The translations under genes were made by a program, and so were the position numbers. Source: Candidatus Rokuibacteriota bacterium (GTDB taxonomy: Bacteria; Methylomirabilota; Methylomirabilia; Rokubacteriales; CSP1-6). Taken from it: a stretch of 64,000 bases of DNA. Shown here in pieces: positions 1-64,000 of this stretch (positions are counted from its first letter, which is position 1; every line of letters starts with the position of its first letter). The stretch lies in the NCBI GenBank assembly GCA_003220435.1, contig QHSL01000068.1, positions 1-64,000 on the forward strand, written 5' to 3'. Under the pieces are notes generated by a model, which was given only the letters and a program-made list of their open reading frames with translations, was not told the DNA's origin and did no database searches.

Positions 1-139
1 TCATCCCCAGGATGATCAGCGCCCCCGCGGCGCCGAGCGGCTTCGTCCGGATGAACTTCACGACCTCTTCGGCGGCGGTGAGCCGCGGTGACAGCTCTGC
101 CGACGCGGTCGCGTGAGCCAGCTCGAGATTCGTCGCCAT
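1..139 (-). CDS. ABC transporter permease, DppC type (N-terminal fragment)
   Basis: Only the first 46 codons are in the window; the rest lies beyond base 1. The start MATNLELAHA and a basic stretch leading into a hydrophobic segment (KPLGAAGALIILGM) fit the cytoplasmic tail and first membrane helix of DppC/OppC-type inner-membrane permeases. The start lies 2 bp after the stop of the DppB-type permease, so the two are one transcription unit and should form the heterodimeric channel of a peptide/opine/nickel-class importer. The assignment rests mainly on context because the conserved EAA loop is not visible. Confidence 0.75.
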   Translation of the reverse strand, partial: MATNLELAHATASAELSPRLTAAEEVVKFIRTKPLGAAGALIILGM

Positions 140-141
140 GG

Positions 142-1098
142 CTAGCGGTACCGGATCCGCGGGTCGAACCAGGCATACGTCAAGTCGACCAGCAGGTTCA
201 CGATCACGAAGCTGAACGCGGTGAGGAAGATCAGCGCCTGCACGACCGGGTAGTCCCGGTGAGCCACCGCGTCGACCACGAACCGCCCGACGCCGTTCAG
301 CGTGAAGACGGTCTCGGTGACCACCAGGCCGCCGATCAGGAACGCGAACTCCGTGCCGACCAGCGTGATCACCGGCAGCATCGAGTTCTTGAGCGCGTGG
401 CGGATGACGACGGCCCGCTCCTGTAGGCCCTTCGCCCACGCCGTTCGGATGTAGTCCTCGCGCAGCACCTCGAGGAGGGTCGAGCGCGTCATCCGGGTGG
501 TGACGGCGGCGTAGCGGTAGCCCACGGTGACGATCGGCCAGATCATCATCTGGAAGTTCGCCCACGGATCGACCCACGGCGGCGTGAACTCGAGGGGCGG
601 GCCCCAGCCGAAGAAGATCACGAGCAGCAGGATGCAGAGGATGCCGACCCAGAAGGACGGGATCGCGAGGCCGCCGATGCTGATCACCCGGACGGCGTAG
701 TCGATCCAGGTGTCCTGGCGGATCGCGGCGAGCATACCGAACGGGATCGCGATGATCACCGAGACCATCGTGGCCGCCAGCGCGAGCTCGAGCGAGAGCG
801 GCAGGCGGACGAGCAACTCCTCGATGACCGGACGCCCCGTCCACAGCGAGGTGCCGAAGTCGAAGCGGAGCACCCCCCAGAGCCATGTCCCGAATTGCAC
901 GATCAGGGGCTGATCCAGGCCGAGCCGCTCGCGCATGGCGGCGAGCTGCTTGGGATCGATGTGGCCGCCCGCGTCGCCGCCGAAGATCAACAGCGCCACA
1001 TCGCCCGGGATGACCCGCATGATCACGAAGACCAGGGCGGCGGCGCCGAGCAGCGTCGGGACGATCAGGAGTAGACGCTTGGCGATGTACGTACGCAT
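142..1098 (-). CDS. ABC transporter permease, DppB type
   Basis: 318 residues, normal length for a DppB/OppB permease. It starts with the family signature MRTYIAKRLLLIVPTLLGAAALVF-type first helix followed by RVIPGD, has about six hydrophobic segments, and carries the EAA-loop region near residues 210-235 (EDYIRTAWAKGL), which docks the ATPase. The C-terminus ends DLTYAWFDPRIRYR, typical of the family. It follows the binding-protein gene by 22 bp and precedes the DppC-type gene by 2 bp. The substrate cannot be deduced; a peptide or opine is the default for the family. The ATPase genes are not in the window. Confidence 0.93.
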   Translation of the reverse strand: MRTYIAKRLLLIVPTLLGAAALVFVIMRVIPGDVALLIFGGDAGGHIDPKQLAAMRERLGLDQPLIVQFGTWLWGVLRFDFGTSLWTGRPVIEELLVRLPLSLELALAATMVSVIIAIPFGMLAAIRQDTWIDYAVRVISIGGLAIPSFWVGILCILLLVIFFGWGPPLEFTPPWVDPWANFQMMIWPIVTVGYRYAAVTTRMTRSTLLEVLREDYIRTAWAKGLQERAVVIRHALKNSMLPVITLVGTEFAFLIGGLVVTETVFTLNGVGRFVVDAVAHRDYPVVQALIFLTAFSFVIVNLLVDLTYAWFDPRIRYR

Positions 1099-1120
1099 CC
1101 CGCGCTCTCCTTGGTCCGGC

Positions 1121-2713
1121 TCAATCCTCCGACAACCAGACGTCCTGGAGCTTCTGGTTGGCGTAGTGATTGGGCGGGGCCACGTAGTTCTTCACCTTGG
1201 CCCAGTGGACGACGTTACGCGACCACCAGAGCCCAGGCATGTAATAGGCGTGTTCGAGCACGATCTTCTGAAACTGCAGGATCAGCTTCCTGCGCTCGGC
1301 CGGGTCGAGAGCCCGCGCCTGCCGCGAGAACAGGTCGTCGACTCCGGGATCGGAGAATCGGCCCCAATTCTGGGTATCCCCCGTGGTATACCGCCGCAGG
1401 AACACATCGGCGTCATCGCTGGCCTCGACCGTCGGTCCGATGATCAGCTCGAAGCTCCCGGTGTCCCGCCCATCCGCGAACCAGGCCGCGGTCTCGAGCG
1501 GCCGGTGCTCGGCCTCGATCCCGATCTTCCGCCACTCCTGGATCGCGAAGACCGCGAAGTCCTGGTACGGGAGCTTCACGTTCCGGTTCTTGAGCACGAC
1601 CTTCAATCCGTTGGGGTAGCCGGCCTCGGCCAGGAGCCGCTTGGCCTCGGCCCGGTTCTTCTCGATGTCCTTCCCGAACCCCGGGAGCTTCTGGAGGTCG
1701 GCGTCCGCCATTGCGTACTCGGTGCCGGGGCGTAGCAGCCCGCCCACGTCCCGCAGGCCCGTGAGCGGAAACAGCACGCGGCCCGCGGTGTATCGATCGA
1801 GCCCGAGCGTGAGGGCTTTGCGCACGCGCTCGTCGGTGAACGGCTTCACCGTGTTGTTGATGGCGATCCCGAACTGGCCCGTCATGGGCGTTTGCTGGAC
1901 GACGACCTTGTCGCCGAGCTGCTTCTTGATCGCCTCCACCTCGGCGTTGGGCAGATCGCGGAACTCGATGTAGGCGCGCCCGGACCTGACGGCCGCGGCC
2001 CGCACGGTGGTCTCCGGGCTGATGAAGAACGGACGGTCCTTGACGAAGTAATCCGGGTTGCGCTCACCCTCGAAGGTCGAGCCGCGCGTGTAGCTCTTGA
2101 ACTTGAACGGGCCGGAGCCGACCACGTTCTTCATGAAGTAGTTCGGGTCCTTGTCCAGGTACTTCTTTGGGTAGATGACGTTCCACGGCGAGGCGAGGTT
2201 CTCCAGCAACGACGCCGACGCGTGCTTGAGCTTGAACACCACGGTGCTCGCGTCGGGGGCGTCGACGCTCGCGACCACCGAGTAGGCGCCTTTCCTGACG
2301 CTGCGGACCCCGTCCGGCGGGAAGATCAGCTTGTCGTCGGTGGCCTTCACGTCAGCCGCGGTCAGCGGCGAGCCGTCGTGAAACTTGATCCCGTGGCGGA
2401 TCTTGAACGTGTACGTCAGCGCGTCGGGCGAGATCTTCCACTCGGTGGCCGCGTCTCCGATGATCTTCGGGTACGCGTAGGGGTCCGACTGCAGCAGCGT
2501 GCTGTAGAGCGGGGCCACGAGCTGGAGCGTCGCGAAGGTGCTCTCCTGGTGAGGGTCGAGGCTCGGCGGGTCGGCACCGATCACCGCCAGCAGTACGCCG
2601 CCGCGGCGCGGGGTTTCGGCGGCCTGGCCGGCGGCGGAGGTCGCCAGGGCGACCAGAACCCCGAGCGCAACGACGGTGAACAGCGTCCGGTGAGCCCGGG
2701 CTCCGAAACCCAT
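1121..2713 (-). CDS. Extracellular solute-binding protein family 5 (paralog 1)
   Basis: 530 residues. The ATG at 2713 is chosen because GAGGAGG lies just upstream and the protein then begins with a classical signal peptide (MGFGARAHRTLFTVVALG..., cleavage near AAGQA). The mature part is a DppA/OppA-type periplasmic peptide-binding protein: PRRGGVLLAVIGADPPSLDPH at its N-terminus, FHDGSPLTAADVKAT in the middle. It is closely related to the next two genes upstream. Compared with both, it lacks 7 residues after DRP (YLDGYKF in paralog 2) and has TDDK where they have TYDK or SYDK, so its ligand pocket may differ. It has its own promoter and is directly followed by the permease genes. Confidence 0.93.
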   Translation of the reverse strand: MGFGARAHRTLFTVVALGVLVALATSAAGQAAETPRRGGVLLAVIGADPPSLDPHQESTFATLQLVAPLYSTLLQSDPYAYPKIIGDAATEWKISPDALTYTFKIRHGIKFHDGSPLTAADVKATDDKLIFPPDGVRSVRKGAYSVVASVDAPDASTVVFKLKHASASLLENLASPWNVIYPKKYLDKDPNYFMKNVVGSGPFKFKSYTRGSTFEGERNPDYFVKDRPFFISPETTVRAAAVRSGRAYIEFRDLPNAEVEAIKKQLGDKVVVQQTPMTGQFGIAINNTVKPFTDERVRKALTLGLDRYTAGRVLFPLTGLRDVGGLLRPGTEYAMADADLQKLPGFGKDIEKNRAEAKRLLAEAGYPNGLKVVLKNRNVKLPYQDFAVFAIQEWRKIGIEAEHRPLETAAWFADGRDTGSFELIIGPTVEASDDADVFLRRYTTGDTQNWGRFSDPGVDDLFSRQARALDPAERRKLILQFQKIVLEHAYYMPGLWWSRNVVHWAKVKNYVAPPNHYANQKLQDVWLSED

Positions 2714-2771
2714 TCGCTCCCTCCTCGGGACGTGGACGTTTGAGGATGAAGAATATCGATTTTGCAGGCGG

Positions 2772-2800
2772 ACGCTACCAAGGGCGGAGGGTCTTGTCAA
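2772..2800 (-). promoter_or_regulatory. Sigma-70-type promoter of binding-protein paralog 1
   Basis: On the minus strand, TTGACA (2800-2795), a 17-nt spacer and TAGCGT (2777-2772). The predicted start near 2765 gives a leader of about 50 nt before the ATG at 2713. Nearly the same 33-bp segment recurs upstream of paralog 3, so it was probably duplicated along with the gene. Confidence 0.7.
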
Positions 2801-2801
2801 T

Positions 2802-2827
2802 CCGTGCCTCCTGTAAAGGAGGCACGG
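2802..2827 (-). terminator. Hairpin between paralogs 2 and 1
   Basis: Perfect 10-bp stem (CCGTGCCTCC / GGAGGCACGG) with a 6-nt loop. It begins 12 bp after the stop of paralog 2 and ends just before the -35 box of the paralog 1 promoter. There is no T-tract, so it is either a weak or Rho-assisted terminator or a transcript-end stabiliser separating the two transcription units. Confidence 0.55.
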
Positions 2828-2838
2828 GGTCGGTGCCG

Positions 2839-4446
2839 TCAGTCCTCAGCCAGCCAGACGTCCTGGAGCTTCTGGTTGGAATAGTGATTGGGCGGCGCCA
2901 CGTAGTTCTTCACCTTGGCCCAGTGCACCACGGCCCGCCTCCACCAGAGGCCCGGGATGTGGTAGGCGTTTTCGAGCACGATCTTCTCGATCTCGTTGAC
3001 GAGCTTCTTGCGCTCGGCCGGGTCGAGAGCCCTCGTCTGGCGCGCGAACAGGTCGTCGATCCTGGGGTCGGAGAAGCGACCCCAGTTGTTGGAGTCCCCG
3101 GTGGTGTATCGCTCGAGGAACAGATCGGGGTCGTCCATGTAGTTGAACGTGCCGTTGATGATGAGATCGAAGCTTGCGGTGTCCCGCCCATCCGCGAACC
3201 AGGCCGCCGTCTCGAGCGGTCGGTGCTCGGCCTCGACGCCGATTTTGCGCCACTCCTGGATGACGAACACCGCGAAGTCCTGGTAGGGGATCTTGATATT
3301 GCGGTTCTTCAAGACGACCTTGAAGCCGTTGGGGTAGCCCGCCTCGGCCAGGAGGCGCCGGGCCTCAGCTCGGTTCTTCTCGATATCCCTCCCGAACCCC
3401 GGAAGCTTCTGGAGCTCGGCCTCCGACATCGCCCACTCTGTGGCCGGACGCATCAGCCCCCCGACGTCCCTGAGGCTCGCGAGCGGGTAGAGCACCCGGC
3501 CCGCCGTGTAGCGATCGAACGCCAGCGTGAGGGCCTTGCGGACACGAACGTCGGTGAAGGGCTTCACCGTCTGGTTCATGGCGATTCCGAACAAGCCGGT
3601 CGCCGGTGTTTCCTGCACGACGACCTTGTCCCCGAGCGTCTTCCGGATCGCCTCCACCTCCGCCAGGGGCATGGTGCGGAACTCGATCCAGGCGCGCCCG
3701 GAACGAAGGGCCGCCGCCCGCACGGATGTCTCGGTGCTGACATAGAACTTGTACCCGTCCAGGTACGGACGATCCTTGATGAAGTAGTCGGGATTTCGCT
3801 CGCCCTCGAACGTGGATCCGTGCGTGTAGCTCTTGAACTTGAAAGGTCCGGACCCGACGACGTTCGACTTGAAGTAGTTCGGGTCACGGTCGAGGTACTT
3901 CTTTGGATAGATGACGTTCCACGGCGAGGCCAGGTTGGAGAAGAGCGACGCCGATGGGAATTTGAGCTTGAACACCACCGTGCTCGGGTCCGGGGCCTCG
4001 ACGCTCGCGATGGCCGCGTAGGCGTTCTTGCGCACGCTGCGGACCCCTGCCGGTGGGAAGACGATCTTGTCGTAGGTGGCCTTGACGTCGATCGCCGTCA
4101 GCGGCGAGCCGTCGTGAAACCTGATCCCCTGGCGGATCTTGAACGTGTAGGTCAGCCCGTCGGGCGCGATCTTCCACTCGGTAGCCAGATCCCCGATGAT
4201 CTTCGGGTAACTGAGCGGGTCGATCTGGAGCAGCGTGCTGTAGAGCGGAGCCACCAGCTCGATGGTGGCGAAGGTGGTTTCCTGGTGGGGGTCGAAGCTC
4301 GGCGCGTCGGCGGCGATGGCCGCTAACAATATTCCGCCCCGGCGGGGAGTCCCGGTCGCCTGGCCTGTGGCCGGGGTCGGTACGGCCAGGACGCCGATCA
4401 GGACCGCGAGCGTGAAGCCGGTAAAGAGCGCCGAGAGGCGTCGCAT
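2839..4446 (-). CDS. Extracellular solute-binding protein family 5 (paralog 2)
   Basis: 535 residues with an N-terminal signal peptide (MRRLSALFTGFTLAVLIGVL, cleavage near ATGQA). It is the same DppA-like fold as its neighbours, colinear with paralog 3 and containing the 7-residue segment missing from paralog 1. It lies 22 bp after the stop of paralog 3 with no promoter between, so the two are probably co-transcribed. Its divergence is spread along the whole length, which argues for an old duplication rather than an assembly artefact. Peptide/opine uptake is the family function; the ligand is unknown. Confidence 0.92.
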   Translation of the reverse strand: MRRLSALFTGFTLAVLIGVLAVPTPATGQATGTPRRGGILLAAIAADAPSFDPHQETTFATIELVAPLYSTLLQIDPLSYPKIIGDLATEWKIAPDGLTYTFKIRQGIRFHDGSPLTAIDVKATYDKIVFPPAGVRSVRKNAYAAIASVEAPDPSTVVFKLKFPSASLFSNLASPWNVIYPKKYLDRDPNYFKSNVVGSGPFKFKSYTHGSTFEGERNPDYFIKDRPYLDGYKFYVSTETSVRAAALRSGRAWIEFRTMPLAEVEAIRKTLGDKVVVQETPATGLFGIAMNQTVKPFTDVRVRKALTLAFDRYTAGRVLYPLASLRDVGGLMRPATEWAMSEAELQKLPGFGRDIEKNRAEARRLLAEAGYPNGFKVVLKNRNIKIPYQDFAVFVIQEWRKIGVEAEHRPLETAAWFADGRDTASFDLIINGTFNYMDDPDLFLERYTTGDSNNWGRFSDPRIDDLFARQTRALDPAERKKLVNEIEKIVLENAYHIPGLWWRRAVVHWAKVKNYVAPPNHYSNQKLQDVWLAED

Positions 4447-4468
4447 GCCTTGGTCCTCCTCGATTGCC

Positions 4469-6082
4469 TCAGTCCTCGGACAGCCACACGTCCTGAAGCT
4501 TCTGGTTCGTAAAGTGGCTCGGTGGGGCCACCCAGTTCTTCATCTTGGCCCAGTGCACGACGTTGCGCGACCACCAGAGACCGGGGATGTGGTACGCGTT
4601 CTCCAGCACGATCTTCTGAAGCTCGATGACGAGCTTCCGGCGCTCCACCGGGTCGAGCGTCCGCGCCTGCCGCGCGTACAGGTCGTCGATCCCGGGGTTG
4701 GAGAAGCGGGCCCAGTTCTGAGAAGACCCGGTGATGAACGGCGCGAGCAAGGCATCGGGATCGTCGACGAAGTGGCCGGTCGGGAAGACCATCACCTCGA
4801 AGTTTCCCTGGTCGCGCCCGTCCGCGTACCAGGCCGCCGTCTCGAGCGGTCGATGCTCGGCCTCGACCCCGATCTTGCGCCATTCCTGGATCACGTAGAC
4901 CGCCCAGTCCTGGTAGGGGAGCTTGATGTTGCGGTTCTTCAGCACCACCTTGAAGCCGTTCGGGTAGCCGGCCTCGGCCAGCAGTCGCCTGGCCTCGGCG
5001 CGATTCTTCTCGGCGTCGCGCCCGAAGCCCGGGTACTTCTCGAGCTCGGCGGGCGCCATCGCCCACTCCGTATTCGGACGCGTGAACGCCCCGACGTCCC
5101 GGAGACCCGTGAGCCCGTACAGGACCCTGCCCCCGGTGTACCGATCGATGCCGAGGTTGAGGGCCTTCCGCACGCGAATGTCCGTGAACGGCTTCACGGT
5201 GTTGTTCATCGCGACGTCGAAGTGGATGACGAATGGGGTCTGCTGGACGACGACCTTGTCGCCGAGATGCTTCTTGATCGCGTCCACCTCGGCCTGGGGC
5301 AGGTCGCGGAACTCGACGTAGGCGCGACCGGACCGAACCGCCGCGGCGCGCACGGACGTCTCGGTGCTGATGAAGTACTTGTAGCCGTTGAGGTAGGGCC
5401 GGTCCTTGACGAAGTAGTCAGGGTTCCGCTCGCCTTCGAACGTCGAGCCGCGCGTGTAGCTCTTGAACTTGAAGGGGCCGGAGCCCATGACGTTGTTCTT
5501 GAAGTAGTTCGGATCCTTGTCGAGGTACTTCTTCGGGAAGATGACGTTCCACGGCGAGGCGAGGTTCGTGAGGAGCGAGGCGGACGGGAACTTGAGCTTG
5601 AAGAGCACGGTGCTCGGATCCGGCGCCTCCACGCTCGCCACCGCAGAGTAATGATGCTTGCGGATGCTGCGCACGCCCTCCGGCGGGAAGAGGATCTTGT
5701 CGTAGCTTGCCCTGACGTCAGCGGACGTCAGCGGCGAGCCGTCGTGAAAGCGGATGCCCGGGCGGATCTTGAACGTGTACACGAGCCCGTCGGGCGAGAT
5801 CTTCCACTCGCTGGCCACGTCGCCGATGACGTTGGGATAGCCGTACGGATCGATCTGCAGCAACGTGCTGTAGAGCGGGGCGACCGGCTGGAGCGTGGCG
5901 AAGGTCTGCTCCTGGTGGGGATCGAGGCCCGGCGCGTCGGCGCCGATGGCCGCCAACAAGATTCCCCCGCGGCGCGGCGTCTCGGTCGATTGGGCCCCGG
6001 CGACCAGCGGAACGGCCAGGCAGCCGACGGCGAGGATCACGAAGGCGGTAAACGTCCGGTGACGTCGGATCCCTGTCGTCAT
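4469..6082 (-). CDS. Extracellular solute-binding protein family 5 (paralog 3)
   Basis: 537 residues, first gene of the minus-strand transporter block. The signal peptide is MTTGIRRHRTFTAFVILAVG..., cleaved near VAGAQ. The lobes align throughout with paralogs 1 and 2 (ETPRRGGILLAAIGADAPGL, FHDGSPLTSADVRASYDKI, KNYVAPP-like tail KNWVAPPSHF). The region around residues 425-450 (MVFPTGHFVDDPDALL) is the most divergent between the three and may be specificity-determining. A strong promoter with a palindrome at its start site lies upstream. Confidence 0.92.
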   Translation of the reverse strand: MTTGIRRHRTFTAFVILAVGCLAVPLVAGAQSTETPRRGGILLAAIGADAPGLDPHQEQTFATLQPVAPLYSTLLQIDPYGYPNVIGDVASEWKISPDGLVYTFKIRPGIRFHDGSPLTSADVRASYDKILFPPEGVRSIRKHHYSAVASVEAPDPSTVLFKLKFPSASLLTNLASPWNVIFPKKYLDKDPNYFKNNVMGSGPFKFKSYTRGSTFEGERNPDYFVKDRPYLNGYKYFISTETSVRAAAVRSGRAYVEFRDLPQAEVDAIKKHLGDKVVVQQTPFVIHFDVAMNNTVKPFTDIRVRKALNLGIDRYTGGRVLYGLTGLRDVGAFTRPNTEWAMAPAELEKYPGFGRDAEKNRAEARRLLAEAGYPNGFKVVLKNRNIKLPYQDWAVYVIQEWRKIGVEAEHRPLETAAWYADGRDQGNFEVMVFPTGHFVDDPDALLAPFITGSSQNWARFSNPGIDDLYARQARTLDPVERRKLVIELQKIVLENAYHIPGLWWSRNVVHWAKMKNWVAPPSHFTNQKLQDVWLSED

Positions 6083-6160
6083 CTGACACCCTCCCGAAGC
6101 AATGGGACGTTGGCCAGAACGGAATAGGACGGGACGCCGAACTCACTGCGGAGCGGACAC

Positions 6161-6184
6161 GTCATCGGGCACGCGCCCGATGAC
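6161..6184. promoter_or_regulatory. Inverted repeat at the predicted start site of paralog 3
   Basis: GTCATCGGGC / GCCCGATGAC, perfect 10-bp arms separated by 4 nt. It covers the predicted transcription start (about 6183) of the minus-strand promoter and lies 57 bp beyond the stop of the thioesterase gene. It could be an operator for a dimeric repressor, a 5' transcript hairpin, or the terminator of the upstream thioesterase unit; the sequence alone does not decide. Confidence 0.45.
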
Positions 6185-6189
6185 GGCGG

Positions 6190-6219
6190 ACGCTACCAGG
6201 GGGCGGGGGGCCCTGTCAA
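6190..6219 (-). promoter_or_regulatory. Sigma-70-type promoter of binding-protein paralog 3
   Basis: On the minus strand TTGACA (6219-6214), an 18-nt spacer and TAGCGT (6195-6190). The leader to the ATG at 6082 would be about 100 nt. The box sequences and flanks match the promoter of paralog 1. Confidence 0.65.
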
Positions 6220-6241
6220 CCACGGGCTGCCCGGGCGCCGG

Positions 6242-6676
6242 CTATCGAGGGGCGAGCACCATCTGCGTCTGGATCACCAGCGCCAGGAGACGGCCCGCCG
6301 CGTCGGTCACGCGCGTCTGCCAGACCATCGTGGTGCGGCCGCGATGCAGCGGCGTCGTCTCGGCGCGCACGACGCCGTCGCGCCCGGCCGCGAAGAAGTT
6401 GGTCTTGGACTCCAGCGTCGTCGTCGAGGCCCCGGGCGGCAGGTTAATGAACGTCGCCGTCGCGCCGACGGTGTCGGCGAAGGCCATGATCGCGCCCCCG
6501 TGGAGCGCCCCGCCGACGGTGCGCAGATCGTCGCGGATCGTGAGCTCGGCGACGAGCCGGTCCCGGGAGGCCTCGACGAACCGGATGCCCATGAGCTCCG
6601 GGAGACAGGCACGATGCAACGCCGTCAGCGCGGCCGGATCGATCGGATCCATCAGAGCGGCGAGTAACCCCGGCAC
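6242..6676 (-). CDS. PaaI-family hotdog-fold thioesterase
   Basis: 144 residues from a GTG at 6676; an in-frame ATG at 6652 (MDPIDPAALT, 136 residues) is equally plausible and neither has a clear Shine-Dalgarno. The hotdog signature is GGALHGGAIMAFADTVGATA around residues 55-75, containing the HGG...D elements used by PaaI-type acyl-CoA thioesterases. Members hydrolyse aryl- or acyl-CoA esters as homotetramers in the cytosol. It follows the hexapeptide-repeat gene by about 36 bp on the same strand. A 9-codon reading frame (start 6681) ends with its TGA overlapping the 6652 ATG, which may or may not be meaningful. Confidence 0.85.
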   Translation of the reverse strand: MPGLLAALMDPIDPAALTALHRACLPELMGIRFVEASRDRLVAELTIRDDLRTVGGALHGGAIMAFADTVGATATFINLPPGASTTTLESKTNFFAAGRDGVVRAETTPLHRGRTTMVWQTRVTDAAGRLLALVIQTQMVLAPR

Positions 6677-6712
6677 TCCATCCGCGCGGCGATCTTCCGC
6701 AGCGTCATGACG

Positions 6713-7237
6713 TCAACACGGCTGGACCGAGGCCTTGTGGCGCTGGGCGAGCGCCTGGTAGCCCTCGGGGTTCGCGCGCACCCAGCGCTCGGCCGGTGTG
6801 CCGGCGAGTGGCCCGCGCACCTTCGCGGGCGCGCCCAGCGCCAGCGTGCCGTCGGGAATCTCGGTCTCGGGCGTCACCAGGGCACCCGCGGCCACCATTG
6901 CCCGGACGCCGATGCGCGCGCCGTCGAGCACCGTCGCGCCGTTGCCGATCAAGCACTCTTCGCCCAGCGACGCGGCGTGGATCGTGGAGTTGTGGCCGAC
7001 CGTCGCGCCGGCGCCGATCTCGGTCCCGCCGCGCGGCGTGACGTGCACGACCGCGCAGTCCTGCACGTTGGCGCCGCGGCGGACCACGATCGGATTGAAG
7101 TCTCCGCGGAGCACGGCGTTGTACCAGACGGAGGCGCGCTCCTCGATCGTCACGTCGCCGACGATCACGGCGGTGGGCGCGATGAACGCGGTCGGGTGGA
7201 TCTTCGGACTCTTGCCTTCGAAGCTGAAGAGTGGCAT
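6713..7237 (-). CDS. Gamma-carbonic-anhydrase-like hexapeptide-repeat protein
   Basis: 174 residues, the usual size of the YrdA/PaaY/gamma-CA family. Left-handed beta-helix hexapeptides run from about residue 12 (IHPTAFIAPTAVIVGDVTI) to 140. The three histidines that bind the metal across trimer interfaces in gamma-carbonic anhydrases appear to be present: VHV at about residue 69, then GHNSTIH at about 86-92. The C-terminal helix (AERWVRANPEGYQALAQRH) is also typical. Activity as a carbonic anhydrase is not assured; many homologues have no demonstrated activity. It is divergent from the polyketide synthase gene with a 69-bp gap. Confidence 0.88.
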   Translation of the reverse strand: MPLFSFEGKSPKIHPTAFIAPTAVIVGDVTIEERASVWYNAVLRGDFNPIVVRRGANVQDCAVVHVTPRGGTEIGAGATVGHNSTIHAASLGEECLIGNGATVLDGARIGVRAMVAAGALVTPETEIPDGTLALGAPAKVRGPLAGTPAERWVRANPEGYQALAQRHKASVQPC

Positions 7238-7306
7238 GGGCTGGACCCTCGCAGTATCCTCGAAGTGCCCTCATCTTACTCGATGCTCGTCGTGCCAGGA
7301 GGAGGA

Positions 7307-8332
7307 ATGGCGATCCCCAAGATCATCGCGGTCGCCACCGCGACGCCGGCGAACCGGTTCACGCAGGCGGAGTTGCTGACGCTGGCGGGCTATCGCGACG
7401 ACGAGCGGCGGGGATTCTTCCGCCGGAGCGACATCGAGGGCCGCAATCTCTGCATCGACCCGGCGACCTTCCGTCCGAACGAGTCGGTGGACGAGCTGAA
7501 TGCGCGCTTCCGCGCCGGCGCGCTCGAGCTCGGCGAGTCGGCGGCGCGGCGCGCGCTCGCTGCGGCGGGCTGGGAGGTGCGCGACGTGGACTTCCTGGCG
7601 ACGACCACGTGCACGGGGCGCCTCACCCCGAGCCTCGACGCGCACCTCGTCGGCCGGCTCGGCTGCCGCGCGGATATCCAGCGCGTGCACGTGGGCGACA
7701 CCGGCTGCGCGTCGGCGATGGTGGCGCTCCAGCAGGCGTCGAACTACGTCGCGGCATCCCGGGAGCGGCGCGCGCTCGTGGTCGCCGTCGAGATCTGCTC
7801 CGCCGCCTACTTCCTCGACGACCGACTCGAGAGCGCGGTCGCCCACGCGATCTTCGCCGACGGCGCCGGCGCGGTGGCCGTCGCCAGTGACGGCGCTGGG
7901 CCCTCGATCGTCGCGCATCGGACCCTCTTCCGGCCCGAGCACCTCGACGCGATGGGGTTCGAGTACCCGGGCGGCCGGCCGCGCGTGATCCTCTCGAAGG
8001 ACGTGCGCCGCATCGGCGCCGGCATGATGGGGGAGATGGCGGCGATCCTGATGGCGGCGCAGGGGCTCAAGCGCGAGGACGTCGCTCACTGGGTCCTGCA
8101 CTCCGCCGGCCGGCGCGTGATCGATCGCGCGAGAGCGCTGCTCGAGCTCTCCGAGGAGCAGGTGGGCCACTCACGCTCGGTGCTCCGGCACTACGGCAAC
8201 ATGTCGTCCGCTACGATCCTGTTCGTGCTCGACGAGACGCTCCGCCACGAGGTCCCGGTCCCGGGCGCCTGGGGCGTGATGATCGCCCTCGGTCCCGGCT
8301 TCGCCGCCGAGGGCGCGCTGCTCCGATGGTGA
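7307..8332 (+). CDS. Type III polyketide synthase (chalcone/stilbene synthase family)
   Basis: 341 residues. The ATG at 7307 is favoured by AGGAGGAGG immediately upstream. The thiolase-fold catalytic triad is visible: Cys in DTGCASAM (about residue 137), His in WVLHSAGRR (about 267), Asn in YGNMSSATIL (about 300), followed by the family C-terminus GPGFAAEG. Such homodimeric enzymes condense an acyl-CoA starter with malonyl-CoA units to alkylpyrones or alkylresorcinols. It overlaps the methyltransferase gene by 7 bp; an FAD oxidoreductase follows. This resembles the srsABC-like order of bacterial phenolic-lipid loci (established for Streptomyces), so a membrane quinone or phenolic lipid is the likely product class (inference). 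Confidence 0.9.
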   Translation: MAIPKIIAVATATPANRFTQAELLTLAGYRDDERRGFFRRSDIEGRNLCIDPATFRPNESVDELNARFRAGALELGESAARRALAAAGWEVRDVDFLATTTCTGRLTPSLDAHLVGRLGCRADIQRVHVGDTGCASAMVALQQASNYVAASRERRALVVAVEICSAAYFLDDRLESAVAHAIFADGAGAVAVASDGAGPSIVAHRTLFRPEHLDAMGFEYPGGRPRVILSKDVRRIGAGMMGEMAAILMAAQGLKREDVAHWVLHSAGRRVIDRARALLELSEEQVGHSRSVLRHYGNMSSATILFVLDETLRHEVPVPGAWGVMIALGPGFAAEGALLRW

Positions 8333-9027
8333 TGCGGCGAGCGGAAGGCGCGCTGGAGGTCCTGGACGGCGACGTCGGCGCCGCCGACCTCGCGGCCACG
8401 CTCGCCGACGTCGATCGCCTCAACACGTGGTTCGGTGGCTACGCGCTGAGCCTGCGCGAAATCCGGCGCCTGGCCGCCGGCGTCGCGCGGGACCACACGC
8501 TGCGCGTCGTGGACGTGGGCGGCGGCGCCGCGGCGTTCGCGGTGCGGCTGGTCCAGTGGGCGCGCCGGAGCGGTCGGGCCATCCGGGTCGTCGTGATCGA
8601 GCGCGACGCGGTGGTGCTGGGTTTCGCCCGGCGCGTGGCCGCGGGCTATCCCGAAGTCCTGCTCGTGCGAGGCGACGCGGCCGCGCTGCCGTTGCGTGAG
8701 GGCGCCGCCGACATCGTCACCGCCGGCCTCACGCTCCATCACCTCGAGCCCGAGCAGGCCGTCGAGGGGCTACGGCGGATGACCGCGGCCGCGGCGATCG
8801 CCGTCGTTGTGAACGACCTTCTGCGCCGCCGCCTCTCGCTCGGCCTGGTGTGGATCGCCACCCGGCTCTTCCGCTGCCACCAGATCTCGCGGCACGACGG
8901 CCCGCTGTCGGTGCGGCGCTCGTACTCGAGCGACGAGCTGCGGGCGCTGGCCGCGCGGGCGGGCGCGCATCGGTTGACGATCCACGAATACCCGGTGCTG
9001 GGACGCATGCTGGCGGTCCTGTCGTGA
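8326..9027 (+). CDS. SAM-dependent class I methyltransferase
   Basis: 233 residues. Motif I is VVDVGGGAAAFAVRL (about residues 58-72), an acidic strand-2 end (VIERD) follows, and post-motif ADIVTAGLTLHHLE resembles UbiE/BioC-type enzymes. The N-terminal half precedes the Rossmann domain with a helical cap. Position 2 of a polyketide synthase, methyltransferase, flavoenzyme operon suggests O- or C-methylation of a phenolic polyketide. Its start overlaps the upstream gene, and its TGA overlaps the GTG of the next (GTGA), so all three are translationally coupled. Confidence 0.88.
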   Translation: MVMRRAEGALEVLDGDVGAADLAATLADVDRLNTWFGGYALSLREIRRLAAGVARDHTLRVVDVGGGAAAFAVRLVQWARRSGRAIRVVVIERDAVVLGFARRVAAGYPEVLLVRGDAAALPLREGAADIVTAGLTLHHLEPEQAVEGLRRMTAAAAIAVVVNDLLRRRLSLGLVWIATRLFRCHQISRHDGPLSVRRSYSSDELRALAARAGAHRLTIHEYPVLGRMLAVLS

Positions 9028-10217
9028 CCGCCGACGTGATCGTCGTGGGCGCCGGACCGGCGGGTGCCGCCACCGCGATCCTCCTCGCCGAGCACGGCCT
9101 CTCGGTGCGTGTCGTCGACCGCGCGCGCTTTCCGCGGCCGAAGATCTGCGGGGAGTACCTGAGCCCGGAGGCGCCGCGGCTGCTCGATCGCCTCGGCGCG
9201 CTCAAGCCGGTCGATGCCGTCGCGCGTCCGCTGGCGGGGATGCGGATCACTGCGCCCGACGGCCGGGTCCTCGTCGGCACGTACCGTCGGATCGACTCCT
9301 GGCAACCGTATCGGGAGCACGCGATGGCGATCCCGCGCGAGGCGCTCGACGCGATCCTGGTCGACCGCGTGCGGGCGCTCCCGGTCGAGCTCGGCGAGCA
9401 GGTGCGCGTCACAGACGTGATCGTCTCGGGCGATCGCGTGGTGGGTGTCGAGGCGATCGACGGCGACCACCGGCGGCTGACCCTTCGCGCGCCGCTCACC
9501 ATCGCCGCCGACGGCCGCGCCTCGGTCATCGCCCAGCGGCTGGGCCTCCGGCGGGCGCACCGGCTCCAGCGCATGGCGCTGGTCACCTACGTCGAGGACG
9601 TGGCCGACCTCGGACGCTACGGCGAGATCTTCGTCGATCCTCCGGACTACGCGATCCTCAACCCGATCGCCCCCGGTCGCGCGAACCTCAGCGTTGTGGT
9701 GCCGATGGCCCACGCGGTACCGTGGAGCGCGCGGCTCGATGCCTTCTTCGACGCGCGGGTGAAGCAGCTGCATCACCTGGCCCGGCGCGTCGCCGGCGCG
9801 CGCCGGGCCGCGCCGGTGCGCGCGATGGGCCCGCTCGCGTACGTCGTGGACCCGCCCCGCGCCGGCGGCGTGCTGCTGGTCGGCGACGCCGCGGGCTTCT
9901 TCGATCCGTTCACCGGCGAGGGGATCTTCAGTGGTCTCCGGTCTGCCGAGCTCGCGGCGGAGACGGCCGTGCACGCGCTGCGCCGGGGCGACGTGTCGGC
10001 GCAGGCGCTCGCCGGCTACCAGCGCGCGCGGCGTCTGGCCTTCGCCGACAAGGAGCGCGTAACGCGCGCGCTCCAGTTCGTGATCGGCCACCGCGCGCTC
10101 GCCAATCTGGCGGCGCGGCTCCTCGCGCGCCGCCCTCGGTTGCTCGACGTGCTGCTCGGCGTGATCGGCGATTTCGTCCCGCCGCGCGCGCTCCTCACCG
10201 GCATCCTCGGGCGCTAG
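9024..10217 (+). CDS. FAD-dependent oxidoreductase (geranylgeranyl-reductase-like)
   Basis: 397 residues from a GTG that overlaps the methyltransferase stop. The dinucleotide-binding motif is VIVVGAGPAGAATAILLAE at the N-terminus. PKICGEYLSP near residue 43 is the signature of the geranylgeranyl reductase / halogenase branch of aromatic-hydroxylase-fold flavoproteins. The second FAD motif is LVGDAAGFFDPFTGEGI near 290. In related loci the third gene hydroxylates a resorcinol ring to a quinol (known for SrsC); here that is inferred from context. The C-terminus has an arginine-rich helical tail that may associate with the membrane. Confidence 0.87.
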   Translation: MTADVIVVGAGPAGAATAILLAEHGLSVRVVDRARFPRPKICGEYLSPEAPRLLDRLGALKPVDAVARPLAGMRITAPDGRVLVGTYRRIDSWQPYREHAMAIPREALDAILVDRVRALPVELGEQVRVTDVIVSGDRVVGVEAIDGDHRRLTLRAPLTIAADGRASVIAQRLGLRRAHRLQRMALVTYVEDVADLGRYGEIFVDPPDYAILNPIAPGRANLSVVVPMAHAVPWSARLDAFFDARVKQLHHLARRVAGARRAAPVRAMGPLAYVVDPPRAGGVLLVGDAAGFFDPFTGEGIFSGLRSAELAAETAVHALRRGDVSAQALAGYQRARRLAFADKERVTRALQFVIGHRALANLAARLLARRPRLLDVLLGVIGDFVPPRALLTGILGR

Positions 10218-10248
10218 CTCGCGGTGCCGACCACTGTTTCCAGGGGCG

Positions 10249-10294
10249 CCTCGGCCGGCGGAGCCCCAGCCCCGCGGCGGCCTGCGGCGCGCAC
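10249..10294 (+). repeat. 46-bp dispersed repeat, copy 1
   Basis: A 46-bp stretch beginning CCTCGGCCGGCGG and ending GCGGCGCGCAC, in the 119-bp gap between the FAD oxidoreductase and the RraA-like gene. It matches 39814-39859 at 43 of 46 positions. In both places it lies within about 45 bp of a start codon. No reading frame is apparent. Confidence 0.75.
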
Positions 10295-10336
10295 CGCCCT
10301 ACGCGCCGGGCCGCGCCACCGGCGGGGAGAGACGCG

Positions 10337-10999
10337 ATGAGTCCCAGCGACAACCTGCCGCGCCGCTTCGCGAAGATCTACACCGCCGCGATCACGGACG
10401 TGATGGACGAGATGGGGCTCCGGCGTCAGACGCTGCCGCCGACGATCCAGCCGCTCGCCGACTCCATGCGGACGGCCGGGTACGCGTTCACGGTGCGCGG
10501 GCGTCCGCACACCGGGACTCCCCGGGACCGCGATCAGACGTTGCGGCGCTTCCTCGCGATGCTGGGCGCGGCGCCGGCGGACTCGGTGCTGGTGGTGGCC
10601 GCCCACGACAACGTCGCGGCGCACTTCGGCGAGCTCAGCGCGGCCTGGTTCCGCGCCCGCCGCGTGCGGGGCGCGGTGATCGACGGGGCCACGCGCGACA
10701 CCGCCGCGATTGTGCGCCTGGGCTTTCCGACCTTCGTGCGCTACCGGACGCCCCAGGATTCGGTGCCCCGCTGGCGGGTGGTCGACTGGGGTCAGCCGGT
10801 GACGATCGGCGGCGTGCGGGTGAGCCTCGGCGACATCGTGGTCGGCGATCTCGACGGCGTCGTCGTCATCCCTCGCCGCGCCGCCCACGAGGTGCTGGGA
10901 CGCTGCGAGAAGCTGGTCGCGACTGAGAACCGGGTGCGCACGGCGGTCCGGAGCGGGATGACCCCGCTGGCCGCCTACGAGAAATTCGGCGCGTTCTAG
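10337..10999 (+). CDS. RraA-like family protein (HMG/CHA aldolase fold)
   Basis: 220 residues. It has the four-layer alpha-beta-beta-alpha fold signatures of the RraA / 4-hydroxy-4-methyl-2-oxoglutarate aldolase family: ITDVMDEMG near residue 17, GAVIDGATRDT near 115 (the Arg-Asp pair that binds pyruvate and metal in HMG aldolases) and GDIVVGDLDGVVVIP near 170. The family includes both RNase E inhibitors and class II pyruvate aldolases; RraA-like proteins outside gammaproteobacteria more often fit the latter. The gene stands alone on the plus strand. Confidence 0.85.
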   Translation: MSPSDNLPRRFAKIYTAAITDVMDEMGLRRQTLPPTIQPLADSMRTAGYAFTVRGRPHTGTPRDRDQTLRRFLAMLGAAPADSVLVVAAHDNVAAHFGELSAAWFRARRVRGAVIDGATRDTAAIVRLGFPTFVRYRTPQDSVPRWRVVDWGQPVTIGGVRVSLGDIVVGDLDGVVVIPRRAAHEVLGRCEKLVATENRVRTAVRSGMTPLAAYEKFGAF

Positions 11000-11053
11000 C
11001 GGAGCCGCGGAGAGCGTCCGTGTCGCCGCCGGCGCGCTGCCGGAGGACCCACG

Positions 11054-11311
11054 ATGCTGCAACTTCGACCGGGCTGCGAGTGCTGCGACCGCGACCTGCC
11101 GGCCGATTCGCCGGAGGCGATGATCTGCTCGTTCGAGTGCACGTTCTGCCGGACGTGCGCCGAGACGGTGCTGGGCGGGCGGTGTCCGAATTGCGGCGGT
11201 GAGCTCGTCGCGCGGCCGCGCCGGCCGGCCGAGAAGCTCGCGAAGTTCCCCCCGTCGGCCGAGCGTGTCCACAAGCCGTCGGGATGCCGGAAGGTCGCCG
11301 GACCGGGCTGA
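11054..11311 (+). CDS. DUF1272 family zinc-ribbon-like protein
   Basis: 85 residues. It opens MLQLRPGCECCDRDLP and has paired cysteines CECCDRD, CSFECTFCRTC and CPNCGG, the DUF1272 pattern that probably binds one or two zinc ions in a treble-clef or RING-like fold. The C-terminal tail is basic and low in complexity. Family function is unknown. It lies 54 bp after the RraA-like gene and converges with the M23 peptidase remnant. Confidence 0.85.
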   Translation: MLQLRPGCECCDRDLPADSPEAMICSFECTFCRTCAETVLGGRCPNCGGELVARPRRPAEKLAKFPPSAERVHKPSGCRKVAGPG

Positions 11312-11324
11312 ACCTTCTGAGGGC

Positions 11325-12705
11325 CTAGCGCCCGCGGCGGCGGGCGGCGCGCGTCGCCGGGCGTGAGCCCGGGTCCTCGTCGCGCGCCTCGGCGCCGCTG
11401 ATCTCCGGCAGGCCCGCCTCCTTCAGCGGCTTGCCGATGCGATCGCGAATCCACTTCGCGTCCCACCACTCGAGTGGCGTGACCGACACGCCGTTCACGA
11501 GCACCTCGTAGTGGAGGTGGTCGCCGATCGCGAGCCCGGTCGAGCCGGTGCGCCCGATCTCCTGGCCCTGAGAGGTGGGCGTAGAGCGTCTGCAGGCCCA
11601 GGCCGTGGTCGATGACGATGGTGTTGCCGTAGATTGTGAGCGGCTCGACGAAGGCGACCACGCCCTTGTTCGCGGCCGGCACCGCCGACTGCCGCGTCGA
11701 CGCCAGGTCGTACCCGTAATGCACCTGCCGGTCGATCTCGTGGCCGCCGAAGACGTACGTGCGCATCTCGGCGAAGTTCGCGAACACCTTCGAGTTGCGC
11801 GGCTGGACGAACGGCCCCTCCCAGAGCGGCTTGTCGGCGCTGGCGGCGCCGATCCGCCGCTTCGCCTCCTCGGCCTGGCGGCGCAGGTCGCGATTGATGA
11901 CCAGGAAACCGTCGACGAGCGGCTGGGCCGGCGGTCGCTGCGGCAGGAGCTCCGGCACCTTGGCCTGCAGGAAGGGCTCCTTGATCTCGATCGTGTCCCG
12001 CGGGAACTTGCGCGGGAGGAGCTCGGCGGGGATCCCGCGCGTCGCGGCGTTGCCGGCCTCGTCCGACGCCCGGATCGTCAACGGCACCGCCGGATCGAAG
12101 TCCCAGGGCAGCGCGATCAGCGCGACCCGCGCGCCGCGCTCGGCCGGCCCGAAGGCGAACGAGCGGAACGTGAGCGGGCCGGCGGTGACGTCGGCCCGGG
12201 CGGCGCCGGTCACCCGGAAAGCGACGAGCCCGCTGCCGCCCGGCGCGATGTAGCGCGTGGCGGCGAGCACCTCGATCTTCGGCGGCGTGAGATCGACGGT
12301 AACCGGATAGCCGGCGATCGCGCGATCGTCACGCCGCAGCGGCCGCCAGAAGTCGTCGCGCGCCCACACCTCGACCGTCGCGGCGCCTTCGCGGAGCCCG
12401 AGCGTGGCGCTCTCCACCGCGATCCGAACCTCCAGGCGCCCGACGCGACCACCCTCCTGCTTGGCCACGGTGGTCGACTTCCCGTTCTGGACGACGCGCA
12501 CCTCGACCTGCGCCACGTTGCCTCGGCGGGCCTCGACGACGACGGTGAACGCCGTCTTCTGCCCGAGGAAGCGCGGCGGCGTGGTGAGGGCCTGCACGCC
12601 GGGCACCGACTGCCGCCAGCCGAGGTACGACACGGTGCCGACGACCGCCAGGAGCAGCACCAGGAACATGAGCGCCCAGATTTTCGGGCCGGACCGCTGG
12701 GGCAC
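11325..12705 (-). pseudogene. M23 family metallopeptidase, frameshifted
   Basis: The first frame runs from a GTG at 12705. It encodes a short cytoplasmic stretch, one membrane helix (about residues 9-28), a beta-rich periplasmic region, a helical linker, and the start of a LytM/M23 domain with the zinc ligands VHYGYDLAS and the LYAHLS histidine motif. At about 11570 the reading frame changes. The other frame continues with QGQEIGRTGSTGLAIGDHLHYE, carrying the catalytic HLH, and ends at a TAG at 11325. Family members usually have some ten more residues (a KxGDxV-type segment) between LYAHLS and QGQ, so the lesion looks like a deletion of a few tens of bases not divisible by three. It may be real inactivation or a sequence error. 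Confidence 0.8.
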
Positions 12706-12734
12706 GAGGCGGATGATACCATGCGGATCGTGTC

Positions 12735-13073
12735 ATGACCTTGGAACGGATCGTCGCTTCCGTCGTGCTGTTCGTGCTCGCGGGGCTCTGCGAGATCGGC
12801 GGCGGCTACCTGCTGTGGCTGTGGCTCCGCGAGGGGCGGAGCGCGTTGCTCGGCGTCGTCGGTGGCGCGATCCTCGTGGTCTACGGCGTGGTGCCGACGC
12901 TGCAGCCGGCGCCGTTCGGCCGCGTCTACGCGGCGTACGGGGGCGTGTTCATCGTGCTCTCGCTGCTGTGGGGCTGGACGCTCGCCCGGGAAGTCCCCGA
13001 TAGGTTCGATCTGCTCGGCGGCCTCGTGTGCCTCGCGGGCGTCGCGCTGATCATGTACGCGCCGCGCGCGTGA
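12735..13073 (+). CDS. YnfA family (UPF0060) small membrane protein
   Basis: 112 residues with four hydrophobic helices. Family hallmarks are [24 protein letters not shown] near residues 14-34, YGVVPTLQP near 55 and [17 protein letters not shown] near 68. These are SMR-like inner-membrane proteins; transport of toxic cations has been suggested for the family but is weakly supported. It starts 29 bp from the divergent peptidase gene and precedes nuoL by 52 bp, the nuoL promoter lying in that gap. Confidence 0.92.
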
Positions 13074-13090
13074 CGACGAGGCCGCGTTGC

Positions 13091-13119
13091 TTGACACCCC
13101 CGTGGGCGCTCGCTAGCAT
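13091..13119 (+). promoter_or_regulatory. Promoter of nuoLMN (leaderless)
   Basis: TTGACA (13091-13096), 17-nt spacer, TAGCAT (13114-13119). The expected start, about 7 nt after the -10 box, falls at about 13126, which is the first base of the nuoL GTG. No Shine-Dalgarno precedes that GTG, so a leaderless mRNA is predicted. Confidence 0.7.
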
Positions 13120-13125
13120 GACCCG

Positions 13126-15000
13126 GTGTCGACCACGGTCTGGCTGATCCCCGCGCTTCCGCTCGCCGGCGCGGCCCTCAACGTCTTCTTCGGCAACGCC
13201 ATCGGTCGTCGCGCGCACTGGATCGCGGTGCCCGCGCTCGCCGGATCGTTCCTCGCGTCGTGCGCGCTGTTCTCGCGCGTCGCGTCGGGCGAGACGGTGA
13301 CCGCGACGCTGTTCAGCTGGATCGCGGCCGGCGACTTCGAGACGTCGGTGACCGCGTACGTGGATCCGCTGACCGCCGTCATGCTGCTCGTCGTCACCGG
13401 CGTCGGCGCGCTGATCCATCTGTACTCGGCCGGCTACATGCACGACGACGCGGGCTACGCGCGCTACTTCGCCTACCTGAACTTGTTCGTGTTCTCGATG
13501 ACGATGCTGGTGCTGGCCGGCAACTTCCTCCTTCTTTACGTCTTCTGGGAGGCGGTCGGTCTGTGCTCGTATCTCTTGATCGGCTTCTGGTACACCCGCC
13601 CGGCGGCGGCGCAGGCCGGCAAGAAGGCGTTCATCGTGAACCGGGTCGGCGACTCGGGCTTCGGCCTCGGCATCATGTGGCTCTGGAGTGCCTTGGGCAC
13701 CCTCGACTACGACGGCGTGTTCAAGGCCGCCACCGAGCTGCCGCCGGCGACGGCGACCGGGATCGCGCTGCTGCTGTTCATGGGCGCCTGCGGCAAGTCG
13801 GCGCAGCTGCCCCTGCACACGTGGCTGCCCGATGCGATGGAGGGGCCCACGCCGGTGTCGGCGCTCATCCACGCGGCGACGATGGTCACCGCCGGCGTGT
13901 ACATGGTCGCGCGGAGCCACGCGATCTTCGAGCAATCGCCCGTCGCGCTCGAGGTCGTCGCGTGGGTCGGCGTGGCGACGGCCCTCTTCGCCGCCACGAT
14001 CGGCCTGGTCCAGACCGACATCAAGCGCGTGCTGGCGTACTCGACGGTGAGCCAGCTCGGCTACATGTTCGCCGCGGTCGGCGTCGGCGCGTACGCCGCC
14101 GGCATCTTCCACCTCGTGACCCACGCCTTCTTCAAGGCGCTGCTGTTCCTCGGCGCCGGCAGCGTCATCCACGGCCTCGGCGGTGAGCAAGATCTACGGA
14201 AGATGGGCGGGCTTTCTTCGAGGATGGTGACCACGACCATCACGACGACGATCGGTGCGCTCGGCCTCGCCGGCCTGCCGGGCCTGGCCGGGTTCTTCTC
14301 CAAGGACGAGATCCTGGCGGCGGCCTTCGTGAGCGGCCATCGGGCCATGTGGGCGCTCCTGCTGCTGGGCGCCTTCTTCACGTCGTTCTACACGGCCCGG
14401 ATGCTGTTCCTCGCGTTCTACAGCGGCCCGCGGATGAGTAAGGAAGCCGCGCACCACGTCCACGAGTCGCCGGGGGTGATGACGCTCCCGCTCGCGGTCC
14501 TGGCCCTGCTGACGGTCGTCGCCGGCGTCGCCTTCGGGATTCCGTCGGCGCACGGGACGCGGTTCGCCCGTTTCCTGGCGCCGGTGTTCCCAGTGCACGA
14601 TGGCGGCCACAGCGGCGCCGTCGCGCTGATGCTGTTGGTCATGACGGTCGCGGCGTTCGTCGCGGGCATCGCCCTGGCCTGGGCCAAGTACATGGCCTCG
14701 CCCATCCGCGCCGACGAGATCGGGCGGCCGACGACACCGCTCCACCGGTGGCTCCTCAACGCGTACTACGTCGACGCGCTCTACGACGGGCTGATCGTGC
14801 GTCCGCTCCTGACGCTCTCCGAGTTCCTCGCCCGGGTGTTCGACCTGCGGTTGATCGACGGGCTCGTCAACGCGCTCGGCCGCGCCGTCGTCGCCGGCGC
14901 GACGGGCCTTCGCCGACTCCAGACCGGCTTCACCGTGAACTACGCGCTCACGATGCTGGGCGGCGCGGTCGCCATCGTCGTCTTCCTGCTGTCTCGGTAA
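13126..15000 (+). CDS. nuoL: NADH-quinone oxidoreductase subunit L
   Basis: 624 residues, normal for NuoL, the distal antiporter-like subunit of complex I with the long lateral helix. Proton-pathway residues are visible: Glu in YVFWEAVGLCSY, Lys in GACGKSAQLPLHTWLPDAM, and the MEGPTPVSALIHAATMV signature. The C-terminal part (HRWLLNAYYVDALYDGLIV onward) is the extension forming the lateral helix and anchor. The GTG start fits the length and the promoter position. The nuoA-K genes are not upstream, so the operon is split. nuoM follows with no gap. Confidence 0.97.
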   Translation: MSTTVWLIPALPLAGAALNVFFGNAIGRRAHWIAVPALAGSFLASCALFSRVASGETVTATLFSWIAAGDFETSVTAYVDPLTAVMLLVVTGVGALIHLYSAGYMHDDAGYARYFAYLNLFVFSMTMLVLAGNFLLLYVFWEAVGLCSYLLIGFWYTRPAAAQAGKKAFIVNRVGDSGFGLGIMWLWSALGTLDYDGVFKAATELPPATATGIALLLFMGACGKSAQLPLHTWLPDAMEGPTPVSALIHAATMVTAGVYMVARSHAIFEQSPVALEVVAWVGVATALFAATIGLVQTDIKRVLAYSTVSQLGYMFAAVGVGAYAAGIFHLVTHAFFKALLFLGAGSVIHGLGGEQDLRKMGGLSSRMVTTTITTTIGALGLAGLPGLAGFFSKDEILAAAFVSGHRAMWALLLLGAFFTSFYTARMLFLAFYSGPRMSKEAAHHVHESPGVMTLPLAVLALLTVVAGVAFGIPSAHGTRFARFLAPVFPVHDGGHSGAVALMLLVMTVAAFVAGIALAWAKYMASPIRADEIGRPTTPLHRWLLNAYYVDALYDGLIVRPLLTLSEFLARVFDLRLIDGLVNALGRAVVAGATGLRRLQTGFTVNYALTMLGGAVAIVVFLLSR

Positions 15001-16503
15001 ATGCCGTTCGTGCTCCTCTCGGCGGTGACGTTTCTGCCCGGCGCCGGTGGGCTGGCTCTCCTGTTCATCCCCGGGCGGCGCGCCGGGATCATCCGCGTGG
15101 TCGCGCTGGCGATCTCGCTGGTCACTTTCGCGCTCTCGCTGCCGCTCTACTTCGGGTTCGACGGCGCCGACCCCGGCTACCAGTTCGAGGAGCACCGGCC
15201 CTGGATGCCGACGCTCGGCGTGTCCTACCACGTGGGGATCGATGGCATCAGCCTCTTGCTGGTGCTCCTGACGACCTTCCTCATGCCGCTGGCCCTCGCG
15301 TCGGCGTGGGACGGGATCGAGGACCGCGTCAAGGGGTTCGTGGCGACGATGCTGATCCTCGAGACGGGGATGCTCGGCGTGTTCGTGAGCCTCGACCTCT
15401 TCCTCTTCTACGTGTTCTGGGAGGCGATGCTGATCCCGATGTACTTCATCATCGGGGTCTGGGGCGGGCCCAACCGCATTTACGCCGCGGTGAAGTTCGT
15501 CCTGTACACGATGGTGGGCTCGGTCCTCATGCTCGTCGCGATCCTGGCGCTCTACTATCAGTACGGGGCGGCGAGCGGCCGCTACACGTTCGACCTGCCG
15601 GCGCTGACCCAGTTCGTGATGGCGCCGGGCCTCGGCCAGAACCTCATGTTCCTGGCGTTCGCGCTGGCGTTCGCGATCAAGGTGCCGCTCTTCCCCTTTC
15701 ACACCTGGCTGCCCGACGCGCACGTCGAGGCGCCCACCGCCGGCAGCGTGATCCTGGCGGGCGTGCTGCTCAAGATGGGCACCTACGGGTTCTTGCGGTT
15801 CTGTCTGCCGCTCTTCCCGGACGCGACCCTGGCCTTCGGGCCGGTGGTGTTCGCGCTGGCGGTGATCGGGATCGTCTACGGCGCGTGGGTGTCGACGGTG
15901 CAGCCGGACATGAAGAAGCTCGTCGCCTATTCGAGCGTGAGCCACCTCGGCTTCGTGATGCTCGGCATCTTCACGCTCAACCAGCAGGGGCTCGTGGGCG
16001 GCCTTATCCAGATGGTGAACCACGGGCTCTCCACCGGCGCCCTCTTCCTGATGGTCGGGATGATCTACGAGCGCCGCCACTCGCGGCTCATCGCCGACTT
16101 CGGCGGCCTGTGGCGGGTCGTGCCGGCCTTCTCCGCGCTGTTCCTGGTGGTCGTGCTGTCGTCGCTGGGGCTGCCCGGCCTCAACGGCTTCGTCGGGGAG
16201 TTCCTGGTCCTGGTCGGCGCCTTCCAGCGCAGCGTCTGGCTCGCCGCGGTCGCGACCAGCGGCATCATCTTCGCCGCGGTCTACCTGCTCTGGATGTACC
16301 AGCGCGTGATCTTCGGCGAGATCTCTCACGAAGCGAACCGCGCCCTGCGCGACCTCACGCCGCGCGAGTGGGCGGTGCTGGTGCCGGTGGTGGCGCTCAT
16401 CGTCTGGATCGGCGTCTATCCGGGCGCGTTCACCGGCAAGACCGAGACGGCGGTGGAGGCGCTGATCGCCCAAGTGCAGAGCAAGACCAGCGCGAATCGG
16501 TGA
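15001..16503 (+). CDS. nuoM: NADH-quinone oxidoreductase subunit M
   Basis: 500 residues with about 14 membrane helices. Key elements are the Glu of FYVFWEAMLIPMYFIIG (about residue 140) and the Lys of AFAIKVPLFPFHTWLPDAH (about 226), followed by VEAPTAGSVILAGVLLKMG, all diagnostic for NuoM/ND4. The ATG begins directly after the nuoL TAA, and the TGA overlaps the nuoN ATG. It is one of the three antiporter-like proton-pumping modules of complex I. Confidence 0.97.
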   Translation: MPFVLLSAVTFLPGAGGLALLFIPGRRAGIIRVVALAISLVTFALSLPLYFGFDGADPGYQFEEHRPWMPTLGVSYHVGIDGISLLLVLLTTFLMPLALASAWDGIEDRVKGFVATMLILETGMLGVFVSLDLFLFYVFWEAMLIPMYFIIGVWGGPNRIYAAVKFVLYTMVGSVLMLVAILALYYQYGAASGRYTFDLPALTQFVMAPGLGQNLMFLAFALAFAIKVPLFPFHTWLPDAHVEAPTAGSVILAGVLLKMGTYGFLRFCLPLFPDATLAFGPVVFALAVIGIVYGAWVSTVQPDMKKLVAYSSVSHLGFVMLGIFTLNQQGLVGGLIQMVNHGLSTGALFLMVGMIYERRHSRLIADFGGLWRVVPAFSALFLVVVLSSLGLPGLNGFVGEFLVLVGAFQRSVWLAAVATSGIIFAAVYLLWMYQRVIFGEISHEANRALRDLTPREWAVLVPVVALIVWIGVYPGAFTGKTETAVEALIAQVQSKTSANR

Positions 16504-17957
16504 TGGACGCGATCACGTTCCCGCCCGTCGTCCTGGGACCTCTGCTGCCGACGCTGATCGTGCTCGCCAGCGCGGCGCTGGTGCTGCTGCTCGACCTGGG
16601 CCCGCGGTGGATCAGCCGCGACCTGCCGGCGGGGGTCGCGCTGGCGGGCCTGGTGGCGGCGCTCCTGGTGACGCTGGGCCGGTGGGGCACCGCGGGCCGC
16701 GCATTCCGTGACATGATCGTGCTCGACAACTTCGCCCTCTTCTTCAACGTCGTGATCTGCTACGCCGCCGCGCTGGTCGTGCTGCTGTCGATGGACTACC
16801 TGCGGCGCACCGGTAGCGACTCGGCCGAGTACTGGGCGCTCGTGCTGTTCGCGACCGCCGGCATGATGCTCCTGGCCGCGGCCGGCGACCTGGTCGTGGT
16901 GTTCCTGGGCCTGGAGCTGATGTCGCTCTCGCTCTACGTGCTGGCCGGCCTCTTCAAGCGCGAGCTGGCGTCCGGCGAGGCCGCGCTGAAGTATTTTCTG
17001 CTCGGCGCCTTCGCCTCGTCGTTTCTCGTCTACGGCATCGCCCTCATCTACGGCGCCGCCGGCACGACGAGCCTCGACCGGATCGCGCTGGCCATGGCCG
17101 GACGAACCAACGATCCCCTGTTCGTCATCGGCGTCGGGCTCCTGCTGGTGGGCTTCGGCTTCAAGATCTCGTCGGTCCCCTTCCACATGTGGGCGCCGGA
17201 CGTGTACCAGGGGGCGCCGACCAGCGTGACCGTGCTGATCGCCACTGGATCCAAGGCGGCCGCGTTCGCGGCGCTGATCCGGGTGCTGGCGGTCCAGCTC
17301 CGCGGGGTGCCGGCCGACTGGAGCGCGCTGGTCTGGGTCGGCGCGGCCGTCACGATGACGGTGGGCAACGTCGTCGCGATCGCCCAGTCCAATCTCAAGC
17401 GGATGCTCGCGTACTCGTCGATCGCCCACGTCGGATACATGCTGATTGGCCTCCTCGCCGGCGGGCCCGGCGGCGTGGGCGCCGTCCTCTTCTATCTACT
17501 GACGTACACCTTCACGACCGCCGGCGCCTTCGGGGTGATCACGCTGTGCGAGCGCGCCCGCGCCGAGGCCGTAGACGTCGCGGACTACACCGGGCTCGCG
17601 CGGCGCCATCCGGTGCTGGCGGCGGCGCTCGCGCTCTTCCTGCTCTCGCTGATCGGAATCCCACCGCTGGCCGGCTTCGTCGGCAAGTTCTACCTGTTCG
17701 GGGCCGCGGTGCGCGCGGGCTATCTCTGGCTCGCGGTCATCGCGGTGCTCAACTCGGCGGTGGCGGCGTACTACTACCTCCGCGTCGTCGTCTTGATGTA
17801 CATGCGTGAGCCCGAAGGCGCGGCGACGTCGTACGTACCCTCGTTCGCCGGCGGCCTGGCGCTGACGATCGCGCTGCTGGCGATCGTGCTGCTCGGGGTC
17901 ATCCCGGCGCCATTCGCCGATCTCGCCCAGGCCGCCGTCGCGCCGCTGCTCCGCTAG
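16503..17957 (+). CDS. nuoN: NADH-quinone oxidoreductase subunit N
   Basis: 484 residues. NuoN/ND2 features are FLGLELMSLSLYVLAG, FKISSVPFHMWAPDVYQGAPTS (proton-pathway Lys) and IAQSNLKRMLAYSSIAHVGYM. The start ATG overlaps the nuoM TGA by one base, so translation is coupled. It closes the LMN trio; 4 bp later an unrelated HAD phosphatase begins, probably still on the same transcript. Confidence 0.97.
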   Translation: MDAITFPPVVLGPLLPTLIVLASAALVLLLDLGPRWISRDLPAGVALAGLVAALLVTLGRWGTAGRAFRDMIVLDNFALFFNVVICYAAALVVLLSMDYLRRTGSDSAEYWALVLFATAGMMLLAAAGDLVVVFLGLELMSLSLYVLAGLFKRELASGEAALKYFLLGAFASSFLVYGIALIYGAAGTTSLDRIALAMAGRTNDPLFVIGVGLLLVGFGFKISSVPFHMWAPDVYQGAPTSVTVLIATGSKAAAFAALIRVLAVQLRGVPADWSALVWVGAAVTMTVGNVVAIAQSNLKRMLAYSSIAHVGYMLIGLLAGGPGGVGAVLFYLLTYTFTTAGAFGVITLCERARAEAVDVADYTGLARRHPVLAAALALFLLSLIGIPPLAGFVGKFYLFGAAVRAGYLWLAVIAVLNSAVAAYYYLRVVVLMYMREPEGAATSYVPSFAGGLALTIALLAIVLLGVIPAPFADLAQAAVAPLLR

Positions 17958-17961
17958 GGGA

Positions 17962-18759
17962 ATGGGGTCGGCCGGCCCCATGACCATCGTCCTGCCGCAC
18001 CGCGGGTGGCTCTTCGACCTCGACGGCACCGTGTACCGGGGCGAGGCGCTGATCCCGGGCGCCGACGGCGCGATCGCGGCCCTCCGGGCCGCGGGCCGGC
18101 GCGTCGCCTTCCTGTCCAACAAGCCGCTCCAGACCCGGGCCGACTACGCCCGCCAGCTGACCAGGCTCGGCATTCCCACGAACGAGGACGACGTGATCAA
18201 CTCATCGCTCGTGCTCGCGCGCCACCTGGCGAGCCTCGACCCGGGTGCCCCCGTGTTCGTGATCGGCGAGCCGCCCCTGATCGCCGAGCTGCGCGCCCAC
18301 GGCTTCGAGGTGCGCGGCGATCCCCGTGTCCGCTGGGTCGTGATCGCCTTCGATCGCACCTTCGACTACGCCAAGCTGAACACCGCGCTCCAGGCGGTGC
18401 GCCAGGGCGCTCGGCTGATCGCGACCAATCCCGACCGGACGTGCCCGACCGAGGACGGCGAGATCCCCGACTGCGCCGGGATGATGGCGGCCGTCGAGGC
18501 GGTGACCGGCCACGCGGTCGAGGTCATCGTCGGCAAGCCGTCGCCAATCATCCTCGAGGTCGCCCTCGAGCGGCTCGGAGCGTCGGCGCGCGAGTGCGTG
18601 GTGGTGGGCGATCGCCTCGAGACGGACGTGGTGATGGGCAAGCGGCTCGGCCTCGCGACGGTCCTGGTGCTGAGCGGGGTCACGCGGGCCGGCGACCCGC
18701 GCATCGCGGAGACCGCGCCTGACCTCGTCGTCGCCTCGATTCGCGACCTCGTGCGGTGA
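17962..18759 (+). CDS. HAD superfamily (subclass IIA) phosphatase, NagD-like
   Basis: 265 residues from the ATG at 17962, or 259 from a second in-frame ATG at 17980. HAD motifs: motif I WLFDLDGTVYRGE (nucleophile and acid Asp), motif II FLSNKPLQT, motif III Lys in VIVGKPSP, motif IV VVVGDRLETDVVMGKRLG. A C2 cap lies between II and III, as in NagD, 4-nitrophenylphosphatase and phosphoglycolate phosphatases. The physiological substrate is uncertain; a phosphoglycolate- or glycerol-phosphate-type small phosphate would suit the following glycerol-phosphate block. Confidence 0.9.
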   Translation: MGSAGPMTIVLPHRGWLFDLDGTVYRGEALIPGADGAIAALRAAGRRVAFLSNKPLQTRADYARQLTRLGIPTNEDDVINSSLVLARHLASLDPGAPVFVIGEPPLIAELRAHGFEVRGDPRVRWVVIAFDRTFDYAKLNTALQAVRQGARLIATNPDRTCPTEDGEIPDCAGMMAAVEAVTGHAVEVIVGKPSPIILEVALERLGASARECVVVGDRLETDVVMGKRLGLATVLVLSGVTRAGDPRIAETAPDLVVASIRDLVR

Positions 18760-18780
18760 CGAGGCGGCCGACGGCCGCGC

Positions 18781-18812
18781 GAAGTTGACGGCCCCGGGCG
18801 TCGAAGTTGACG
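18781..18812 (+). promoter_or_regulatory. Direct repeats upstream of glpD (possible operator)
   Basis: Two copies of CGAAGTTGACG start at 18780 and 18802, 22 bp apart, about two helical turns, each followed by a C-run. The second contains the likely -35 (TTGACG) of glpD. The arrangement suits a regulator binding one DNA face. The regulator is unknown. Confidence 0.45.
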
Positions 18813-18836
18813 CCCCTCGTGGCCGGGCAGTACGGT
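18807..18836 (+). promoter_or_regulatory. Possible glpD promoter
   Basis: TTGACG (18807-18812), 18-nt spacer, TACGGT (18831-18836). The -10 match is modest. The predicted start near 18843 leaves a leader of about 60 nt that contains the 9-codon leader ORF. Confidence 0.4.
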
Positions 18837-18875
18837 GAGGGCTGGGGTCGCGCGGCCGGCGCCCCGGGGAGACTC

Positions 18876-18905
18876 ATGAGCGGGACTGCACGCCCGATCC
18901 GATGA
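18876..18905 (+). CDS. Nine-residue leader peptide coupled to glpD
   Basis: An ATG preceded by GGGGAG with 4-nt spacing opens a reading frame for MSGTARPIR. It ends at a TGA overlapping the glpD start (ATGA). The glpD ATG itself has no Shine-Dalgarno, so ribosomes finishing this peptide may re-initiate on glpD. The peptide shows no known attenuator residues. Its existence is inferred from signals alone. Confidence 0.45.
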   Translation: MSGTARPIR

Positions 18906-20527
18906 ACAGCCGTCCGTGGCCTCTGGAAGACGCCGACTACGACGTCGTCGTCGTCGGAGGCGGCATGGCCGGCGCGGGGGTGGCGCGAGACCTGGCCCTT
19001 CGCGGCGTGTCGGTGGCGCTCGTCGAGAAGGCCGACTTCGCCTCGGCGACGACGTCGCAATCGTCGAAGCTCATCCACGGCGGCCTCCGGTACCTCGAGC
19101 TGCTCGACTTCGGGCTGGTCCGGGAGTCGCTCCGCGAGCGCGAGACGCTCGGCCGGCTGGCGCCGCACCTGATCCGGCCGCTGCCGTTCCTGGTGCCGGT
19201 CTACCGCGAGTCCTCACGCAGCCTCGTCAAGGTCCGCATCGGGCTCAAGCTCTACGACTGGCTCACGCCCGGGCGTGGCCGCGAGCGGTACCGCGTGCTG
19301 CCCCCGATCGACGCGCTCTCCCTCGAGCCCGCGATACGCGCGCGTGACCTCCGCGGCGCCGGGTATTACTTCGACGACCTGCTGGTGTACCCCGAGCGGC
19401 TCTGCCTCGAGAACGTCCTGTCGGCGTGTCGCCACGGCGCGCGTGCGTTCAACTACGCCCTCATCGAGGAGACCGTGCGTGCCCCGCGTGGCGCCATCCG
19501 GGGCGTCAAGGTGCGTGACCTGCTGACCGGCCGGGTCGCGACGCTCGGCGCGCGCATCGTCGTCAACGCGACCGGCCCCTGGGTCGACGAGATTCGCGCG
19601 GCGGCGGGCGTGACGGAGCGCGGCAAGCGGATCCTGCGACGCACCAAGGGCATCCATTGCCTGCTGCCCCGGCTCACCGATCGCGCGATCTACCACTCCA
19701 CCGGCGACGACCGGATGATCTTCGTGATCCCGTGGCGGGAGTTCTCGCTGATCGGGACCACCGACAGCGACTTCGACGGCGATCTCGATCGCCTGCATGC
19801 GACGCGCGACGAGGTCGACTACCTTCTCGGCGAAGTACGGAACGCCCTGCCCGACCCGCGCGTCGCGCTCGACGAGGTCGTGTACACGTACGCGGGCGTT
19901 CGGCCGCTCTCGTTCGAGGAGGGCAAGCGCGAGTCCGACGTGTCGCGCGCTCACAAGGTGGTCGTCGAGGAGCAAGGCCACTTCCTGTCGATCACCGGCA
20001 CCAAGCTCACCTGCTTCCGGAGCCTCGCCGCCGGCTTGGGCGACCAGGTCATGCGCACGCTTGGCCGCCGGGGCGCCGGCCGCACCGACCGGCTCGCGCT
20101 CGACGGCACCGACGACGAGCCGACGAAGGTCGAGGCTCGCGCGTGGCTCGACGTTTCGGGCGAGGCGGCCGCCACCGGGCTCGACCGCGAGACGCTGGAG
20201 GCGCTGGTGACGACCTACGGCCGCGCCTGGACGCGCGTGGCCGATCTCTCCGGCAAGCTCGCCGGCGGGGGTGAGCGGCTGTGCCCGAGCAACCCCGACG
20301 TCGTCGCCGAGCTGCACCACGCGGTGCAGGACGAGCTGGCGGTGTCGCTCCAGGACGTGCTGCTCCGGCGGACCGGCATCGGCACCAGCCGCTGCCAGGG
20401 GCTCGACTGCGCCGAGTCGATCGGCCGGCGCATGGCGCAGCTCCTCGGCTGGACGCCCCGCCGGCTCCAGGCGGAGCTCGAGGCCTACGGCGCCCACGTC
20501 GCGCGCTCGCACAAGTTCCGCGCGTAG
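18902..20527 (+). CDS. glpD: FAD-dependent glycerol-3-phosphate dehydrogenase
   Basis: 541 residues, typical of aerobic GlpD. It oxidises sn-glycerol 3-phosphate to dihydroxyacetone phosphate at the membrane and passes electrons to quinone. The N-terminal FAD site is DVVVVGGGMAGAGVARDLALRG with the E of LVEKADFASATTSQSSKLIHGGLRYLE, a GlpD hallmark. IGTTDSDFDGDLD and the C-terminal helical cap (SLQDVLLRRTGIG, CAESIGRRMAQLLGW) also match. It heads a block with ugp and glpK genes, so imported or phosphodiester-derived G3P feeds straight into this enzyme. Confidence 0.95.
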   Translation: MNSRPWPLEDADYDVVVVGGGMAGAGVARDLALRGVSVALVEKADFASATTSQSSKLIHGGLRYLELLDFGLVRESLRERETLGRLAPHLIRPLPFLVPVYRESSRSLVKVRIGLKLYDWLTPGRGRERYRVLPPIDALSLEPAIRARDLRGAGYYFDDLLVYPERLCLENVLSACRHGARAFNYALIEETVRAPRGAIRGVKVRDLLTGRVATLGARIVVNATGPWVDEIRAAAGVTERGKRILRRTKGIHCLLPRLTDRAIYHSTGDDRMIFVIPWREFSLIGTTDSDFDGDLDRLHATRDEVDYLLGEVRNALPDPRVALDEVVYTYAGVRPLSFEEGKRESDVSRAHKVVVEEQGHFLSITGTKLTCFRSLAAGLGDQVMRTLGRRGAGRTDRLALDGTDDEPTKVEARAWLDVSGEAAATGLDRETLEALVTTYGRAWTRVADLSGKLAGGGERLCPSNPDVVAELHHAVQDELAVSLQDVLLRRTGIGTSRCQGLDCAESIGRRMAQLLGWTPRRLQAELEAYGAHVARSHKFRA

Positions 20528-20570
20528 CCCCCGCGTCGCGGCCGCGTCACCGTAGCGTCGCGCACCCCTG

Positions 20571-20579
20571 TGCTATAGT
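20571..20579 (+). promoter_or_regulatory. Extended -10 promoter of ugpB
   Basis: TGCTATAGT is an extended -10 (TG-N-TATAGT) without a good -35 at 17 nt. The start would be near 20586, 31 nt before the ugpB ATG. Confidence 0.5.
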
Positions 20580-20616
20580 GCGCGCACCGAACCCGCACCA
20601 GATCATGGAGGTCCGC

Positions 20617-21927
20617 ATGAAGCGCTCGCTGGTGATCGTTCTCGTCGCAGTGGCGATGCTCGTCGCGGGATTCCCGTCGACGTCGGTCGCGGCGACGGAG
20701 ATCCAGTTCTGGCACGCGATGACGGCCGTGCTGGGCGATCGGGTCAACGACATCGCCACCAAGTTCAACGCGTCGCAGACCGACTACGTGGTGAAGGCGG
20801 TACACAAGGGTTCGTATCCGGAGACTCTCAACGCCGCGATCGCCGCCTATCGGGCAAAGCAGCCGCCGCACATCGTCCAGGTTTTCGAAGTCGGTACCCA
20901 GACCATGCTGTCGTCGGGCGCCGTCTACCCGGTCTACCAGCTCATGAAGGACAACACCATCGCGATCGACTGGAACGACCTGATTGGACCGGTGAAGAGC
21001 TATTACTCATCGGGCGGGAACCTCTATTCGATGGCGTTCAACTCGTCGACACCGATCCTCTACTACAACAAGGACCTCTTCAAGAAGGCGGGACTCCCGG
21101 ACAAGGCGCCGGCGACCTGGGACGAGGTCGAGGCGATGGCGAAGAAGCTCCAGGCCGCGGGTGTCAAGTGCCCGTTCGGCTCGGCCTGGCCGTCGTGGGT
21201 GCTCGTCGAGAACATGCACGCCTACCACGACCAGCCGTTCGCCGACCGCAGTAACGGATTCGACGGCCTTGCGACCGTGCTCCGGATCAACGGCCCGTTC
21301 GGCGTGACAATGATGGAGCTGCTGGCGCGCGGCTCGAAGGAAGGCTGGTTCACGTACGGCGGACGGCTGAACAAAGCCGAGGCACTCATGGGTGCCGGCG
21401 AGTGCGGCATCTTCACCACCTCGTCGGCGTACCTCGGGAATCTCACGCGTGCCTCAGAAGGGAAGTTCACCTGGGGCACGGGGTTCCTGCCACGCCTGGC
21501 GGGTTTCCCGCAGGGCAACTCGATCATCGGCGGGGCCACGCTTTGGGTGATGAAAGGCGCGAGGCCGGAGGAGTACAAGGGCGTCGCGCAATTCTTCAAG
21601 TACCTCGCCTCGACCGAGAACCAGGCGTGGTGGGCGGGTGTGACTGGATACCTGCCCCTCACGAACGCCGCCGCCAAGGCTATGGAGGCGTCCGGCCACT
21701 ACGCGAAGAACCCGCACCAGAAGACCGCCGTCAACCAGATGAACAGCGGAAAGACGACACCCAACAGCCAGGGGATCCGGCTCGGGAACTTCAACTCTGT
21801 CCGCGACGCCATCGAGGAGCAGATGGAGAACATCTTCAGCGGGAACAAGACGCCGAAGCAGGGCCTCGACGACGCGGTCGCGAGAGCGAACGAGATCTTG
21901 AAGGAGTTCGCGGCGCTTTACAAGTAG
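20617..21927 (+). CDS. ugpB: sn-glycerol-3-phosphate ABC transporter, binding protein UgpB
   Basis: 436 residues. The ATG at 20617 follows GGAGG at 6 nt; an ATG 12 nt earlier lacks such a site. The signal peptide MKRSLVIVLVAVAMLVAG is followed by the UgpB-like mature start EIQFWHAM. UgpB-typical stretches include IVQVFEVGTQTMLSSGAV, FNSSTPILYYNKDLFKKAGL, IIGGATLWVMKG and TGYLPLT. It captures G3P or glycerophosphodiesters in the periplasm for the UgpAE channel encoded next, consistent with neighbouring GDPD enzymes. Confidence 0.9.
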   Translation: MKRSLVIVLVAVAMLVAGFPSTSVAATEIQFWHAMTAVLGDRVNDIATKFNASQTDYVVKAVHKGSYPETLNAAIAAYRAKQPPHIVQVFEVGTQTMLSSGAVYPVYQLMKDNTIAIDWNDLIGPVKSYYSSGGNLYSMAFNSSTPILYYNKDLFKKAGLPDKAPATWDEVEAMAKKLQAAGVKCPFGSAWPSWVLVENMHAYHDQPFADRSNGFDGLATVLRINGPFGVTMMELLARGSKEGWFTYGGRLNKAEALMGAGECGIFTTSSAYLGNLTRASEGKFTWGTGFLPRLAGFPQGNSIIGGATLWVMKGARPEEYKGVAQFFKYLASTENQAWWAGVTGYLPLTNAAAKAMEASGHYAKNPHQKTAVNQMNSGKTTPNSQGIRLGNFNSVRDAIEEQMENIFSGNKTPKQGLDDAVARANEILKEFAALYK

Positions 21928-21943
21928 ACCGGCGTGCGCGCGG

Positions 21944-22825
21944 ATGAAACGCACGGTCTTCCGCAACCGTTGGCTGCCCTACGCTCTGGTCGCGCCACAG
22001 CTCGTCGTCACCATCGTCTTCTTCTTCTGGCCCGCGTTTGACTCGCTGCGGCTGTCGCTCTATCGGGCGTCGCCCTTCGGCGACCGACTCATCTTCATCG
22101 GGAGCGGCAACTTCGCGCGGCTCCTCGGCGATCCCGCGTACTTTCGAAGCGTCGCGACGAGCTTCGCCTTCTCGCTCGTTGTGACCTTCGTCGGCCTGGC
22201 CTTGGCGCTTCTGCTCGCCTCACTCGCCAATGCGAGGATCCGCGGCCTCGCCGTTTACCGGACACTCCTTCTGTGGCCCTACGGGATCGCACCTGCCGTG
22301 GCGGGCGTCATCTGGCTCTTCGTCTTCCATCCCTCGTTCGGTGTCTTGCCGTACGTCTTGTCGTTCGTGACGGCCTATCAGTTCAACTGGTTCTTGAAGG
22401 GCTGGGTGGCGCTCACGCTCATCGTCGTCGCCGCGATCTGGAAGCAGTTCGGCTACAACCTCGCGTTCTACCTCGCCGGGCTGCAGGCCATCCCCGGCTC
22501 CGTCCTCGAGGCGGCCAGCGTGGACGGCGCCGACCCCATCCGGAAATTCTTCGCGATCACGTTCCCGCTCTTGTCGCCGGTCACCTTCTTCCTGTTCACA
22601 CTCAACATGACTTTTTCGTTCTTCGACACGTTCGGCCTCGTTCACGCGGTCACCCAGGGAGGACCCGGCGACGCGACGTCGATCCTGGTGTACCGAGCGT
22701 GGAAGGACGGCTTCGACGGCCTCCAGCTCGGATACTCGGCGGCGCAGTCCGTGATCCTGATGCTCCTGGTGGTCGCGCTGACCGCCGTTCAGTTCCGCTA
22801 CGCAGAGAAGAAGGTGACGTACTGA
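21944..22825 (+). CDS. ugpA: sn-glycerol-3-phosphate ABC transporter permease UgpA
   Basis: 293 residues with six membrane helices of the MalF/UgpA type. It opens RWLPYALVAPQLVVTIVFFFWPA, has the EAA loop IPGSVLEAASVDGADPIRKFFAI near residues 183-205, and NMTFSFFDTFGLVHAVTQGGPG near 222, all characteristic of sugar/G3P permeases. It lies 16 bp after ugpB, and its stop overlaps the ugpE start. Confidence 0.92.
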   Translation: MKRTVFRNRWLPYALVAPQLVVTIVFFFWPAFDSLRLSLYRASPFGDRLIFIGSGNFARLLGDPAYFRSVATSFAFSLVVTFVGLALALLLASLANARIRGLAVYRTLLLWPYGIAPAVAGVIWLFVFHPSFGVLPYVLSFVTAYQFNWFLKGWVALTLIVVAAIWKQFGYNLAFYLAGLQAIPGSVLEAASVDGADPIRKFFAITFPLLSPVTFFLFTLNMTFSFFDTFGLVHAVTQGGPGDATSILVYRAWKDGFDGLQLGYSAAQSVILMLLVVALTAVQFRYAEKKVTY

Positions 22826-23730
22826 TGGCGATCGGCGGGCACGTCACCGGAGCTGAGGTCGTCGCTTCGGCGGACTTGGCCCGCGGCGTGCCCGTCACCC
22901 GTGCGCCGCGTGTCACGGACTGGAGAGGTCCGATCGCCCACGCGATTCTGATCGCCTCGGTCGTGGTCCTCGCGTTTCCGCTCTACTATGCGTTCGTGAT
23001 CAGTACGCAGACGCTCAGCGAGGTGACCAGCCTCCCGCCAAAGCTCGTGCCCTCGACCCACATGCTCGAGAACTACGCTGACGCCTGGACGCGCGCGAAG
23101 ATGGGGCGGCTCCTCTTGAACAGCGCGATCGTTGCGCTCGCGGTCGCTTTCGGGAAAATCGTCATCTCGCTGCTGTCCGCGTTCGCGATCGTGTACTTCA
23201 ACTTCCGGGGCAAGCAGATCGTTTTCTGGATGATCTTCATCACGCTGATGCTGCCGGTGCCGGTACGGATCGTGTCCACCTATCAGGTTGTCAGCGTCCT
23301 CGGCTGGGTCGATACGTACTGGGGGCTCACCGTGCCCCTCATGGCGTCGGCGACTGGGACTTTTCTCTTCCGTCAGTACTATCAGACGATCCCCGACTCG
23401 CTCGCAGAGGCGGCCCAGCTCGACGGCGCCGGGCCGTTGCGGTTCTTGTGGTCGATCCTGCTGCCGCTATCGACGGCGAACATCGCGGCGCTCTTCGTCA
23501 TCCTGTTTGTCTACGGATGGAACGATTATCTGTGGCCGCTCATGGTGACGAACAGCCCCGAGATGCGAACGGCGGTGATCGGGATCGACTCGCTCATTCC
23601 GCGCACGTCGCAGCTTCCGGAATGGAACGTGGCGATGGCCGCGGCGATGATGGTCCTGCTCCCGCCGGTGGCGGTGATCGTCCTCATGCAGCGGTGGTTC
23701 GTGAAAGGCCTCATCGAGTCCGAGAAGTGA
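22825..23730 (+). CDS. ugpE: sn-glycerol-3-phosphate ABC transporter permease UgpE
   Basis: 301 residues, MalG/UgpE type. After an unusually hydrophilic N-terminus of about 35 residues come six helices. The EAA loop is IPDSLAEAAQLDGAGPLRFLWSI near residues 190-211 and the C-terminus ends QRWFVKGLIESEK, an UgpE-like tail. No ATPase gene follows; its stop overlaps the GTG of a GDPD gene. The pair UgpAE presumably uses the ATPase encoded at 27939 or one elsewhere. Confidence 0.92.
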   Translation: MAIGGHVTGAEVVASADLARGVPVTRAPRVTDWRGPIAHAILIASVVVLAFPLYYAFVISTQTLSEVTSLPPKLVPSTHMLENYADAWTRAKMGRLLLNSAIVALAVAFGKIVISLLSAFAIVYFNFRGKQIVFWMIFITLMLPVPVRIVSTYQVVSVLGWVDTYWGLTVPLMASATGTFLFRQYYQTIPDSLAEAAQLDGAGPLRFLWSILLPLSTANIAALFVILFVYGWNDYLWPLMVTNSPEMRTAVIGIDSLIPRTSQLPEWNVAMAAAMMVLLPPVAVIVLMQRWFVKGLIESEK

Positions 23731-24482
23731 CGCGGATCGCGGCGCATCGCGGCGGCGCAGCGCTGTGGCCCGAGAACAGCCTGCTCGCCTTCCGGAACGC
23801 CATCGCCCTCGGCAGCGACCTGCTCGAGCTCGACGTGCACCTGACCGCCGGCGGCGGCGTCGCGGTGATCCACGACGCGAGGCTCGAGCGAACCACCGAC
23901 GGTCGCGGCCCGGTCTCGTCGCTGACGCCGGCCGAGCTGCGGCGCGTCCGTCTCAGGGGGCCGGGCGGCGCCGTGACCGTCGAGCACGTGCCGATGCTCG
24001 ACGATGTGCTCGGGACGGCGGCCACCTCGACGGTGGGGCTCCTGGTCGAGCTGAAGGGGCCCGGGATGGGCGCGCGCTACGACGGGCTGGAGGAACGGGT
24101 CCTCGCCGCGGTCGCGGCCGCCGGACTCCAGCAGCGCGTGACGCTGATGGCGTTCGATCCCGAGGTGATCGCCCGGGTGCGCGCGCTGGCGCCCCGCGCC
24201 CGTACGACGCTGCTGATCGCGCGCCGGATGCTGGAGCGGGCCGGCGCGGGCCCCGAGACGACCGTCGACCGGGCCATCGCCGCCGGCGTCACGGATCTCG
24301 GGCTCGAGCACACGCTCGTCGACGAGCGCGTGGTGGCGGCGGCGCGCGCCGCGAGGATCACGCTCGGGGCGTGGACGGTGAACGACGAGGCGGAGATGCG
24401 CCGGATGCACGCGCTCGGCGTCGACGTGCTCACGACCGACCGCCCCGATCTCGCCAAGCGCGTGCTCACGGCGGGGCCGTGA
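23727..24482 (+). CDS. Glycerophosphodiester phosphodiesterase, cytoplasmic
   Basis: 251 residues from a GTG overlapping the ugpE stop; no signal peptide. GDPD TIM-barrel catalytic motifs are present: [15 protein letters not shown] at the N-terminus (HR and PEN), LELDVHLT, VIHDARLERTTDG, and the strand Lys in LLVELKGP. It hydrolyses glycerophosphodiesters to G3P and an alcohol. Lying directly behind UgpE, like UgpQ in E. coli, it would act on diesters brought in by the Ugp importer. Confidence 0.93.
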   Translation: MTRIAAHRGGAALWPENSLLAFRNAIALGSDLLELDVHLTAGGGVAVIHDARLERTTDGRGPVSSLTPAELRRVRLRGPGGAVTVEHVPMLDDVLGTAATSTVGLLVELKGPGMGARYDGLEERVLAAVAAAGLQQRVTLMAFDPEVIARVRALAPRARTTLLIARRMLERAGAGPETTVDRAIAAGVTDLGLEHTLVDERVVAAARAARITLGAWTVNDEAEMRRMHALGVDVLTTDRPDLAKRVLTAGP

Positions 24483-25300
24483 AGCGAGCAATCCTCGTCG
24501 GCGTGCTGCTGGCGCTGTCGGCGCTCGCGGCACCGTCCGGCTCGGGCTCTGCGACGCTCGTCGCCGCTCATCGGGGCGGCGCCGCCCTCTGGCCGGAGAA
24601 CAGCCTGCTCGCGTTCCGGAGCGCGATCGCGCTGAGGGTGGACTTCCTCGAGTTCGACCTGCACCAGACGGCCGACGGCGAAGTGATCGTGCTCCACGAT
24701 CCGACCCTCGAGCGTACGACCACCGGCAAAGGCGCGGTGGGTGACCTGAAGCTCGCCGACCTGACGCCCGTGCGTCTGCGGACGCGCGCCGGCGCCGCCA
24801 CCGCTGAGGCGGTGCCCACGCTCGGCGCGCTGCTGGACCTCGCGGCGCCGGCCGCGGTGGGGCTCCTGCCCGAGATCAAGGTGGGCGCGAAGGGCCAGCG
24901 GTATCCCGGCATCGAGGAGAAGGTGCTGGGGCTGCACCGCGCGCGCGGTCTGCTCGAGCGCGCGACGATCCAGGCGTTCCAGCCCGAGACGCTCCGGCGC
25001 CTGCGCGAGCTGGACGGCAAGGCGCGCACGATGCTCCTGGTCTCGCGCGGCGACGTCGAGCGCGACCGCGCGCGGCCGGCCGAGGCGGTGCGCCGCGCGC
25101 GGGAGCTCGGCGCGACCGATCTCGGCATGAATCACCGGCTGATCGACGCCGACGTGATCGTGGCCGCGCGCGCCGCCGGGATCCGCCTCTCGGCGTGGAC
25201 CGTGAACGAGGAGGCGGATCTCCGGAGGATGATCGATCTCGGCGCGGACATCGTGATGAGCGATCGCCCGGACCTGGCCCGGCGTCTGCTCCCTCGATGA
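24479..25300 (+). CDS. Glycerophosphodiester phosphodiesterase, exported
   Basis: 273 residues from a GTG overlapping the previous stop. It starts with a Sec signal peptide ([20 protein letters not shown]) that the upstream paralog lacks, followed by [47 protein letters not shown] and LLPEIK, the full GDPD active site. It is similar enough to the preceding gene to be a tandem duplicate in which one copy acquired or kept export, giving a periplasmic (GlpQ-like) and a cytoplasmic (UgpQ-like) enzyme side by side. Confidence 0.92.
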
Positions 25301-26799
25301 CCGCCCGCCGTCACGTCCTGGCCCTCGACCAGGGCACGACCGGATCGACCGCGCTGGTCGTCGATCCCGACGGCCGCGTCCTCGCGCGAGGGTACGCCGA
25401 GCTGCCCCAGTACTTTCCCCAGCCCGGCTGGGTCGAGCACGACCCGGAGGAGATCTGGTCGACCGTCGAGCGCGCGGCACGGGCGGCGCTGGCCGAGGCG
25501 CGCGTTGCCGCGAACGAGATCGCGGCGATCGGGATCACCAACCAGCGCGAGACGACCCTCGTCTGGGAGCGCGCGACGGGCGCGCCGATCCATCGGGCGA
25601 TCGTCTGGCAGTGCCGCCGGACGGCGCCGATGTGCGACCGGCTCCGCGCCGACGGCCTCGAATCGCTGGTGAGAGGCAAGACGGGGCTCGTCCTTGACGC
25701 CTACTTCTCCGGCACGAAGATCCGCTGGCTCCTCGACGAGGTCCCCGGCGCCCGTGCCCGCGCCGAGCGCGGCGCACTTGCGTTCGGCACCGTCGACTCG
25801 TGGCTCCTCTGGAAGCTGACGGGCGGCCGCGTCCACGCGACCGATGCGACGAACGCCTCGCGCACGCTCTGCCTCGATCTTCGTACCGCCGAGTGGGACG
25901 ACCAGCTGCTCGGGCTCCTGGGCGTTCCCCGTGGGGTACTCCCCCGCGTGGCGCCGTCCTCGGGCGTCGTCGGGGAGACGGTGGATCTGGGCTGGCTCCC
26001 GCGCGGCGTGCCGATCGCAGGGATCGCCGGCGACCAGCAGGCGGCGCTGTTCGGGCAGGCGTGCCACGAGGTCGGCGCGGCCAAGAACACCTACGGCACC
26101 GGGTGCTTCATGCTGCTCAACACCGGCGAGGCGCCGGTCGCGTCGTCGCGCGGGCTCGTGACGACGATCGCGTGGCGGATCGGCGAGCGGACGACGTATG
26201 CTCTCGAGGGCAGCGTGTTCATCGCCGGGGCCGCGATCCAGTGGCTGCGCGACGGGCTCGGGCTGCTGCGGAGCGCGGCGGAAAGCCAGACGCTCGCGGA
26301 ATCGGTCGCGGACACCGCTGGCGTCTATCTCGTCCCGGCGTTCGTCGGTCTCGGCGCGCCCCACTGGGACATGTACGCGCGCGGCACCATCGTGGGGCTG
26401 ACGCGCGGGACGACGAGCGCTCACCTCGTGCGGGCGGCGCTCGAGTCGATCGCGTTTCAGAGTCGCGACGTGCTGGAGGCGATGGCGGCCGACGCCGGCC
26501 GCACGGTTCGGGAGCTCCGGGTGGACGGCGGCGCCGCGGCGAACGATTTCCTGTGTCAGTTCCAGGCCGACGTCATGAACGTCGCGGTGCTGAGACCCGA
26601 TGTGATCGAGACGACCGCGCTCGGCGCCGCTTACCTGGCGGGGCTGGGCGCCGGCGTCTGGCGCTCGCTCGACGAGGTCGGCCGGCGCTGGACCCTTCAG
26701 CGAAGGTTCACGCCCACGCTCGACGCGGCGGCGCGGATGGCGCGCTGCGACGGCTGGCGGCGGGCGGTGGAGCGATCGAAAGGATGGATGACGGCATGA
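25297..26799 (+). CDS. glpK: Glycerol kinase
   Basis: 500 residues, standard GlpK size. FGGY-kinase signatures: N-terminal phosphate-binding [15 protein letters not shown], substrate-loop [16 protein letters not shown] and [46 protein letters not shown] and the ADP-binding [18 protein letters not shown]. It converts glycerol to G3P in the cytosol, feeding GlpD. The start ATG overlaps the upstream GDPD stop. Confidence 0.96.
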
Positions 26800-26812
26800 G
26801 AGGAGACGATCG

Positions 26813-27925
26813 ATGAGACATTCGGCGGCTCTGGCGCTCGCGGCTCTGCTCGTGGCCGGCGCCTCCGGAACGGCTCTGGGGCAGGCGCCGATTGAGGGAG
26901 AGCTGGCGCTGATCACGCCGGTCTCGAAGTTCATCCACGACGCCGCCCTCAAGGCGTTCGCCGACTACGCGAAGGAGAAGTGGAACGTCGCGCTCAAGGT
27001 GAGCGCGATCCCGGCGGGCACGCCGGTCGCGTACGGCCGCATCGTGGAGTGGAAGGGCCGGCCCGACGCCGACATCTTCTGGGGTGGCGAGTCGGCGCTG
27101 TTCGAGAAGCTCGCCGGGCAGAAGCTTCTTCAAAAGGTCGAGATCTCGCGCGAGGCGTGGGACTCGATCCCGGCGTCGATCGGCAAGCCCCGGCCCATCC
27201 CGCTCAAGGACAAGGACGGCTTCTGGGTCGGCACCGCGCTCGAGCCGTACGGGCTCGTCTACCATCCGAAGAAGATCCAGCGGTTGGGCCTTGCCGAGCC
27301 CAGGGAGTGGGACGACCTGCTGAACCCGAAGCTCAAGGGCGAGGTGGCCCAGTGCGCGCCGACCCGCTCCTCGTCGTCGAACGCGACCTACGAGGTGATC
27401 CTGTCCATGCACGGGGAGGACAAGGGCTGGGAGTGGCTGCGAAAGCTCGCCGCGAACACCGGGTTCTTCACCGCCCGCAGCCGCGACGTGCCGACGGTCG
27501 TCGCCAAGGGCGAGTACAGCGCCGGCTTCGCCGTCCCGTCGTACATGGCGTTCGAGGAGAAGCTGGCGGGCTTCGAGCTCAAGTTCGTGGCCCCGAAGAA
27601 CGCGTTCGTCACGCCGGAGCCGATGGCGATCCTGGCCGGCGCCCGCAACCCCAAGGCGGCGCGGGCCTTCATCGAGTTCCTGTTGAGCGAGCGCGGGCAG
27701 AGGGTGTTCATGGAGCGCGGGCTCTTCCCGATCACGCCGAGATACAGGGTCCAGGGCGCGCCCGGCTCGACCGCCGAAATGGCGGTGGAGTTCACCGGCG
27801 GGGTGCGCTCCTACTTCGAGCGTGAGGTCGCCAACGTCTATGACGAGGACGTCGCGCAGAAGCGGTCGGAGGCGCTCAAGCAGAAGTTCCGCGCCGACAT
27901 CGAAGCGACCTGGAAGAAACCGTAG
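26813..27925 (+). CDS. ABC transporter solute-binding protein, family 1 (AfuA/FutA-like)
   Basis: 370 residues with a signal peptide (MRHSAALALAALLVAGASG, cleavage near LGQA). The mature protein resembles iron(III)/thiamine/aminoethylphosphonate binding proteins: LALITPVSKFIHDAALKAF, DADIFWGGESALFEKLAGQ, LEPYGLVYHPKKI and GFAVPSYMAF. Clear iron-binding tyrosine pairs cannot be assigned from reading alone. It begins 13 bp after glpK with the ATPase and fused permease following, so the complete importer may serve a glycerol-related or phosphonate substrate (inference). Confidence 0.85.
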   Translation: MRHSAALALAALLVAGASGTALGQAPIEGELALITPVSKFIHDAALKAFADYAKEKWNVALKVSAIPAGTPVAYGRIVEWKGRPDADIFWGGESALFEKLAGQKLLQKVEISREAWDSIPASIGKPRPIPLKDKDGFWVGTALEPYGLVYHPKKIQRLGLAEPREWDDLLNPKLKGEVAQCAPTRSSSSNATYEVILSMHGEDKGWEWLRKLAANTGFFTARSRDVPTVVAKGEYSAGFAVPSYMAFEEKLAGFELKFVAPKNAFVTPEPMAILAGARNPKAARAFIEFLLSERGQRVFMERGLFPITPRYRVQGAPGSTAEMAVEFTGGVRSYFEREVANVYDEDVAQKRSEALKQKFRADIEATWKKP

Positions 27926-27938
27926 CCGGGGAGGGGCG

Positions 27939-29000
27939 GTGAAGATCGGGCTGCGGGACGTTCTCAAGCGATTCGGGAGCGTGACCGCGGTCGACCGCGC
28001 GACCCTCGAGATCGGCGATGGCGAGCTGTTTACCCTGCTTGGCCCCTCGGGGTGCGGCAAGACGACGCTGCTCCGGCTGGTCGCCGGCTTCTCCACGCTC
28101 GACGACGGCGAGATCTGGTTCGGCGACCGCCGGGTCGACGGGCTCCGGCCCTACCAGCGCAACATCGGGATGGTGTTCCAGAACTACGCGCTCTGGCCGC
28201 ACATGACGGTGCAGGCCAACATCACCTACGGGCTGAAGCTGCGGAAGCTGGACGGGCCGACGATCGCCGAGCGCGTTGAGGCCGGCCTGGGCAAGGTGAA
28301 CCTGGCGGGCCTCGAGCACCGCTATCCGGGCCAGCTCTCCGGCGGCCAGCAGCAGCGCGTTGCCCTCGCGCGCGCGCTCGTGCTCAACCCGGACATCCTG
28401 CTGCTGGACGAGCCCCTGTCGAACCTCGACGCCAAGGTCCGGGTCCAGGTGCGCGCGGAGATCCGCAAGCTGCAGAAGGATCTCGGCATCACGACGGTGT
28501 ACGTCACCCACGATCAGGAGGAGGCGCTCTCGCTCTCCGATCGGGTCGCGGTCATGCGCGACGGGCGTGTGCTCCAGGTGGCGGCGCCCAAGGAGCTTTA
28601 CGAGCGGCCCGTCGGCCGGTTCGTCGCCGACTTCGTCGGCACCAACAACTTCCTGCCCGGGACGTGCCGCGAGGCCAACGGCGGAGGCGTCACCGCCGAG
28701 ACGGCCATCGGCGTCGTGCGGGGCTCGCCGATCGCGCGGCTCAGGCCCGGCGAGCGCTGCGTGCTCGCGGTGCGGCCCGAGAACATCGGACTCGGCGCCG
28801 GCTCCGAGAACACGTTCGCGGGTCGGGTCGTGCTGACCGCGTACCTGGGCAACACGCTCCGCTACGATGTCGACGTGGGCGCCGGCGTCGTCCTCAAGGT
28901 CGACGTGGGGGATCCCTGGCACCACGAGGTATTGCCGACGGGGTCGCCGGTGCGCCTCACGTTTCCGGCGTCGGCGACGCTGACGCTTCCCGACGAATGA
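27939..29000 (+). CDS. ABC transporter ATP-binding protein (MalK/PotA class)
   Basis: 353 residues from a GTG preceded by GGGGAGGGG. Walker A LLGPSGCGKTTLLRLVAG, Q-loop GMVFQNYALWPHMTV, signature LSGGQQQRVALARAL, Walker B ILLLDEPLSNLDAK and the H-loop VYVTHDQEEALSLSD. The C-terminal third is a TOBE/MOP-type regulatory domain (VLAVRPENIGLG). It is the only ATPase in the glycerol block, lying between the second binding protein and the fused permease, whose start it overlaps. Confidence 0.95.
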   Translation: MKIGLRDVLKRFGSVTAVDRATLEIGDGELFTLLGPSGCGKTTLLRLVAGFSTLDDGEIWFGDRRVDGLRPYQRNIGMVFQNYALWPHMTVQANITYGLKLRKLDGPTIAERVEAGLGKVNLAGLEHRYPGQLSGGQQQRVALARALVLNPDILLLDEPLSNLDAKVRVQVRAEIRKLQKDLGITTVYVTHDQEEALSLSDRVAVMRDGRVLQVAAPKELYERPVGRFVADFVGTNNFLPGTCREANGGGVTAETAIGVVRGSPIARLRPGERCVLAVRPENIGLGAGSENTFAGRVVLTAYLGNTLRYDVDVGAGVVLKVDVGDPWHHEVLPTGSPVRLTFPASATLTLPDE

Positions 29001-30709
29001 CTCGCGAGACGACGTCCGCTTCCCCCAGTGTGGCGTCGCCGCGCGCCGGACGCTTCGGGCCGGCGCTCGGCGTCGGACTCATCTGGCTCTTTCTCGCCTT
29101 GTTCCTCGTCTACCCGCTCGCGCGGATCCTGTACGACGCGTTCAGCGACGACGCCGGCCGGCTGACGCTCGGCAACTTCGTCGAGTTCGCCCGTGACCGC
29201 TTCTACCTGCGCTCCCTGGTGAACTCGCTGCTGCTTGGGCTCGGCACCGTGGCCGCGACGTCGGTGCTGGGATTCGCGGTCGCGTTCCTCCTCGTCCGCT
29301 TCGACTTCGTCGGACGCAACCTGTTCAGCTACCTGACGCTGATCCCGATCATCTCGCCGCCGCTGGTGGGCGTCCTCGGGTTCACGTTCATCATGGGGCG
29401 GGCGGGAACCGTGAACGTGCTCCTCGAGGACTGGTTCGGGCTCGCCAGGCCCGTCAACTTCGTCTACGGGCTCCACGGCGTGCTGCTGGTCGAGACGCTC
29501 CACCTCTTCCCGATGATTACGCTGAACGTCGTCGACGCGCTCGCCAAAATCGACCCGGCGCTCGAGGAGGCGGCGGAGAGTGTCGGGGCGCGGGGCTGGA
29601 CGAAGCTCGTCACGATCACGCTGCCGCTGACGACGCCCGGTTACGTGGCCGGCGCGCTGCTGGTCTTCATCTGGACCTTCTCGGACTTCGCGACCCCGCT
29701 CGTGCTCGGTGTCCACGATCTCCTCGCCTCGCAGGCGTACCTCAACATCGTCCAGTTCGTGGATCGGCGCCTGTTCCGGATGGGCATCGTGATCTCGGCG
29801 CTCATGGTGGCGCTGGCCGTCGTGTTCCTGATCGCGGCGCGCCGCTACGTCGCGATCAAGGACTACTCGTCGCTCTCGTACTCGAAGGTACCGCGCCGGC
29901 GCCTCTCGCCCCTGGGCCAGGCGGGAGCGGTGGCGTTCCTGTCGGCGTTGATGCTGCTGTCGTTCGTCCCGTATCTGGGCGTAGCGCTCGCGTCCGTCGG
30001 CCGCGGGTGGTCGCTGACCCCGTTCCCGGTCCGCTACACGTTCCTTTACTTCGAGCGCGTCATCGTCGAGACGCCGAAGTACATCGTGAACAGCTTCCTC
30101 TACTCCGGGCTGGCGGTGGCGCTGTGTATCGTCGTGGGCGTGCCCATCGCGTGGATCCTGGCGCGCACGCGGGTGCCCGGGCGGGACACGCTCGATGGAC
30201 TGAACACGCTGATCCTGGCGATTCCCGGGACCGCCATCGGCATCGCCTACGTCCGCGCGTTCCACTTCGAGCTGCCCGGCTTGGGTTGGGCGCTGACCAG
30301 CCTCTGGATCGTCCTGCCGCTCGTCCTCGCGATTCGCCGGCTGCCGTACACGGTGCGCGGCTCCTACGCGTCGCTGCTGCTGGTGCACCGCTCGATGGAG
30401 GAGGCGGCGGCGAGCGTGGGCGCGCGGGGCTGGCGCTCGTTCAGCGACATCACGCTGCCGTTGATCTGGCGCGGCGTCCTCGTGGGCTCCCTCTTCTCCT
30501 TCATGACGTCGCTGCAAGAGGCCTCCGCGGTGCTCTTCCTGTCGCTCGGCGGCTGGGAGACGATCACGGTCGGGATCTTCTCCTTTTACATCGCGGGCAG
30601 CGCCAACGAGGCGGCGGCCCTCGGCGTCATCCTGATCGTCGTGGCCGCGGTGAGCGTGATCGTCATCAACCGGATCGCCGGGACGCGAATGGGTGGAATG
30701 TTCGGCTAG
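28997..30709 (+). CDS. Fused double-domain ABC transporter permease (FbpB-like)
   Basis: 570 residues: two MetI-type permease halves in one chain, about twelve membrane helices. The two EAA loops are near residue 190 (PALEEAAESVGARGWTKLV) and near 467 (SMEEAAASVGARGWRSF), nearly identical to each other. Such fusions are standard for the Fe3+/putrescine/2-aminoethylphosphonate class, making a single-chain channel. The start overlaps the ATPase stop. Nothing obvious follows it until atpZ, 104 bp later. Confidence 0.93.
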   Translation: MTRETTSASPSVASPRAGRFGPALGVGLIWLFLALFLVYPLARILYDAFSDDAGRLTLGNFVEFARDRFYLRSLVNSLLLGLGTVAATSVLGFAVAFLLVRFDFVGRNLFSYLTLIPIISPPLVGVLGFTFIMGRAGTVNVLLEDWFGLARPVNFVYGLHGVLLVETLHLFPMITLNVVDALAKIDPALEEAAESVGARGWTKLVTITLPLTTPGYVAGALLVFIWTFSDFATPLVLGVHDLLASQAYLNIVQFVDRRLFRMGIVISALMVALAVVFLIAARRYVAIKDYSSLSYSKVPRRRLSPLGQAGAVAFLSALMLLSFVPYLGVALASVGRGWSLTPFPVRYTFLYFERVIVETPKYIVNSFLYSGLAVALCIVVGVPIAWILARTRVPGRDTLDGLNTLILAIPGTAIGIAYVRAFHFELPGLGWALTSLWIVLPLVLAIRRLPYTVRGSYASLLLVHRSMEEAAASVGARGWRSFSDITLPLIWRGVLVGSLFSFMTSLQEASAVLFLSLGGWETITVGIFSFYIAGSANEAAALGVILIVVAAVSVIVINRIAGTRMGGMFG

Positions 30710-30773
30710 GTTGTGCTTCACTGCGTCGCCGAGGTCTCCGATCCACCCAGTCAAATCAGCCACTTGCGATCGC

Positions 30774-30802
30774 TTGTCCGTCTCAGGTCATTATGCTAGT
30801 GT
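30774..30802 (+). promoter_or_regulatory. Promoter of the atpZ-I-B-E unit
   Basis: TTGTCC (30774-30779), 17-nt spacer with TGC just before the -10, TAGTGT (30797-30802). The expected start near 30809 leaves only about 4 nt before the atpZ ATG at 30813, so the message should be nearly leaderless. Confidence 0.55.
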
Positions 30803-30812
30803 CCTTGTTCAC

Positions 30813-31049
30813 ATGGCGCCGCCCGGGGAGCAGGGGACCTGGAAAGCGCTCGGAGAGCTGTCCTCGATCGGTCTGACGCTGGTCGTCGCGACAGTGATCG
30901 GGCTGGTTGGGGGCTACTACGTGGACCGGTGGCTGGGAACGACGCCCTGGCTCCTGTTGGTCGGGCTCGTGCTCGGTATCGCGGCGGGATTCGTGAACCT
31001 CTTTCGTTCGGTGAGTCGTGCGGAGCGCGATCTGGATGACTCCAGGTGA
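30813..31049 (+). CDS. atpZ: AtpZ-like small membrane protein of ATP synthase
   Basis: 78 residues with two membrane helices: SIGLTLVVATVIGLVGGYYVDRWLG and PWLLLVGLVLGIAAGFVNLFR. The GGYYVDRWLGT...GFVNLFR pattern is that of the AtpZ / AtpI-related family found at the head of many atp operons, associated with F0 assembly and proposed Mg/Ca transport. The frame overlaps the following gene by 14 bp. Confidence 0.88.
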   Translation: MAPPGEQGTWKALGELSSIGLTLVVATVIGLVGGYYVDRWLGTTPWLLLVGLVLGIAAGFVNLFRSVSRAERDLDDSR

Positions 31050-31401
31050 GCTGACGGCGCAGGTGACTCTCGACACGTGCGCGGCCGTCGCGGTGCTGGC
31101 CGCGCTCGGCGGCCTCGTCGCTGGCGCGCCGGTGGCGGGCGGCGTCCTCACCGGCGGAGGGCTGGCGGTGTTCAGCTTCCGGTGGCTCGTCGCCCGTGCG
31201 GCGGCCGCGACCGCCGCGGGCGGAGCGCCGGTGTCGGCATGGGTGATCGGCGCCGGGCTGCGGTTCGCCGCCTGCATGGTCACGTGCGCGCTTCTCCTCA
31301 AAACCGGATGGGCCGACCCGATCGCGCTGGTGGCCGGATTCACCGTGCTGCCGTGCGACGTGGTCGTGCGCGGGCTCACGTCGGCCCGCGGCGGAGCCTG
31401 A
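31036..31401 (+). CDS. atpI: ATP synthase subunit I-like membrane protein
   Basis: 121 residues from the ATG at 31036, inside the atpZ tail. It has about four hydrophobic helices and an FRWLVARAA segment, compatible with the AtpI family involved in assembling the c-ring. Sequence conservation in this family is low, so the call leans on position between atpZ and atpB. It ends 2 bp before the atpB GTG. Confidence 0.7.
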   Translation: MTPGELTAQVTLDTCAAVAVLAALGGLVAGAPVAGGVLTGGGLAVFSFRWLVARAAAATAAGGAPVSAWVIGAGLRFAACMVTCALLLKTGWADPIALVAGFTVLPCDVVVRGLTSARGGA

Positions 31402-31403
31402 GC

Positions 31404-32174
31404 GTGGACGCCATCGAGCATCCGCCGATCTTCCGCCTGCCGGGAATTCCCGACCACGTCACGTACACCTGGCTCGTGATGGTCATCTTGGCCGCCGTCG
31501 CGTTTGTGGCCTCCCGCAACGTGCAGCTCGTGCCGCGTGGGCTCCAGAACTTCCTGGAAGTCGTGCTCGAGCAGTTCCAGCAGATGATCGACGACGTGAT
31601 GGGCGTCGCAGGACGGCGCTTCCTGCCGTTGCTGGCGACGCTGGGGCTCTTCATCCTCACCGGCAACCTCATGAGCCTGGTGCCGGGGCTGGCCGGCCCG
31701 ACCGGCAACCTCAACACCACCGGGGCGTGCGCGCTCGTGGTGTTCCTGGCCTACCACTGGATCGGGGTACGCAAGCAAGGGCTGCTTCCCTATCTCAAGC
31801 ACTTCGCGGGACCGGTGCCCCTCGCGCTGAAGCCGCTGATGTTCGTGATCGAGATCATCAGCCACCTCGCCCGGCCGCTCTCACTCACGCTGCGACTCTT
31901 CGGCAACATGGTCGGCGGGCACATCCTGCTCGCCGTCATCTTCTTGCTGATGGGCCTGGACGGATTGATCGGCTGGGCGCTGTCGGGCAGCGTCGTGGGC
32001 GCTGTCGTCGGCGGGATCGGCGGGGTGGTCACGATCGCCTTCACGGTCGGGTTTCTCTATCCGCTGAAGATCCTGGTGGCGTTTCTCCAGGCGTTCATCT
32101 TCGTGATGCTGACGATGCTCTACATCTCGGTGGCGATCGAAGACTCCGAGCATCATTCCGAGCAGCACCACTAG
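31404..32174 (+). CDS. atpB: ATP synthase F0 subunit a
   Basis: 256 residues from a GTG. The essential Arg sits in the helix [22 protein letters not shown] (about residues 154-175), with the downstream helix [25 protein letters not shown] typical of subunit a. It forms the proton (or sodium) half-channels against the c-ring. The C-terminus is histidine-rich (HHSEQHH). It is followed 28 bp later by atpE. Confidence 0.96.
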
Positions 32175-32202
32175 CAGACCACACGTACAGAGGAGGACGC
32201 TC

Positions 32203-32535
32203 GTGCGACGGTCACTGATTTTGGGAGGACTTTCGGTCTTCTGGCTTCCGGGGTTGGCAATCGCCGCCGAGGGCGCTCCGGCCACGGGCGGTTGGATCGC
32301 CCCATTCGCGGTCATCGCGGCGGGCATCGGTATGGCGATCGCGGCCGGGCTGTGCGGCTTGGGTCAGGGCCGGGCGGTGGCGTCGGCCGTCGACGCGATG
32401 GCCCGCCAGCCGGGCGCGGCGGCGCGGATCCAGACCGCGATGATCATCGGTCTCGCGCTCATCGAGTCGCTCGCCATCTACACGCTCGTGATCGCGCTGA
32501 TTCTGCTCTTCGTGAAGGGTATCCAGTTCTCGTGA
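32203..32535 (+). CDS. atpE: ATP synthase F0 subunit c
   Basis: 110 residues, starting GTG after AGGAGG. It is longer than the usual 70-85 because of a signal-like N-terminal extension ([24 protein letters not shown]) that is probably cleaved. The hairpin is intact: helix 1 with [21 protein letters not shown] and helix 2 with the ion-binding Glu in [17 protein letters not shown]. Gln in GLGQG together with Glu-Ser and Tyr resembles part of the sodium-binding set of Ilyobacter-type c subunits, although the next residue is Leu rather than Thr. Confidence 0.95.
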
Positions 32536-32562
32536 CGTCGAGCGGGTAGGAGACTATCGCAG

Positions 32563-32592
32563 GCCGGGCGCCGTCCTCGCGGGGCGCCCGGC
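32563..32592 (+). terminator. Hairpin between atpE and rex
   Basis: Perfect 10-bp stem GCCGGGCGCC / GGCGCCCGGC with a 10-nt loop, 27 bp after the atpE stop. There is no T-run, so termination may need Rho, or it may partially attenuate read-through into rex. Confidence 0.5.
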
Positions 32593-32603
32593 GTGCTCCT
32601 CCG

Positions 32604-33257
32604 ATGTCACGACGCTCCGCCTCCCGCCTTCCGAAGATCCCCGAGATGACGATCCGTCGCCTCTCGGTCTACACCCGCTGTTTGCTGCAGCTGGAAGAAG
32701 ACGGGGTCAAGACCGTGTCCTCTCAGGAGCTGGCCGAGCGGTTCAACCTCAACTCGGCGCAGGTGCGCAAGGACCTCGCCTACTTCGGCGAGTTTGGCGT
32801 CCGCGGTATCGGCTACTACGTGTCCGGCCTGAAGGCGGAGCTCCAGCGAATTCTCGGCCTCGATCGCGAGTGGGCGGTAGCGCTCGTGGGCTTCGGCAAT
32901 CTCGGGTCGGCGCTTTTCCACTACAAGGGATTCACCCGCCAGGGGTTCCGGATCGCGGCGATCTTCGACGAGGACCCGGCAAAGGTCGCGCGCGAGGTCG
33001 AGTCGACGCCGATCTTCTCGAGCCGCGAACTTGGCCGGGAAATCAAGGCGCGCGGCATCCAGATCGCGATCATGGCGGTGCCGGCCGAAGCAGCGCAGCC
33101 CGTGGCCGACCTGCTGGTGAGCGCAGGTATCCGCGCCATCCTGAACTTCGCGCCGGCGCGGCTCAAAATTCCCAAGGACGTGCGCCTCAAGCACGTCGAC
33201 CTCTCGATCGAGCTCGAAACCCTCTCCTTCTATCTCGCCAAACCCTCCTCCCGCTAG
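32604..33257 (+). CDS. rex: Redox-sensing transcriptional repressor Rex
   Basis: 217 residues. The N-terminal winged helix (IPEMTIRRLSVYTRCLLQLE, then VSSQELAERFNLNSAQVRKDLAYFGEFG) and the Rossmann NAD(H)-binding motif VALVGFGNLGSALFHY are diagnostic. The C-terminal domain-swapped helix ends VDLSIELETLSFYLAKP. Rex dimers repress respiratory and fermentation genes until NADH rises. It lies directly after the F0 genes. No clear palindromic Rex operator was found near it, atpZ or nuoL. Confidence 0.95.
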   Translation: MSRRSASRLPKIPEMTIRRLSVYTRCLLQLEEDGVKTVSSQELAERFNLNSAQVRKDLAYFGEFGVRGIGYYVSGLKAELQRILGLDREWAVALVGFGNLGSALFHYKGFTRQGFRIAAIFDEDPAKVAREVESTPIFSSRELGREIKARGIQIAIMAVPAEAAQPVADLLVSAGIRAILNFAPARLKIPKDVRLKHVDLSIELETLSFYLAKPSSR

Positions 33258-33279
33258 CTCGTCGCCGGGGCCTGGGAGC

Positions 33280-33413
33280 GGGGGTGGTGGGGGGGGTCGC
33301 GGCGACCACGCGGCACGCGTTCGCTACTCCTCGGCGGCTTGGCTCCATCCGGGCGCGCAACTTCCGCTGCCGCTCAAAGGGAACGGGTCCTCGCGACCCC
33401 CCGCCACTCCCCC
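33280..33413 (+). repeat. Palindrome-ended repeat element, copy 1 (rex-mfd gap)
   Basis: About 134 bp with G-rich/C-rich inverted ends (GGGGGGTCGCG / CGCGACCCCCC) around a core from about 33304 to 33390 that contains ACCACGCGGCACGCGTTCGC and CTCAAAGGGAACGGGTCCT. The same core, inverted, forms the centre of 33507-33674. The 465-bp interval 33258-33722 has no gene; these two elements and about 90 bp of linker fill most of it. Confidence 0.7.
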
Positions 33414-33506
33414 TGCTCACCGACCCCGTCTACGCTTGCCGGTCTCAGCATCTTGCGACAGAGGTCCAAGCGCTTCGACCACCGCGGGTCTCGTGCCCTC
33501 GAGCGG

Positions 33507-33674
33507 TGACGGGCGTGAGGCGGGGTGCGTTGGGAGGGGTCACCAGGACCCGTTCCCTTTGAGGGTTGGCGGGCAACGTGCGCCGGGATGGAGCCCAGCC
33601 GCCGCGGGGAAGCGAACGCGTGCCGCGTGGTCTCGGTGACCCCTCCCCCAACGCACCCCGCCTCACGCCCGTCA
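33507..33674 (-). repeat. Palindrome-ended repeat element, copy 2 (inverted)
   Basis: 168 bp bounded by 38-bp inverted repeats (33507-33544 and 33635-33674), perfect apart from two extra C in the right arm. The centre is an inverted, diverged copy of the core at 33304-33390. The transcript of either strand would fold into a very long hairpin. It ends 48 bp before mfd. No coding potential is visible. A MITE-like or REP-like origin is possible. Confidence 0.75.
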
Positions 33675-33722
33675 AGGGACGGACGGCGACGAGGGCCGTG
33701 GTAGGGTAGAGGTCTTCGCGAG

Positions 33723-36700
33723 ATGTTGAGAGAGTGGCCGGCCTTCGACGAGCTGGCGAAATCCTTCGCCGAGGGTGAAGTCCGTCTGCGCGTCGCCGGC
33801 CTCACCGGTGCGGCCCGCGCGCTCGTCGTGGCCGAGCTGCTCCAGATCCATCCGCGCCCTGCGCTGGTCGTCGTCGGCAGCATGGCCGACGCGCACCGCT
33901 GGACGCAGGATCTTCGGCTCTTCGGCGCCTCGGTGCTCGAGTTCCCCCAGCCGGAGCCCAGACTGTGGCGCGGCGGGCAACATCGCGAGGCCGACGCCGA
34001 GCGCGCAACGATCGCGCGGCGGCTGGCGGTCGCCGAGCCGGTCACCGTGGTCGCCACGCCCCTGGCCCTGGACGCGCGACTCTGGAGCCCCGCCGAGTTC
34101 GCGTCGCGCACGCTCCGGCTCTCGACTGGCGACCGGCTGGACCGCGAGCTGCTGCTCGAGGCGCTCGAGCGTTGCGGCTACGAACGGGTGGAGACGGTCG
34201 TCGCCGTCGGACAGTGGAGCCTGCGCGGCGGCATCGTCGATGTCTTCTCGCCGAGCCAGGCCGCTCCGGCGCGGATCGAGTTCTTTGGCGACGACGTCGA
34301 GTCGATCCGCCTGTTCGATCCGACGTCGCAGCGCTCGGTCGGGCCTCTCGACGAGCTGCTCGTCCTGCCGCTCGCGGCGGAGGACGAGGCGCCGGAGCCC
34401 GGCGATGCCCACCTGTTCGACTATCTGCCGGCGTCGGCGCCGGTCGTGGTCGACGTGCCGAAGCTGCTCGACGGCCCGACCGAGGACGGGCCGGCCGGCC
34501 CGCCGCTCCGCGAGCGGCTCGGCGGGCGGCAGCTCGTCGAGCTGAGCCTGCTCGCCGGCACTTCCAGCGCGGCGGCGGGCGCCGCTCCCGCGACGGAGTT
34601 CACGCTGGAGACGCTCGAAGTTTCAGGCTTTACCGGACGCTTCAAGGAGCTCACCGCGGAGCTGGGGCGCTGGCGCGCCGAGGGCTTCCGCGTTCGCCTC
34701 ACCGCCGCCGACGAGCGCCAGGCGGAACACGTGCGCCAGATCCTGCGCGAGCACGACGTCGAAGCCACTATCGCGTCGTCGCTCGATGGCGTGGAGCCGC
34801 TGGCGATCGTCGTCGGCGACTGTTCCGCCGGCTTCGCGATCCCGGCCCTCGGCGTCATCGTGCTCACCGAGGGCGAGGTCTTCGGCTCCCGGCGGCGGTC
34901 GCTCCGCCGGCCCAAGTATCAGCGTGGCGCCGAGCTCACCGCGTTCACCGATCTGGCGATCGGCGATGTCGTCGTCCACGAGGACCACGGGCTCGGGCGT
35001 TACCTCGGCTTGCAGACGATGAAGATCGGCGATCGCGAAGGCGATTTCCTGCTGCTCGAGTACGCCGAGGGTAACCGCCTCTACCTGCCGGTCGAGCGCC
35101 TGGACCGCATCTCGAAATACCTCGGCGGGGACACCGAGGCCGCGCGGCTGGATCGTCTCGGCGGCGCCTCCTGGCAGCGGGTCAAGGAGTCGGTGCGCGC
35201 GGCGCTGCGCGAGATGGCCGAGGGGCTGCTGCGCCTGTACGCGCAGCGCGCGGTGGCGGGCGGGCACGCGTTCGCGACGGACACGTCATGGCAGCGCGAG
35301 TTCGAGGCGTCGTTCCGGTTCGAGGAGACATCGGATCAGCTGCGGGCGATCGAGGAAGCCAAGCGCGACATGGAATCGGGGCGGCCGATGGACCGCCTCG
35401 TCGCCGGCGACGTGGGATACGGCAAGACAGAGGTCGCACTCCGCGCCGCCTTCAAGGCGGTGGCGGACGGCATGCAGGTCGCGGTGCTGGTGCCGACGAC
35501 GGTGCTGGCCCAGCAGCACTGGTCGACATTCGCCGACCGCTTCGCGCCCTTTCCGGCCAAGGTCGAGCTGCTGTCGCGCTTCCGCTCGCCCAAGGAGCAG
35601 AAGGCGGTCATCGAGTCGCTGCGGCGGGGTAGCGTCGACGTCGTGATCGGCACCCACCGGCTCCTCTCGAAGGACGTCACCTTCAAGAATCTGGGCCTGA
35701 TGGTCATCGACGAGGAGCATCGGTTCGGCGTCGCCCACAAGGAGCGGATGAAGCAGCTGCGCGCCTCGGTGGACGTGCTGGCCCTCACGGCCACGCCGAT
35801 TCCGCGAACGCTCTACATGTCGCTCTCCGGAGTGCGGGACATGTCGGTGATCGAGACTGCGCCGCTGGACCGGCTCCCGGTCGAGACGGTCATCCGCCGC
35901 TTCAGCAAGGCGGTCATCAAGGAGGCGCTCGAGCGTGAGCTGGAGCGGGGCGGCCAGGTGTTCTTCGTCCACAACCGGGTCCAGTCGCTGCCCTCGATGG
36001 TGAAGTTCGTCCAGGAGCTGGTTCCCGAGGCGCGCGTGATCATGGGCCATGGCCAAATGAAGGAGCGCGAGCTCGAGGCCACGATGGTGAAGTTCGTCAC
36101 GGGTCAGGCCGACGTCCTCGTCTCGACGGCGATCGTCGAGTCCGGCCTGGACATCCCAGCGTCCAACACAATCATCGTCAACCGGGCGGATCGCTTCGGC
36201 CTGGCCCAGCTCTACCAGCTCCGCGGGCGGGTCGGCCGGGAGCGCCAGCAGGCCTACGCCTATCTGCTGGTGCCGGCGGACGGTCGGGTGGACGAGCAGG
36301 CGCAGCGGCGCCTCCGGGCCCTTCAGGAGCTGACCGAGCTCGGCTCTGGGTTCAAGCTCGCGCTGCGGGACCTCGAGATCCGCGGGGCGGGGAACCTCCT
36401 GGGCGCCCAGCAGCACGGCCACATCGCCGCCGTCGGCTACGATCTTTATTCGAAGCTCCTCGCCGAAGCTGTGCGAGAATTGGCCGGCGTCCCGACGGCA
36501 GCCACGATCGATCCCGTGATCAGCGTGAGCGTCGAGGGGTTCTTGCCCGACGAGTATGTTCCAGAGGTCAACCAGCGGCTCGCTCTCTACAAGCGCCTCG
36601 CCGGAGCCGTCAGCGATCCGGAGGTCGCCGATCTCCGTGCGGAGCTGGCCGACCGGTTCGGTCCACTTCCGCCTGCGGCCGAGCAGCTCCTGGACATCGT

Positions 36701-36947
36701 CCGCATCCGCGTGGCCGCGCGCACGGTGGGGGTCGAGAAGATCGAGGCGGGCGAGGGCAAAGCTCTGGTCACATTCTCACCCGGAACCACGCTCGATCCC
36801 GAGCGGCTCGTTCGCACCATCCAGCGGAGCCGCGGCCGACTCAAGATGAAGCGCGAGTTCACCCTTGAGGCGACGGTAGAGCGCGGCGAATGGCCGCGCG
36901 TCCGCGACTCGCTGCTCCGCCTGCTCGACGACCTGGGCCGGTCGTGA
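33723..36947 (+). CDS. mfd: Transcription-repair coupling factor
   Basis: 1074 residues. Order: UvrB-like N-terminal module (1-300), the CarD-like RNA-polymerase interaction domain (about 405-470, FTDLAIGDVVVHEDHGLGRYL), then a RecG-like translocase with Walker A GDVGYGKTEVALRAAFKA, Walker B VIDEEHRFGV, TATPIPRTLYMS, and SGLDIPASNTIIVNRADRFGLAQLYQLRGRVGR. The C-terminal TRCF domain is present. It displaces RNA polymerase stalled at lesions and recruits UvrA. The gene overlaps the next by 4 bp. Confidence 0.97.
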   Translation: MLREWPAFDELAKSFAEGEVRLRVAGLTGAARALVVAELLQIHPRPALVVVGSMADAHRWTQDLRLFGASVLEFPQPEPRLWRGGQHREADAERATIARRLAVAEPVTVVATPLALDARLWSPAEFASRTLRLSTGDRLDRELLLEALERCGYERVETVVAVGQWSLRGGIVDVFSPSQAAPARIEFFGDDVESIRLFDPTSQRSVGPLDELLVLPLAAEDEAPEPGDAHLFDYLPASAPVVVDVPKLLDGPTEDGPAGPPLRERLGGRQLVELSLLAGTSSAAAGAAPATEFTLETLEVSGFTGRFKELTAELGRWRAEGFRVRLTAADERQAEHVRQILREHDVEATIASSLDGVEPLAIVVGDCSAGFAIPALGVIVLTEGEVFGSRRRSLRRPKYQRGAELTAFTDLAIGDVVVHEDHGLGRYLGLQTMKIGDREGDFLLLEYAEGNRLYLPVERLDRISKYLGGDTEAARLDRLGGASWQRVKESVRAALREMAEGLLRLYAQRAVAGGHAFATDTSWQREFEASFRFEETSDQLRAIEEAKRDMESGRPMDRLVAGDVGYGKTEVALRAAFKAVADGMQVAVLVPTTVLAQQHWSTFADRFAPFPAKVELLSRFRSPKEQKAVIESLRRGSVDVVIGTHRLLSKDVTFKNLGLMVIDEEHRFGVAHKERMKQLRASVDVLALTATPIPRTLYMSLSGVRDMSVIETAPLDRLPVETVIRRFSKAVIKEALERELERGGQVFFVHNRVQSLPSMVKFVQELVPEARVIMGHGQMKERELEATMVKFVTGQADVLVSTAIVESGLDIPASNTIIVNRADRFGLAQLYQLRGRVGRERQQAYAYLLVPADGRVDEQAQRRLRALQELTELGSGFKLALRDLEIRGAGNLLGAQQHGHIAAVGYDLYSKLLAEAVRELAGVPTAATIDPVISVSVEGFLPDEYVPEVNQRLALYKRLAGAVSDPEVADLRAELADRFGPLPPAAEQLLDIVRIRVAARTVGVEKIEAGEGKALVTFSPGTTLDPERLVRTIQRSRGRLKMKREFTLEATVERGEWPRVRDSLLRLLDDLGRS

Positions 36948-38032
36948 GCCGACGGCTCGCCGTCACAACGCTTCTGCTGTTCGCCCTCGGCGGCTGCGCG
37001 GTGCCTCAGTGGGTGCCGTTCCTCGGCGAGACGCCACCGACGGCGACGGAGCCGACCGCGACCGCCCCGGCCGCGGCGCCTCCGCCGGCGTCGTCCCCCG
37101 CCGTACCCAGGAACGTGGCGCCGGCCGACCAGAGCGTGACCGACCGCGTGCTGGCCGTCGTCAACAACGACGCCATCACCCTGTTCGAGCTCCAGGAGGC
37201 GATCGCGATCTATCGGTACGAGAACCGCGAGCGGGCGCCGGAGACGTCGGACGCGCTCGTCCAGCAGTTCCTCACGAAGATGATCGACAACCGGCTCCAG
37301 ATCCAGGAGGCCGAGCGAGAAAAGATCGTCATCGACGACGCCGAGGTCGAAGAGGAGCTGACCGATCGCATCAAGCGGATGAATCTGAAGGACAAGGACG
37401 CGCTCGAGGCCCTGCTCAAGGCGCAGGGGCTCACGCTCGACGCGGCCAAGAAGCGCATCCGGGACGAGCTCCGGCGGACCCGGATCGTTGGTCGCAAGGT
37501 GAGGCTCCGGGTGTCGGTGACCGAGGCGGAGGTGACACAGTATCTCGAGGCGAACCGCGCCAAGCTCGAGACCGGCCTGGCCTACCACGCGCGGCACATC
37601 CTGGTCCTGCCCGAGGGTGGCATGACCGACGTCGGCTGGGAGTCGGCCCGCATCCGAGCCGAGATGCTCCGGACCCAGCTGCTCCAGGGCGCGGACTTCG
37701 CCGAGCTCGCGCGCCAGCACTCCCGTGACGCCAGCGCCCGGGATGGCGGCGACCTCGGGACGCTCAAACGGGGCGAGCTCGCCCAGGACATCGAGACGCA
37801 GATCCTCGCCCTCAGCCCAGGAGCGATCTCCGTGCCCTATCGGTCGACGATCGGCTATCACATCTTTCGCCTCGAATCGAAGGAGACGCTGGAAGGCGAA
37901 GGGCTGACCCGCGTCAAGTCTCAGATCAGGGACATCCTCTTCAGGGAAAAGTTCGATGCCCGGCTTGACACCTGGCTGAAAGAGATCAAACAGCGCGCGA
38001 TCATCGACGTGCGTCTGGACGGTCAGCTGTGA
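36944..38032 (+). CDS. SurA-like peptidyl-prolyl isomerase lipoprotein
   Basis: 362 residues from a GTG overlapping the mfd stop. The N-terminus is a lipoprotein signal with lipobox LFALGGC (Cys near residue 18). A Pro/Ala/Thr-rich linker leads to a SurA N-terminal chaperone domain (VLAVVNNDAITLFELQEAI) and one parvulin rotamase domain (about 220-315: YHARHILVLPEGG, ADFAELARQHSRDASARDGGDLG, GYHIFRLE). It should chaperone outer-membrane proteins in the periplasm. The mfd-surA-like pairing recurs in deltaproteobacteria-like genomes (established trend). Confidence 0.9.
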   Translation: MSRRLAVTTLLLFALGGCAVPQWVPFLGETPPTATEPTATAPAAAPPPASSPAVPRNVAPADQSVTDRVLAVVNNDAITLFELQEAIAIYRYENRERAPETSDALVQQFLTKMIDNRLQIQEAEREKIVIDDAEVEEELTDRIKRMNLKDKDALEALLKAQGLTLDAAKKRIRDELRRTRIVGRKVRLRVSVTEAEVTQYLEANRAKLETGLAYHARHILVLPEGGMTDVGWESARIRAEMLRTQLLQGADFAELARQHSRDASARDGGDLGTLKRGELAQDIETQILALSPGAISVPYRSTIGYHIFRLESKETLEGEGLTRVKSQIRDILFREKFDARLDTWLKEIKQRAIIDVRLDGQL

Positions 38033-38039
38033 AAAATCG

Positions 38040-38068
38040 TTGACAGCGAGGCGGCCGAATGGCAATAT
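38040..38068 (+). promoter_or_regulatory. Possible rho promoter
   Basis: TTGACA (38040-38045) with CAATAT at 17-nt spacing (38063-38068). An AT-rich patch (CAATATAG) is conspicuous in this GC-rich gap. The leader before rho would be 90-150 nt, long enough for the Rho autoregulation seen in other bacteria. Confidence 0.45.
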
Positions 38069-38224
38069 AGCGACTAGCGTTACTGTTGTAACCCCGCCGA
38101 AAATCAGGCAGAAAGCTTAACCGACTCACTTGCATGCGGCGCCACCCGCCGCGCCCGGAGCCCGCCGATGACCCGCCGAGACAGAGGCCAAGGAAGTCCG
38201 ACGCAGAACTCTGAAGTAAACGGG

Positions 38225-39478
<1,254 letters not shown>

Positions 39479-39482
39479 GGTT

Positions 39483-39510
39483 TTGCATGTTCGGGCCGGG
39501 GTGGTATTCT
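39483..39510 (+). promoter_or_regulatory. Promoter of rpmE
   Basis: TTGCAT (39483-39488), 16-nt spacer, TATTCT (39505-39510) preceded by TGG, an extended -10. The start would be near 39517, just before the Shine-Dalgarno GAGGGGG. Confidence 0.5.
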
Positions 39511-39535
39511 TGGGGACCTTGAGGGGGTGGCGACA

Positions 39536-39748
39536 GTGAAGGTGGGTATTCATCCGGACTATGTGGACACGACCATCACGTGCGCGTGCGGCGAGGTGGT
39601 GCACACCCGCTCCACCCGGCCTAACATTCACGTGGAGGTCTGCTCCAAGTGCCATCCTTTCTATACCGGGAAGCACAAGCTCATGGACACCGCCGGCCGG
39701 GTCGAGCGCTTCCAGCGGAAGTACAAGCGTCAGACCACGACCTCGTAG
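39536..39748 (+). CDS. rpmE: 50S ribosomal protein L31
   Basis: 70 residues from the GTG at 39536, giving [19 protein letters not shown], the usual L31 N-terminus; GAGGGGG lies 8 nt upstream. An in-frame GTG at 39527 would add 3 residues. The zinc-binding C+ form is evident from CAC near residue 16 and CSKC near 37. L31 bridges the ribosomal subunits. A terminator follows. Confidence 0.95.
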
Positions 39749-39762
39749 CTCGCGCTCCCACG

Positions 39763-39800
39763 CCGGCGGCGTCAGGACTCCCGCCGGTTTTTGTTTGTCT
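39763..39800 (+). terminator. Rho-independent terminator after rpmE
   Basis: Stem CCGGCGG / CCGCCGG with an 11-nt loop, followed by TTTTTGTTTG, 14 bp after the rpmE stop. It is the clearest intrinsic terminator in the window. Confidence 0.8.
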
Positions 39801-39813
39801 GTTCATAGCCGCA

Positions 39814-39859
39814 CCTCGGCCGGCGGGGCCCCAGCCCCGCGATGGCCTGCGGCGCGCAC
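39814..39859 (+). repeat. 46-bp dispersed repeat, copy 2
   Basis: Matches 10249-10294 at 43 of 46 positions. It lies between the rpmE terminator and the prfA start at 39898. See copy 1 for the end sequences. Confidence 0.75.
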
Positions 39860-39897
39860 GGCCGAGTCGTGCCCGAGCAAAGGGGCGCTGAGCCGCG

Positions 39898-40971
39898 ATG
39901 CTGTTTGACAAGCTCCGTCAGATCGAAGAGCGATCCAACGAGATCGCCCGGGTTCTGTCGGATCCCGCCATCTTCGCCCAGCCGGCCGAATACGCGCGCC
40001 TCCGCAAGGAGCACGCCGACACCGTCGAGATCGTCGAGCGCTTCACGGAGTACCGCGATGTACTCCGGCGGATCGGCGAGGCGCGCCACATCCTGGCCGA
40101 GGGCGGCGACCGCGAGCTGGCGGAGCTGGCGCAGGCGGAGGTCGACGAGCTCACCGGCCGCCAAGCGGCGCTCGAGGAGGAGCTCAAGCGCCTCCTGCTC
40201 CCGCGTGATCCGAATGACGAGAAGAATGTCTTCCTCGAGATCCGCGCCGGCGCCGGGGGCGACGAGGCCGCGCTCTTCGCGTCGGAGCTGGTCCGCATGT
40301 ACACGAAGTACGCCGAGCGTCAGCGGTGGCGGGTCGAGGTCATCGACACCAGCGTCACCGGCGTGGGCGGAGTCAAGGACGCAATCCTGTTCGTTCACGG
40401 TCGCGGCGCCTGGAGCCGGCTGAAGTTCGAGCGTGGCGTCCATCGGGTGCAGCGCGTGCCGATCACCGAGTCAAGTGGCCGCATCCACACCTCGACCGTC
40501 ACGGTCGCCGTGCTGCCGGAGGCCGAGGACGTCGACGTCAAGGTGGAAGAGAAGGACCTCCGGGTCGACGTGTACCGGTCGTCCGGCCCGGGCGGGCAGG
40601 GCGTGAACACGACGGATTCGGCGGTGCGGATCACCCACCTGCCGACCGGTCTGGTGGTGACCTGCCAGGACGAGCGCTCGCAGATCAAGAACCGGGCGAA
40701 GGCGATGCGCGTCCTCAAGGCGCGGCTCCTCGAGCGCGCGCTGGAGGAGCAGCAGGCGGCGATCGCGGCGGATCGGCGCAGCCAGGTCGGTACCGGCGAG
40801 CGCAGCGAGCGGATCCGCACCTACAACTTCCCGCAGACCCGCGTCACCGATCACCGCATCGGGCTCACGCTCCACCGGCTCCCCGCCGTGCTGGAGGGCG
40901 ACCTGGACGAGCTGATCGACACTCTCGTCGCCGCCGAGGAGGCCGAGCGGCTCCAGCGGGTGGAGCACTGA
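39898..40971 (+). CDS. prfA: Peptide chain release factor 1
   Basis: 357 residues. The catalytic GGQ motif is in [19 protein letters not shown] (about residue 230), and the UAA/UAG-recognition domain precedes it. The C-terminus has [12 protein letters not shown]. It releases peptides at UAA and UAG. The stop overlaps the ATG of prmC, whose product methylates the GGQ glutamine. Confidence 0.97.
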
Positions 40972-41849
40972 TGGGCGCCGCGGTGACATTGGGAGAGCTG
41001 ACGTTCCGGGAGCAGCTCGCGGCCGCCACGACAACCCTGGAGGCCGCCGGCGTCCCGACTGCGCGCGTCGACGCCGAGTGGCTGCTGGCCGGGTTGCTGG
41101 GCATCGGCCGCGCCGCCGTCCGGATGGATCTGCGCCGGACCCTTTCGGCTTTGCTCGCGGAGCGCTATGCGGACGCGGTGCGTCGCCGCGCGCGGCGCGA
41201 GCCGCTCCAGCGGATCCTCGGCTGGGAAGAGTTCTGCGGCCTTCGGCTCCGCCTCACGGACGCGGTGCTCGTACCGCGGCCCGAAACGGAAGCGCTCGTG
41301 GAGTGGGCGCTCGCGCTCCTGCCGGTGCCCGGTGGGCGCCGGCTCCTGGCGCTCGATCTCGGCACCGGATCCGGGTGCATCGCCTGCGCGCTGGCGAGCG
41401 AGCGGTCGGATCTCGACGTGGTCGCGATCGACGTCTCGCCGGCGGCCGCGGCCGTGGCACTCGGCAACGCGCGAGCCCTCGGCCTGGCGTCCCGCATCCG
41501 GGTCGTCGCCGCGGACCTGCTCGACGGCGTGCGCGATCTCGACGCCGATCTCATCGTGAGCAATCCGCCGTACCTCCCGAGTGGGCTCGTGGCGGGGCTC
41601 GAGCCCGAGGTGAGCAGCTACGAGCCGCGCATGGCGCTCGACGGCGGGGCCGACGGTCTCGTGCTGATCGGGCGACTGGCCGCGGTCGCGCGCGCGCGCC
41701 TGCGCCCCGCGGGCGTGCTCGTCGTCGAGACGGCTGGCGGCGCTCAGGCCGCCGCGGCCGCCGAGCTCCTCTCCCGCTCGGGCTGGCGGTCGGTAGCCGT
41801 CCGCGCCGATCTCGCCGGCGTCGACCGGTTCGTCGCCGGGAGCGCCTGA
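40971..41849 (+). CDS. prmC: Release-factor glutamine methyltransferase
   Basis: 292 residues. The N-terminal helical substrate domain is followed by a SAM-binding motif ([17 protein letters not shown]) and the amino-methyltransferase signature NPPY ([11 protein letters not shown]). [27 protein letters not shown] is a PrmC hallmark. It modifies the GGQ glutamine of RF1/RF2. It is coupled to prfA before it and murA after it. Confidence 0.96.
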
Positions 41850-43102
41850 TGCCGGCCCGGCTCGAGATCGACGGTGGCGTTCCGCTCCGGGGCTCGGTCC
41901 GCGTCAGCGCCGCCAAGAACGCGGCGCTGCCGGCGCTGGCCGCGACGCTCCTGACGGCCGACCGCGTCCAGCTGGCGAACGTTCCCGACCTCGACGACGT
42001 GCGCACGATGGTGCGGCTCATCGAGCGACTGGGCGCGACCGTCCAGCGGGAGGGCGGCACGGTCTCGGCGCAGGTGGCGCGGGTCACCAACAACGTCGCA
42101 CCGTACGAGCTGGTCTCCACGATGCGCGCTTCCGTGCTGGTGCTCGGCCCCCTGGTCGCGCGCCACGGCACGGCGCGCGTCGCGCTGCCCGGCGGCTGCG
42201 CCATCGGCGTCCGGCCCATCGATCAACACCTCAAGGGGCTGGCGCGCCTCGGAGCCGAGATCGCGATGGAGGACGGATACGTTGTGGCACGCGCCAGCCG
42301 GCTGAAGGGCGCGCGGATCGCCACCGACCTCGTCACGGTCACCGGGACCGAGAACCTCATGATGGCCGCTGCGCTCGCCGAGGGCACGACCGTGATCGAG
42401 AACGCGGCGCGGGAGCCGGAAATCGTCGATCTGGCCGACCTGCTCGCCACGATGGGGGCGAGGGTCCACGGCGCCGGCACCACGCGGCTCACGATCGAGG
42501 GCGTCTCCGAGCTCGGCGGCGCCGTGCACCGGATCATTCCCGATCGGATCGAGGCGGGCACGCTGATCGTCGCCGGCGCGATCACGGGCGGTGACGTGAC
42601 CGTCACCGATCTGGTCCCCGATCACCTCTCGGCGGTCCTGGCCAAGCTCGACGAGTGCGGCGTCGCCCTCGCGGTGAGCGCGGACTCGGTCCGGGTGTGG
42701 GGGCCTGAGCGCCCACGCGCGGCGAACGTCACGACGAGCCCGTACCCGGGATTCCCAACGGACATGCAGGCGCAGCTGATGACCCTGCTCGGACTCGCCG
42801 ACGGCCAGTCGCGGGTCACCGAGACGATCTTCGAGAACCGCTTCATGCACGTCGCCGAGCTTGCCCGGATGGGCGCCTCGATCGAGACCGACGGCGCGAT
42901 CGCCATGATCCGCGGCGTGTCGCGGTATCAGGGCGCGCCGGTGATGGCGTCGGATCTCCGCGCCTCGGCCGCGCTCGTGCTCGCGGCCCTCGCCGCTCGC
43001 GGCCGCACCACGGTGTCCCGCGTCTACCACCTGGACCGGGGCTACGAGCGGCTGGAGACGAAGCTCCATGCGCTGGGCGCGCATATCGAGAGGCGCCGAT
43101 GA
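41849..43102 (+). CDS. murA: UDP-N-acetylglucosamine 1-carboxyvinyltransferase
   Basis: 417 residues. The N-terminal KNAALPAL motif and the catalytic Cys in [19 protein letters not shown] (about residue 115) are present; Cys rather than Asp predicts fosfomycin sensitivity. [13 protein letters not shown]-like [20 protein letters not shown] lies near residue 295. It performs the first committed step of peptidoglycan synthesis. It overlaps hisG by 4 bp, a murA-hisG link common in several phyla. Confidence 0.96.
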
Positions 43103-43785
43103 AGGAGCAGCTGACGCTCGCCCTGCCGAAGGGCCGCCTCCTCGACGCTGCGCTCCGGCTGCTCCACGAGCTCGGTGTCGACGGGATCGACCAGGATTCG
43201 CGGAAGCTGATCTTCACCGACGTCCGCCGCGGGCTGCGCTTGTTGTTCCTCAAGCCGACCGACATTCCCGCGTACGTTCTCTACGGCGCGGCCGACCTGG
43301 GGATCGTGGGCAAGGACGTCCTGCTGGAGCAGGAGCCCGACGTCTACGAGCCGCTCGACCTCGGTTTCGGCTTCTGCCGCCTGGTGGTGGCGGAGCCGCG
43401 CGAGCTGTGGGAGCGCGACGATCCGGCGAAGTGGTCGTGGGTGCGCGTGGCGACGAAGTATCCGCGGCTGGCCGAGCAGTACTTCACCGATCGCGGTATC
43501 CAGGTGGAGATCGTGCACCTGGATGGCTCGATCGAGCTGGCGCCGCTCGTCGGGCTGGCCGAGCGCATCGTGGATCTGGTCCAGTCGGGCGAGACGCTGA
43601 GGGCCAACGGCCTGGTCGAGGTGGCCGAGATCACTCGGTCCACCGCGCGCCTGATCGTGAATCGTGCGTCGATGAAGACCGAGCACGCGGCGGTCACCGG
43701 GCTCATCGACGAGCTGAAAGCCGCCGCCGGCCGGAACGCGCCGGCGCCGCTCTCGAATGGGCCGCCGCGGGGGGCCCGCGCATGA
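43099..43785 (+). CDS. hisG: ATP phosphoribosyltransferase (catalytic)
   Basis: 228 residues, near the short-form HisG length, lacking the C-terminal regulatory domain; short forms normally need HisZ, which is not seen here. It starts [18 protein letters not shown] and has [19 protein letters not shown] and [25 protein letters not shown]. It catalyses the first step of histidine synthesis (ATP plus PRPP). It overlaps both murA and hisD. Confidence 0.95.
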
Positions 43786-45098
43786 TCCGCACGCTCGACG
43801 CGCGCCGGCTCGGCGTCGACGCGGTGGTGGCGGCGCTCGAGCGCTCGCCCGAGACAGTCGCTCCTGAGATCCATCGGACCGTCGACGCGATCCTGGCCGC
43901 GGTGCGCGCGCGAGGCGACGCCGCGCTCTGCGAATACACGGCGCAACTCGACGGCTTCAAGGCCGCCGGCGCGGCGGACCTCGCGCTTCGCGCCGCCGAC
44001 TTCGCGGCGGCGGAGCACGCCGCCGCTCCGGAGGTGCGGGCCGCCCTCGAGTACGCGGCCGATCGCATCGAGCGTTATCACGCGGCGGCGATGCCGAAAT
44101 CGTGGCGCATCACCGACGAGCACGGGTCGGTCCTGGGCCAGGAGATCCGCCCGCTCGACCGCGTCGGCGTCTACGTCCCGGGTGGCCGGGCTGCTTACCC
44201 GTCGACGGTGTTGATGACCGTGGTCCCGGCGCGGGTGGCGGGCGTGCGGGAGATCGTGCTGGTGACGCCTCCGGGGTCCACCGGCCGGATCGAGCCGACG
44301 GTGCTCGCGGCGGCGCGGATCGCCGGGGTGACCGAGGGATATCGGATCGGCGGGGCTCAGGCGGTCGCCGCGCTCGCCTACGGCACGCAGTCGATCCGCC
44401 GGGTCGACAAGATCGTCGGCCCCGGGAACATCTTCGTCGCGCTCGCCAAGGCGCGCGTCTACGGTGAGGTGGGGATCGACATGGTGGCCGGGCCCAGCGA
44501 AGTCGTCGTCGTGGGGGACGCGACCGCGGATCCCGACTGCGTTGCGGCCGACATGCTCGCGCAGGCCGAGCACGACCCGATGGCGCGCGCGGTCCTCATC
44601 ACCGATAGCGATGAGCTGATCCCACGCGCGGCGGCGGCCCTGGAGCGGCAGTTGACCGCGCTGCCGCGCCGCGAGATCGCGGCCGAGGCGCTGCGGGCGA
44701 ACGGTGCCCTGATCCGGGTGGCGGATCTCGACGCGGCGGTGGCGCTCGCGAACCGCCTGGCGCCCGAGCACCTCGAGCTGCTGGTCGCTGTTCCCGCCGC
44801 GCTGCTCCCGCGCGTGCGGCACGCCGGCGCGGTGTTCCTGGGCCACCACACGCCCGAGGTCGTCGGGGATTACGTCGCCGGGCCCAACCACGTGCTGCCG
44901 ACCGCCGGCACCGCGCGCTTCGCGTCGCCGCTCGGTACCGAGGACTTCGTGAAGCGGTCGAGCGTGATCGACTACTCGCCGGGCGGGTTGCGCGCCGCCG
45001 CCCCGCATCTGAGGACCCTGACGCGCGTCGAGGGTCTGGCCGGACACGGGAACGCGGCCGACCTGCGGCTGCGCACGGACGAAAGGGGAAGGGCATGA
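43782..45098 (+). CDS. hisD: Histidinol dehydrogenase
   Basis: 438 residues. The signature is IDMVAGPSEVVVVGDATADPD, with zinc ligands Q and H in DMLAQAEHDP and the C-terminal H of LAGHGNAADLRLR; VGVYVPGGRAAYPSTVLM precedes it. It oxidises histidinol to histidine in two NAD-dependent steps. The stop overlaps the hisB start. Confidence 0.96.
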   Translation: MIRTLDARRLGVDAVVAALERSPETVAPEIHRTVDAILAAVRARGDAALCEYTAQLDGFKAAGAADLALRAADFAAAEHAAAPEVRAALEYAADRIERYHAAAMPKSWRITDEHGSVLGQEIRPLDRVGVYVPGGRAAYPSTVLMTVVPARVAGVREIVLVTPPGSTGRIEPTVLAAARIAGVTEGYRIGGAQAVAALAYGTQSIRRVDKIVGPGNIFVALAKARVYGEVGIDMVAGPSEVVVVGDATADPDCVAADMLAQAEHDPMARAVLITDSDELIPRAAAALERQLTALPRREIAAEALRANGALIRVADLDAAVALANRLAPEHLELLVAVPAALLPRVRHAGAVFLGHHTPEVVGDYVAGPNHVLPTAGTARFASPLGTEDFVKRSSVIDYSPGGLRAAAPHLRTLTRVEGLAGHGNAADLRLRTDERGRA

Positions 45099-45700
45099 GC
45101 GCCGAGACGATCAGCCGGCAGGCGCGCGTCGAGCGCAAGACGAAGGAGACGGAGATCTTGCTCCACCTCAACATCGACGGCACCGGCGGCTCGAAGGTGC
45201 AGACGCCGATCCCGTTCTTCAGCCACATGCTGGAAGCGTGGTCGAAGCACGGGCTGATGGACCTCGCCGTCGACGCGCAGGGCGACGTCGAGGTGGATCA
45301 ACATCACACGGTCGAGGACGTAGGGATCGTGCTCGGGCAGGCGCTCCGCCAGGCGCTCGGCGACAAGAGGGGCATCGTCCGCTACGGGATGGCCGCGATC
45401 CCGATGGACGAGGCGCTGGTCTCGGCGACGGTGGACCTGTCTGGGCGACCCTTCCTGGTGTTCAGCGTGCCGGTCGCGCGCGCGCGGGTGTCGAACTTCG
45501 ACCTCGACCTGCTCCAGGAGTTCTTCCGGGCCTTTGCCTTCAATGCCGAGATGACGCTGCACGTGACCATGCACTACGGCCACAACCTCCATCACATCAC
45601 CGAGGCGGTGTTCAAGGCCGTCGGCCGAGCGCTGGCCGACGCAACGCGCCTGAATCCGCGCATCGCCGGCATCCTCCCCTCGACGAAGGGAAGCCTGTGA
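45095..45700 (+). CDS. hisB: Imidazoleglycerol-phosphate dehydratase
   Basis: 201 residues, monofunctional HisB. Metal-binding histidine clusters are DQHHTVEDVG and HYGHNLHHITEAVFK, and the N-terminus has RKTKETEILLHLNIDGTG. It dehydrates imidazole-glycerol phosphate. Its TGA is also the first base set of the 44-bp tandem repeat that now separates it from hisH. Confidence 0.96.
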   Translation: MSAETISRQARVERKTKETEILLHLNIDGTGGSKVQTPIPFFSHMLEAWSKHGLMDLAVDAQGDVEVDQHHTVEDVGIVLGQALRQALGDKRGIVRYGMAAIPMDEALVSATVDLSGRPFLVFSVPVARARVSNFDLDLLQEFFRAFAFNAEMTLHVTMHYGHNLHHITEAVFKAVGRALADATRLNPRIAGILPSTKGSL

Positions 45701-45785
45701 TCGCCGCAGTGCGAGCCGCAGCCGGAGGCGAGGCGAGCCGATGATCGCCGCAGTGCGAGCCGCAGCCGGAGGCGAGGCGAGCCGA
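45698..45785 (+). repeat. Tandem 44-bp repeat between hisB and hisH
   Basis: Two identical 44-bp units (45698-45741, 45742-45785), each beginning TGATCGCCG, which appears a third time at the start of hisH. Each unit holds a 30-bp core beginning TGCGAGCCGCAGCC and ending CGAGGCGAGCC, the same core as at 53339-53368 and, with a 3-bp deletion, at 63315-63450. Confidence 0.85.
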
Positions 45786-46537
45786 TGATCGCCGTCATCG
45801 ATTACGGAAGGGGCAATCTCGGCTCCGTCGAGAAAGCGTTTCGGCGAGTTGGCTGTCCCGCGGTGGTCACCCAGGACCCGCGCGCCCTCGATGAGGCGCA
45901 GGCGGTGGTGCTGCCCGGGGATGGCGCGTTTCACGACGCGATGAAGAACCTCGACCAGCTCGGCCTCCTGCCCGCGCTGCGCCGGGCGCTCGACGGCACG
46001 CGGCCCTTCCTGGGGATTTGTCTCGGCTATCAGCTGCTCTTCTCCACGAGCGAGGAGTTCGGTGAGGGCCGGGGGCTCGACGTCGTTCCGGGGGCGGTGC
46101 GCCGTCTCCCGCCCGGGCCCAAGATCCCCCACATGGGATGGAACCGCGTGGAGCACGTGGGAGACCTCCGGCTCTTCGAGGGTATCCCGTCGGACGCGCG
46201 GTTTTATTTCGTTCACTCCTTTTATCCGGTTGTAGCGGGGACCGTGAGCACGACTTTGACCGAGGGTGGCCTGACACAAGCGCGGGTGGCTCCGGATGCC
46301 CGCTCAGACCGTTTCGAGATGCGGGTGGCTCCGGACGTCCGTCCAGACCGTCTCGGCATGCCTGTGGCTCCGGACGCGCGGCCTGTGCGCATCGCCTGGT
46401 GTCAGTACGGGATCAGGTTTGCGGCGGCGATCGAGGTTGGGCGGATCTTCGCGACGCAGTTCCATCCGGAGAAGAGCCAGCGGTGGGGCCTGCGCATGCT
46501 CGAGAACTTCGCCGCGATCGTGAAGGACGGCGCGTGA
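45785..46537 (+). CDS. hisH: Imidazole glycerol phosphate synthase, glutaminase subunit, with insertion
   Basis: 250 residues against about 200-210 for the family. The class I amidotransferase triad is intact: Cys79 in FLGICLGYQ, His227 and Glu229 in TQFHPEKSQ. About 53 residues (151-203) are inserted between YFVHSFYPV and [12 protein letters not shown], which are adjacent in relatives. The inserted part contains three 13-residue repeats ([13 protein letters not shown] and variants), and its DNA matches an intergenic repeat in the tRNA cluster. The frame stays open, so a working enzyme with a surface loop is possible. It supplies ammonia to HisF. The start follows a repeat that duplicates the start codon region. 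Confidence 0.9.
46230..46392 (+). repeat. Repeat-derived insertion inside hisH
   Basis: The first 67 bp (46230-46296) align without gaps to 56913-56979 in the tRNA-Tyr/tRNA-Gly spacer at about 48 of 67 positions, with perfect blocks TTGTAGCGGG, CCGAGGGTGG and CGGGTGGCTCCG. From 46282 a 39-bp unit containing GGTGGCTCCGGA is repeated three times with drift (46282, 46321, 46360). All lengths keep the reading frame. Confidence 0.75.
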
Positions 46538-47262
46538 TCGTCATCCCGGCGGTCGATCTCCGAGACGGGCGGTGCGTGCGCCTCCGCCAGGGTCGCAGCG
46601 ACCAGGAGACCGTCTTCTCGGACGACCCGCTCGAGGCCGTGCTCCGCTGGAAGAAGCTCGGCGCCGAGCGGCTCCACGTGGTCGATCTCGACGGCGCATT
46701 TGCCGGCGAGCCCCGGCAGAGCGCGCTCGTCACGAAGATCATCGCGGCGATGGCCCCGATCCCGGTCGAGGTCGGTGGCGGCCTGCGCGACCTCCGGGCC
46801 GTCGAGTCGGTCCTCGAGACCGGCGCGCGATGGGCCGTGGTCGGCACGCGGGCCACGCGCGATCCGGCATTTTTGCGCGACGTCTGCCGGCGCCACCCAG
46901 GGCGGATCGTCGTGGCCGTCGATGCGCGCGGGTCGCGCGTGGCGGTCGAGGGCTGGACGGCGGTCGTCGACGACACGGCGGTGGAGGTCGGAGCGCGGGC
47001 GCGCGACGCCGGCGCAGCGGCCCTGCTCTACACCGACGTGAGCCGCGACGGCACCGAGCTCGGCCCCAACGTCGAGGACACCGCGGCGCTCGCGCGCGAG
47101 GTCGGCCTGCCCGTCCTCGCCTCGGGAGGCGTCGGCCGAGTCGAAGATCTGAGGAAGCTGGCGGCGATCGCCGGTGTCGCCGGGACCGTCGTCGGCCGCG
47201 CCCTCTACACCGGCGCGATCGATCTTCGCGAAGCGCAGGCCGCGGTCGCCTCGTGCGGTTGA
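46534..47262 (+). CDS. hisA: Phosphoribosylformimino-AICAR-phosphate isomerase
   Basis: 242 residues from a GTG overlapping the hisH stop. A TIM barrel with catalytic Asp in [15 protein letters not shown] (residue 8) and in [12 protein letters not shown] (about 170), and phosphate-binding [10 protein letters not shown]. It performs the Amadori isomerisation before HisHF. Confidence 0.96.
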
Positions 47263-48044
47263 CCGTGCTCGCCAAGCGCGTCATCCCCTGCCTCGACGTC
47301 AAGGACGGTCGCGTCGTCAAGGGCGTGCAGTTCGTCGACCTGCGCGACGCCGGGGACCCCGTCGAGACCGCGCTCGCGTACGATGCCCAGGGCGCCGACG
47401 AGCTGGTGTTCCTGGACATCACCGCCTCGCACGAGGCCCGCGACATCATGCTGGACGTCGTGCGCCGAACCGCCGAAGGTATCTACATGCCGCTGACGGT
47501 CGGCGGGGGTATCCGCTCGGTCGACGACGTGCGGCGGCTGCTCCGGGCGGGGGCTGACAAGGTCTCGCTGAACACGGCCGCCCTGGATCGCCCCCCAGTG
47601 ATCCGCGAGGCGGTCGAGCGCTTCGGCAGCCAGTGCATCGTCGCCGCGATCGACGCCCGGCGGGAGCAGAGCCGGCCAGGCGAGCCGGCGCGGTGGGGCG
47701 TCTACACCCACGGTGGGCGGCGGCCGGCCGGGCGCGACGCGGTCGAGTGGGCGCGTGAGGCGGTGGCCCTTGGCGCGGGCGAGATCCTCTTGACGAGCAT
47801 GGATCGCGACGGAACCAAGGACGGCTACGATCTGGAACTCACGCGGGCGGTGTCGCTGGCGGTGTCGGTGCCGGTGATCGCCTCGGGTGGCGCGGGCTCC
47901 CTCGAGCACCTCTACGAGGGGCTCGTGGAGGGATGCGCCGACGCGGTGCTGGCGGCGTCGATCTTCCACTTCGGCACCCACACGATCGCCGAGGCGAAGG
48001 CGTACTTACGAGAACGGGGAGTCGAGATGCGGTGCGAGCCGTGA
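47253..48044 (+). CDS. hisF: Imidazole glycerol phosphate synthase, cyclase subunit
   Basis: 263 residues from a GTG 10 bp inside his[48 protein letters not shown] and [13 protein letters not shown] mark HisF; the two catalytic Asp are in CLDVKDG and SMDRDGT. It combines with HisH to make IGP and AICAR. Its stop overlaps the hisIE GTG. Confidence 0.96.
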
Positions 48045-48691
48045 CGCTCGACGAGCTCAAGTTCGACGACCAGGGGCTGATCCCCGCCGTCGTCCAGGAG
48101 GTCGATACCGGCGAGATCCTGATGGTCGCGTGGATGGACCGCCCGGCCGTCGAGGCCACACTGGCCAGCGGTCTGTCCCACTTCTGGTCGCGCTCGCGGG
48201 CGAAGCCCTGGCGGAAGGGCGAGACGTCCGGACACATCCAGCACGTCCACTCGGTTTTCGCCGACTGCGACGCCGACGTGCTGCTCGTCCAGGTCCACCA
48301 GGAGGGCGTCGCCTGCCACACGGGCCAGCGGACGTGCTTCTTCACGCCGCTGAAGGACGGCGAGCAGATCGCGCTGCGCTCCGCTCCGGCCGGGATGCTG
48401 GAGCGGCTCGAGCGTACCATCGAGCAGAGGAAGGCGAATCGGCCGGCGGGATCGTACGTCGCGGGCCTTCTGTCGGCGGGCGAGGCCGAGGTATGCCGGA
48501 AGGTCGGCGAGGAGGCGACCGAGGTGATCACGGCGGCGCTGGGCGGTCAGGGAGACCGGCGTGTAGTGGAAGAGGTCGCCGACCTGTGGTTCCACACCCT
48601 TGTGCTGCTCGGGGCGCGGGGGATTCCGCTCCGCGAGGTCTTGAAAGAGCTGGCGCGCCGGCACGCGGGACGGACCATCCCGGATCGGTAG
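48041..48691 (+). CDS. hisI: Bifunctional phosphoribosyl-AMP cyclohydrolase / phosphoribosyl-ATP pyrophosphohydrolase
   Basis: 216 residues, a HisI-HisE fusion. The HisI half has [22 protein letters not shown] and the Cys/Asp zinc and magnesium ligands in [21 protein letters not shown]. The HisE half (from about residue 118) has [13 protein letters not shown] and [14 protein letters not shown], the MazG-like metal-binding acids. It performs steps 2 and 3 of the pathway. The GTG is chosen from its overlap with the hisF TGA. Confidence 0.95.
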
Positions 48692-48698
48692 CGATCAC

Positions 48699-49211
48699 GT
48701 GTGCCGCGCTCCCGCGGCGCTCGTACTCGTGGCCATGATCGCGTTGGCTGCGTGCGCCGGGCGGCGGATCGAGAACGGCATCTACCACTCACCGAAGGGC
48801 TACCGAGTGGCGCTGCCGAGCCCCGCATGGGTCGTGGCCGAGGCGAGCCGGGCGGACCTGGAGCTCCGTCACCACGGCGGCGGAGCGGCGATGCTGGCGA
48901 ACGCCGAGTGCGACGAGCGGTCGACGGCGCGCAGCGGTGACCTGCTGCTGCGCCAGTTGTTGATCGGGATACGAGACCGCGCAACCATCACGCGGGAGGA
49001 AGTCTCGCTGAACGGGAGGCGCGCCGTTCACCGAGTGCTCGACGGGCGGCTCGCCTCCCCCGACGAGCCGACGCGGATCGAGGCGTACGTGATGAAGGAC
49101 GAGCGCTGCGTCTACGATTTCGTCTACGTCGCGCCGCCGCCGTCATTCGAGTCGTGGCGCCCCGACTTTCTCAGGTTCGTCGAGAGCTTCGAGAAGGAGC
49201 GAGCCGACTGA
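48699..49211 (+). CDS. Putative lipoprotein upstream of mlaE
   Basis: 170 residues from a GTG. The signal peptide VLVAMIALAACAGRR contains a lipobox (LAAC, Cys near residue 19). The mature part has SPKGYRVALPSPAW and a conserved-looking C-terminus ending FLRFVESFEKERAD, reminiscent of PsbP/DUF-type outer-membrane-associated lipoproteins; no family can be named confidently. Its stop overlaps the mlaE ATG, so a role in the Mla envelope pathway is plausible. Confidence 0.75.
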   Translation: MCRAPAALVLVAMIALAACAGRRIENGIYHSPKGYRVALPSPAWVVAEASRADLELRHHGGGAAMLANAECDERSTARSGDLLLRQLLIGIRDRATITREEVSLNGRRAVHRVLDGRLASPDEPTRIEAYVMKDERCVYDFVYVAPPPSFESWRPDFLRFVESFEKERAD

Positions 49212-49972
49212 TGGAAGCCTACCTGCGACGCACCGCCGTGTGGTACGGCGGCGTCGGCCTCCTGACCGGCAAGGTGTTCCGGAGCCTCGCGCTGCCGCCA
49301 AAGTACTTCCGCCTGGTGGTCCAGGAGATCGAGACCATGGGCGTGCGGTCGCTCGGCGTGGCGCTGACCGCCGCGACCTTCACCGGCATGGTCTTCACGA
49401 TCCAGAGCGCCGTCAACATGGCCCGCTTTGGCGCCGAGAGCTACGTCGGCCCGATCGCCGCGCTCGCGATCCTCCGCGAGCTCGGGCCCGTCCTGACCGC
49501 GATCCTTGTCGGCGGGAAGGTCGCGTCGGGGATCACGGCCGAGCTCGGCTCGATGAAGGTGACCGAGCAGATCGACGCGCTCCGGACGCTCGGCGTGAAC
49601 TACATCAAGCGCCTCGTGGTTCCCCGGGTCCTGGCAGCGCTGGTGGTGTTTCCGCTGCTCACGGTGCTGGCTGACGCGCTCGGCGTGCTGGGCGGCATGG
49701 TGATCATGTACCTCGAGCGCGGCGCCGACATGTACGCCTACTGGAACATCACGACGTACTGGGTGGTGCCCAAGGACTTCGTGACCGGCGTCGGCAAGTC
49801 CGTATTCTTCGGCGCGCTCGTGACGCTCATCGGCTGCTACAACGGCCTCAGCACGGAGGGCGGGACAGAAGGGCTCGGGCGGGCCACCACGGCCACGGTC
49901 GTCCACGTGACCATGGCGGTCATCGTCTCCGACTTCTTCCTGACCAAGCTCTTCCTGACGCTGTTTTACTAG
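49211..49972 (+). CDS. mlaE: Phospholipid ABC transporter permease MlaE
   Basis: 253 residues, five to six membrane helices. MlaE signatures: FTGMVFTIQSAVNMARFGAE, ALAILRELGPVLTAILVGGKVASGITAELGSMKVTEQIDALRTLG (split here over residues 75-130) and VSDFFLTKLFLTLFY at the end. It extracts or inserts phospholipids at the inner membrane for exchange with the outer membrane. mlaF follows by 4 bp. Confidence 0.95.
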   Translation: MEAYLRRTAVWYGGVGLLTGKVFRSLALPPKYFRLVVQEIETMGVRSLGVALTAATFTGMVFTIQSAVNMARFGAESYVGPIAALAILRELGPVLTAILVGGKVASGITAELGSMKVTEQIDALRTLGVNYIKRLVVPRVLAALVVFPLLTVLADALGVLGGMVIMYLERGADMYAYWNITTYWVVPKDFVTGVGKSVFFGALVTLIGCYNGLSTEGGTEGLGRATTATVVHVTMAVIVSDFFLTKLFLTLFY

Positions 49973-49976
49973 AACT

Positions 49977-50720
49977 ATGTCGGACGGCATGGTCGAGGCG
50001 GTCGACGTGAGGAAGAACTTCGACTCGACCGAAGTCTTGAAAGGCGTGTCGTTCACGCTGACCAAGGGCGAGACCCTGGTCATCATGGGTGGCAGCGGCG
50101 CCGGCAAGACGGTTCTGCTCCGGCTGGTGGCGGGCCTGATCCGCCCCGAGGGCGGCCGGCTCCGGGTCTTCGGGCGCAACATCGAGCACCTGACGGAAGA
50201 AGAGCTGCTCCCGATCCGGCGGCGGATGGGCTACGTGTTCCAGGGCGCCGCGCTGTTCGATTCGCTGTCGGTCCGAGAGAACGTCGCGTATCCTCTCCGC
50301 GAGCACACCAGTCTCGGGGAGGCGGAGATCGCCGACCGCGTCGTCCGGAACCTGTCGGTCGTGGGTCTCTCGAGCGAGGTGCTGCCGCTCCTGCCGTCCG
50401 AGCTGTCCGGCGGCATGCGGAAGCGGGTGGGGATCGCCCGCGCGCTGTCCGTCGAGCCGGAGATGCTGTTGTTCGACGAGCCGACGGGCGGACTCGATCC
50501 AACGAACTCGAGGCTCGTGGCCGATCTCATTCTCCAGCTGCGCCATGGGGTGTGCGACACGGCGATTGTCGTCACCCACGACATCGACCTGGCGAGAACG
50601 GTCGCGGACCGTGTGGCCGTCCTCATCGACGGCCGGTTCGGCGCCCTCGGCCCGTCCTCGGCGGTGTTCTCCGGGGACGATCCGGCGGTCCGGGCCTTCC
50701 TGGCCGGAGCGGCCCACTAG
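49977..50720 (+). CDS. mlaF: Phospholipid ABC transporter ATPase MlaF
   Basis: 247 residues. Walker A IMGGSGAGKTVLLRLVAG, MGYVFQGAALFDSLSVRENV, signature LSGGMRKRVGIARAL (the GMRKR form is typical of MlaF/TTG2A), Walker B LLFDEPTGGLDPTNS and VVTHDIDLARTVADR. It powers MlaE. It is followed 33 bp later by mlaD. Confidence 0.96.
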   Translation: MSDGMVEAVDVRKNFDSTEVLKGVSFTLTKGETLVIMGGSGAGKTVLLRLVAGLIRPEGGRLRVFGRNIEHLTEEELLPIRRRMGYVFQGAALFDSLSVRENVAYPLREHTSLGEAEIADRVVRNLSVVGLSSEVLPLLPSELSGGMRKRVGIARALSVEPEMLLFDEPTGGLDPTNSRLVADLILQLRHGVCDTAIVVTHDIDLARTVADRVAVLIDGRFGALGPSSAVFSGDDPAVRAFLAGAAH

Positions 50721-50753
50721 GCCGCGCGAGGTGAACACATATGGTGGGTACCA

Positions 50754-51950
50754 ATGAATGACGACCGGCGCGAGATCGGGCTGAAGCTTCGCGTCGGCAT
50801 CTTCGTCCTGGTCGCGCTCGCCGCCTTCCTCGGCATGGTCTACGCGCTCGGAGCCCGGGCGCGGCTGTTCGAGGCGCGCTACACCATCCACGCTGATTTC
50901 AACGAGGTGGGTGGCCTGGTGGAAGGCGCGACGGTGCGACTGGCCGGCGTGCAGATCGGGCGCGTGGTGGACGTGCGGCTCCCGAGCGAGCCGGGCGGCA
51001 AGGTGCGCGTCGAGCTCAACATCGCCCGGCGCTACTCCGACCGGATCCGCAAGGACTCGGTCGCCCGCATCGAGACCCAGGGGCTGCTCGGAGACCGGAT
51101 CGTGGAGATCACCGGTGGGACCACGACGGTGCCGGCGCTCGCTCCGGGCGAGGCGCTGGCCACGCGGGATCCGTCCGACTTCGCCAGGGTGATGGCCGAA
51201 GGCGCCAGCACGGCGAAGGACGTCGCGGCGCTCGCGTCTTCGTTGCGCGAGACGGTCGACCGGGTGAACAAATCGGGGCTCGTGGAGGACGCCGCCACGA
51301 CCGTCAACAAGCTCGGCCGAGCCGTCGATCAGATCGAGCACGGCCGTGGCTGGGCGCACGTGCTTCTGTACGAGGAGCCGGTCGCGCTGCGACGGGTGAA
51401 CGAGCTGATCGCGACGGCGCAAACGATGGCCGAGCGGGTCGAGAAGGGGCAGAGCGCGGCCGGCGTCCTCATCTCCCCCGAGAGCACCGCCGCGGCGAAG
51501 CGATTCGTGGCCGCGATCGATCGGATCAGCGCCGTGGTCGAGCACCCGGAGCGCGATGGGGGATTGCTGCCGGGCCTCCTGTTCGATCCGAAGTACAAGC
51601 CGGTGCTCGAGGACCTCCGGATGGTTTCCCACAACCTCCGCGAGGTATCCGATCGCGTGGCGGGCGGCCGCGGCACGCTGGGCAGCCTGGTGGCGGACTC
51701 GGGGGACGGCGGTGACCTCAAGCTGGCGATGCAAGACCTCAAAGCTTCGGTCGCCAACCTCCGGGCGATCAGCGACAAGATCAACCAGGGCGAAGGTACG
51801 GTGGGGGCGTTGCTGGCCGACCCCACGCTCTACGAGCGCCTCGTCTCCATCCTCGATGGCGCGCAGCGGAGCTTCCTGCTGCGATCGCTGATCCGTGGCC
51901 TCGGGGACGGCAAAGGAGCGACGTCGAAGGATGACGGCACGCGACGCTAG
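50754..51950 (+). CDS. mlaD: MlaD/MCE-domain periplasmic phospholipid-transport protein
   Basis: 398 residues, longer than E. coli MlaD (183). One N-terminal membrane anchor (VGIFVLVALAAFLGMVYALG) is followed by an MCE domain (about 40-120, DFNEVGGLVEGATVRLAGVQIGRV, QGLLGDRIVEI) and then a long predicted helical C-terminal region (150-390), the arrangement of Ttg2C/YrbD-like MCE proteins that may bridge the periplasm. The final codons overlap radA by 20 bp. Confidence 0.92.
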   Translation: MNDDRREIGLKLRVGIFVLVALAAFLGMVYALGARARLFEARYTIHADFNEVGGLVEGATVRLAGVQIGRVVDVRLPSEPGGKVRVELNIARRYSDRIRKDSVARIETQGLLGDRIVEITGGTTTVPALAPGEALATRDPSDFARVMAEGASTAKDVAALASSLRETVDRVNKSGLVEDAATTVNKLGRAVDQIEHGRGWAHVLLYEEPVALRRVNELIATAQTMAERVEKGQSAAGVLISPESTAAAKRFVAAIDRISAVVEHPERDGGLLPGLLFDPKYKPVLEDLRMVSHNLREVSDRVAGGRGTLGSLVADSGDGGDLKLAMQDLKASVANLRAISDKINQGEGTVGALLADPTLYERLVSILDGAQRSFLLRSLIRGLGDGKGATSKDDGTRR

Positions 51951-53313
51951 CGCCTACCGCTGCCAGCAGTGCGGGTTCGCGAGCGCCAAGGCGGGCACGT
52001 GTCCGGACTGCCTGCGCGCCGGCGCCGGCTGGGTCCAGCTCGTCGAGGAGCGTCCGCGCCCCGCGCGCGGCAAGCGCGGGAGCGTCGCGCCGTCGCAAGG
52101 CCCCCGGCCGCTCAAGGACATCTCCATGCAGCACGACAACCGCGTGCGCACCGGGATCGGCGAGCTCGATCGGGTGCTCGGCGGCGGCGTCGTCCAGGGA
52201 TCGCTGGTGCTCATCGGCGGCGACCCGGGAGTCGGCAAGAGCACGCTCCTGCTCCAGGCCGCGTGCGCGCTCGCCCAGAGCGCTCCACCCGTGCTCTACG
52301 TCACCGCCGAAGAGTCGGCGGCCCAGGTGAAGATGCGCGCCGACCGGCTCGGCGTCGCGAGCGATCGGCTGCTCTTGCTGGCGGAGACCGATCTATCGGT
52401 TGTTCAGACGAACCTCGATGACGTGAAGCCGCGTGGCCTCGTCGTCGACTCCATCCAGACCGTCTTCCTCCCCGACCTCGAGTCCGCGCCGGGCAGCGTG
52501 GCGCAGGTGCGCGAGTGCGGGGCGCGTCTGATGACGCTGGCCAAGGGTCGGTCCATCGCGACGTTCCTGGTCGGTCACGTCACGAAGGAAGGCGCCATCG
52601 CGGGGCCGCGGGTCCTCGAGCACCTCGTCGACACGGTGCTGTACTTCGAGGGTGAGCAGCACCACGCGTACCGGGTCCTCCGCGCGGTGAAGAACCGGTT
52701 CGGCTCCACGAATGAGATCGGCGTGTTCGAGATGGCGGAGGGTGGGCTCGCTGAGGTCAAGAACCCATCCGGATTCTTCCTCGCCGAGCGCCCGCAAGGA
52801 GCGCCCGGCTCGGTCGTGGTCTCGAGCCTCGAGGGAACGCGGCCGGTGCTGCTCGAGCTCCAGGCGCTCGTGGCGCGCGCGTCGGCCGCCATGCCGCGGC
52901 GGACGGTCCTCGGCGCCGACTACAATCGGGTGTGCCTCCTGCTGGCGGTGCTGGAGAAGCGCGCGGGCGTTCCGCTCGGGAGCCAGGACGTGTTCGTGAA
53001 CGTCGCGGGTGGCGGCCACGTGACCGAGCCCGCCGCCGACCTCGGCATCGTCATCGCGGCGGCCTCGAGCTACCTGGACCGCCCGGTACCCCCTGACGTG
53101 CTCGTGCTCGGCGAGGTCGGGCTTACCGGTGAGGTTCGCGCGGTCGCCGGGCTCGAGCAGCGCCTGCGTGAAGCGGCCGCCCACGGCTTCCGCCGCGCCA
53201 TCGTCCCGCGGAGCAATCTTGTCGAGCCGGCCAAGGCGCCGATCGACGTCCGCGGGGTGGCGACCGTCGGCGACGCCCTGGCCGCGGTGCTGGGCGAGGG
53301 CGACGCCGCGTGA
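51931..53313 (+). CDS. radA: DNA repair protein RadA
   Basis: 460 residues from an ATG inside the mlaD tail. It has an N-terminal C4 zinc finger (CQQCGFASAKAGTCPDC), Walker A GGDPGVGKSTLLLQ, the RadA-specific KNRFGSTNEIGVFEM and a C-terminal Lon-like domain (DVFVNVAGGGHVTEPAADLG, VLGEVGLTGEVR). A branch-migration helicase acting with RecA. The stop overlaps the ispD GTG. Confidence 0.96.
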   Translation: MTARDASAYRCQQCGFASAKAGTCPDCLRAGAGWVQLVEERPRPARGKRGSVAPSQGPRPLKDISMQHDNRVRTGIGELDRVLGGGVVQGSLVLIGGDPGVGKSTLLLQAACALAQSAPPVLYVTAEESAAQVKMRADRLGVASDRLLLLAETDLSVVQTNLDDVKPRGLVVDSIQTVFLPDLESAPGSVAQVRECGARLMTLAKGRSIATFLVGHVTKEGAIAGPRVLEHLVDTVLYFEGEQHHAYRVLRAVKNRFGSTNEIGVFEMAEGGLAEVKNPSGFFLAERPQGAPGSVVVSSLEGTRPVLLELQALVARASAAMPRRTVLGADYNRVCLLLAVLEKRAGVPLGSQDVFVNVAGGGHVTEPAADLGIVIAAASSYLDRPVPPDVLVLGEVGLTGEVRAVAGLEQRLREAAAHGFRRAIVPRSNLVEPAKAPIDVRGVATVGDALAAVLGEGDAA

Positions 53314-54050
53314 GGCGCGTGAGCGTGGTGCCGCGCAATGCGAGCCGCAGCCGCCAGCGAGGCGAGCCAACGAACACGATCGCCGTCGTCATCCCGGCGG
53401 GCGGGGTTGGTGCCCGCTTCGGGGCGCATACGCCGAAGCAGTTCATGAAAATCGGGCGCGTTCCCGTCGTGACGATGACGCTCGGCCACTTCGTGCGCCA
53501 TCCGGGCGTGGGGGCGATCGTGGTGGCGGCGCCGGAGGCGCACGTCGAGCGCACCCGCCGCGCGCTGTCGTCCCTGGCTCGCCGCGTGCCGGTCTCGGTG
53601 GTGGTCGGGGGTGGATCGCGCCAGGACTCGGTGTGGCTCGCGATGCGGGCGGTGCCCGAGCACGCCGAGATCATCGTCGTCCACGACGCGGTCCGTCCGT
53701 TGATCTCCGATCGCCTCATCGCGGACGTCGTCGGAGCCGCGGTGGAGTTCGGCGCCGCGATCTGCGCCCTGCCCGTCGTCGAGACCGTCAAGCGCGTGCG
53801 GAACGACGTGGTCGAGGCGACGCTCGATCGCTCGGAGCTCTGGGTGGTCCAAACCCCGCAGGCGTTCCGCGCCGACCTCCTCCGCGAGGCGCACGAGAAG
53901 GCGCGCCGCGACGGCGTGGTCGGAACCGACGACGCGATGCTCGTCGAACGGCTCGGGCATCCGGTGCGGGTAGTGCGCGGGCTGGTCGAGAACGTGAAGA
54001 TCACCGTACCGGACGACCTGCGGCGAGTCCGCCGAGCGGGCTCCCGGTGA
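53310..54050 (+). CDS. ispD: 2-C-methyl-D-erythritol 4-phosphate cytidylyltransferase
   Basis: 246 residues from a GTG overlapping the radA stop. The enzyme proper begins about residue 23 (NTIAVVIPAGGVGARFG, PKQFMKIGRVPVV), with HDAVRPLIS and the TPQAFR motif intact. The first 22 residues are not part of the family fold; they are largely encoded by a copy of the GCGAGGCGAGC repeat. CTP plus MEP gives CDP-ME in the isoprenoid MEP pathway. ispF follows with a 4-bp overlap. Confidence 0.94.
   Translation: MRRVSVVPRNASRSRQRGEPTNTIAVVIPAGGVGARFGAHTPKQFMKIGRVPVVTMTLGHFVRHPGVGAIVVAAPEAHVERTRRALSSLARRVPVSVVVGGGSRQDSVWLAMRAVPEHAEIIVVHDAVRPLISDRLIADVVGAAVEFGAAICALPVVETVKRVRNDVVEATLDRSELWVVQTPQAFRADLLREAHEKARRDGVVGTDDAMLVERLGHPVRVVRGLVENVKITVPDDLRRVRRAGSR
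53339..53368 (+). repeat. Single copy of the GCGAGGCGAGC repeat in the 5' end of ispD
   Basis: 30 bp, TGCGAGCCGCAGCCG...CGAGGCGAGCC, identical to the hisB-hisH core at 27 of 30 positions. It is translated as part of the non-conserved N-terminal extension (NASRSRQRGEP). Confidence 0.75.
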
Positions 54051-54526
54051 CGCGCATCGGTCTGGGGTTCGACCTCCACCCGTTCGTCGCCGGCCGGCCG
54101 CTCGTTCTGGGTGGCGTCACCGTCGAGTCCGACCGCGGGCTCGGCGGTCATTCCGACGCCGACGTGCTGTCGCACGCGGTCGGCGAGGCGCTGCTCGGAG
54201 CGGTGGCGCTCGGCGACCTTGGCCGCCACTTCCCCGATACCGACGAGCGCTACCGCAACATCTCGAGCCTGGTCCTGCTCCGCCGTGTCGTCGAGCTGGT
54301 GAGCGCGCACGGGGGCCGGCTCGTCAACGTGGATGCGACCCTGCTCGCTCAGGTGCCACGCCTCGCCCCGCTGCTGCCGGAGATGGCCAAACGGCTTGCC
54401 GACGTGCTGGGGCTCGCGATCGACCGGGTGAGCGTCAAGGCGAAGAGCCCCGAAGGGCTCGGCCTGCTCGGCCGCAAGGAAGGCATGGCCGCGATGGCGG
54501 TCGTGAGCGTCGAGGTGACCGAATGA
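54047..54526 (+). CDS. ispF: 2-C-methyl-D-erythritol 2,4-cyclodiphosphate synthase
   Basis: 159 residues. Metal ligands in GFDLHPF (Asp8, His10) and His42 in GGHSDADVLSHA; HFPDTDERYRNISS and KAKSPEGLGLLGR are typical. A homotrimer in the MEP pathway. Coupled to ispD upstream and cysS downstream by 4-bp overlaps. Confidence 0.96.
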   Translation: MTRIGLGFDLHPFVAGRPLVLGGVTVESDRGLGGHSDADVLSHAVGEALLGAVALGDLGRHFPDTDERYRNISSLVLLRRVVELVSAHGGRLVNVDATLLAQVPRLAPLLPEMAKRLADVLGLAIDRVSVKAKSPEGLGLLGRKEGMAAMAVVSVEVTE

Positions 54527-55923
54527 TCCGGATCTACAACACGATGACACGGACGAAGGAGGAGTTCGTCCCGCTGGCCGCTCCTCACGTCGGCATGTAC
54601 GTGTGCGGGGTGACCGTGTACGATCAGTCGCACGTCGGCCACGCGCGAAGCGCGATGGTCTTCGATGTGATTCGCCGTTACCTGACCTTCAAGGGTTACC
54701 AGGTCACGTTCGTCAAGAACTACACCGACGTCGACGACCGTATCATCAAGCGGGCGAGCCAGGAGGGCGTCACCGCGCGCGAGTTCGCGGAGCGCTTCAT
54801 CGCCGCCGAGCGCGCCGACATGGCCTCGCTCGGGGTCCTGGCCCCCGACGTCGACCCGAAGGCGACGGAGCACGTGCCCCAGATGATCGAGCTCATCAGC
54901 CGGCTGGTGGCGTCCGGTCACGCCTACCCGATCGACGGCGACGTGTATTTCGAGATCCGTCGCTTCCCGTCCTACGGCCGGCTCTCCGGGAAGAATCTCG
55001 ACGAGCTCCTCGCCGGCGCGCGCGTCGAGGTCGACGAGCGCAAGCGCGATCCGCGTGATTTCGCGCTCTGGAAGGGCGCCAAGCCCGGGGAGCCGGCGTG
55101 GGACAGCCCGTGGGGGTCGGGACGCCCCGGCTGGCACATCGAGTGCTCGGCGATGGCGATGCAGTACCTGGGAGAGTCGTTCGATCTCCACGGCGGCGGC
55201 GAGGACCTGATCTTTCCCCACCACGAGTGCGAGATCGCCCAGGCCGAGGCGTGCACCGGCCGGCCGTTCGCCCGCTACTGGGCGCACAACGGAATGGTCA
55301 ATATGGGCAAGGACAAGATGTCGAAGTCGCTCGGCAACACGTTGAACATCCGGGAGGTCGTCAAGCGTCACGATCCCGACGCGCTCCGGCTCTGGGTGCT
55401 CGGGACGCACTATCGCAACATGATCGAGTGGTCCGAGGAGCGGGTCGAAGAGAGCGCGCGCGCCCTCGACCGGTTCGCGCGCCTCCGGCGTGACGCGACC
55501 GCCGTGCGCGGCGGCGCGGCCGCGGCCTCGCTGCCCCCCGCCTTCGCCGAGTTCCGCCCACGCTTCGCGCGGGCGATGGACGACGACTTCAACACGCCGC
55601 AAGCGCTCGCCGCGCTCTTCGACTTCGTGCGGGCGCTGGCCGAGGCCCGCGACCGCGGGCCTGCGGTCATCGCGCCGGGCGGCGGGTTCGTGGCCGGAGT
55701 CGACGAGCTCGTGCAGCTGGCGCGTGTCCTCGGGCTCTTTGGCCGCGACGCCGCGGCGGAGGGTCCGCCGGCCGAGGTCGAACGACTGGTCGTCGCGCGC
55801 GGCGAGGCGAGGGCGCGCCGTGACTTCAAGCGCTCGGACGAGCTGCGCGACGAGATCGCACGGCTTGGCTGGCTCGTCGAGGACACCTCGGCGGGGCCGC
55901 GGCTCACCCCGAAGGGGTCGTGA
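54523..55923 (+). CDS. cysS: Cysteinyl-tRNA synthetase
   Basis: 466 residues. Class I motifs are the HIGH equivalent DQSHVGHARSAMVFD and KMSKS in KDKMSKSLGNTLN. Zinc ligands are CGVTVYD, HIECSAMAM and FPHHECEIAQ. The DALR-type C-terminal helical domain contains DDDFNTPQALAALFD. It charges tRNA-Cys. The TGA overlaps or abuts the rlmB start. Confidence 0.97.
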   Translation: MIRIYNTMTRTKEEFVPLAAPHVGMYVCGVTVYDQSHVGHARSAMVFDVIRRYLTFKGYQVTFVKNYTDVDDRIIKRASQEGVTAREFAERFIAAERADMASLGVLAPDVDPKATEHVPQMIELISRLVASGHAYPIDGDVYFEIRRFPSYGRLSGKNLDELLAGARVEVDERKRDPRDFALWKGAKPGEPAWDSPWGSGRPGWHIECSAMAMQYLGESFDLHGGGEDLIFPHHECEIAQAEACTGRPFARYWAHNGMVNMGKDKMSKSLGNTLNIREVVKRHDPDALRLWVLGTHYRNMIEWSEERVEESARALDRFARLRRDATAVRGGAAAASLPPAFAEFRPRFARAMDDDFNTPQALAALFDFVRALAEARDRGPAVIAPGGGFVAGVDELVQLARVLGLFGRDAAAEGPPAEVERLVVARGEARARRDFKRSDELRDEIARLGWLVEDTSAGPRLTPKGS

Positions 55924-56696
55924 TGGCGGAGGGCCGCGTCTACGGCCGCAACCCGGTGCTCGAGCTGCTGCGGGCGCGTGGCCGGCGTGCGGACGAGGTC
56001 GCGGTGCTGGCCGGCGCGCGAGGGCCACTGACGGAGGTCGTCGCCCTGGCGCGGCGCGCGGGGGTGAAGGTCGCCTACCGCACGCGCGACCAGCTCACCG
56101 CGATGGCCGGATCGGACCGGCATCAAGGCGTGGTCGCGCGCGTGGCCTCGGCGGAGTATGTCGATCTCGCCGCGCTCCTCGAGATCCCCGGCGCTCGGGG
56201 GCAGACGCCGTTCTTCGTCGCCCTGGATCAGATCCAGGATCCGCGGAACTTCGGCGCCCTGCTCAGGACGGCCGAAGGGTTCGGCGCCCACGGCGTGATC
56301 GTGCCGAAGCACCACCAGGTTGGCCTCACGGACGCCGCGGCCCGGGCCGCGATGGGCGCGGTCGAATACCTTGCGGTCGCGCGTGAGACGAACCTGGTCA
56401 ATGCCGTTGAAGTACTGAAGAAATCCGGCATTTGGGTCTACGGCGGCGTCACAGGGTCGGGTGTTCCCGTGTGGGCAGCCGACCTGACCGGGCCTCTCTG
56501 CGTGGTTCTGGGGAGCGAGGGCGAGGGACTCCGCTCTCACGTCGCGCGAGCCTGTGACGTCCTGGTCACGATCCCGATGCTGGGACGGGTGGGGTCGCTG
56601 AACGTTGCGGCTGCCGGCGCTGTCATCTTTTACGAGGTGGCGCGACAGCGAAGTTCTAAGGGTAAATCGCTTGACTTATCGGAAAGTCAAGCCTAG
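55923..56696 (+). CDS. rlmB: 23S rRNA (guanosine-2'-O-)-methyltransferase RlmB (TrmH family)
   Basis: 257 residues from the ATG at 55923 (a GTG at 55920 would add one residue). The N-terminal L7Ae-like domain opens VYGRNPVLELL. SpoU knot motifs: NFGALLRTAEGFG, LVLGSEGEGLR-like VVLGSEGEGLRSH and GRVGSLNVAAAGAVIFYE. It methylates G2251-equivalent in 23S rRNA. The tRNA-cluster promoter lies within its last codons. Confidence 0.93.
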   Translation: MAEGRVYGRNPVLELLRARGRRADEVAVLAGARGPLTEVVALARRAGVKVAYRTRDQLTAMAGSDRHQGVVARVASAEYVDLAALLEIPGARGQTPFFVALDQIQDPRNFGALLRTAEGFGAHGVIVPKHHQVGLTDAAARAAMGAVEYLAVARETNLVNAVEVLKKSGIWVYGGVTGSGVPVWAADLTGPLCVVLGSEGEGLRSHVARACDVLVTIPMLGRVGSLNVAAAGAVIFYEVARQRSSKGKSLDLSESQA

Positions 56697-56699
56697 TGT
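56671..56699 (+). promoter_or_regulatory. Promoter of the tRNA-tuf transcription unit
   Basis: TTGACT (56671-56676), 17-nt spacer, TAGTGT (56694-56699); the start would be near 56706, 8 nt before the first tRNA. The boxes overlap the 3' end of rlmB. An inverted repeat CTTGACTT / AAGTCAAG (56670-56691) spans the -35 and spacer, acting either as an operator or as the rlmB transcript-end hairpin. Confidence 0.7.
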
Positions 56700-56713
56700 G
56701 AAGTTTTGTCTGT

Positions 56714-56788
56714 GCTGGCGTAGCTCAGGGGCAGAGCAACTGCCTTGTAAGCAGTGGGTCGGGGGTTCAAATCCTCCCGCCAGCGCCA
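56714..56788 (+). tRNA. tRNA-Thr (TGT)
   Basis: 75 nt, with acceptor stem GCTGGCG / CGCCAGC, anticodon loop CTTGTAA giving TGT, T-loop TTCAAAT and an encoded CCA. First of four tRNAs in the order of E. coli thrU-tyrU-glyT-thrT. Confidence 0.95.
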
Positions 56789-56826
56789 GCCTTTTCGAGG
56801 AGTTATCACTGCGTGCCGGCGGATTC

Positions 56827-56912
56827 GGGGAGGTACCCAAGTGGCCAAAGGGGGCAGACTGTAAATCTGCTGGCAAGCGCCTTCGGGGGTTCAAATCCTC
56901 CCCTCCCCACCA
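56827..56912 (+). tRNA. tRNA-Tyr (GTA)
   Basis: 86 nt with the long variable arm of class II tRNAs, acceptor GGGGAGG / CCTCCCC, anticodon loop CTGTAAA giving GTA, and an encoded CCA. Confidence 0.95.
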
Positions 56913-56979
56913 TTGTAGCGGGTGCCACGAGGTCGGCTCGAACCGAGGGTGGGCTGAGAAGGATACGGGTGGCTCCGTA
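56913..56979 (+). repeat. Repeat in the tRNA-Tyr/tRNA-Gly spacer, shared with hisH
   Basis: 67 bp filling almost the whole spacer (56913-56985). It aligns without gaps to 46230-46296 inside hisH. It contains TTGTAGCGGG, CCGAGGGTGG and CGGGTGGCTCCG. Confidence 0.7.
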
Positions 56980-56985
56980 CAAGGC

Positions 56986-57060
56986 GCGGGAATAGCTCAG
57001 TGGTAGAGCGCCAGCCTTCCAAGCTGGGGGTCGCGGGTTCGAATCCCGTTTCCCGCTCCA
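56986..57060 (+). tRNA. tRNA-Gly (TCC)
   Basis: 75 nt, acceptor GCGGGAA / TTCCCGC, anticodon loop CTTCCAA giving TCC, T-loop TTCGAAT, encoded CCA. Confidence 0.95.
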
Positions 57061-57074
57061 AGTCTCGCGCAAGC

Positions 57075-57150
57075 GCCCATGTAGCTCAGTCGGCAGAGCG
57101 CGTCCTTGGTAAGGACGAGGTCTCCGGTTCAATCCCGGACATGGGCTCCA
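57075..57150 (+). tRNA. tRNA-Thr (GGT)
   Basis: 76 nt, acceptor GCCCATG / CATGGGC, anticodon loop TTGGTAA giving GGT, encoded CCA. It ends 38 bp before tuf, so tuf is presumably released from the same precursor transcript. Confidence 0.95.
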
Positions 57151-57188
57151 GGATCTATATCGCTACCGCCAACGGGAGGGCGTGAGGA

Positions 57189-58382
57189 ATGGCGAAGGCG
57201 AAGTACGAGCGGACGAAGCCGCACGTGAACGTGGGGACGATCGGGCACATCGATCACGGCAAGACGACGTTGACGGCGGCGATTACGAAGGTGCTGCACA
57301 CGAAGAACAAGCAGATCGCGGTGCGGGAATACGGGTCGATCGACAACGCGCCGGAAGAGCGGGAGCGGGGGATCACGATCGCGGTGGCGCACGTGGAGTA
57401 CGAGACGGCCAAGCGGCACTACGCGCACATCGACTGTCCGGGGCACGCGGACTATATCAAGAACATGATCACGGGGGCGGCGCAGATGGACGGCGCCATT
57501 CTGGTGGTCGCGGCCAACGACGGTCCCATGCCCCAGACCCGTGAACACGTGCTGCTGGCGCGGCAGGTGAACGTGCCGTTTCTGGTGGTGTTCATGAACA
57601 AGGTGGACATGGTGGACGACCCGGAGATTCTGGACCTGGTGGAGCTGGAGGTGCGGGAGCTGCTGAAGAAGTACCAGTTTCCGGGGGACGAGGTGCCGGT
57701 GATTCGGGGGTCGGCGCTGCAGGCCAACGAGAAGCCGGAGGACGGGAAGGCGAACGAGGCGATCTGGAAGCTGATGGAGGCGGTGGACAGCTACATTCCG
57801 ACGCCGCCGCGGCCGGTGGACAAGCCGTACCTGATGCCGATCGAGGACATATTTTCGATCACGGGGCGGGGGACGGTGGTGACGGGGCGGGTGGAGCGGG
57901 GGATCGTGAAGGTGGGGGAAGAAGTGGAGATCGTGGGGATCCACGACACGCGCAAGACGGTGGTGACCGGGGTGGAGATGTTTCGGAAGCTGCTGGACGA
58001 GGGGCAAGCGGGGGACAATATCGGGGCGCTGTTGCGCGGGGTGGACAAGGACGAGGTCGAACGCGGCCAAGTGCTGGCGAAGCCGGGCTCGATCAAGCCG
58101 CACAAGAAGTTCAAAGCGGAAGTGTACGTGCTGACCAAGGAAGAGGGGGGGCGGCACACGCCGTACTTCAACGGGTACCGGCCGCAGTTTTACTTTCGGA
58201 CGACGGACGTGACGGGGGTGTGCACGTTGCCCCAGGGGGTGGAGATGGTGATGCCGGGGGACAACGTGACGATGGCGATCGAGCTGATCACGCCGATCGC
58301 GATGGAGAAGGAGCTGCGGTTCGCCATTCGGGAGGGGGGACGGACGGTGGGGGCGGGTGTCGTCACGGAGATCACGGAGTAG
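57189..58382 (+). CDS. tuf: Elongation factor Tu
   Basis: 397 residues. G1 [10 protein letters not shown], switch [19 protein letters not shown]3 [13 protein letters not shown]4 NKVDMVDD, then the two beta-barrel domains ([35 protein letters not shown]). It delivers aminoacyl-tRNA to the ribosome. Base usage differs from its neighbours: glycine is very often GGG and valine GTG, giving long G-rich runs between 57840 and 58370. Upstream it has the context of tufB (tRNA cluster); downstream that of tufA (rpsJ follows by 3 bp). Confidence 0.98.
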
Positions 58383-58385
58383 CGT

Positions 58386-58706
58386 ATGGCCACCCTGGCC
58401 GCCGATCAGAAGATCCGCATCCGTCTGAAAGCGTACGATCACCAGCTACTCGATCGGTCGGTCAAGGAGATCGTCGAGACCGTGCGCCGGACGGGCGCCC
58501 GCGTGTCGGGTCCAGTCCTGCTGCCCACCATCATCAACCGGTGGACGGTGCTGCGCAGCCCGCACGTGGACAAGACGTCGCGCGAGCAGTTCGAGATGCG
58601 CACGCACAAACGGCTGCTGGACATCGTCGATCCGACGCCGCAGACCGTCGACTCGCTCATGAAGCTCGACCTGCCTGCCGGCGTCGATGTCGAGATCAAG
58701 CTATAG
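58386..58706 (+). CDS. rpsJ: 30S ribosomal protein S10
   Basis: 106 residues. [39 protein letters not shown] (residues 10-48) and [35 protein letters not shown] are S10 (NusE). First gene of the S10 operon; also a partner of NusB in antitermination. Confidence 0.98.
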
Positions 58707-58707
58707 C

Positions 58708-58877
58708 GCCGATGAAAACCGCCCATCTCGGCAGATCGCAACCAAGCTCCTGTTGCTCGCGGCCGATCAAAACCGTCCCAGATGCGAGGCGCCGACGAGC
58801 GACGACTGAGGCGTATGCCGCATACGCCGCAGGGAGGAGCGAGGAGGCAACGAAGCAGATGGGCGGTTTTCATCGGC
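58708..58877. repeat. 170-bp inverted-repeat element between rpsJ and rplC
   Basis: Begins 2 bp after the rpsJ stop and ends 21 bp before the rplC ATG. The ends are a perfect 21-bp inverted repeat (58708-58728 and 58857-58877, containing GATGAAAACCGCCCATCT on the left). Inside is a second palindrome, GGCGTATGC / GCATACGCC, at 58810-58828. No target duplication or transposase frame is visible. S10 operons normally have only a short gap here. Confidence 0.75.
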
Positions 58878-58898
58878 CGCTCTTACAGCGGGGTCGCG

Positions 58899-59576
58899 AT
58901 GGCGCGTAAAGAAGGACTGATCGGGCGGAAGGTTGGGATGACCCAGGTGTTTGCGGAGGATGGGAGTCACGTGCCGGTGACGGTCATCGAGGCTGGGCCG
59001 TGCCCGGTCATCGAGATCCGCACCGCGGAGTCCCACGGCTACGACGCGCTTCAGCTCGGCTTCGAGCAGAAAAAGAAGAACGTGTCCAAGCCGCAGGCCG
59101 GGCAGTTCAAGAAGGCGAACGTGCCGCCGATGCGCGTGATCCGCGAGATCCGGCTCGAGAAGACCGAGAAGCTCCAGGGCTATCAGCTCGGCCAATCGCT
59201 GACGGTCGAGATGTTCACGCCGGGCGAGCTGGTCGACGTCGTGGGCCTGACGAAGGGCAAGGGGTTCCAGGGCGGCGTCCGTCGCTACGGCTGGGCGGGC
59301 GGCGACGCGAGCCACGGGTCGATGTTCTATCGGGCGCCCGGGTCGATCGGCGCCTCGTCCGATCCCTCGCGCGTGTGGCCGGGGCATCATCTCCCCGGGC
59401 GCATGGGCGGCGACCGGCGGACCGTGCTGAACCTGAGCGTGGTACGCGTGTTGCCCGAACAGAGTCTGGTGCTGGTGCGCGGCGCGGTGCCGGGCGCCAA
59501 CGGGTCCCTCGTGATGGTGCGGAAGTCCGTGAAGGCGACGAAGGCCCAGCAGACGAAAGCGGCGGAAAAGAAATAG
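58899..59576 (+). CDS. rplC: 50S ribosomal protein L3
   Basis: 225 residues from MARKEGLIGRKVGMTQVF. GKGFQGGVRRYGWAGGDASHGS and GRMGGDRRTVLNL include the glutamine methylated in E. coli L3. The C-terminus is a Lys/Ala tail. An upstream in-frame extension exists but crosses the inverted-repeat element and is not credible. Confidence 0.97.
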   Translation: MARKEGLIGRKVGMTQVFAEDGSHVPVTVIEAGPCPVIEIRTAESHGYDALQLGFEQKKKNVSKPQAGQFKKANVPPMRVIREIRLEKTEKLQGYQLGQSLTVEMFTPGELVDVVGLTKGKGFQGGVRRYGWAGGDASHGSMFYRAPGSIGASSDPSRVWPGHHLPGRMGGDRRTVLNLSVVRVLPEQSLVLVRGAVPGANGSLVMVRKSVKATKAQQTKAAEKK

Positions 59577-59578
59577 CG

Positions 59579-60202
59579 ATGCCAACGGTGCAGGTGGTGG
59601 ACGCGAAAGGCAAGCAGACCGGGTCGCTCGAGCTCGACGCCTTCGGCGTCGAGATCCGCGTGCCGCTGCTGCACCAGGCGGTGAAGCGCGAGCTCAACGA
59701 CCGCCGAACCGGTACCCACGATACCAAGGGACGCAGCGAGGTGTCCGGCGGCGGGCGCAAGCCGTGGAAGCAGAAGGGGACGGGGCGAGCGCGGCAGGGC
59801 TCGATCCGCGCGACCCAGTGGAAGGGGGGCGGTAAGCCGTTCGGCCCGACGCCCCACAGCTACGACCAGGCCATGCCGCGTGCGATGCGTCGCGAGGCGT
59901 TACGTGCCGCCGTCGCGGCCAAGCTCGCCGCGGGCGAGCTCTCGGCGGTCGAGGCGCTCGACGGCTCCGACGGAAAGACCAAGTCGCTGGTGGCGCGCCT
60001 CGGCGCTCTGGGGATCACGGGCGAGCGGACGCTGCTGGTGGTGCGCGAGTTGGCCGAGCCGATGGCGCGCGCCGCGCGTAACGTGCCCTGGCTGACCGTC
60101 GAGACGCCGCTCCACGTGTCCGTCTACCAGCTCCTGCACGCGCGCCGCGTCGTCTTCGAGCGCGACGGCCTCGTCGCGCTGGCGGAAGCCCTGAAGAAAT
60201 GA
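59579..60202 (+). CDS. rplD: 50S ribosomal protein L4
   Basis: 207 residues. GGRKPWKQKGTGRARQGSIRATQWKGGG (residues 58-85) is the extended loop of the exit tunnel, and the remaining domain is normal. In E. coli L4 also represses the S10 operon; no leader target was recognised here. A 94-bp gap follows instead of the usual overlap. Confidence 0.97.
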   Translation: MPTVQVVDAKGKQTGSLELDAFGVEIRVPLLHQAVKRELNDRRTGTHDTKGRSEVSGGGRKPWKQKGTGRARQGSIRATQWKGGGKPFGPTPHSYDQAMPRAMRREALRAAVAAKLAAGELSAVEALDGSDGKTKSLVARLGALGITGERTLLVVRELAEPMARAARNVPWLTVETPLHVSVYQLLHARRVVFERDGLVALAEALKK

Positions 60203-60206
60203 GCAC

Positions 60207-60248
60207 GGTGCGCGCGCAGCGACGCGGACGGACGGAGCCGCACGCACC
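60207..60248. repeat. Imperfect hairpin in the rplD-rplW gap
   Basis: GGTGCGCGCG (60207-60216) and CGCACGCACC (60239-60248) pair with one mismatch around a 22-nt loop. The 94-bp gap is unusual for this operon position. No gene is visible. Confidence 0.4.
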
Positions 60249-60296
60249 TACATCAGGCCACCCTCGGTCCAGGCTGGCCTCAAGGACACCGCCACA

Positions 60297-60590
60297 ATGA
60301 CCCGCTCGGCACGCGAGATCCTGATCCGCCCGCTCATGACGGAAAAGAGCATGCGCCAGAAGGAAGAGCAGAACACCGTAACGTTCCGAGTCCGCCCGGA
60401 CGCCAACAAGGTCGAGATCCGCACCGCGGTCGAGACCGTGTTCAACGTCAAGGTGTCGTCGGTGCGCACGGCGACGTTCGAGGGGAAGCTGAAGCGGATG
60501 GGGCGCGCCGAGGGACGGCGGCCGAACTGGAAGAAGGCGGTCGTAGCGCTGGCGCCCGGCCACAAGATCGAAATCGTCGAGGGAGCCTAG
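60297..60590 (+). CDS. rplW: 50S ribosomal protein L23
   Basis: 97 residues. [18 protein letters not shown] and [27 protein letters not shown] match L23, which lines the tunnel exit and docks trigger factor and SRP. Confidence 0.97.
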
Positions 60591-60594
60591 CGGC

Positions 60595-61419
60595 ATGCCT
60601 ATCCGTACCGTCAAGCCGACGTCGGCCGCGCTGCGCTACCTCACCTACGTCACCTACGACGAGATCACGAAGCAGGAGCCGGAAAAGCGCCTGCTGGCGC
60701 CCAAGCGGAGGACGAACGGCCGGAACGTCTACGGCCGGATCACCGTTCGCCACCGGGGCGGCGGCGCCAAGCAGATGGTGCGGAAGGTCGACTTCCGGCG
60801 GGAGAAGCACGGGATTCCCGCGCGCGTGGCCGCGATCGAGTACGATCCGAATCGGTCGGCGCGGCTCGCCCTGCTCTACTACCGAGACGGCGAGAAGCGG
60901 TACATCATCGCGCCCCATGGGCTTCGCGTCGGCGATACCGTCATGTCGGGCCCCCAGGCGGACATCCTGCCGGGAAACGCGCTGCCGGTGCGCAACATCC
61001 CGCTCGGCACGCTGGTCCACAACATCGAGCTCCATCCCGGCCGCGGCGCGCAGCTCTGCCGGAGCGCCGGGACGCAGGCGCAGCTCCTCGCGAAGGAGGG
61101 AGATCGCGCGACGCTCAAGCTCCCCTCCGGCGAGGTCCGGATGGTCTCGCTCGAGTGCGCGGCGACCGTCGGCCAGGTCGGCAATCTCGACCACGAGAAC
61201 GTGTCGATCGGCAAGGCGGGCCGCAAGCGCTGGCTCGGCTTCCGTCCGACGGTCCGCGGCACCGTCATGAATCCGGTGGATCACCCGATGGGCGGCGGCG
61301 AAGGCAAGGGCAAGGGCAACCATCCGATGACCCCGTGGGGTAAGCCCACCAAGGGCTACAAGACGCGGCGGGGCGCGAAGCCGTCGGACCGGGACATCGT
61401 GACGCGACGGACGAAATAG
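60595..61419 (+). CDS. rplB: 50S ribosomal protein L2
   Basis: 274 residues. [33 protein letters not shown], and the peptidyl-transferase-proximal C-terminus [23 protein letters not shown] (His near 230) are all present. Confidence 0.98.
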
Positions 61420-61428
61420 GAGCGGATG

Positions 61429-61722
61429 ATGGGGCGTTCGCTGAAGAAGGGGCCGTACATCGATCCCACGCTGCTCGGGCGGATCGAGGATCTGAATCGG
61501 ACCCGGCAGAAGAAAGTGCTGAAGACGTGGTCGCGGCGGTCGACGATTCCGCCCGAGTTCGTGGGCCACACCCTCGCCGTCCACAACGGCAAGAAGTTCA
61601 TCCCGGTCTACGTGACCGAGAACATGGTGGGACACCGGCTGGGTGAGTTCGCGATGACGAGGACCTTCCGGGCCCACGGCACCGCCGAGAAAGCGGCGAC
61701 CTCGCCGACCGGGAAGACCTGA
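61429..61722 (+). CDS. rpsS: 30S ribosomal protein S19
   Basis: 97 residues from [19 protein letters not shown] (a preceding in-frame ATG at 61426 would add one Met). [40 protein letters not shown] is diagnostic over residues 31-70. It overlies the S13/S14 head region of the 30S subunit. Confidence 0.97.
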
Positions 61723-61727
61723 GCGCG

Positions 61728-62231
61728 ATGCGAACGATGGCGCGGGCGCGGTTCGTGCGGGTGTCGGCCCGTAAGGCGCGGCTTGTGCTCGATCAGATCC
61801 GCGGCAAGCCGGTCGCCGAGGCGCTGGCGACCCTCGAGTACACGCCGCGGGCCGCGGCCCGGCTCATCGAGAAGGTGCTGCGGTCGGCGGTGGCGAACGC
61901 CGAGCACAACCATCAGGTGCGGAACCTCGACGACCTGCGCGTCGTCCAGGCGATCGCCGACGGCGGGCCGGTGCTCAAACGTGTGCAGCCCCGCGCGATG
62001 GGGCGCGCCTTCTCGATCAAGCACCGGACGAGCCACCTGACGATCGGGGTGAGCGACGAGACGAACGGCGCGATCGCGGCGCGCCCGGTCGCGCCGGCTC
62101 GCCCGGCGACACCGCCGCCTCCCGCGGAGCGGCCGGCGGAAGCCGCGCCGGCGCGCGGGCGCCGCGGCGCTGCGCGGGCGCCGCGCAAGCCGGCCGCGAA
62201 GCGCACTTCGAAGTCGAAGGGGAAAAAGTAG
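61728..62231 (+). CDS. rplV: 50S ribosomal protein L22 with long C-terminal tail
   Basis: 167 residues; the conserved L22 (about 110 residues) spans MARARFVRVSARKARLVLDQ through AMGRAFSIKHRTSHLTIGV. Beyond it is a tail of about 50 residues rich in Ala, Pro, Arg and Lys, ending KRTSKSKGKK. It is low in complexity and probably lies on the ribosome surface. The start ATG is 5 bp after rpsS. Confidence 0.95.
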   Translation: MRTMARARFVRVSARKARLVLDQIRGKPVAEALATLEYTPRAAARLIEKVLRSAVANAEHNHQVRNLDDLRVVQAIADGGPVLKRVQPRAMGRAFSIKHRTSHLTIGVSDETNGAIAARPVAPARPATPPPPAERPAEAAPARGRRGAARAPRKPAAKRTSKSKGKK

Positions 62232-62234
62232 ACG

Positions 62235-62879
62235 ATGGGCCAGAAAACGCATCCGATCGGCTTCCGGCTAGGGGCGACCCGGACGTGGAGCTCGCGCTGG
62301 TTCGCCACGAAGGCCTACGCCAACCTCCTGCACGAGGACGTGAAGATCCGGCGCTTCATCAAGGACCAGCTCTACCACGCCGGCATCTCGAAGATCGACA
62401 TCGAGCGCTCGGCCAATCGCGCGCGCATCACGATCTCGACCGCCCGGCCCGGGATCATCATCGGCCGGAAGGGCTCGGAGGTCGAGAAACTGAAAAACGA
62501 GCTGCAGACGCGCACCGGCAAGGAGATCTACCTCAACATCGAGGAGGTCATCCATCCGGAGCTCGACGCCCAGCTCGTCGCCGAGAACGTGGCGCTCCAG
62601 CTCCAGAAGCGCGTCGCCTTCCGCCGCGCCATGAAGAAGGCGGTGACGTCCGCGCTACGGCTGGGCGCCGACGGGATCCGGATCGCGTGCGCGGGGCGGC
62701 TGGGCGGCGGCGAGATCGCACGGCGCGAGTGGTACCGCGACGGGCGGGTGCCGCTCCACACGATCCGGGCCGACATCGACTACGGGCTGGCCACCGCCCA
62801 CACGACGTACGGCACCATCGGCGTCAAGGTCTGGGTCTTCAAGGGCGAGGTGCTCCGCACCGCGCCCGCGGAAGCATGA
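62235..62879 (+). CDS. rpsC: 30S ribosomal protein S3
   Basis: 214 residues. [13 protein letters not shown] start, KH domain with [19 protein letters not shown]-terminal [31 protein letters not shown]. Part of the mRNA entry helicase of the 30S subunit. Confidence 0.98.
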
Positions 62880-62891
62880 GGCGGCCCACCG

Positions 62892-63308
62892 ATGCTGATG
62901 CCGAAGCGCGTCAAGTACCGGAAGGCCCAGCGCGGGCGGATGAAGGGCATCGCCACGCGCGGGTCGACGCTCGCCTTCGGCGACTTCGGCCTCAAGGCCC
63001 TCGAGCCGGGCTGGGTGACCAACCGCCAGATCGAGGCCGCGCGCGTCGCGCTCTCCCGGAGTCTCAAGCGCGGTGGCAAGGTCTGGATCCGAGTCTTTCC
63101 GGACAAGCCAGTGACGAAGAAGCCAGCGGAGACGCGGATGGGCAAGGGCAAGGGAAATCCCGAGGAATGGGTGGCCGTGGTGAAGCCCGGCCGCATCCTG
63201 TACGAGATGATCGGCGTGCCCGAGGACGTGGCGCGCGTCTCGTTCCGTACCGCGGCGCAGAAGATCGGCATCGCGACGAAGTTCGTGTCGCGCACCCGAG
63301 CCTTGTAG
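62892..63308 (+). CDS. rplP: 50S ribosomal protein L16
   Basis: 138 residues. [70 protein letters not shown]. It shapes the A-site region of the 50S subunit. A repeat array follows instead of the usual tight junction to rpmC. Confidence 0.98.
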
Positions 63309-63314
63309 TGGTAG

Positions 63315-63450
63315 TGCGAGCCGAGCCGGGGGCGAGGCGAGCGGTTCAACGGATCGGTCAGAAGGTGCGAGCCGAGCCGGGGGCGAGGCGAGCGGTTCAA
63401 CGGATCGGTCAGAAGGTGCGAGCCGAGCCGGGGCCGAGGCGAGCCCTTCA
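63315..63450 (+). repeat. 51-bp tandem repeat array between rplP and rpmC
   Basis: Units start at 63315, 63366 and 63417; the first two are identical over 51 bp and the third is partial (about 34 bp) and diverged at its end. Each carries TGCGAGCCGAGCCGGGG and GCGAGGCGAGC, the same core as at hisB-hisH with a 3-bp deletion, plus a linker containing GGTTCAACGGATCGGTCAG. It occupies most of a 175-bp gap in the S10 operon. Confidence 0.85.
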
Positions 63451-63483
63451 CATGGTCGGGAGCACCGGCGATAAGGAGCGACG

Positions 63484-63684
63484 ATGAAGGCCGCGAAGTG
63501 GCGCGATCTCTCCGAGGACGAGGTCCTCCAGAAGGCGCGCGAGCTCTCGGAGGAGATCTTCAATCTTCGGTTTCAGCTCTCGACGGGGATGGCCAAGAAC
63601 CCGTCGCGGCTGAGCCAGGCGCGGAGAGATCTGGCGCGGGCCAACACCGTGCTCCGCGAGCGGAAGGGCGGATCCCGTGGGTGA
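63484..63684 (+). CDS. rpmC: 50S ribosomal protein L29
   Basis: 66 residues; MKAAKWRDLSEDEVLQKARELSEEIFNLRFQ and the C-terminal LSQARRDLARANTVLRERK are L29. It starts after AAGGAGCG. It overlaps rpsQ by 8 bp. Confidence 0.97.
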   Translation: MKAAKWRDLSEDEVLQKARELSEEIFNLRFQLSTGMAKNPSRLSQARRDLARANTVLRERKGGSRG

Positions 63685-63925
63685 GCGGAAGAGCCGAGAG
63701 GGCGTGGTGGTGTCCGACGCGATGCAGAAGACGCGGGTGGTGAGGATCGAGCGGGTGTTCCGCCATCCCCGGTACCAGCGCGTCATCCGGATGTCGAAGA
63801 AGCTGAAGGCGCACGACGAGAACAACGCGAGCCGGATCGGCGATCGGGTCCTCATCGAGGAGACTCGGCCGATCTCGAAGGAGAAGCGCTGGCGGATCCG
63901 CAAGGTTCTGAGCCACGTGTCCTGA
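63677..63925 (+). CDS. rpsQ: 30S ribosomal protein S17
   Basis: 82 residues from a GTG inside rpmC. REGVVVSDAMQKTRVVRIERVFRHPRYQRVI and the C-terminal RIGDRVLIEETRPISKEKRWRIRKVL are typical of S17, an OB-fold primary 16S rRNA binder. Confidence 0.97.
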   Translation: MGERKSREGVVVSDAMQKTRVVRIERVFRHPRYQRVIRMSKKLKAHDENNASRIGDRVLIEETRPISKEKRWRIRKVLSHVS

Positions 63926-63928
63926 CCG

Positions 63929-64000
63929 ATGATCCAACCGCGCTCGATGCTCGACGTCGCCGACAACTCCGGAGCCAAGAAGGTCCAGTGCATCCGGGTG
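63929..64000 (+). CDS. rplN: 50S ribosomal protein L14 (N-terminal fragment)
   Basis: Only 24 codons are in the window. MIQPRSMLDVADNSGAKKVQ is the conserved L14 start, and its place after rpsQ is the standard S10/spc operon order. Confidence 0.95.
   Translation, partial: MIQPRSMLDVADNSGAKKVQCIRV

Follow-up and report, generated by a model that had tools for sequence, protein, structure and literature searches.

A dispersed hairpin element of Rokubacteria with a conserved core and variable, mutually complementary arms

Two hairpins of opposite orientation, located between the rex and mfd genes of a Candidatus Rokuibacteriota bacterium, represent an apparently undescribed element of ~160 bases that is dispersed in Rokubacteria soil bacteria at ~30 copies per genome. 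The element spans ~150 to 170 bp and consists of an 86-nt core closed by a stem of 30 to 40 bp. We estimate at about one half the probability that it is a structured 3′-end or insulator RNA element, the arms of which are re-matched by compensatory change, probably aided by template switching; position and structure are what suggest such a role. Literature searches for repeats or structured RNAs of this kind in Rokubacteria, and for the general theme, found none described.

The two hairpins lie in the rex-mfd gap of the window, i.e., the whole 64,000-nucleotide stretch of DNA that was analysed, and are arranged as follows.

32604–33257, + strand: rex (redox-sensing repressor), open reading frame with the stop at 33257; orthologues in 51 of 55 genomes
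33277–33303: left arm of copy 1, G-rich, pairing with 33390–33418
33304–33389, − strand: conserved 86-nt core of copy 1, GACCCGTTCCC..GATGGAGCCAAGCC..GCGTGCCGCGTGGTC on the − strand; covariance model (CM) score 106 bits
33390–33418: right arm of copy 1, C-rich, pairing with the left arm
33419–33506: spacer separating copies 1 and 2, which stand in −/+ (head-to-head) order
33507–33546: left arm of copy 2, G-rich, its 33-nt outer part 94% complementary to 33642–33674
33547–33632, + strand: conserved 86-nt core of copy 2, GACCCGTTCCC..GATGGAGCCCAGCC..GCGTGCCGCGTGGTC; CM score 108.5 bits
33633–33674: right arm of copy 2, C-rich, with a 2-nt bulge
33723–36947, + strand: mfd (transcription-repair coupling factor), open reading frame downstream of copy 2; gene order is the same in relatives

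Copy 1 (33277–33418), starting ~20 nt past the rex stop codon, folds with a minimum free energy of −85.6 (z = −4.8 against 200 dinucleotide shuffles), and copy 2 (33507–33674) with −131.1 (z = −10.2). When one copy is inverted, the two match at 78% over 133 nt, with high identity in the core and low identity in the arms; the cores are ~80% alike, whereas the arms are unrelated between the copies yet self-complementary within each. Alignment and folding thus confirm the preliminary description of this locus as two oppositely oriented copies of one core, each with its own inverted ends; the end of the interval given there (33280–33674) stands, and the start moves to 33277. Inverted repeats of this kind are hardly expected by chance, none with a score of 18 or more being found in 200 kb of shuffled sequence of the same origin. 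The inverted-repeat scan also flagged 25350–25549 as a third copy in the window, which proved to be a false match within a coding gene, probably for glycerol kinase as judged by its sequence. Separately, a short motif resembling GTGGTANNGTA upstream of mfd (window ~33695–33712) is kept across Rokubacteria genera and may be the mfd promoter.

The preliminary description staked its reading on further copies being present, and there are about 30 in this genome. BLAST found ~31 places matching copy 2 at E < 1e-6 (two more matches being the element's own arms), and a CM built from 41 copies yielded 30 matches here and 10 to at least 40 per genome across the genus. Of the 95 phylum genomes searched, 25 gave CM matches; every one of these belongs to a single Rokubacteria family, and the sister families gave none. 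In a pattern scan of named genomes every record among the matches listed was Candidatus Rokubacteria/Rokuibacteriota, and viral contigs contained no exact pattern match to the element. Within this genome, core identities are mostly 75% to 85%, and the only near-identical, recent copies are an assembly-end duplicate. None of the Rfam 15 covariance models matched the element at the gathering score, the best being miRNA models far below it; one marginal match, to a viral RNA, fell in a hairpin with another core and is presumably due to chance.

The family combines a constant core with arms that vary from copy to copy and nevertheless pair. Among the 124 copies with extractable arms, Watson-Crick pairing between the arms is 90% to 98% at positions 5 to 34 outward from the core, drops from position 35 and reaches a background of ~60% to 70% past ~38, so that arm length is nearly constant, at 35 to 41 nt from the core. 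Semi-conservation is confined to the innermost 8 to 10 nt of the arms (GGGGTCG/CGACCCC) and does not extend to the outer ~25 nt; the outer arms of paralogous copies are 61% alike once aligned. The 5′ arm is G-rich, with 1626 G-C against 771 C-G pairs. Conserved cores with copy-specific but self-complementary arms, as first described for the window, were borne out in nearly all copies; the few failures to pair include two units of a tandem triplication. In that locus (L313, genome G007, C60:59300–60900), three near-identical copies of the element lie ~181 bp apart, and the last alone has a fully matching 3′ arm, those of the other two being unpaired. The 845 kb of sequence collected for the analysis hold ~132 genuine long inverted repeats, and 128 of these contain the core; as the loci had been chosen mostly for holding it, this shows that coreless long hairpins are rare rather than how frequent the core is.

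Comparison of orthologous sites revealed both persistence and turnover. In the rex-mfd gap, both copies are present in the congeners G002, G007 and G008; G003 and G001 have the + copy only, G001 still showing a vestige of the − copy; G005 has the − copy only; and G006 carries a degenerate hairpin. In the other genera that were examined, the gap is without this core except for one weak match in G023, and in G020 it holds a long hairpin with another core. Nine other sites range from one with the element in all seven congeners (L005) to one with the element in this genome alone (L002). At site L006, the element is found in this genome (G000) and G003 only; empty sites were identified in the others, their flanks being too diverged to define the joint for a comparison of target-site duplications. 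These empty sites (L273, L265, L258 and L255) keep, upstream of the next gene, GTTGACC...GCGTAGAT, which looks like a −35/−10 promoter, and the element in this genome ends directly before it. At site L012, two species have this core, four have another core with arms starting at the same stop codon, and G006 has a 20-bp hairpin without a core. In G003, the species nearest to this genome (flanking coding sequence ~90% identical), most orthologous copies rank first among 26, and one of these is inverted relative to the flanks (L010/L270, identity 0.90, rank 1 of 26). In species more distant than G003, some other copy frequently matches better than the orthologous one, which makes descent indistinguishable there from re-insertion at the same site, and several more distant inverted cases fit inversion and re-insertion alike.

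Orthologous copies are most alike in the core (0.84), less so in the arms (0.70 to 0.73) and least outside on the 5′ side (0.58). We ran on them the check for compensatory substitutions that had been proposed for this family: 53 arm positions had changed on both sides with pairing kept, against 34 that had changed to G.U (15) or to a mismatch (19), and the matched changes in both arms include paired changes in arm length. Adjacent double changes were weakly clustered, although not significantly so (9 versus 5.5 expected, p = 0.07).

The arms also provide an indication of the transcribed strand. When the core is read as GACCCGU...GCGUGGUC, G.U outnumbers A.C in the arms 60 to 25 (p = 2e-4; counted by copy, 42 to 19, p = 0.004), which supports the view that pairing is selected for in a single RNA strand and makes this strand probably the RNA. 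The excess keeps its sign whatever the direction of the neighbouring genes, and it recurs in hairpins that have other cores and were oriented by the ends they share (16 to 5, p = 0.03). The call rests on G.U versus A.C because folding energy shows no strand preference, the reverse complement folding on average as well as the + strand. In the core helices predicted by RNAalifold, U-A, U-G and C-G are used as alternatives, and two-sided changes occur at 5 pairs, exceeding what shuffles and shifted structures give; covariation within the core is thin because the core hardly varies.

The genomic context points to gene ends. With flanking genes called by a simple codon-bias gene finder made for this analysis, 11 of 110 copies lie between divergent and 31 between convergent genes, and with a looser gene call the counts are 5 and 38 of 93. 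The elements are thus mostly behind stop codons, with 5% to 10% of the copies between divergent genes. The 3′ side of the core tends to be near the stop of a gene on the opposite strand, the median distance from core end to gene end being 53 to 54 nt, i.e., ~15 nt beyond the arm, and pairs of elements within 600 bp are nearly all in −/+ order with their 5′ ends facing. As GC-rich hairpins behind stop codons, the elements share a feature of intrinsic (rho-independent) terminators. Past the arms, there is no T enrichment on either side, and no promoter or terminator motifs adjoining the arms were found; since both T-run and promoter motif are absent there, classic intrinsic termination is not supported.

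Under the reading that we favour, the GACCCGU...GCGUGGUC strand would be transcribed and the RNA would fold as a multi-helix core atop a long stem. The core would be the recognised part, and the stem would need to be double-stranded, its sequence being immaterial, so that selection on changes would keep the arms paired. At gene ends, such an element could work in both directions, as a transcription end or an RNase III-processed 3′ end, or as an insulator. Many of the arm changes probably arose by template switching during replication, in which one arm would be copied onto the other and the core sometimes flipped. Template switching between arms homogenises inverted repeats and flips the spacers between them (PMC8604942); it has also been put forward as a process that creates and maintains RNA stems and gives an excess of G-C over C-G pairs (PMC8794818). 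The inverted cores, the coupled changes in both arms and the surplus of G-C pairs seen here all fit this mechanism. One template-switch model also predicts an excess of U-A over A-U pairs, which is lacking in the arms (205 to 192); because of this, and because the clustering of changes is not significant, template switching is a likely rather than a proven contributor to arm evolution. The Rokubacteria hairpins resemble those known to evolve by template switching in their complementary arms, matched two-arm changes, inversion of the spacer or loop and G-C excess. The latter hairpins were described for short repeats and for rRNA and miRNA stems, with loop inversions being rare (PMC8604942, PMC8794818), whereas the family described here is dispersed, has arms of 30 to 40 bp and repeatedly shows flipped cores. 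The earlier idea of compensatory change holds, selection for pairing agreeing with the predominance of G.U over A.C; core inversion, paired length changes and the 2:1 ratio of G-C to C-G suggest that selection on point changes is perhaps not the whole story.

The same observations (core inversions, G-C asymmetry, matched two-arm changes and the existence of a known mechanism, PMC8604942) would be expected if template switching alone kept the arms alike and the stem were a functionless product of DNA mutation. We consider this improbable, given that conservation is higher in the core than around it, that the arms tolerate G.U better than A.C in an orientation fixed by the core, and that arm length stays constant over deep divergence while the flanks are randomised. 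A more serious contender, although still a doubtful one, is a non-autonomous mobile element (MITE- or REPIN-like) inserting behind stop codons; its arms would be taken over from the target or remodelled there, and site differences would reflect repeated insertions. Differences in presence (L002 in this genome only among the 7 compared, L006 only in G000 and G003), differing core types at one site, the fixed −/+ order of paired copies and the many paralogues are all in line with mobility. Against it stand the absence from this genome of near-identical recent copies other than the assembly-end duplicate, the usual best match of orthologous copies in the nearest species, the lack of matches in viral contigs, and end sequences that are not conserved, which leaves transposase recognition ends and target duplications undefinable. 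Furthermore, the linked REP-type transposase that the preliminary description suggested looking for did not turn up: in a search in which the controls matched, PF01797 (RAYT/Y1 transposase) had no hits in any of the 9 genomes of the genus or in those sampled from other core-rich genera (g4, g5, g13, g14, g22 and g24), and no mobility gene recurrently flanks the copies, the flanking gene clusters being orthologues or common families. Least probable, in our estimation, is that the core is itself a small mobile unit entering pre-existing long hairpins (terminators), the arms belonging to the target. Site L012, with different cores at the same arm position and the bare 20-bp hairpin of G006, could be seen in this way, but that hairpin is equally readable as core loss, coreless long hairpins are almost absent, and the arms end at a nearly constant 35 to 41 nt from the core.

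Like REP/BIME elements and REPINs, the element occurs between genes in dozens of palindromic copies, which frequently follow stop codons and frequently form inverted pairs; REPs measure 20 to 40 bp (PMC3733652) and are associated with RAYT (Y1) transposases (PMC3116915). Unlike REPs and REPINs, which conserve the stem sequence, the Rokubacteria element has variable arms around its 86-nt core and a genus devoid of the Y1 transposase. The MITE hairpins of the ERIC/IRU, NEMIS and Correia types are intergenic palindromes of 100 to 180 bp, which can form long RNA hairpins and have conserved terminal inverted repeats; here, by contrast, the terminal arms of one copy bear no relation to those of another, so the conserved terminal repeats that define a MITE are lacking. 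The double-hairpin elements of fungal mitochondria are dispersed hairpins combining conserved with variable paired parts, and are comparable by layout alone, being of other organisms and another size. Integron attC sites have conserved outer R/L boxes and a variable centre, the reverse of the conserved centre and variable ends of the Rokubacteria element.

About 20 other long-armed hairpins in Rokubacteria (arms ~30–60, spacer ~58–83) lack this core. Their cores begin with (G)ACCCGTGTTTC or CGTGTAGTCAG, and many end with GCGTGGTC; since they share build and ends, the elements of the window seem to represent one branch within a larger set. Similarly built hairpins that carry other cores and the ends GACCCGTGTTTC / GCGTGGTC or CGTGTAGTCAG, possibly a superfamily, were observed at the following places.

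L176: 3468–3894, 7607–7758 and 10926–11093
L248: 9769–10120
L128: 6086–6223
L053: 1916–2075
L197, L200, L204, L307, L308, L310 and L311

We raise only tentatively that structured RNAs with the ends GACCCGUGUUUC.../...GCGUGGUC and several different cores make up a superfamily spanning the lineage and acting at gene ends in either orientation, in which the 30- to 40-bp stem is repeatedly rewritten by replication template switching, a process that would both keep the stem perfect and flip the core; if true, this would be a functional RNA family evolving mainly through arm-to-arm copying. A different inverted repeat, with the arm GCCGATGAAAACCGCCCATCT and an inner hairpin GGCGTATGCCGCATACGCC, lies at 58708–58877 of the window, between the probable genes for ribosomal proteins S10 and L3. 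Similar arms occur at L201:12928–13049 and, in another genus, at L243:13979–14147, making it probably a second dispersed repeat family.

In dispersed palindromes of bacteria, the stem is normally kept and the loop drifts; in the Rokubacteria family, this is reversed, the stem drifting and the core being kept. With arms that change fast and yet stay complementary, the family is a natural case for studying how RNA or DNA stems retain pairing. Tens of copies per genome in many relatives amount to hundreds of replicate stems, which allow one to ask whether pairing is retained by slow compensatory point changes via G.U or by one-step template switching. The family also hints at an undescribed RNA or 3′-end element in a large uncultured lineage of soil bacteria.

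Follow-up and report, generated by a model that had tools for sequence, protein, structure and literature searches.

The question raised by the window (the whole stretch of 64,000 nt analysed here) is why its hisH gene encodes an unusually long loop, and whether the extra residues came from a repeat that is also found between genes. The ORF translates with zero internal stops and gives 207.5 bits against the TIGR01855 profile (cutoff 105.4), and its nearest named relative, from a Candidatus Rokuibacteriota MAG, is 79% identical, which suggests a Rokuibacteriota lineage. Between YFVHSFYP and AWCQYG there are 55 residues; 16 family relatives show no visible insert, and their loops at this place are of 15 and 17 residues in two of them and shorter in the others (24 loops were measured together and three of five further ones separately; hisH of G003 is cut). 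The distance from VHS to QFHPE is 82 residues in the window HisH, against 36 in 25 and 37 in one of the 26 homologues measured (28 were aligned, most of them from other phyla, and the regular expression missed two), so that the net gain is about 46 residues. An earlier sequence-only reading had proposed a 53-residue insertion in frame; the insertion is real and keeps the frame, and the size was put slightly too high. HisH aligned from other phyla lacks the extra residues, as the insertion reading requires. The same reading had described the Cys-His-Glu triad as unbroken, and Cys79, His227 and Glu229, which we take to be the catalytic triad, are indeed invariant in a 29-sequence alignment. In the AlphaFold prediction for HisH alone, residues 162–197 have confidence below 50 and most of the core has high confidence, which fits a flexible loop.

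The first 67 bp of the insert had been likened to the spacer between tRNA-Tyr and tRNA-Gly, and this likeness holds at 48 of 67 positions (72%) without gaps, when the best of 100 letter-shuffled 67-mers reached 40 of 67 anywhere in the window. BLAST of the HisH region against its own genome gave 34 matches including itself, that is, 33 other places. The aligned copies define a 66-bp unit, in which the core CCGAGGGTGGCCTGAG is highly conserved and the core GGGTGGCC is nearly invariant. A sequence-only model built from 31 copies, the HisH copy among them, found 80 matches in the 5.44-Mb genome; the insert is therefore a copy of a dispersed repeat, as had been suspected, and many further copies of the 67-bp segment were found when they were sought. 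The earlier reading had overlooked one more copy in the window, its third, which abuts the start of an rplW-like gene. Some copies in this genome are arranged in tandem arrays with a period of 65–66 bp. Arrays lying outside confident genes are found in G000, the genome of the window (C30:15789-16113, C103:35060-35361 and C123:29698-30137), and at L148 (G002 C67); those of C30, part of C103 and G002 C67 have the 65–66-bp period and are possible variable-number markers. Including the own genome, 26 of 59 genomes were positive for the element (25 of 34 family relatives and 0 of 24 genomes outside the family), where 88 candidates were scored in each relative and the counts per genome are lower bounds.

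We consider it very probable that the insert in HisH represents a single copy of a small, dispersed element that has been spreading in one Rokuibacteriota-like family and has been tolerated because it can be translated. Three settings can be demonstrated from the sequences: in frame within variable loops, linkers and gene junctions; flush with start codons; and directly after the CCA ends of two tRNAs (window 56913 and C37). The relevant features are collected in Table 1. The names of the rplD-, rplW-, LivF-, EamA-, HemW- and hydrolase-like genes are putative and were read from the sequences.

Table 1. Coordinates of the hisH locus, of element copies in the window and of loci with special arrangements
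Feature	Position	Strand	Basis or remark
hisH (250 aa) with embedded element	45785..46537	+	Translation, TIGR01855 profile
Enlarged HisH loop, residues 149–203	46229..46393	+	8–11 residues in 14 of 16 relatives without visible insert
66-bp element copy in hisH, frame VVAG...TEGGL	46230..46294	+ (sense)	Model match 58.8 bits, E 2.6e-15
39-bp (13-codon) tandem repeat, 2.5 copies	46282..46377	+	Begins within right part of the 66-bp element
Element copy in the tRNA-Tyr/tRNA-Gly spacer	56913..56977	+	Base 1 directly after the tRNA-Tyr CCA end
Element copy between rplD-like and rplW-like ORFs	60233..60297	-	Position 1 is the A of the rplW-like ATG (ATGA)
30-codon ORF through the 60233–60297 copy	60208..60300	+	Stops at TGA, 4-nt overlap with the rplW-like ATG
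ATA-start loci, among others	L027, L125, L032, L130, L193, L205, L209
Gene-joining loci	L011:2-1999, L221:818-3001, L014:1218-2585, L220, L104:328-1878

A second dispersed repeat (GTGCGAGCCG..AGCCGG.GGCGAGGCGAGC) has 19 matches in the genome and lies at 45698–45794, 53334–53368 and 63313–63445 of the window. At the hisB/hisH junction it takes the form of a 44-bp tandem in which the opening bases of hisH (TGATCGCCG) recur, so that this copy also is located at a start codon.

For comparison within the genus, 163 copies were taken from loci of nine genomes; this sample is non-random, the relatives being represented by their best-ranked matches together with hisH, uvrA and a few chosen loci. Of the 142 copies whose left end is intact, 51 are flush with the start of a coding ORF that runs on the opposite strand, a start codon of this kind consisting of element base 1 and two flank bases. 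The next base after the start codon is A in 49 of the 51 (ATGA or GTGA), against 27 of the 59 window genes according to our own gene calls (Fisher p = 4e-9), and the dinucleotide preceding the element is pyrimidine-purine in 116 of the 142. An upstream gene with coding signal reads through the element in 14 of these 51 cases, always in the frame ending at the overlapping TGA and never in either of the other two, and these genes gain about 20 or more residues as a tail. Almost no upstream stop codons were found in a search to the right of the element, one reason being that some upstream genes run through it. Through the remaining 37 flush copies no upstream coding gene runs, which we count against the explanation preferred here. 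Among 49 near-complete flush copies, the TGA frame is open in 48 and a possible start lies at least 15 codons upstream in 45, so that a small coupled ORF is possible at most of these sites. The 14 read-through junctions indicate that some copies regarded as intergenic are probably translated, and in 133 near-complete copies the three reverse-strand frames are open in 116, 130 and 122, respectively. The view that a non-coding element had become coding in hisH is thus not upheld.

Flush copies are exemplified by MutS-MutL, by a COX15/CtaA-type and a UbiA-type gene, and by a lipoyl-synthase-like gene with NADH dehydrogenase chain 3. Eight congeners have a mutL match, and seven of them carry the element at mutS-mutL; mutL of G004 lacks it. 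MutS continues through the element to an overlapping stop, which is TGA in G000, G003 and G008 and TAA in G002 and G005, where ATA occupies the start position. The picture is mixed, since MutS of G006 ends before the element and that of G007 ends 27 nt before the mutL start. Among the six element-free relatives whose MutS ends were read, those of G018, G019, G009 and G016 lie within about 10 residues of KWQ/DWQ, and that of G013 lies a little beyond this; the MutS tail of G014 is long and unrelated, which adds to the mixed picture. ATA in place of ATG was observed at the start position in 14 of the 142 copies, nine of them with coding sequence following, and also at mutL of G002, G005 and G006 (L339, L340 and L341). 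This suggests either AUA starts that may be kept by coupling or another true start.

The frequency and exactness of these placements raise the reading that the element serves its host in regulation or translation initiation and is selected at starts, its copies within genes being accidents of spread. The 51 copies exactly at starts, the ending of all 14 read-through genes at the coupling stop and the nearly invariant core are in its favour. Congeners differ, however, in the presence of the element at the same gene (UbiD and UvrA, described below, and mutL of G004), the genes served are functionally unrelated and tRNA ends are occupied too; moreover, a search of the window and six loci at the Rfam gathering score returned tRNAs only, with no family for the element, and no covarying structure was detected. 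We therefore hold this reading to be rather unlikely.

Of 32 aligned copies, 19 have an intact GTAG close to their left end (and seven have GGAG), and GTAG-tagged REPs are known within genes including uvrA, according to passages of PMC3733652; the element could accordingly be regarded as a REP-class repeat moved by a RAYT. Three observations speak against this and make it improbable. The unit is 66 bp rather than 20–40 bp. A conserved stem-loop was not found: RNAalifold gave nine pairs for the element, none with double changes and without covariation, and the folding z-score is -1.4 for a near-consensus copy and +1.5 for the HisH copy, so that the term palindromic is unsupported for the 66-bp unit. 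In the consensus, a clear terminal inverted repeat was not found either, while the copies in C29 and C53 have an inverted flanking piece, as judged by eye; in both (L013 and L014, respectively) the left flank repeats part of the element's right end in inverted orientation. Lastly, the Y1 transposase is held to move REPs, and in the own genome and 58 relatives a transposase search restricted to this family found Y1_Tnp/RAYT in 0 of the 9 genus genomes and in 0 of the 20 genomes with at least 20 copies; it was found in six element-poor or element-free family relatives and, in the control rings, in 5 of 14. The failure of this search to turn up a transposase and the want of a clear terminal inverted repeat also tell against the preferred explanation.

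Copies within genes are not restricted to hisH. A search for other in-gene copies, which had been thought of as a check on the insertion, succeeded: 8 of the 80 copies in the own genome lie inside or between ORFs with an open frame and coding signal on both sides, where coding was called by a codon-usage model trained on the window, not from peptides. The eight hosts, identified with Pfam and NCBIfam, are HisH, UvrA, a UbiD/menaquinone-type decarboxylase, an ABC exporter, a D-glutamate-cyclase-like protein, an ArsN1-type acetyltransferase, a LivM-LivG fusion and a UGSC junction. Across the genus sample, 34 of the 163 copies passed a coding-score cutoff of 0.2 and 25 passed 0.35; only the latter were counted; their ten gene locations include PheT and a thiolase/OB-fold junction, which are not among the eight hosts above. 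ORFs scoring 0.2–0.3 on one or both sides (C30, C132 and C125 of the own genome, C67 of G002 and C328 of G008) were considered doubtful and left uncounted. In the own genome, all four sense copies share one frame (VxAG...TEGGL...) and all four antisense copies share another (typically EPARASLRPPSVQAGL). Exceptions occur in relatives, namely, the GLUCM-like gene (G002 and G004), LivM-LivG (G001) and the thiolase junction (G002), and are counted against the preferred explanation. The idea of a single reading frame for all in-gene copies had to be given up, as these occupy two frames in each direction, of which one forward and one reverse frame dominate. At 17 loci of other genera, 7 of 23 copies were scored as in frame; two of these are a tandem pair in HisH of G018, and the other five are in other ORFs, one of them with a weak element match (19.5 bits). 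The element was also seen to join neighbouring genes into a single ORF: LivM-LivG in two species and in different frames, UGSC with the next gene in two species and in opposite orientations, and a thiolase with an OB-fold protein.

Closely related genomes allow the same sites to be compared with and without the element. In the UbiD gene it is present in G000 and G003, and the site is empty in G008, G007, G002, G005, G006 and G004; by eye, about 20 bp are replaced at the empty site, which is not the picture of a clean insertion and gives no proof of target duplication. The UvrA loop before the conserved FSEKLACA contains the element in six genus members and a remnant in G001, and the element is not visible in G004, in G007 or in the other genera aligned. 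A different insert is present in the same loop of uvrA in G013 and G019 (L163 and L164), and the loop may be either a hot spot or simply permissive. In the ABC-exporter linker, seven of the eight congeners with the gene have the element and none is visible in G001, where the gene is cut; it is antisense in G000, G005 and G002, one sense copy is found in G004, and G003, G008 and G007 have two or three copies, so that one to three tandem units occur overall. At the UGSC site, the copies of G000 and G007 are in opposite orientations, as if the core had been flipped between inverted ends.

In HisH, the insert is present in G000 and in G004–G008, with a loop of 51 residues in G008. G002 has only 10 loop residues, yet it is nested among the carriers in the HisB-HisH-HisA tree (support 99 for the genus clade), and its short loop is therefore best read as a deletion. 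G001, whose best HisH match is a different copy at 47% identity, and G003, whose hisH is divided between two contig ends exactly at the loop, are gaps in this comparison. HisH of G018 also has an insert that matches the element model as a tandem pair, and the HisH proteins of G011/G032 and of G023 resemble those of the carriers in amino-acid likeness only. Since these carriers are scattered on the tree, repeated insertion at a permissive loop and an old insertion followed by many losses are both possible. Over the first 26 codons of the insert, dN is 0.18 and dS is 0.22 (15 pairs), against 0.06 and 0.60 in the preceding 60 codons, which indicates that its amino acids are under little constraint. 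The low dS relative to the flank hints that other copies could have replaced the HisH copy later, by re-insertion or conversion, rather than its stemming from one old event.

The sequence-only reading had taken a 39-bp tandem repeat to be the rest of the insert; the tandem is real (period 39, 82% matches), and it begins inside the element rather than after it. This array, the variation of loop length among relatives and the other short repeats seen in the right half of the loop in several congeners are what could be cited for an ordinary low-complexity expansion by 39-bp slippage with a chance likeness to intergenic sequence. For the insert as a whole we judge such an expansion very improbable: the first 65 bp match the element model (a copy that was in the training set of the model), BLAST of the region alone gives the 33 other places, and the 66-bp unit occurs in unrelated genes and spacers as well. 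For these 65 bp, slippage is refuted by the genome-wide copies, and it is tenable for the right half only. Collapse of repeats into genes during metagenome assembly, to which the draft state of the genus genomes (140–820 contigs) and the split hisH of G003 might point, is hardly credible, because in several species whose genomes were assembled separately the same sites of HisH and UvrA carry related in-frame inserts of different lengths.

Returning to the dispersed translatable element, its history may be pictured as follows. It would be a 66-bp unit, sometimes in tandem and with a looser right end, that is non-autonomous and presumably mobilized in trans by some enzyme, and a TCA/TGA context would be preferred to some degree. 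Insertions preserving reading frames or translational coupling would survive selection. A sense copy would have entered the surface loop of HisH in the ancestor of the genus or earlier and then decayed almost neutrally, with internal repeats differing by species (39-bp units here), and would have been largely deleted in G002. Selection alone could be enough for the frame bias, and the ATGA/GTGA context suggests a target preference as well. Both the translation and the mobility of the element are what we infer from sequence comparisons. A further proposal, which in our judgement has an even chance of being right, is that this is a translation-transparent mobile element, selected to stay open in nearly all frames, that combines MIRU-like stop-start insertion, in which its own frame restores the coupling and extends the upstream protein by a tail, with RPE-like protein embedding and gene fusion.

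If this proposal is true, such an element would keep supplying an uncultured lineage with new protein loops, C-terminal tails and gene fusions. One short family there combines protein embedding, gene fusion and stop-start coupling, in a lineage distant from those of the known examples, and among the congeners the same genes are found empty, occupied, occupied in the opposite orientation or occupied in tandem. The question of how mobile DNA becomes protein is thereby testable by comparison, with insertion, tolerance, decay and loss to be followed at UvrA, UbiD, MutS-MutL and HisH. In the literature that could be searched, no such element was found for Rokubacteria, and in the one paper containing both "Rokubacteria" and "repeat element" the two stand in unrelated contexts.

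Among known systems, the RPEs of Rickettsia, with which the HisH insert had been compared at the outset, are found in frame within protein genes (parts of PMC10969869, PMC2229807 and PMC3767692), and portions of PMC3767692 and PMC10969869 describe Rickettsia as unusually rich in repeats of this protein-embedded kind. Like these and the WPEs of Wolbachia, the 66-bp element is a small dispersed repeat that lies between genes and in frame in conserved protein genes, and PheT, an RPE host gene in the relevant part of PMC3767692, is among its hosts. The comparison is apt for behaviour and fails for the palindrome: RPEs are about 100–150 bp and strongly palindromic, whereas the 66-bp unit has no strong palindrome, and its host lineage is unrelated to Rickettsiales. 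Exact stop-start placement is another difference, unmentioned for RPEs in the available text of PMC3767692, PMC10969869 and PMC2229807. Mycobacterial MIRUs occur at start codons, with an element ORF coupled to the gene by a 4-nt overlap (PMC12548453, in a passage citing Supply 1997), and the present element resembles them in start-codon placement and 4-nt ORF overlap, a likeness of placement; it differs in belonging to another phylum and in occurring also inside proteins and at tRNA ends. With GTAG- and CGTC-tagged REPs, whose intragenic copies in other bacteria have been described in uvrA and other repair genes and in tRNA synthetases according to a section of PMC3733652, it shares in-frame copies in uvrA; the GTAG near one end of 19 of 32 copies may be a further likeness. 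It differs from them in having no 20–40-bp stem-loop unit and no RAYT (Y1_Tnp) in the element-rich genomes searched, and in lying often at starts, whereas REPs are mostly downstream of coding regions (abstract of PMC3733652). The element has the start-codon placement of MIRUs and the in-frame embedding of RPEs, and lacks the palindrome of RPEs and the RAYT of REPs; it may be a distinct class of its own.
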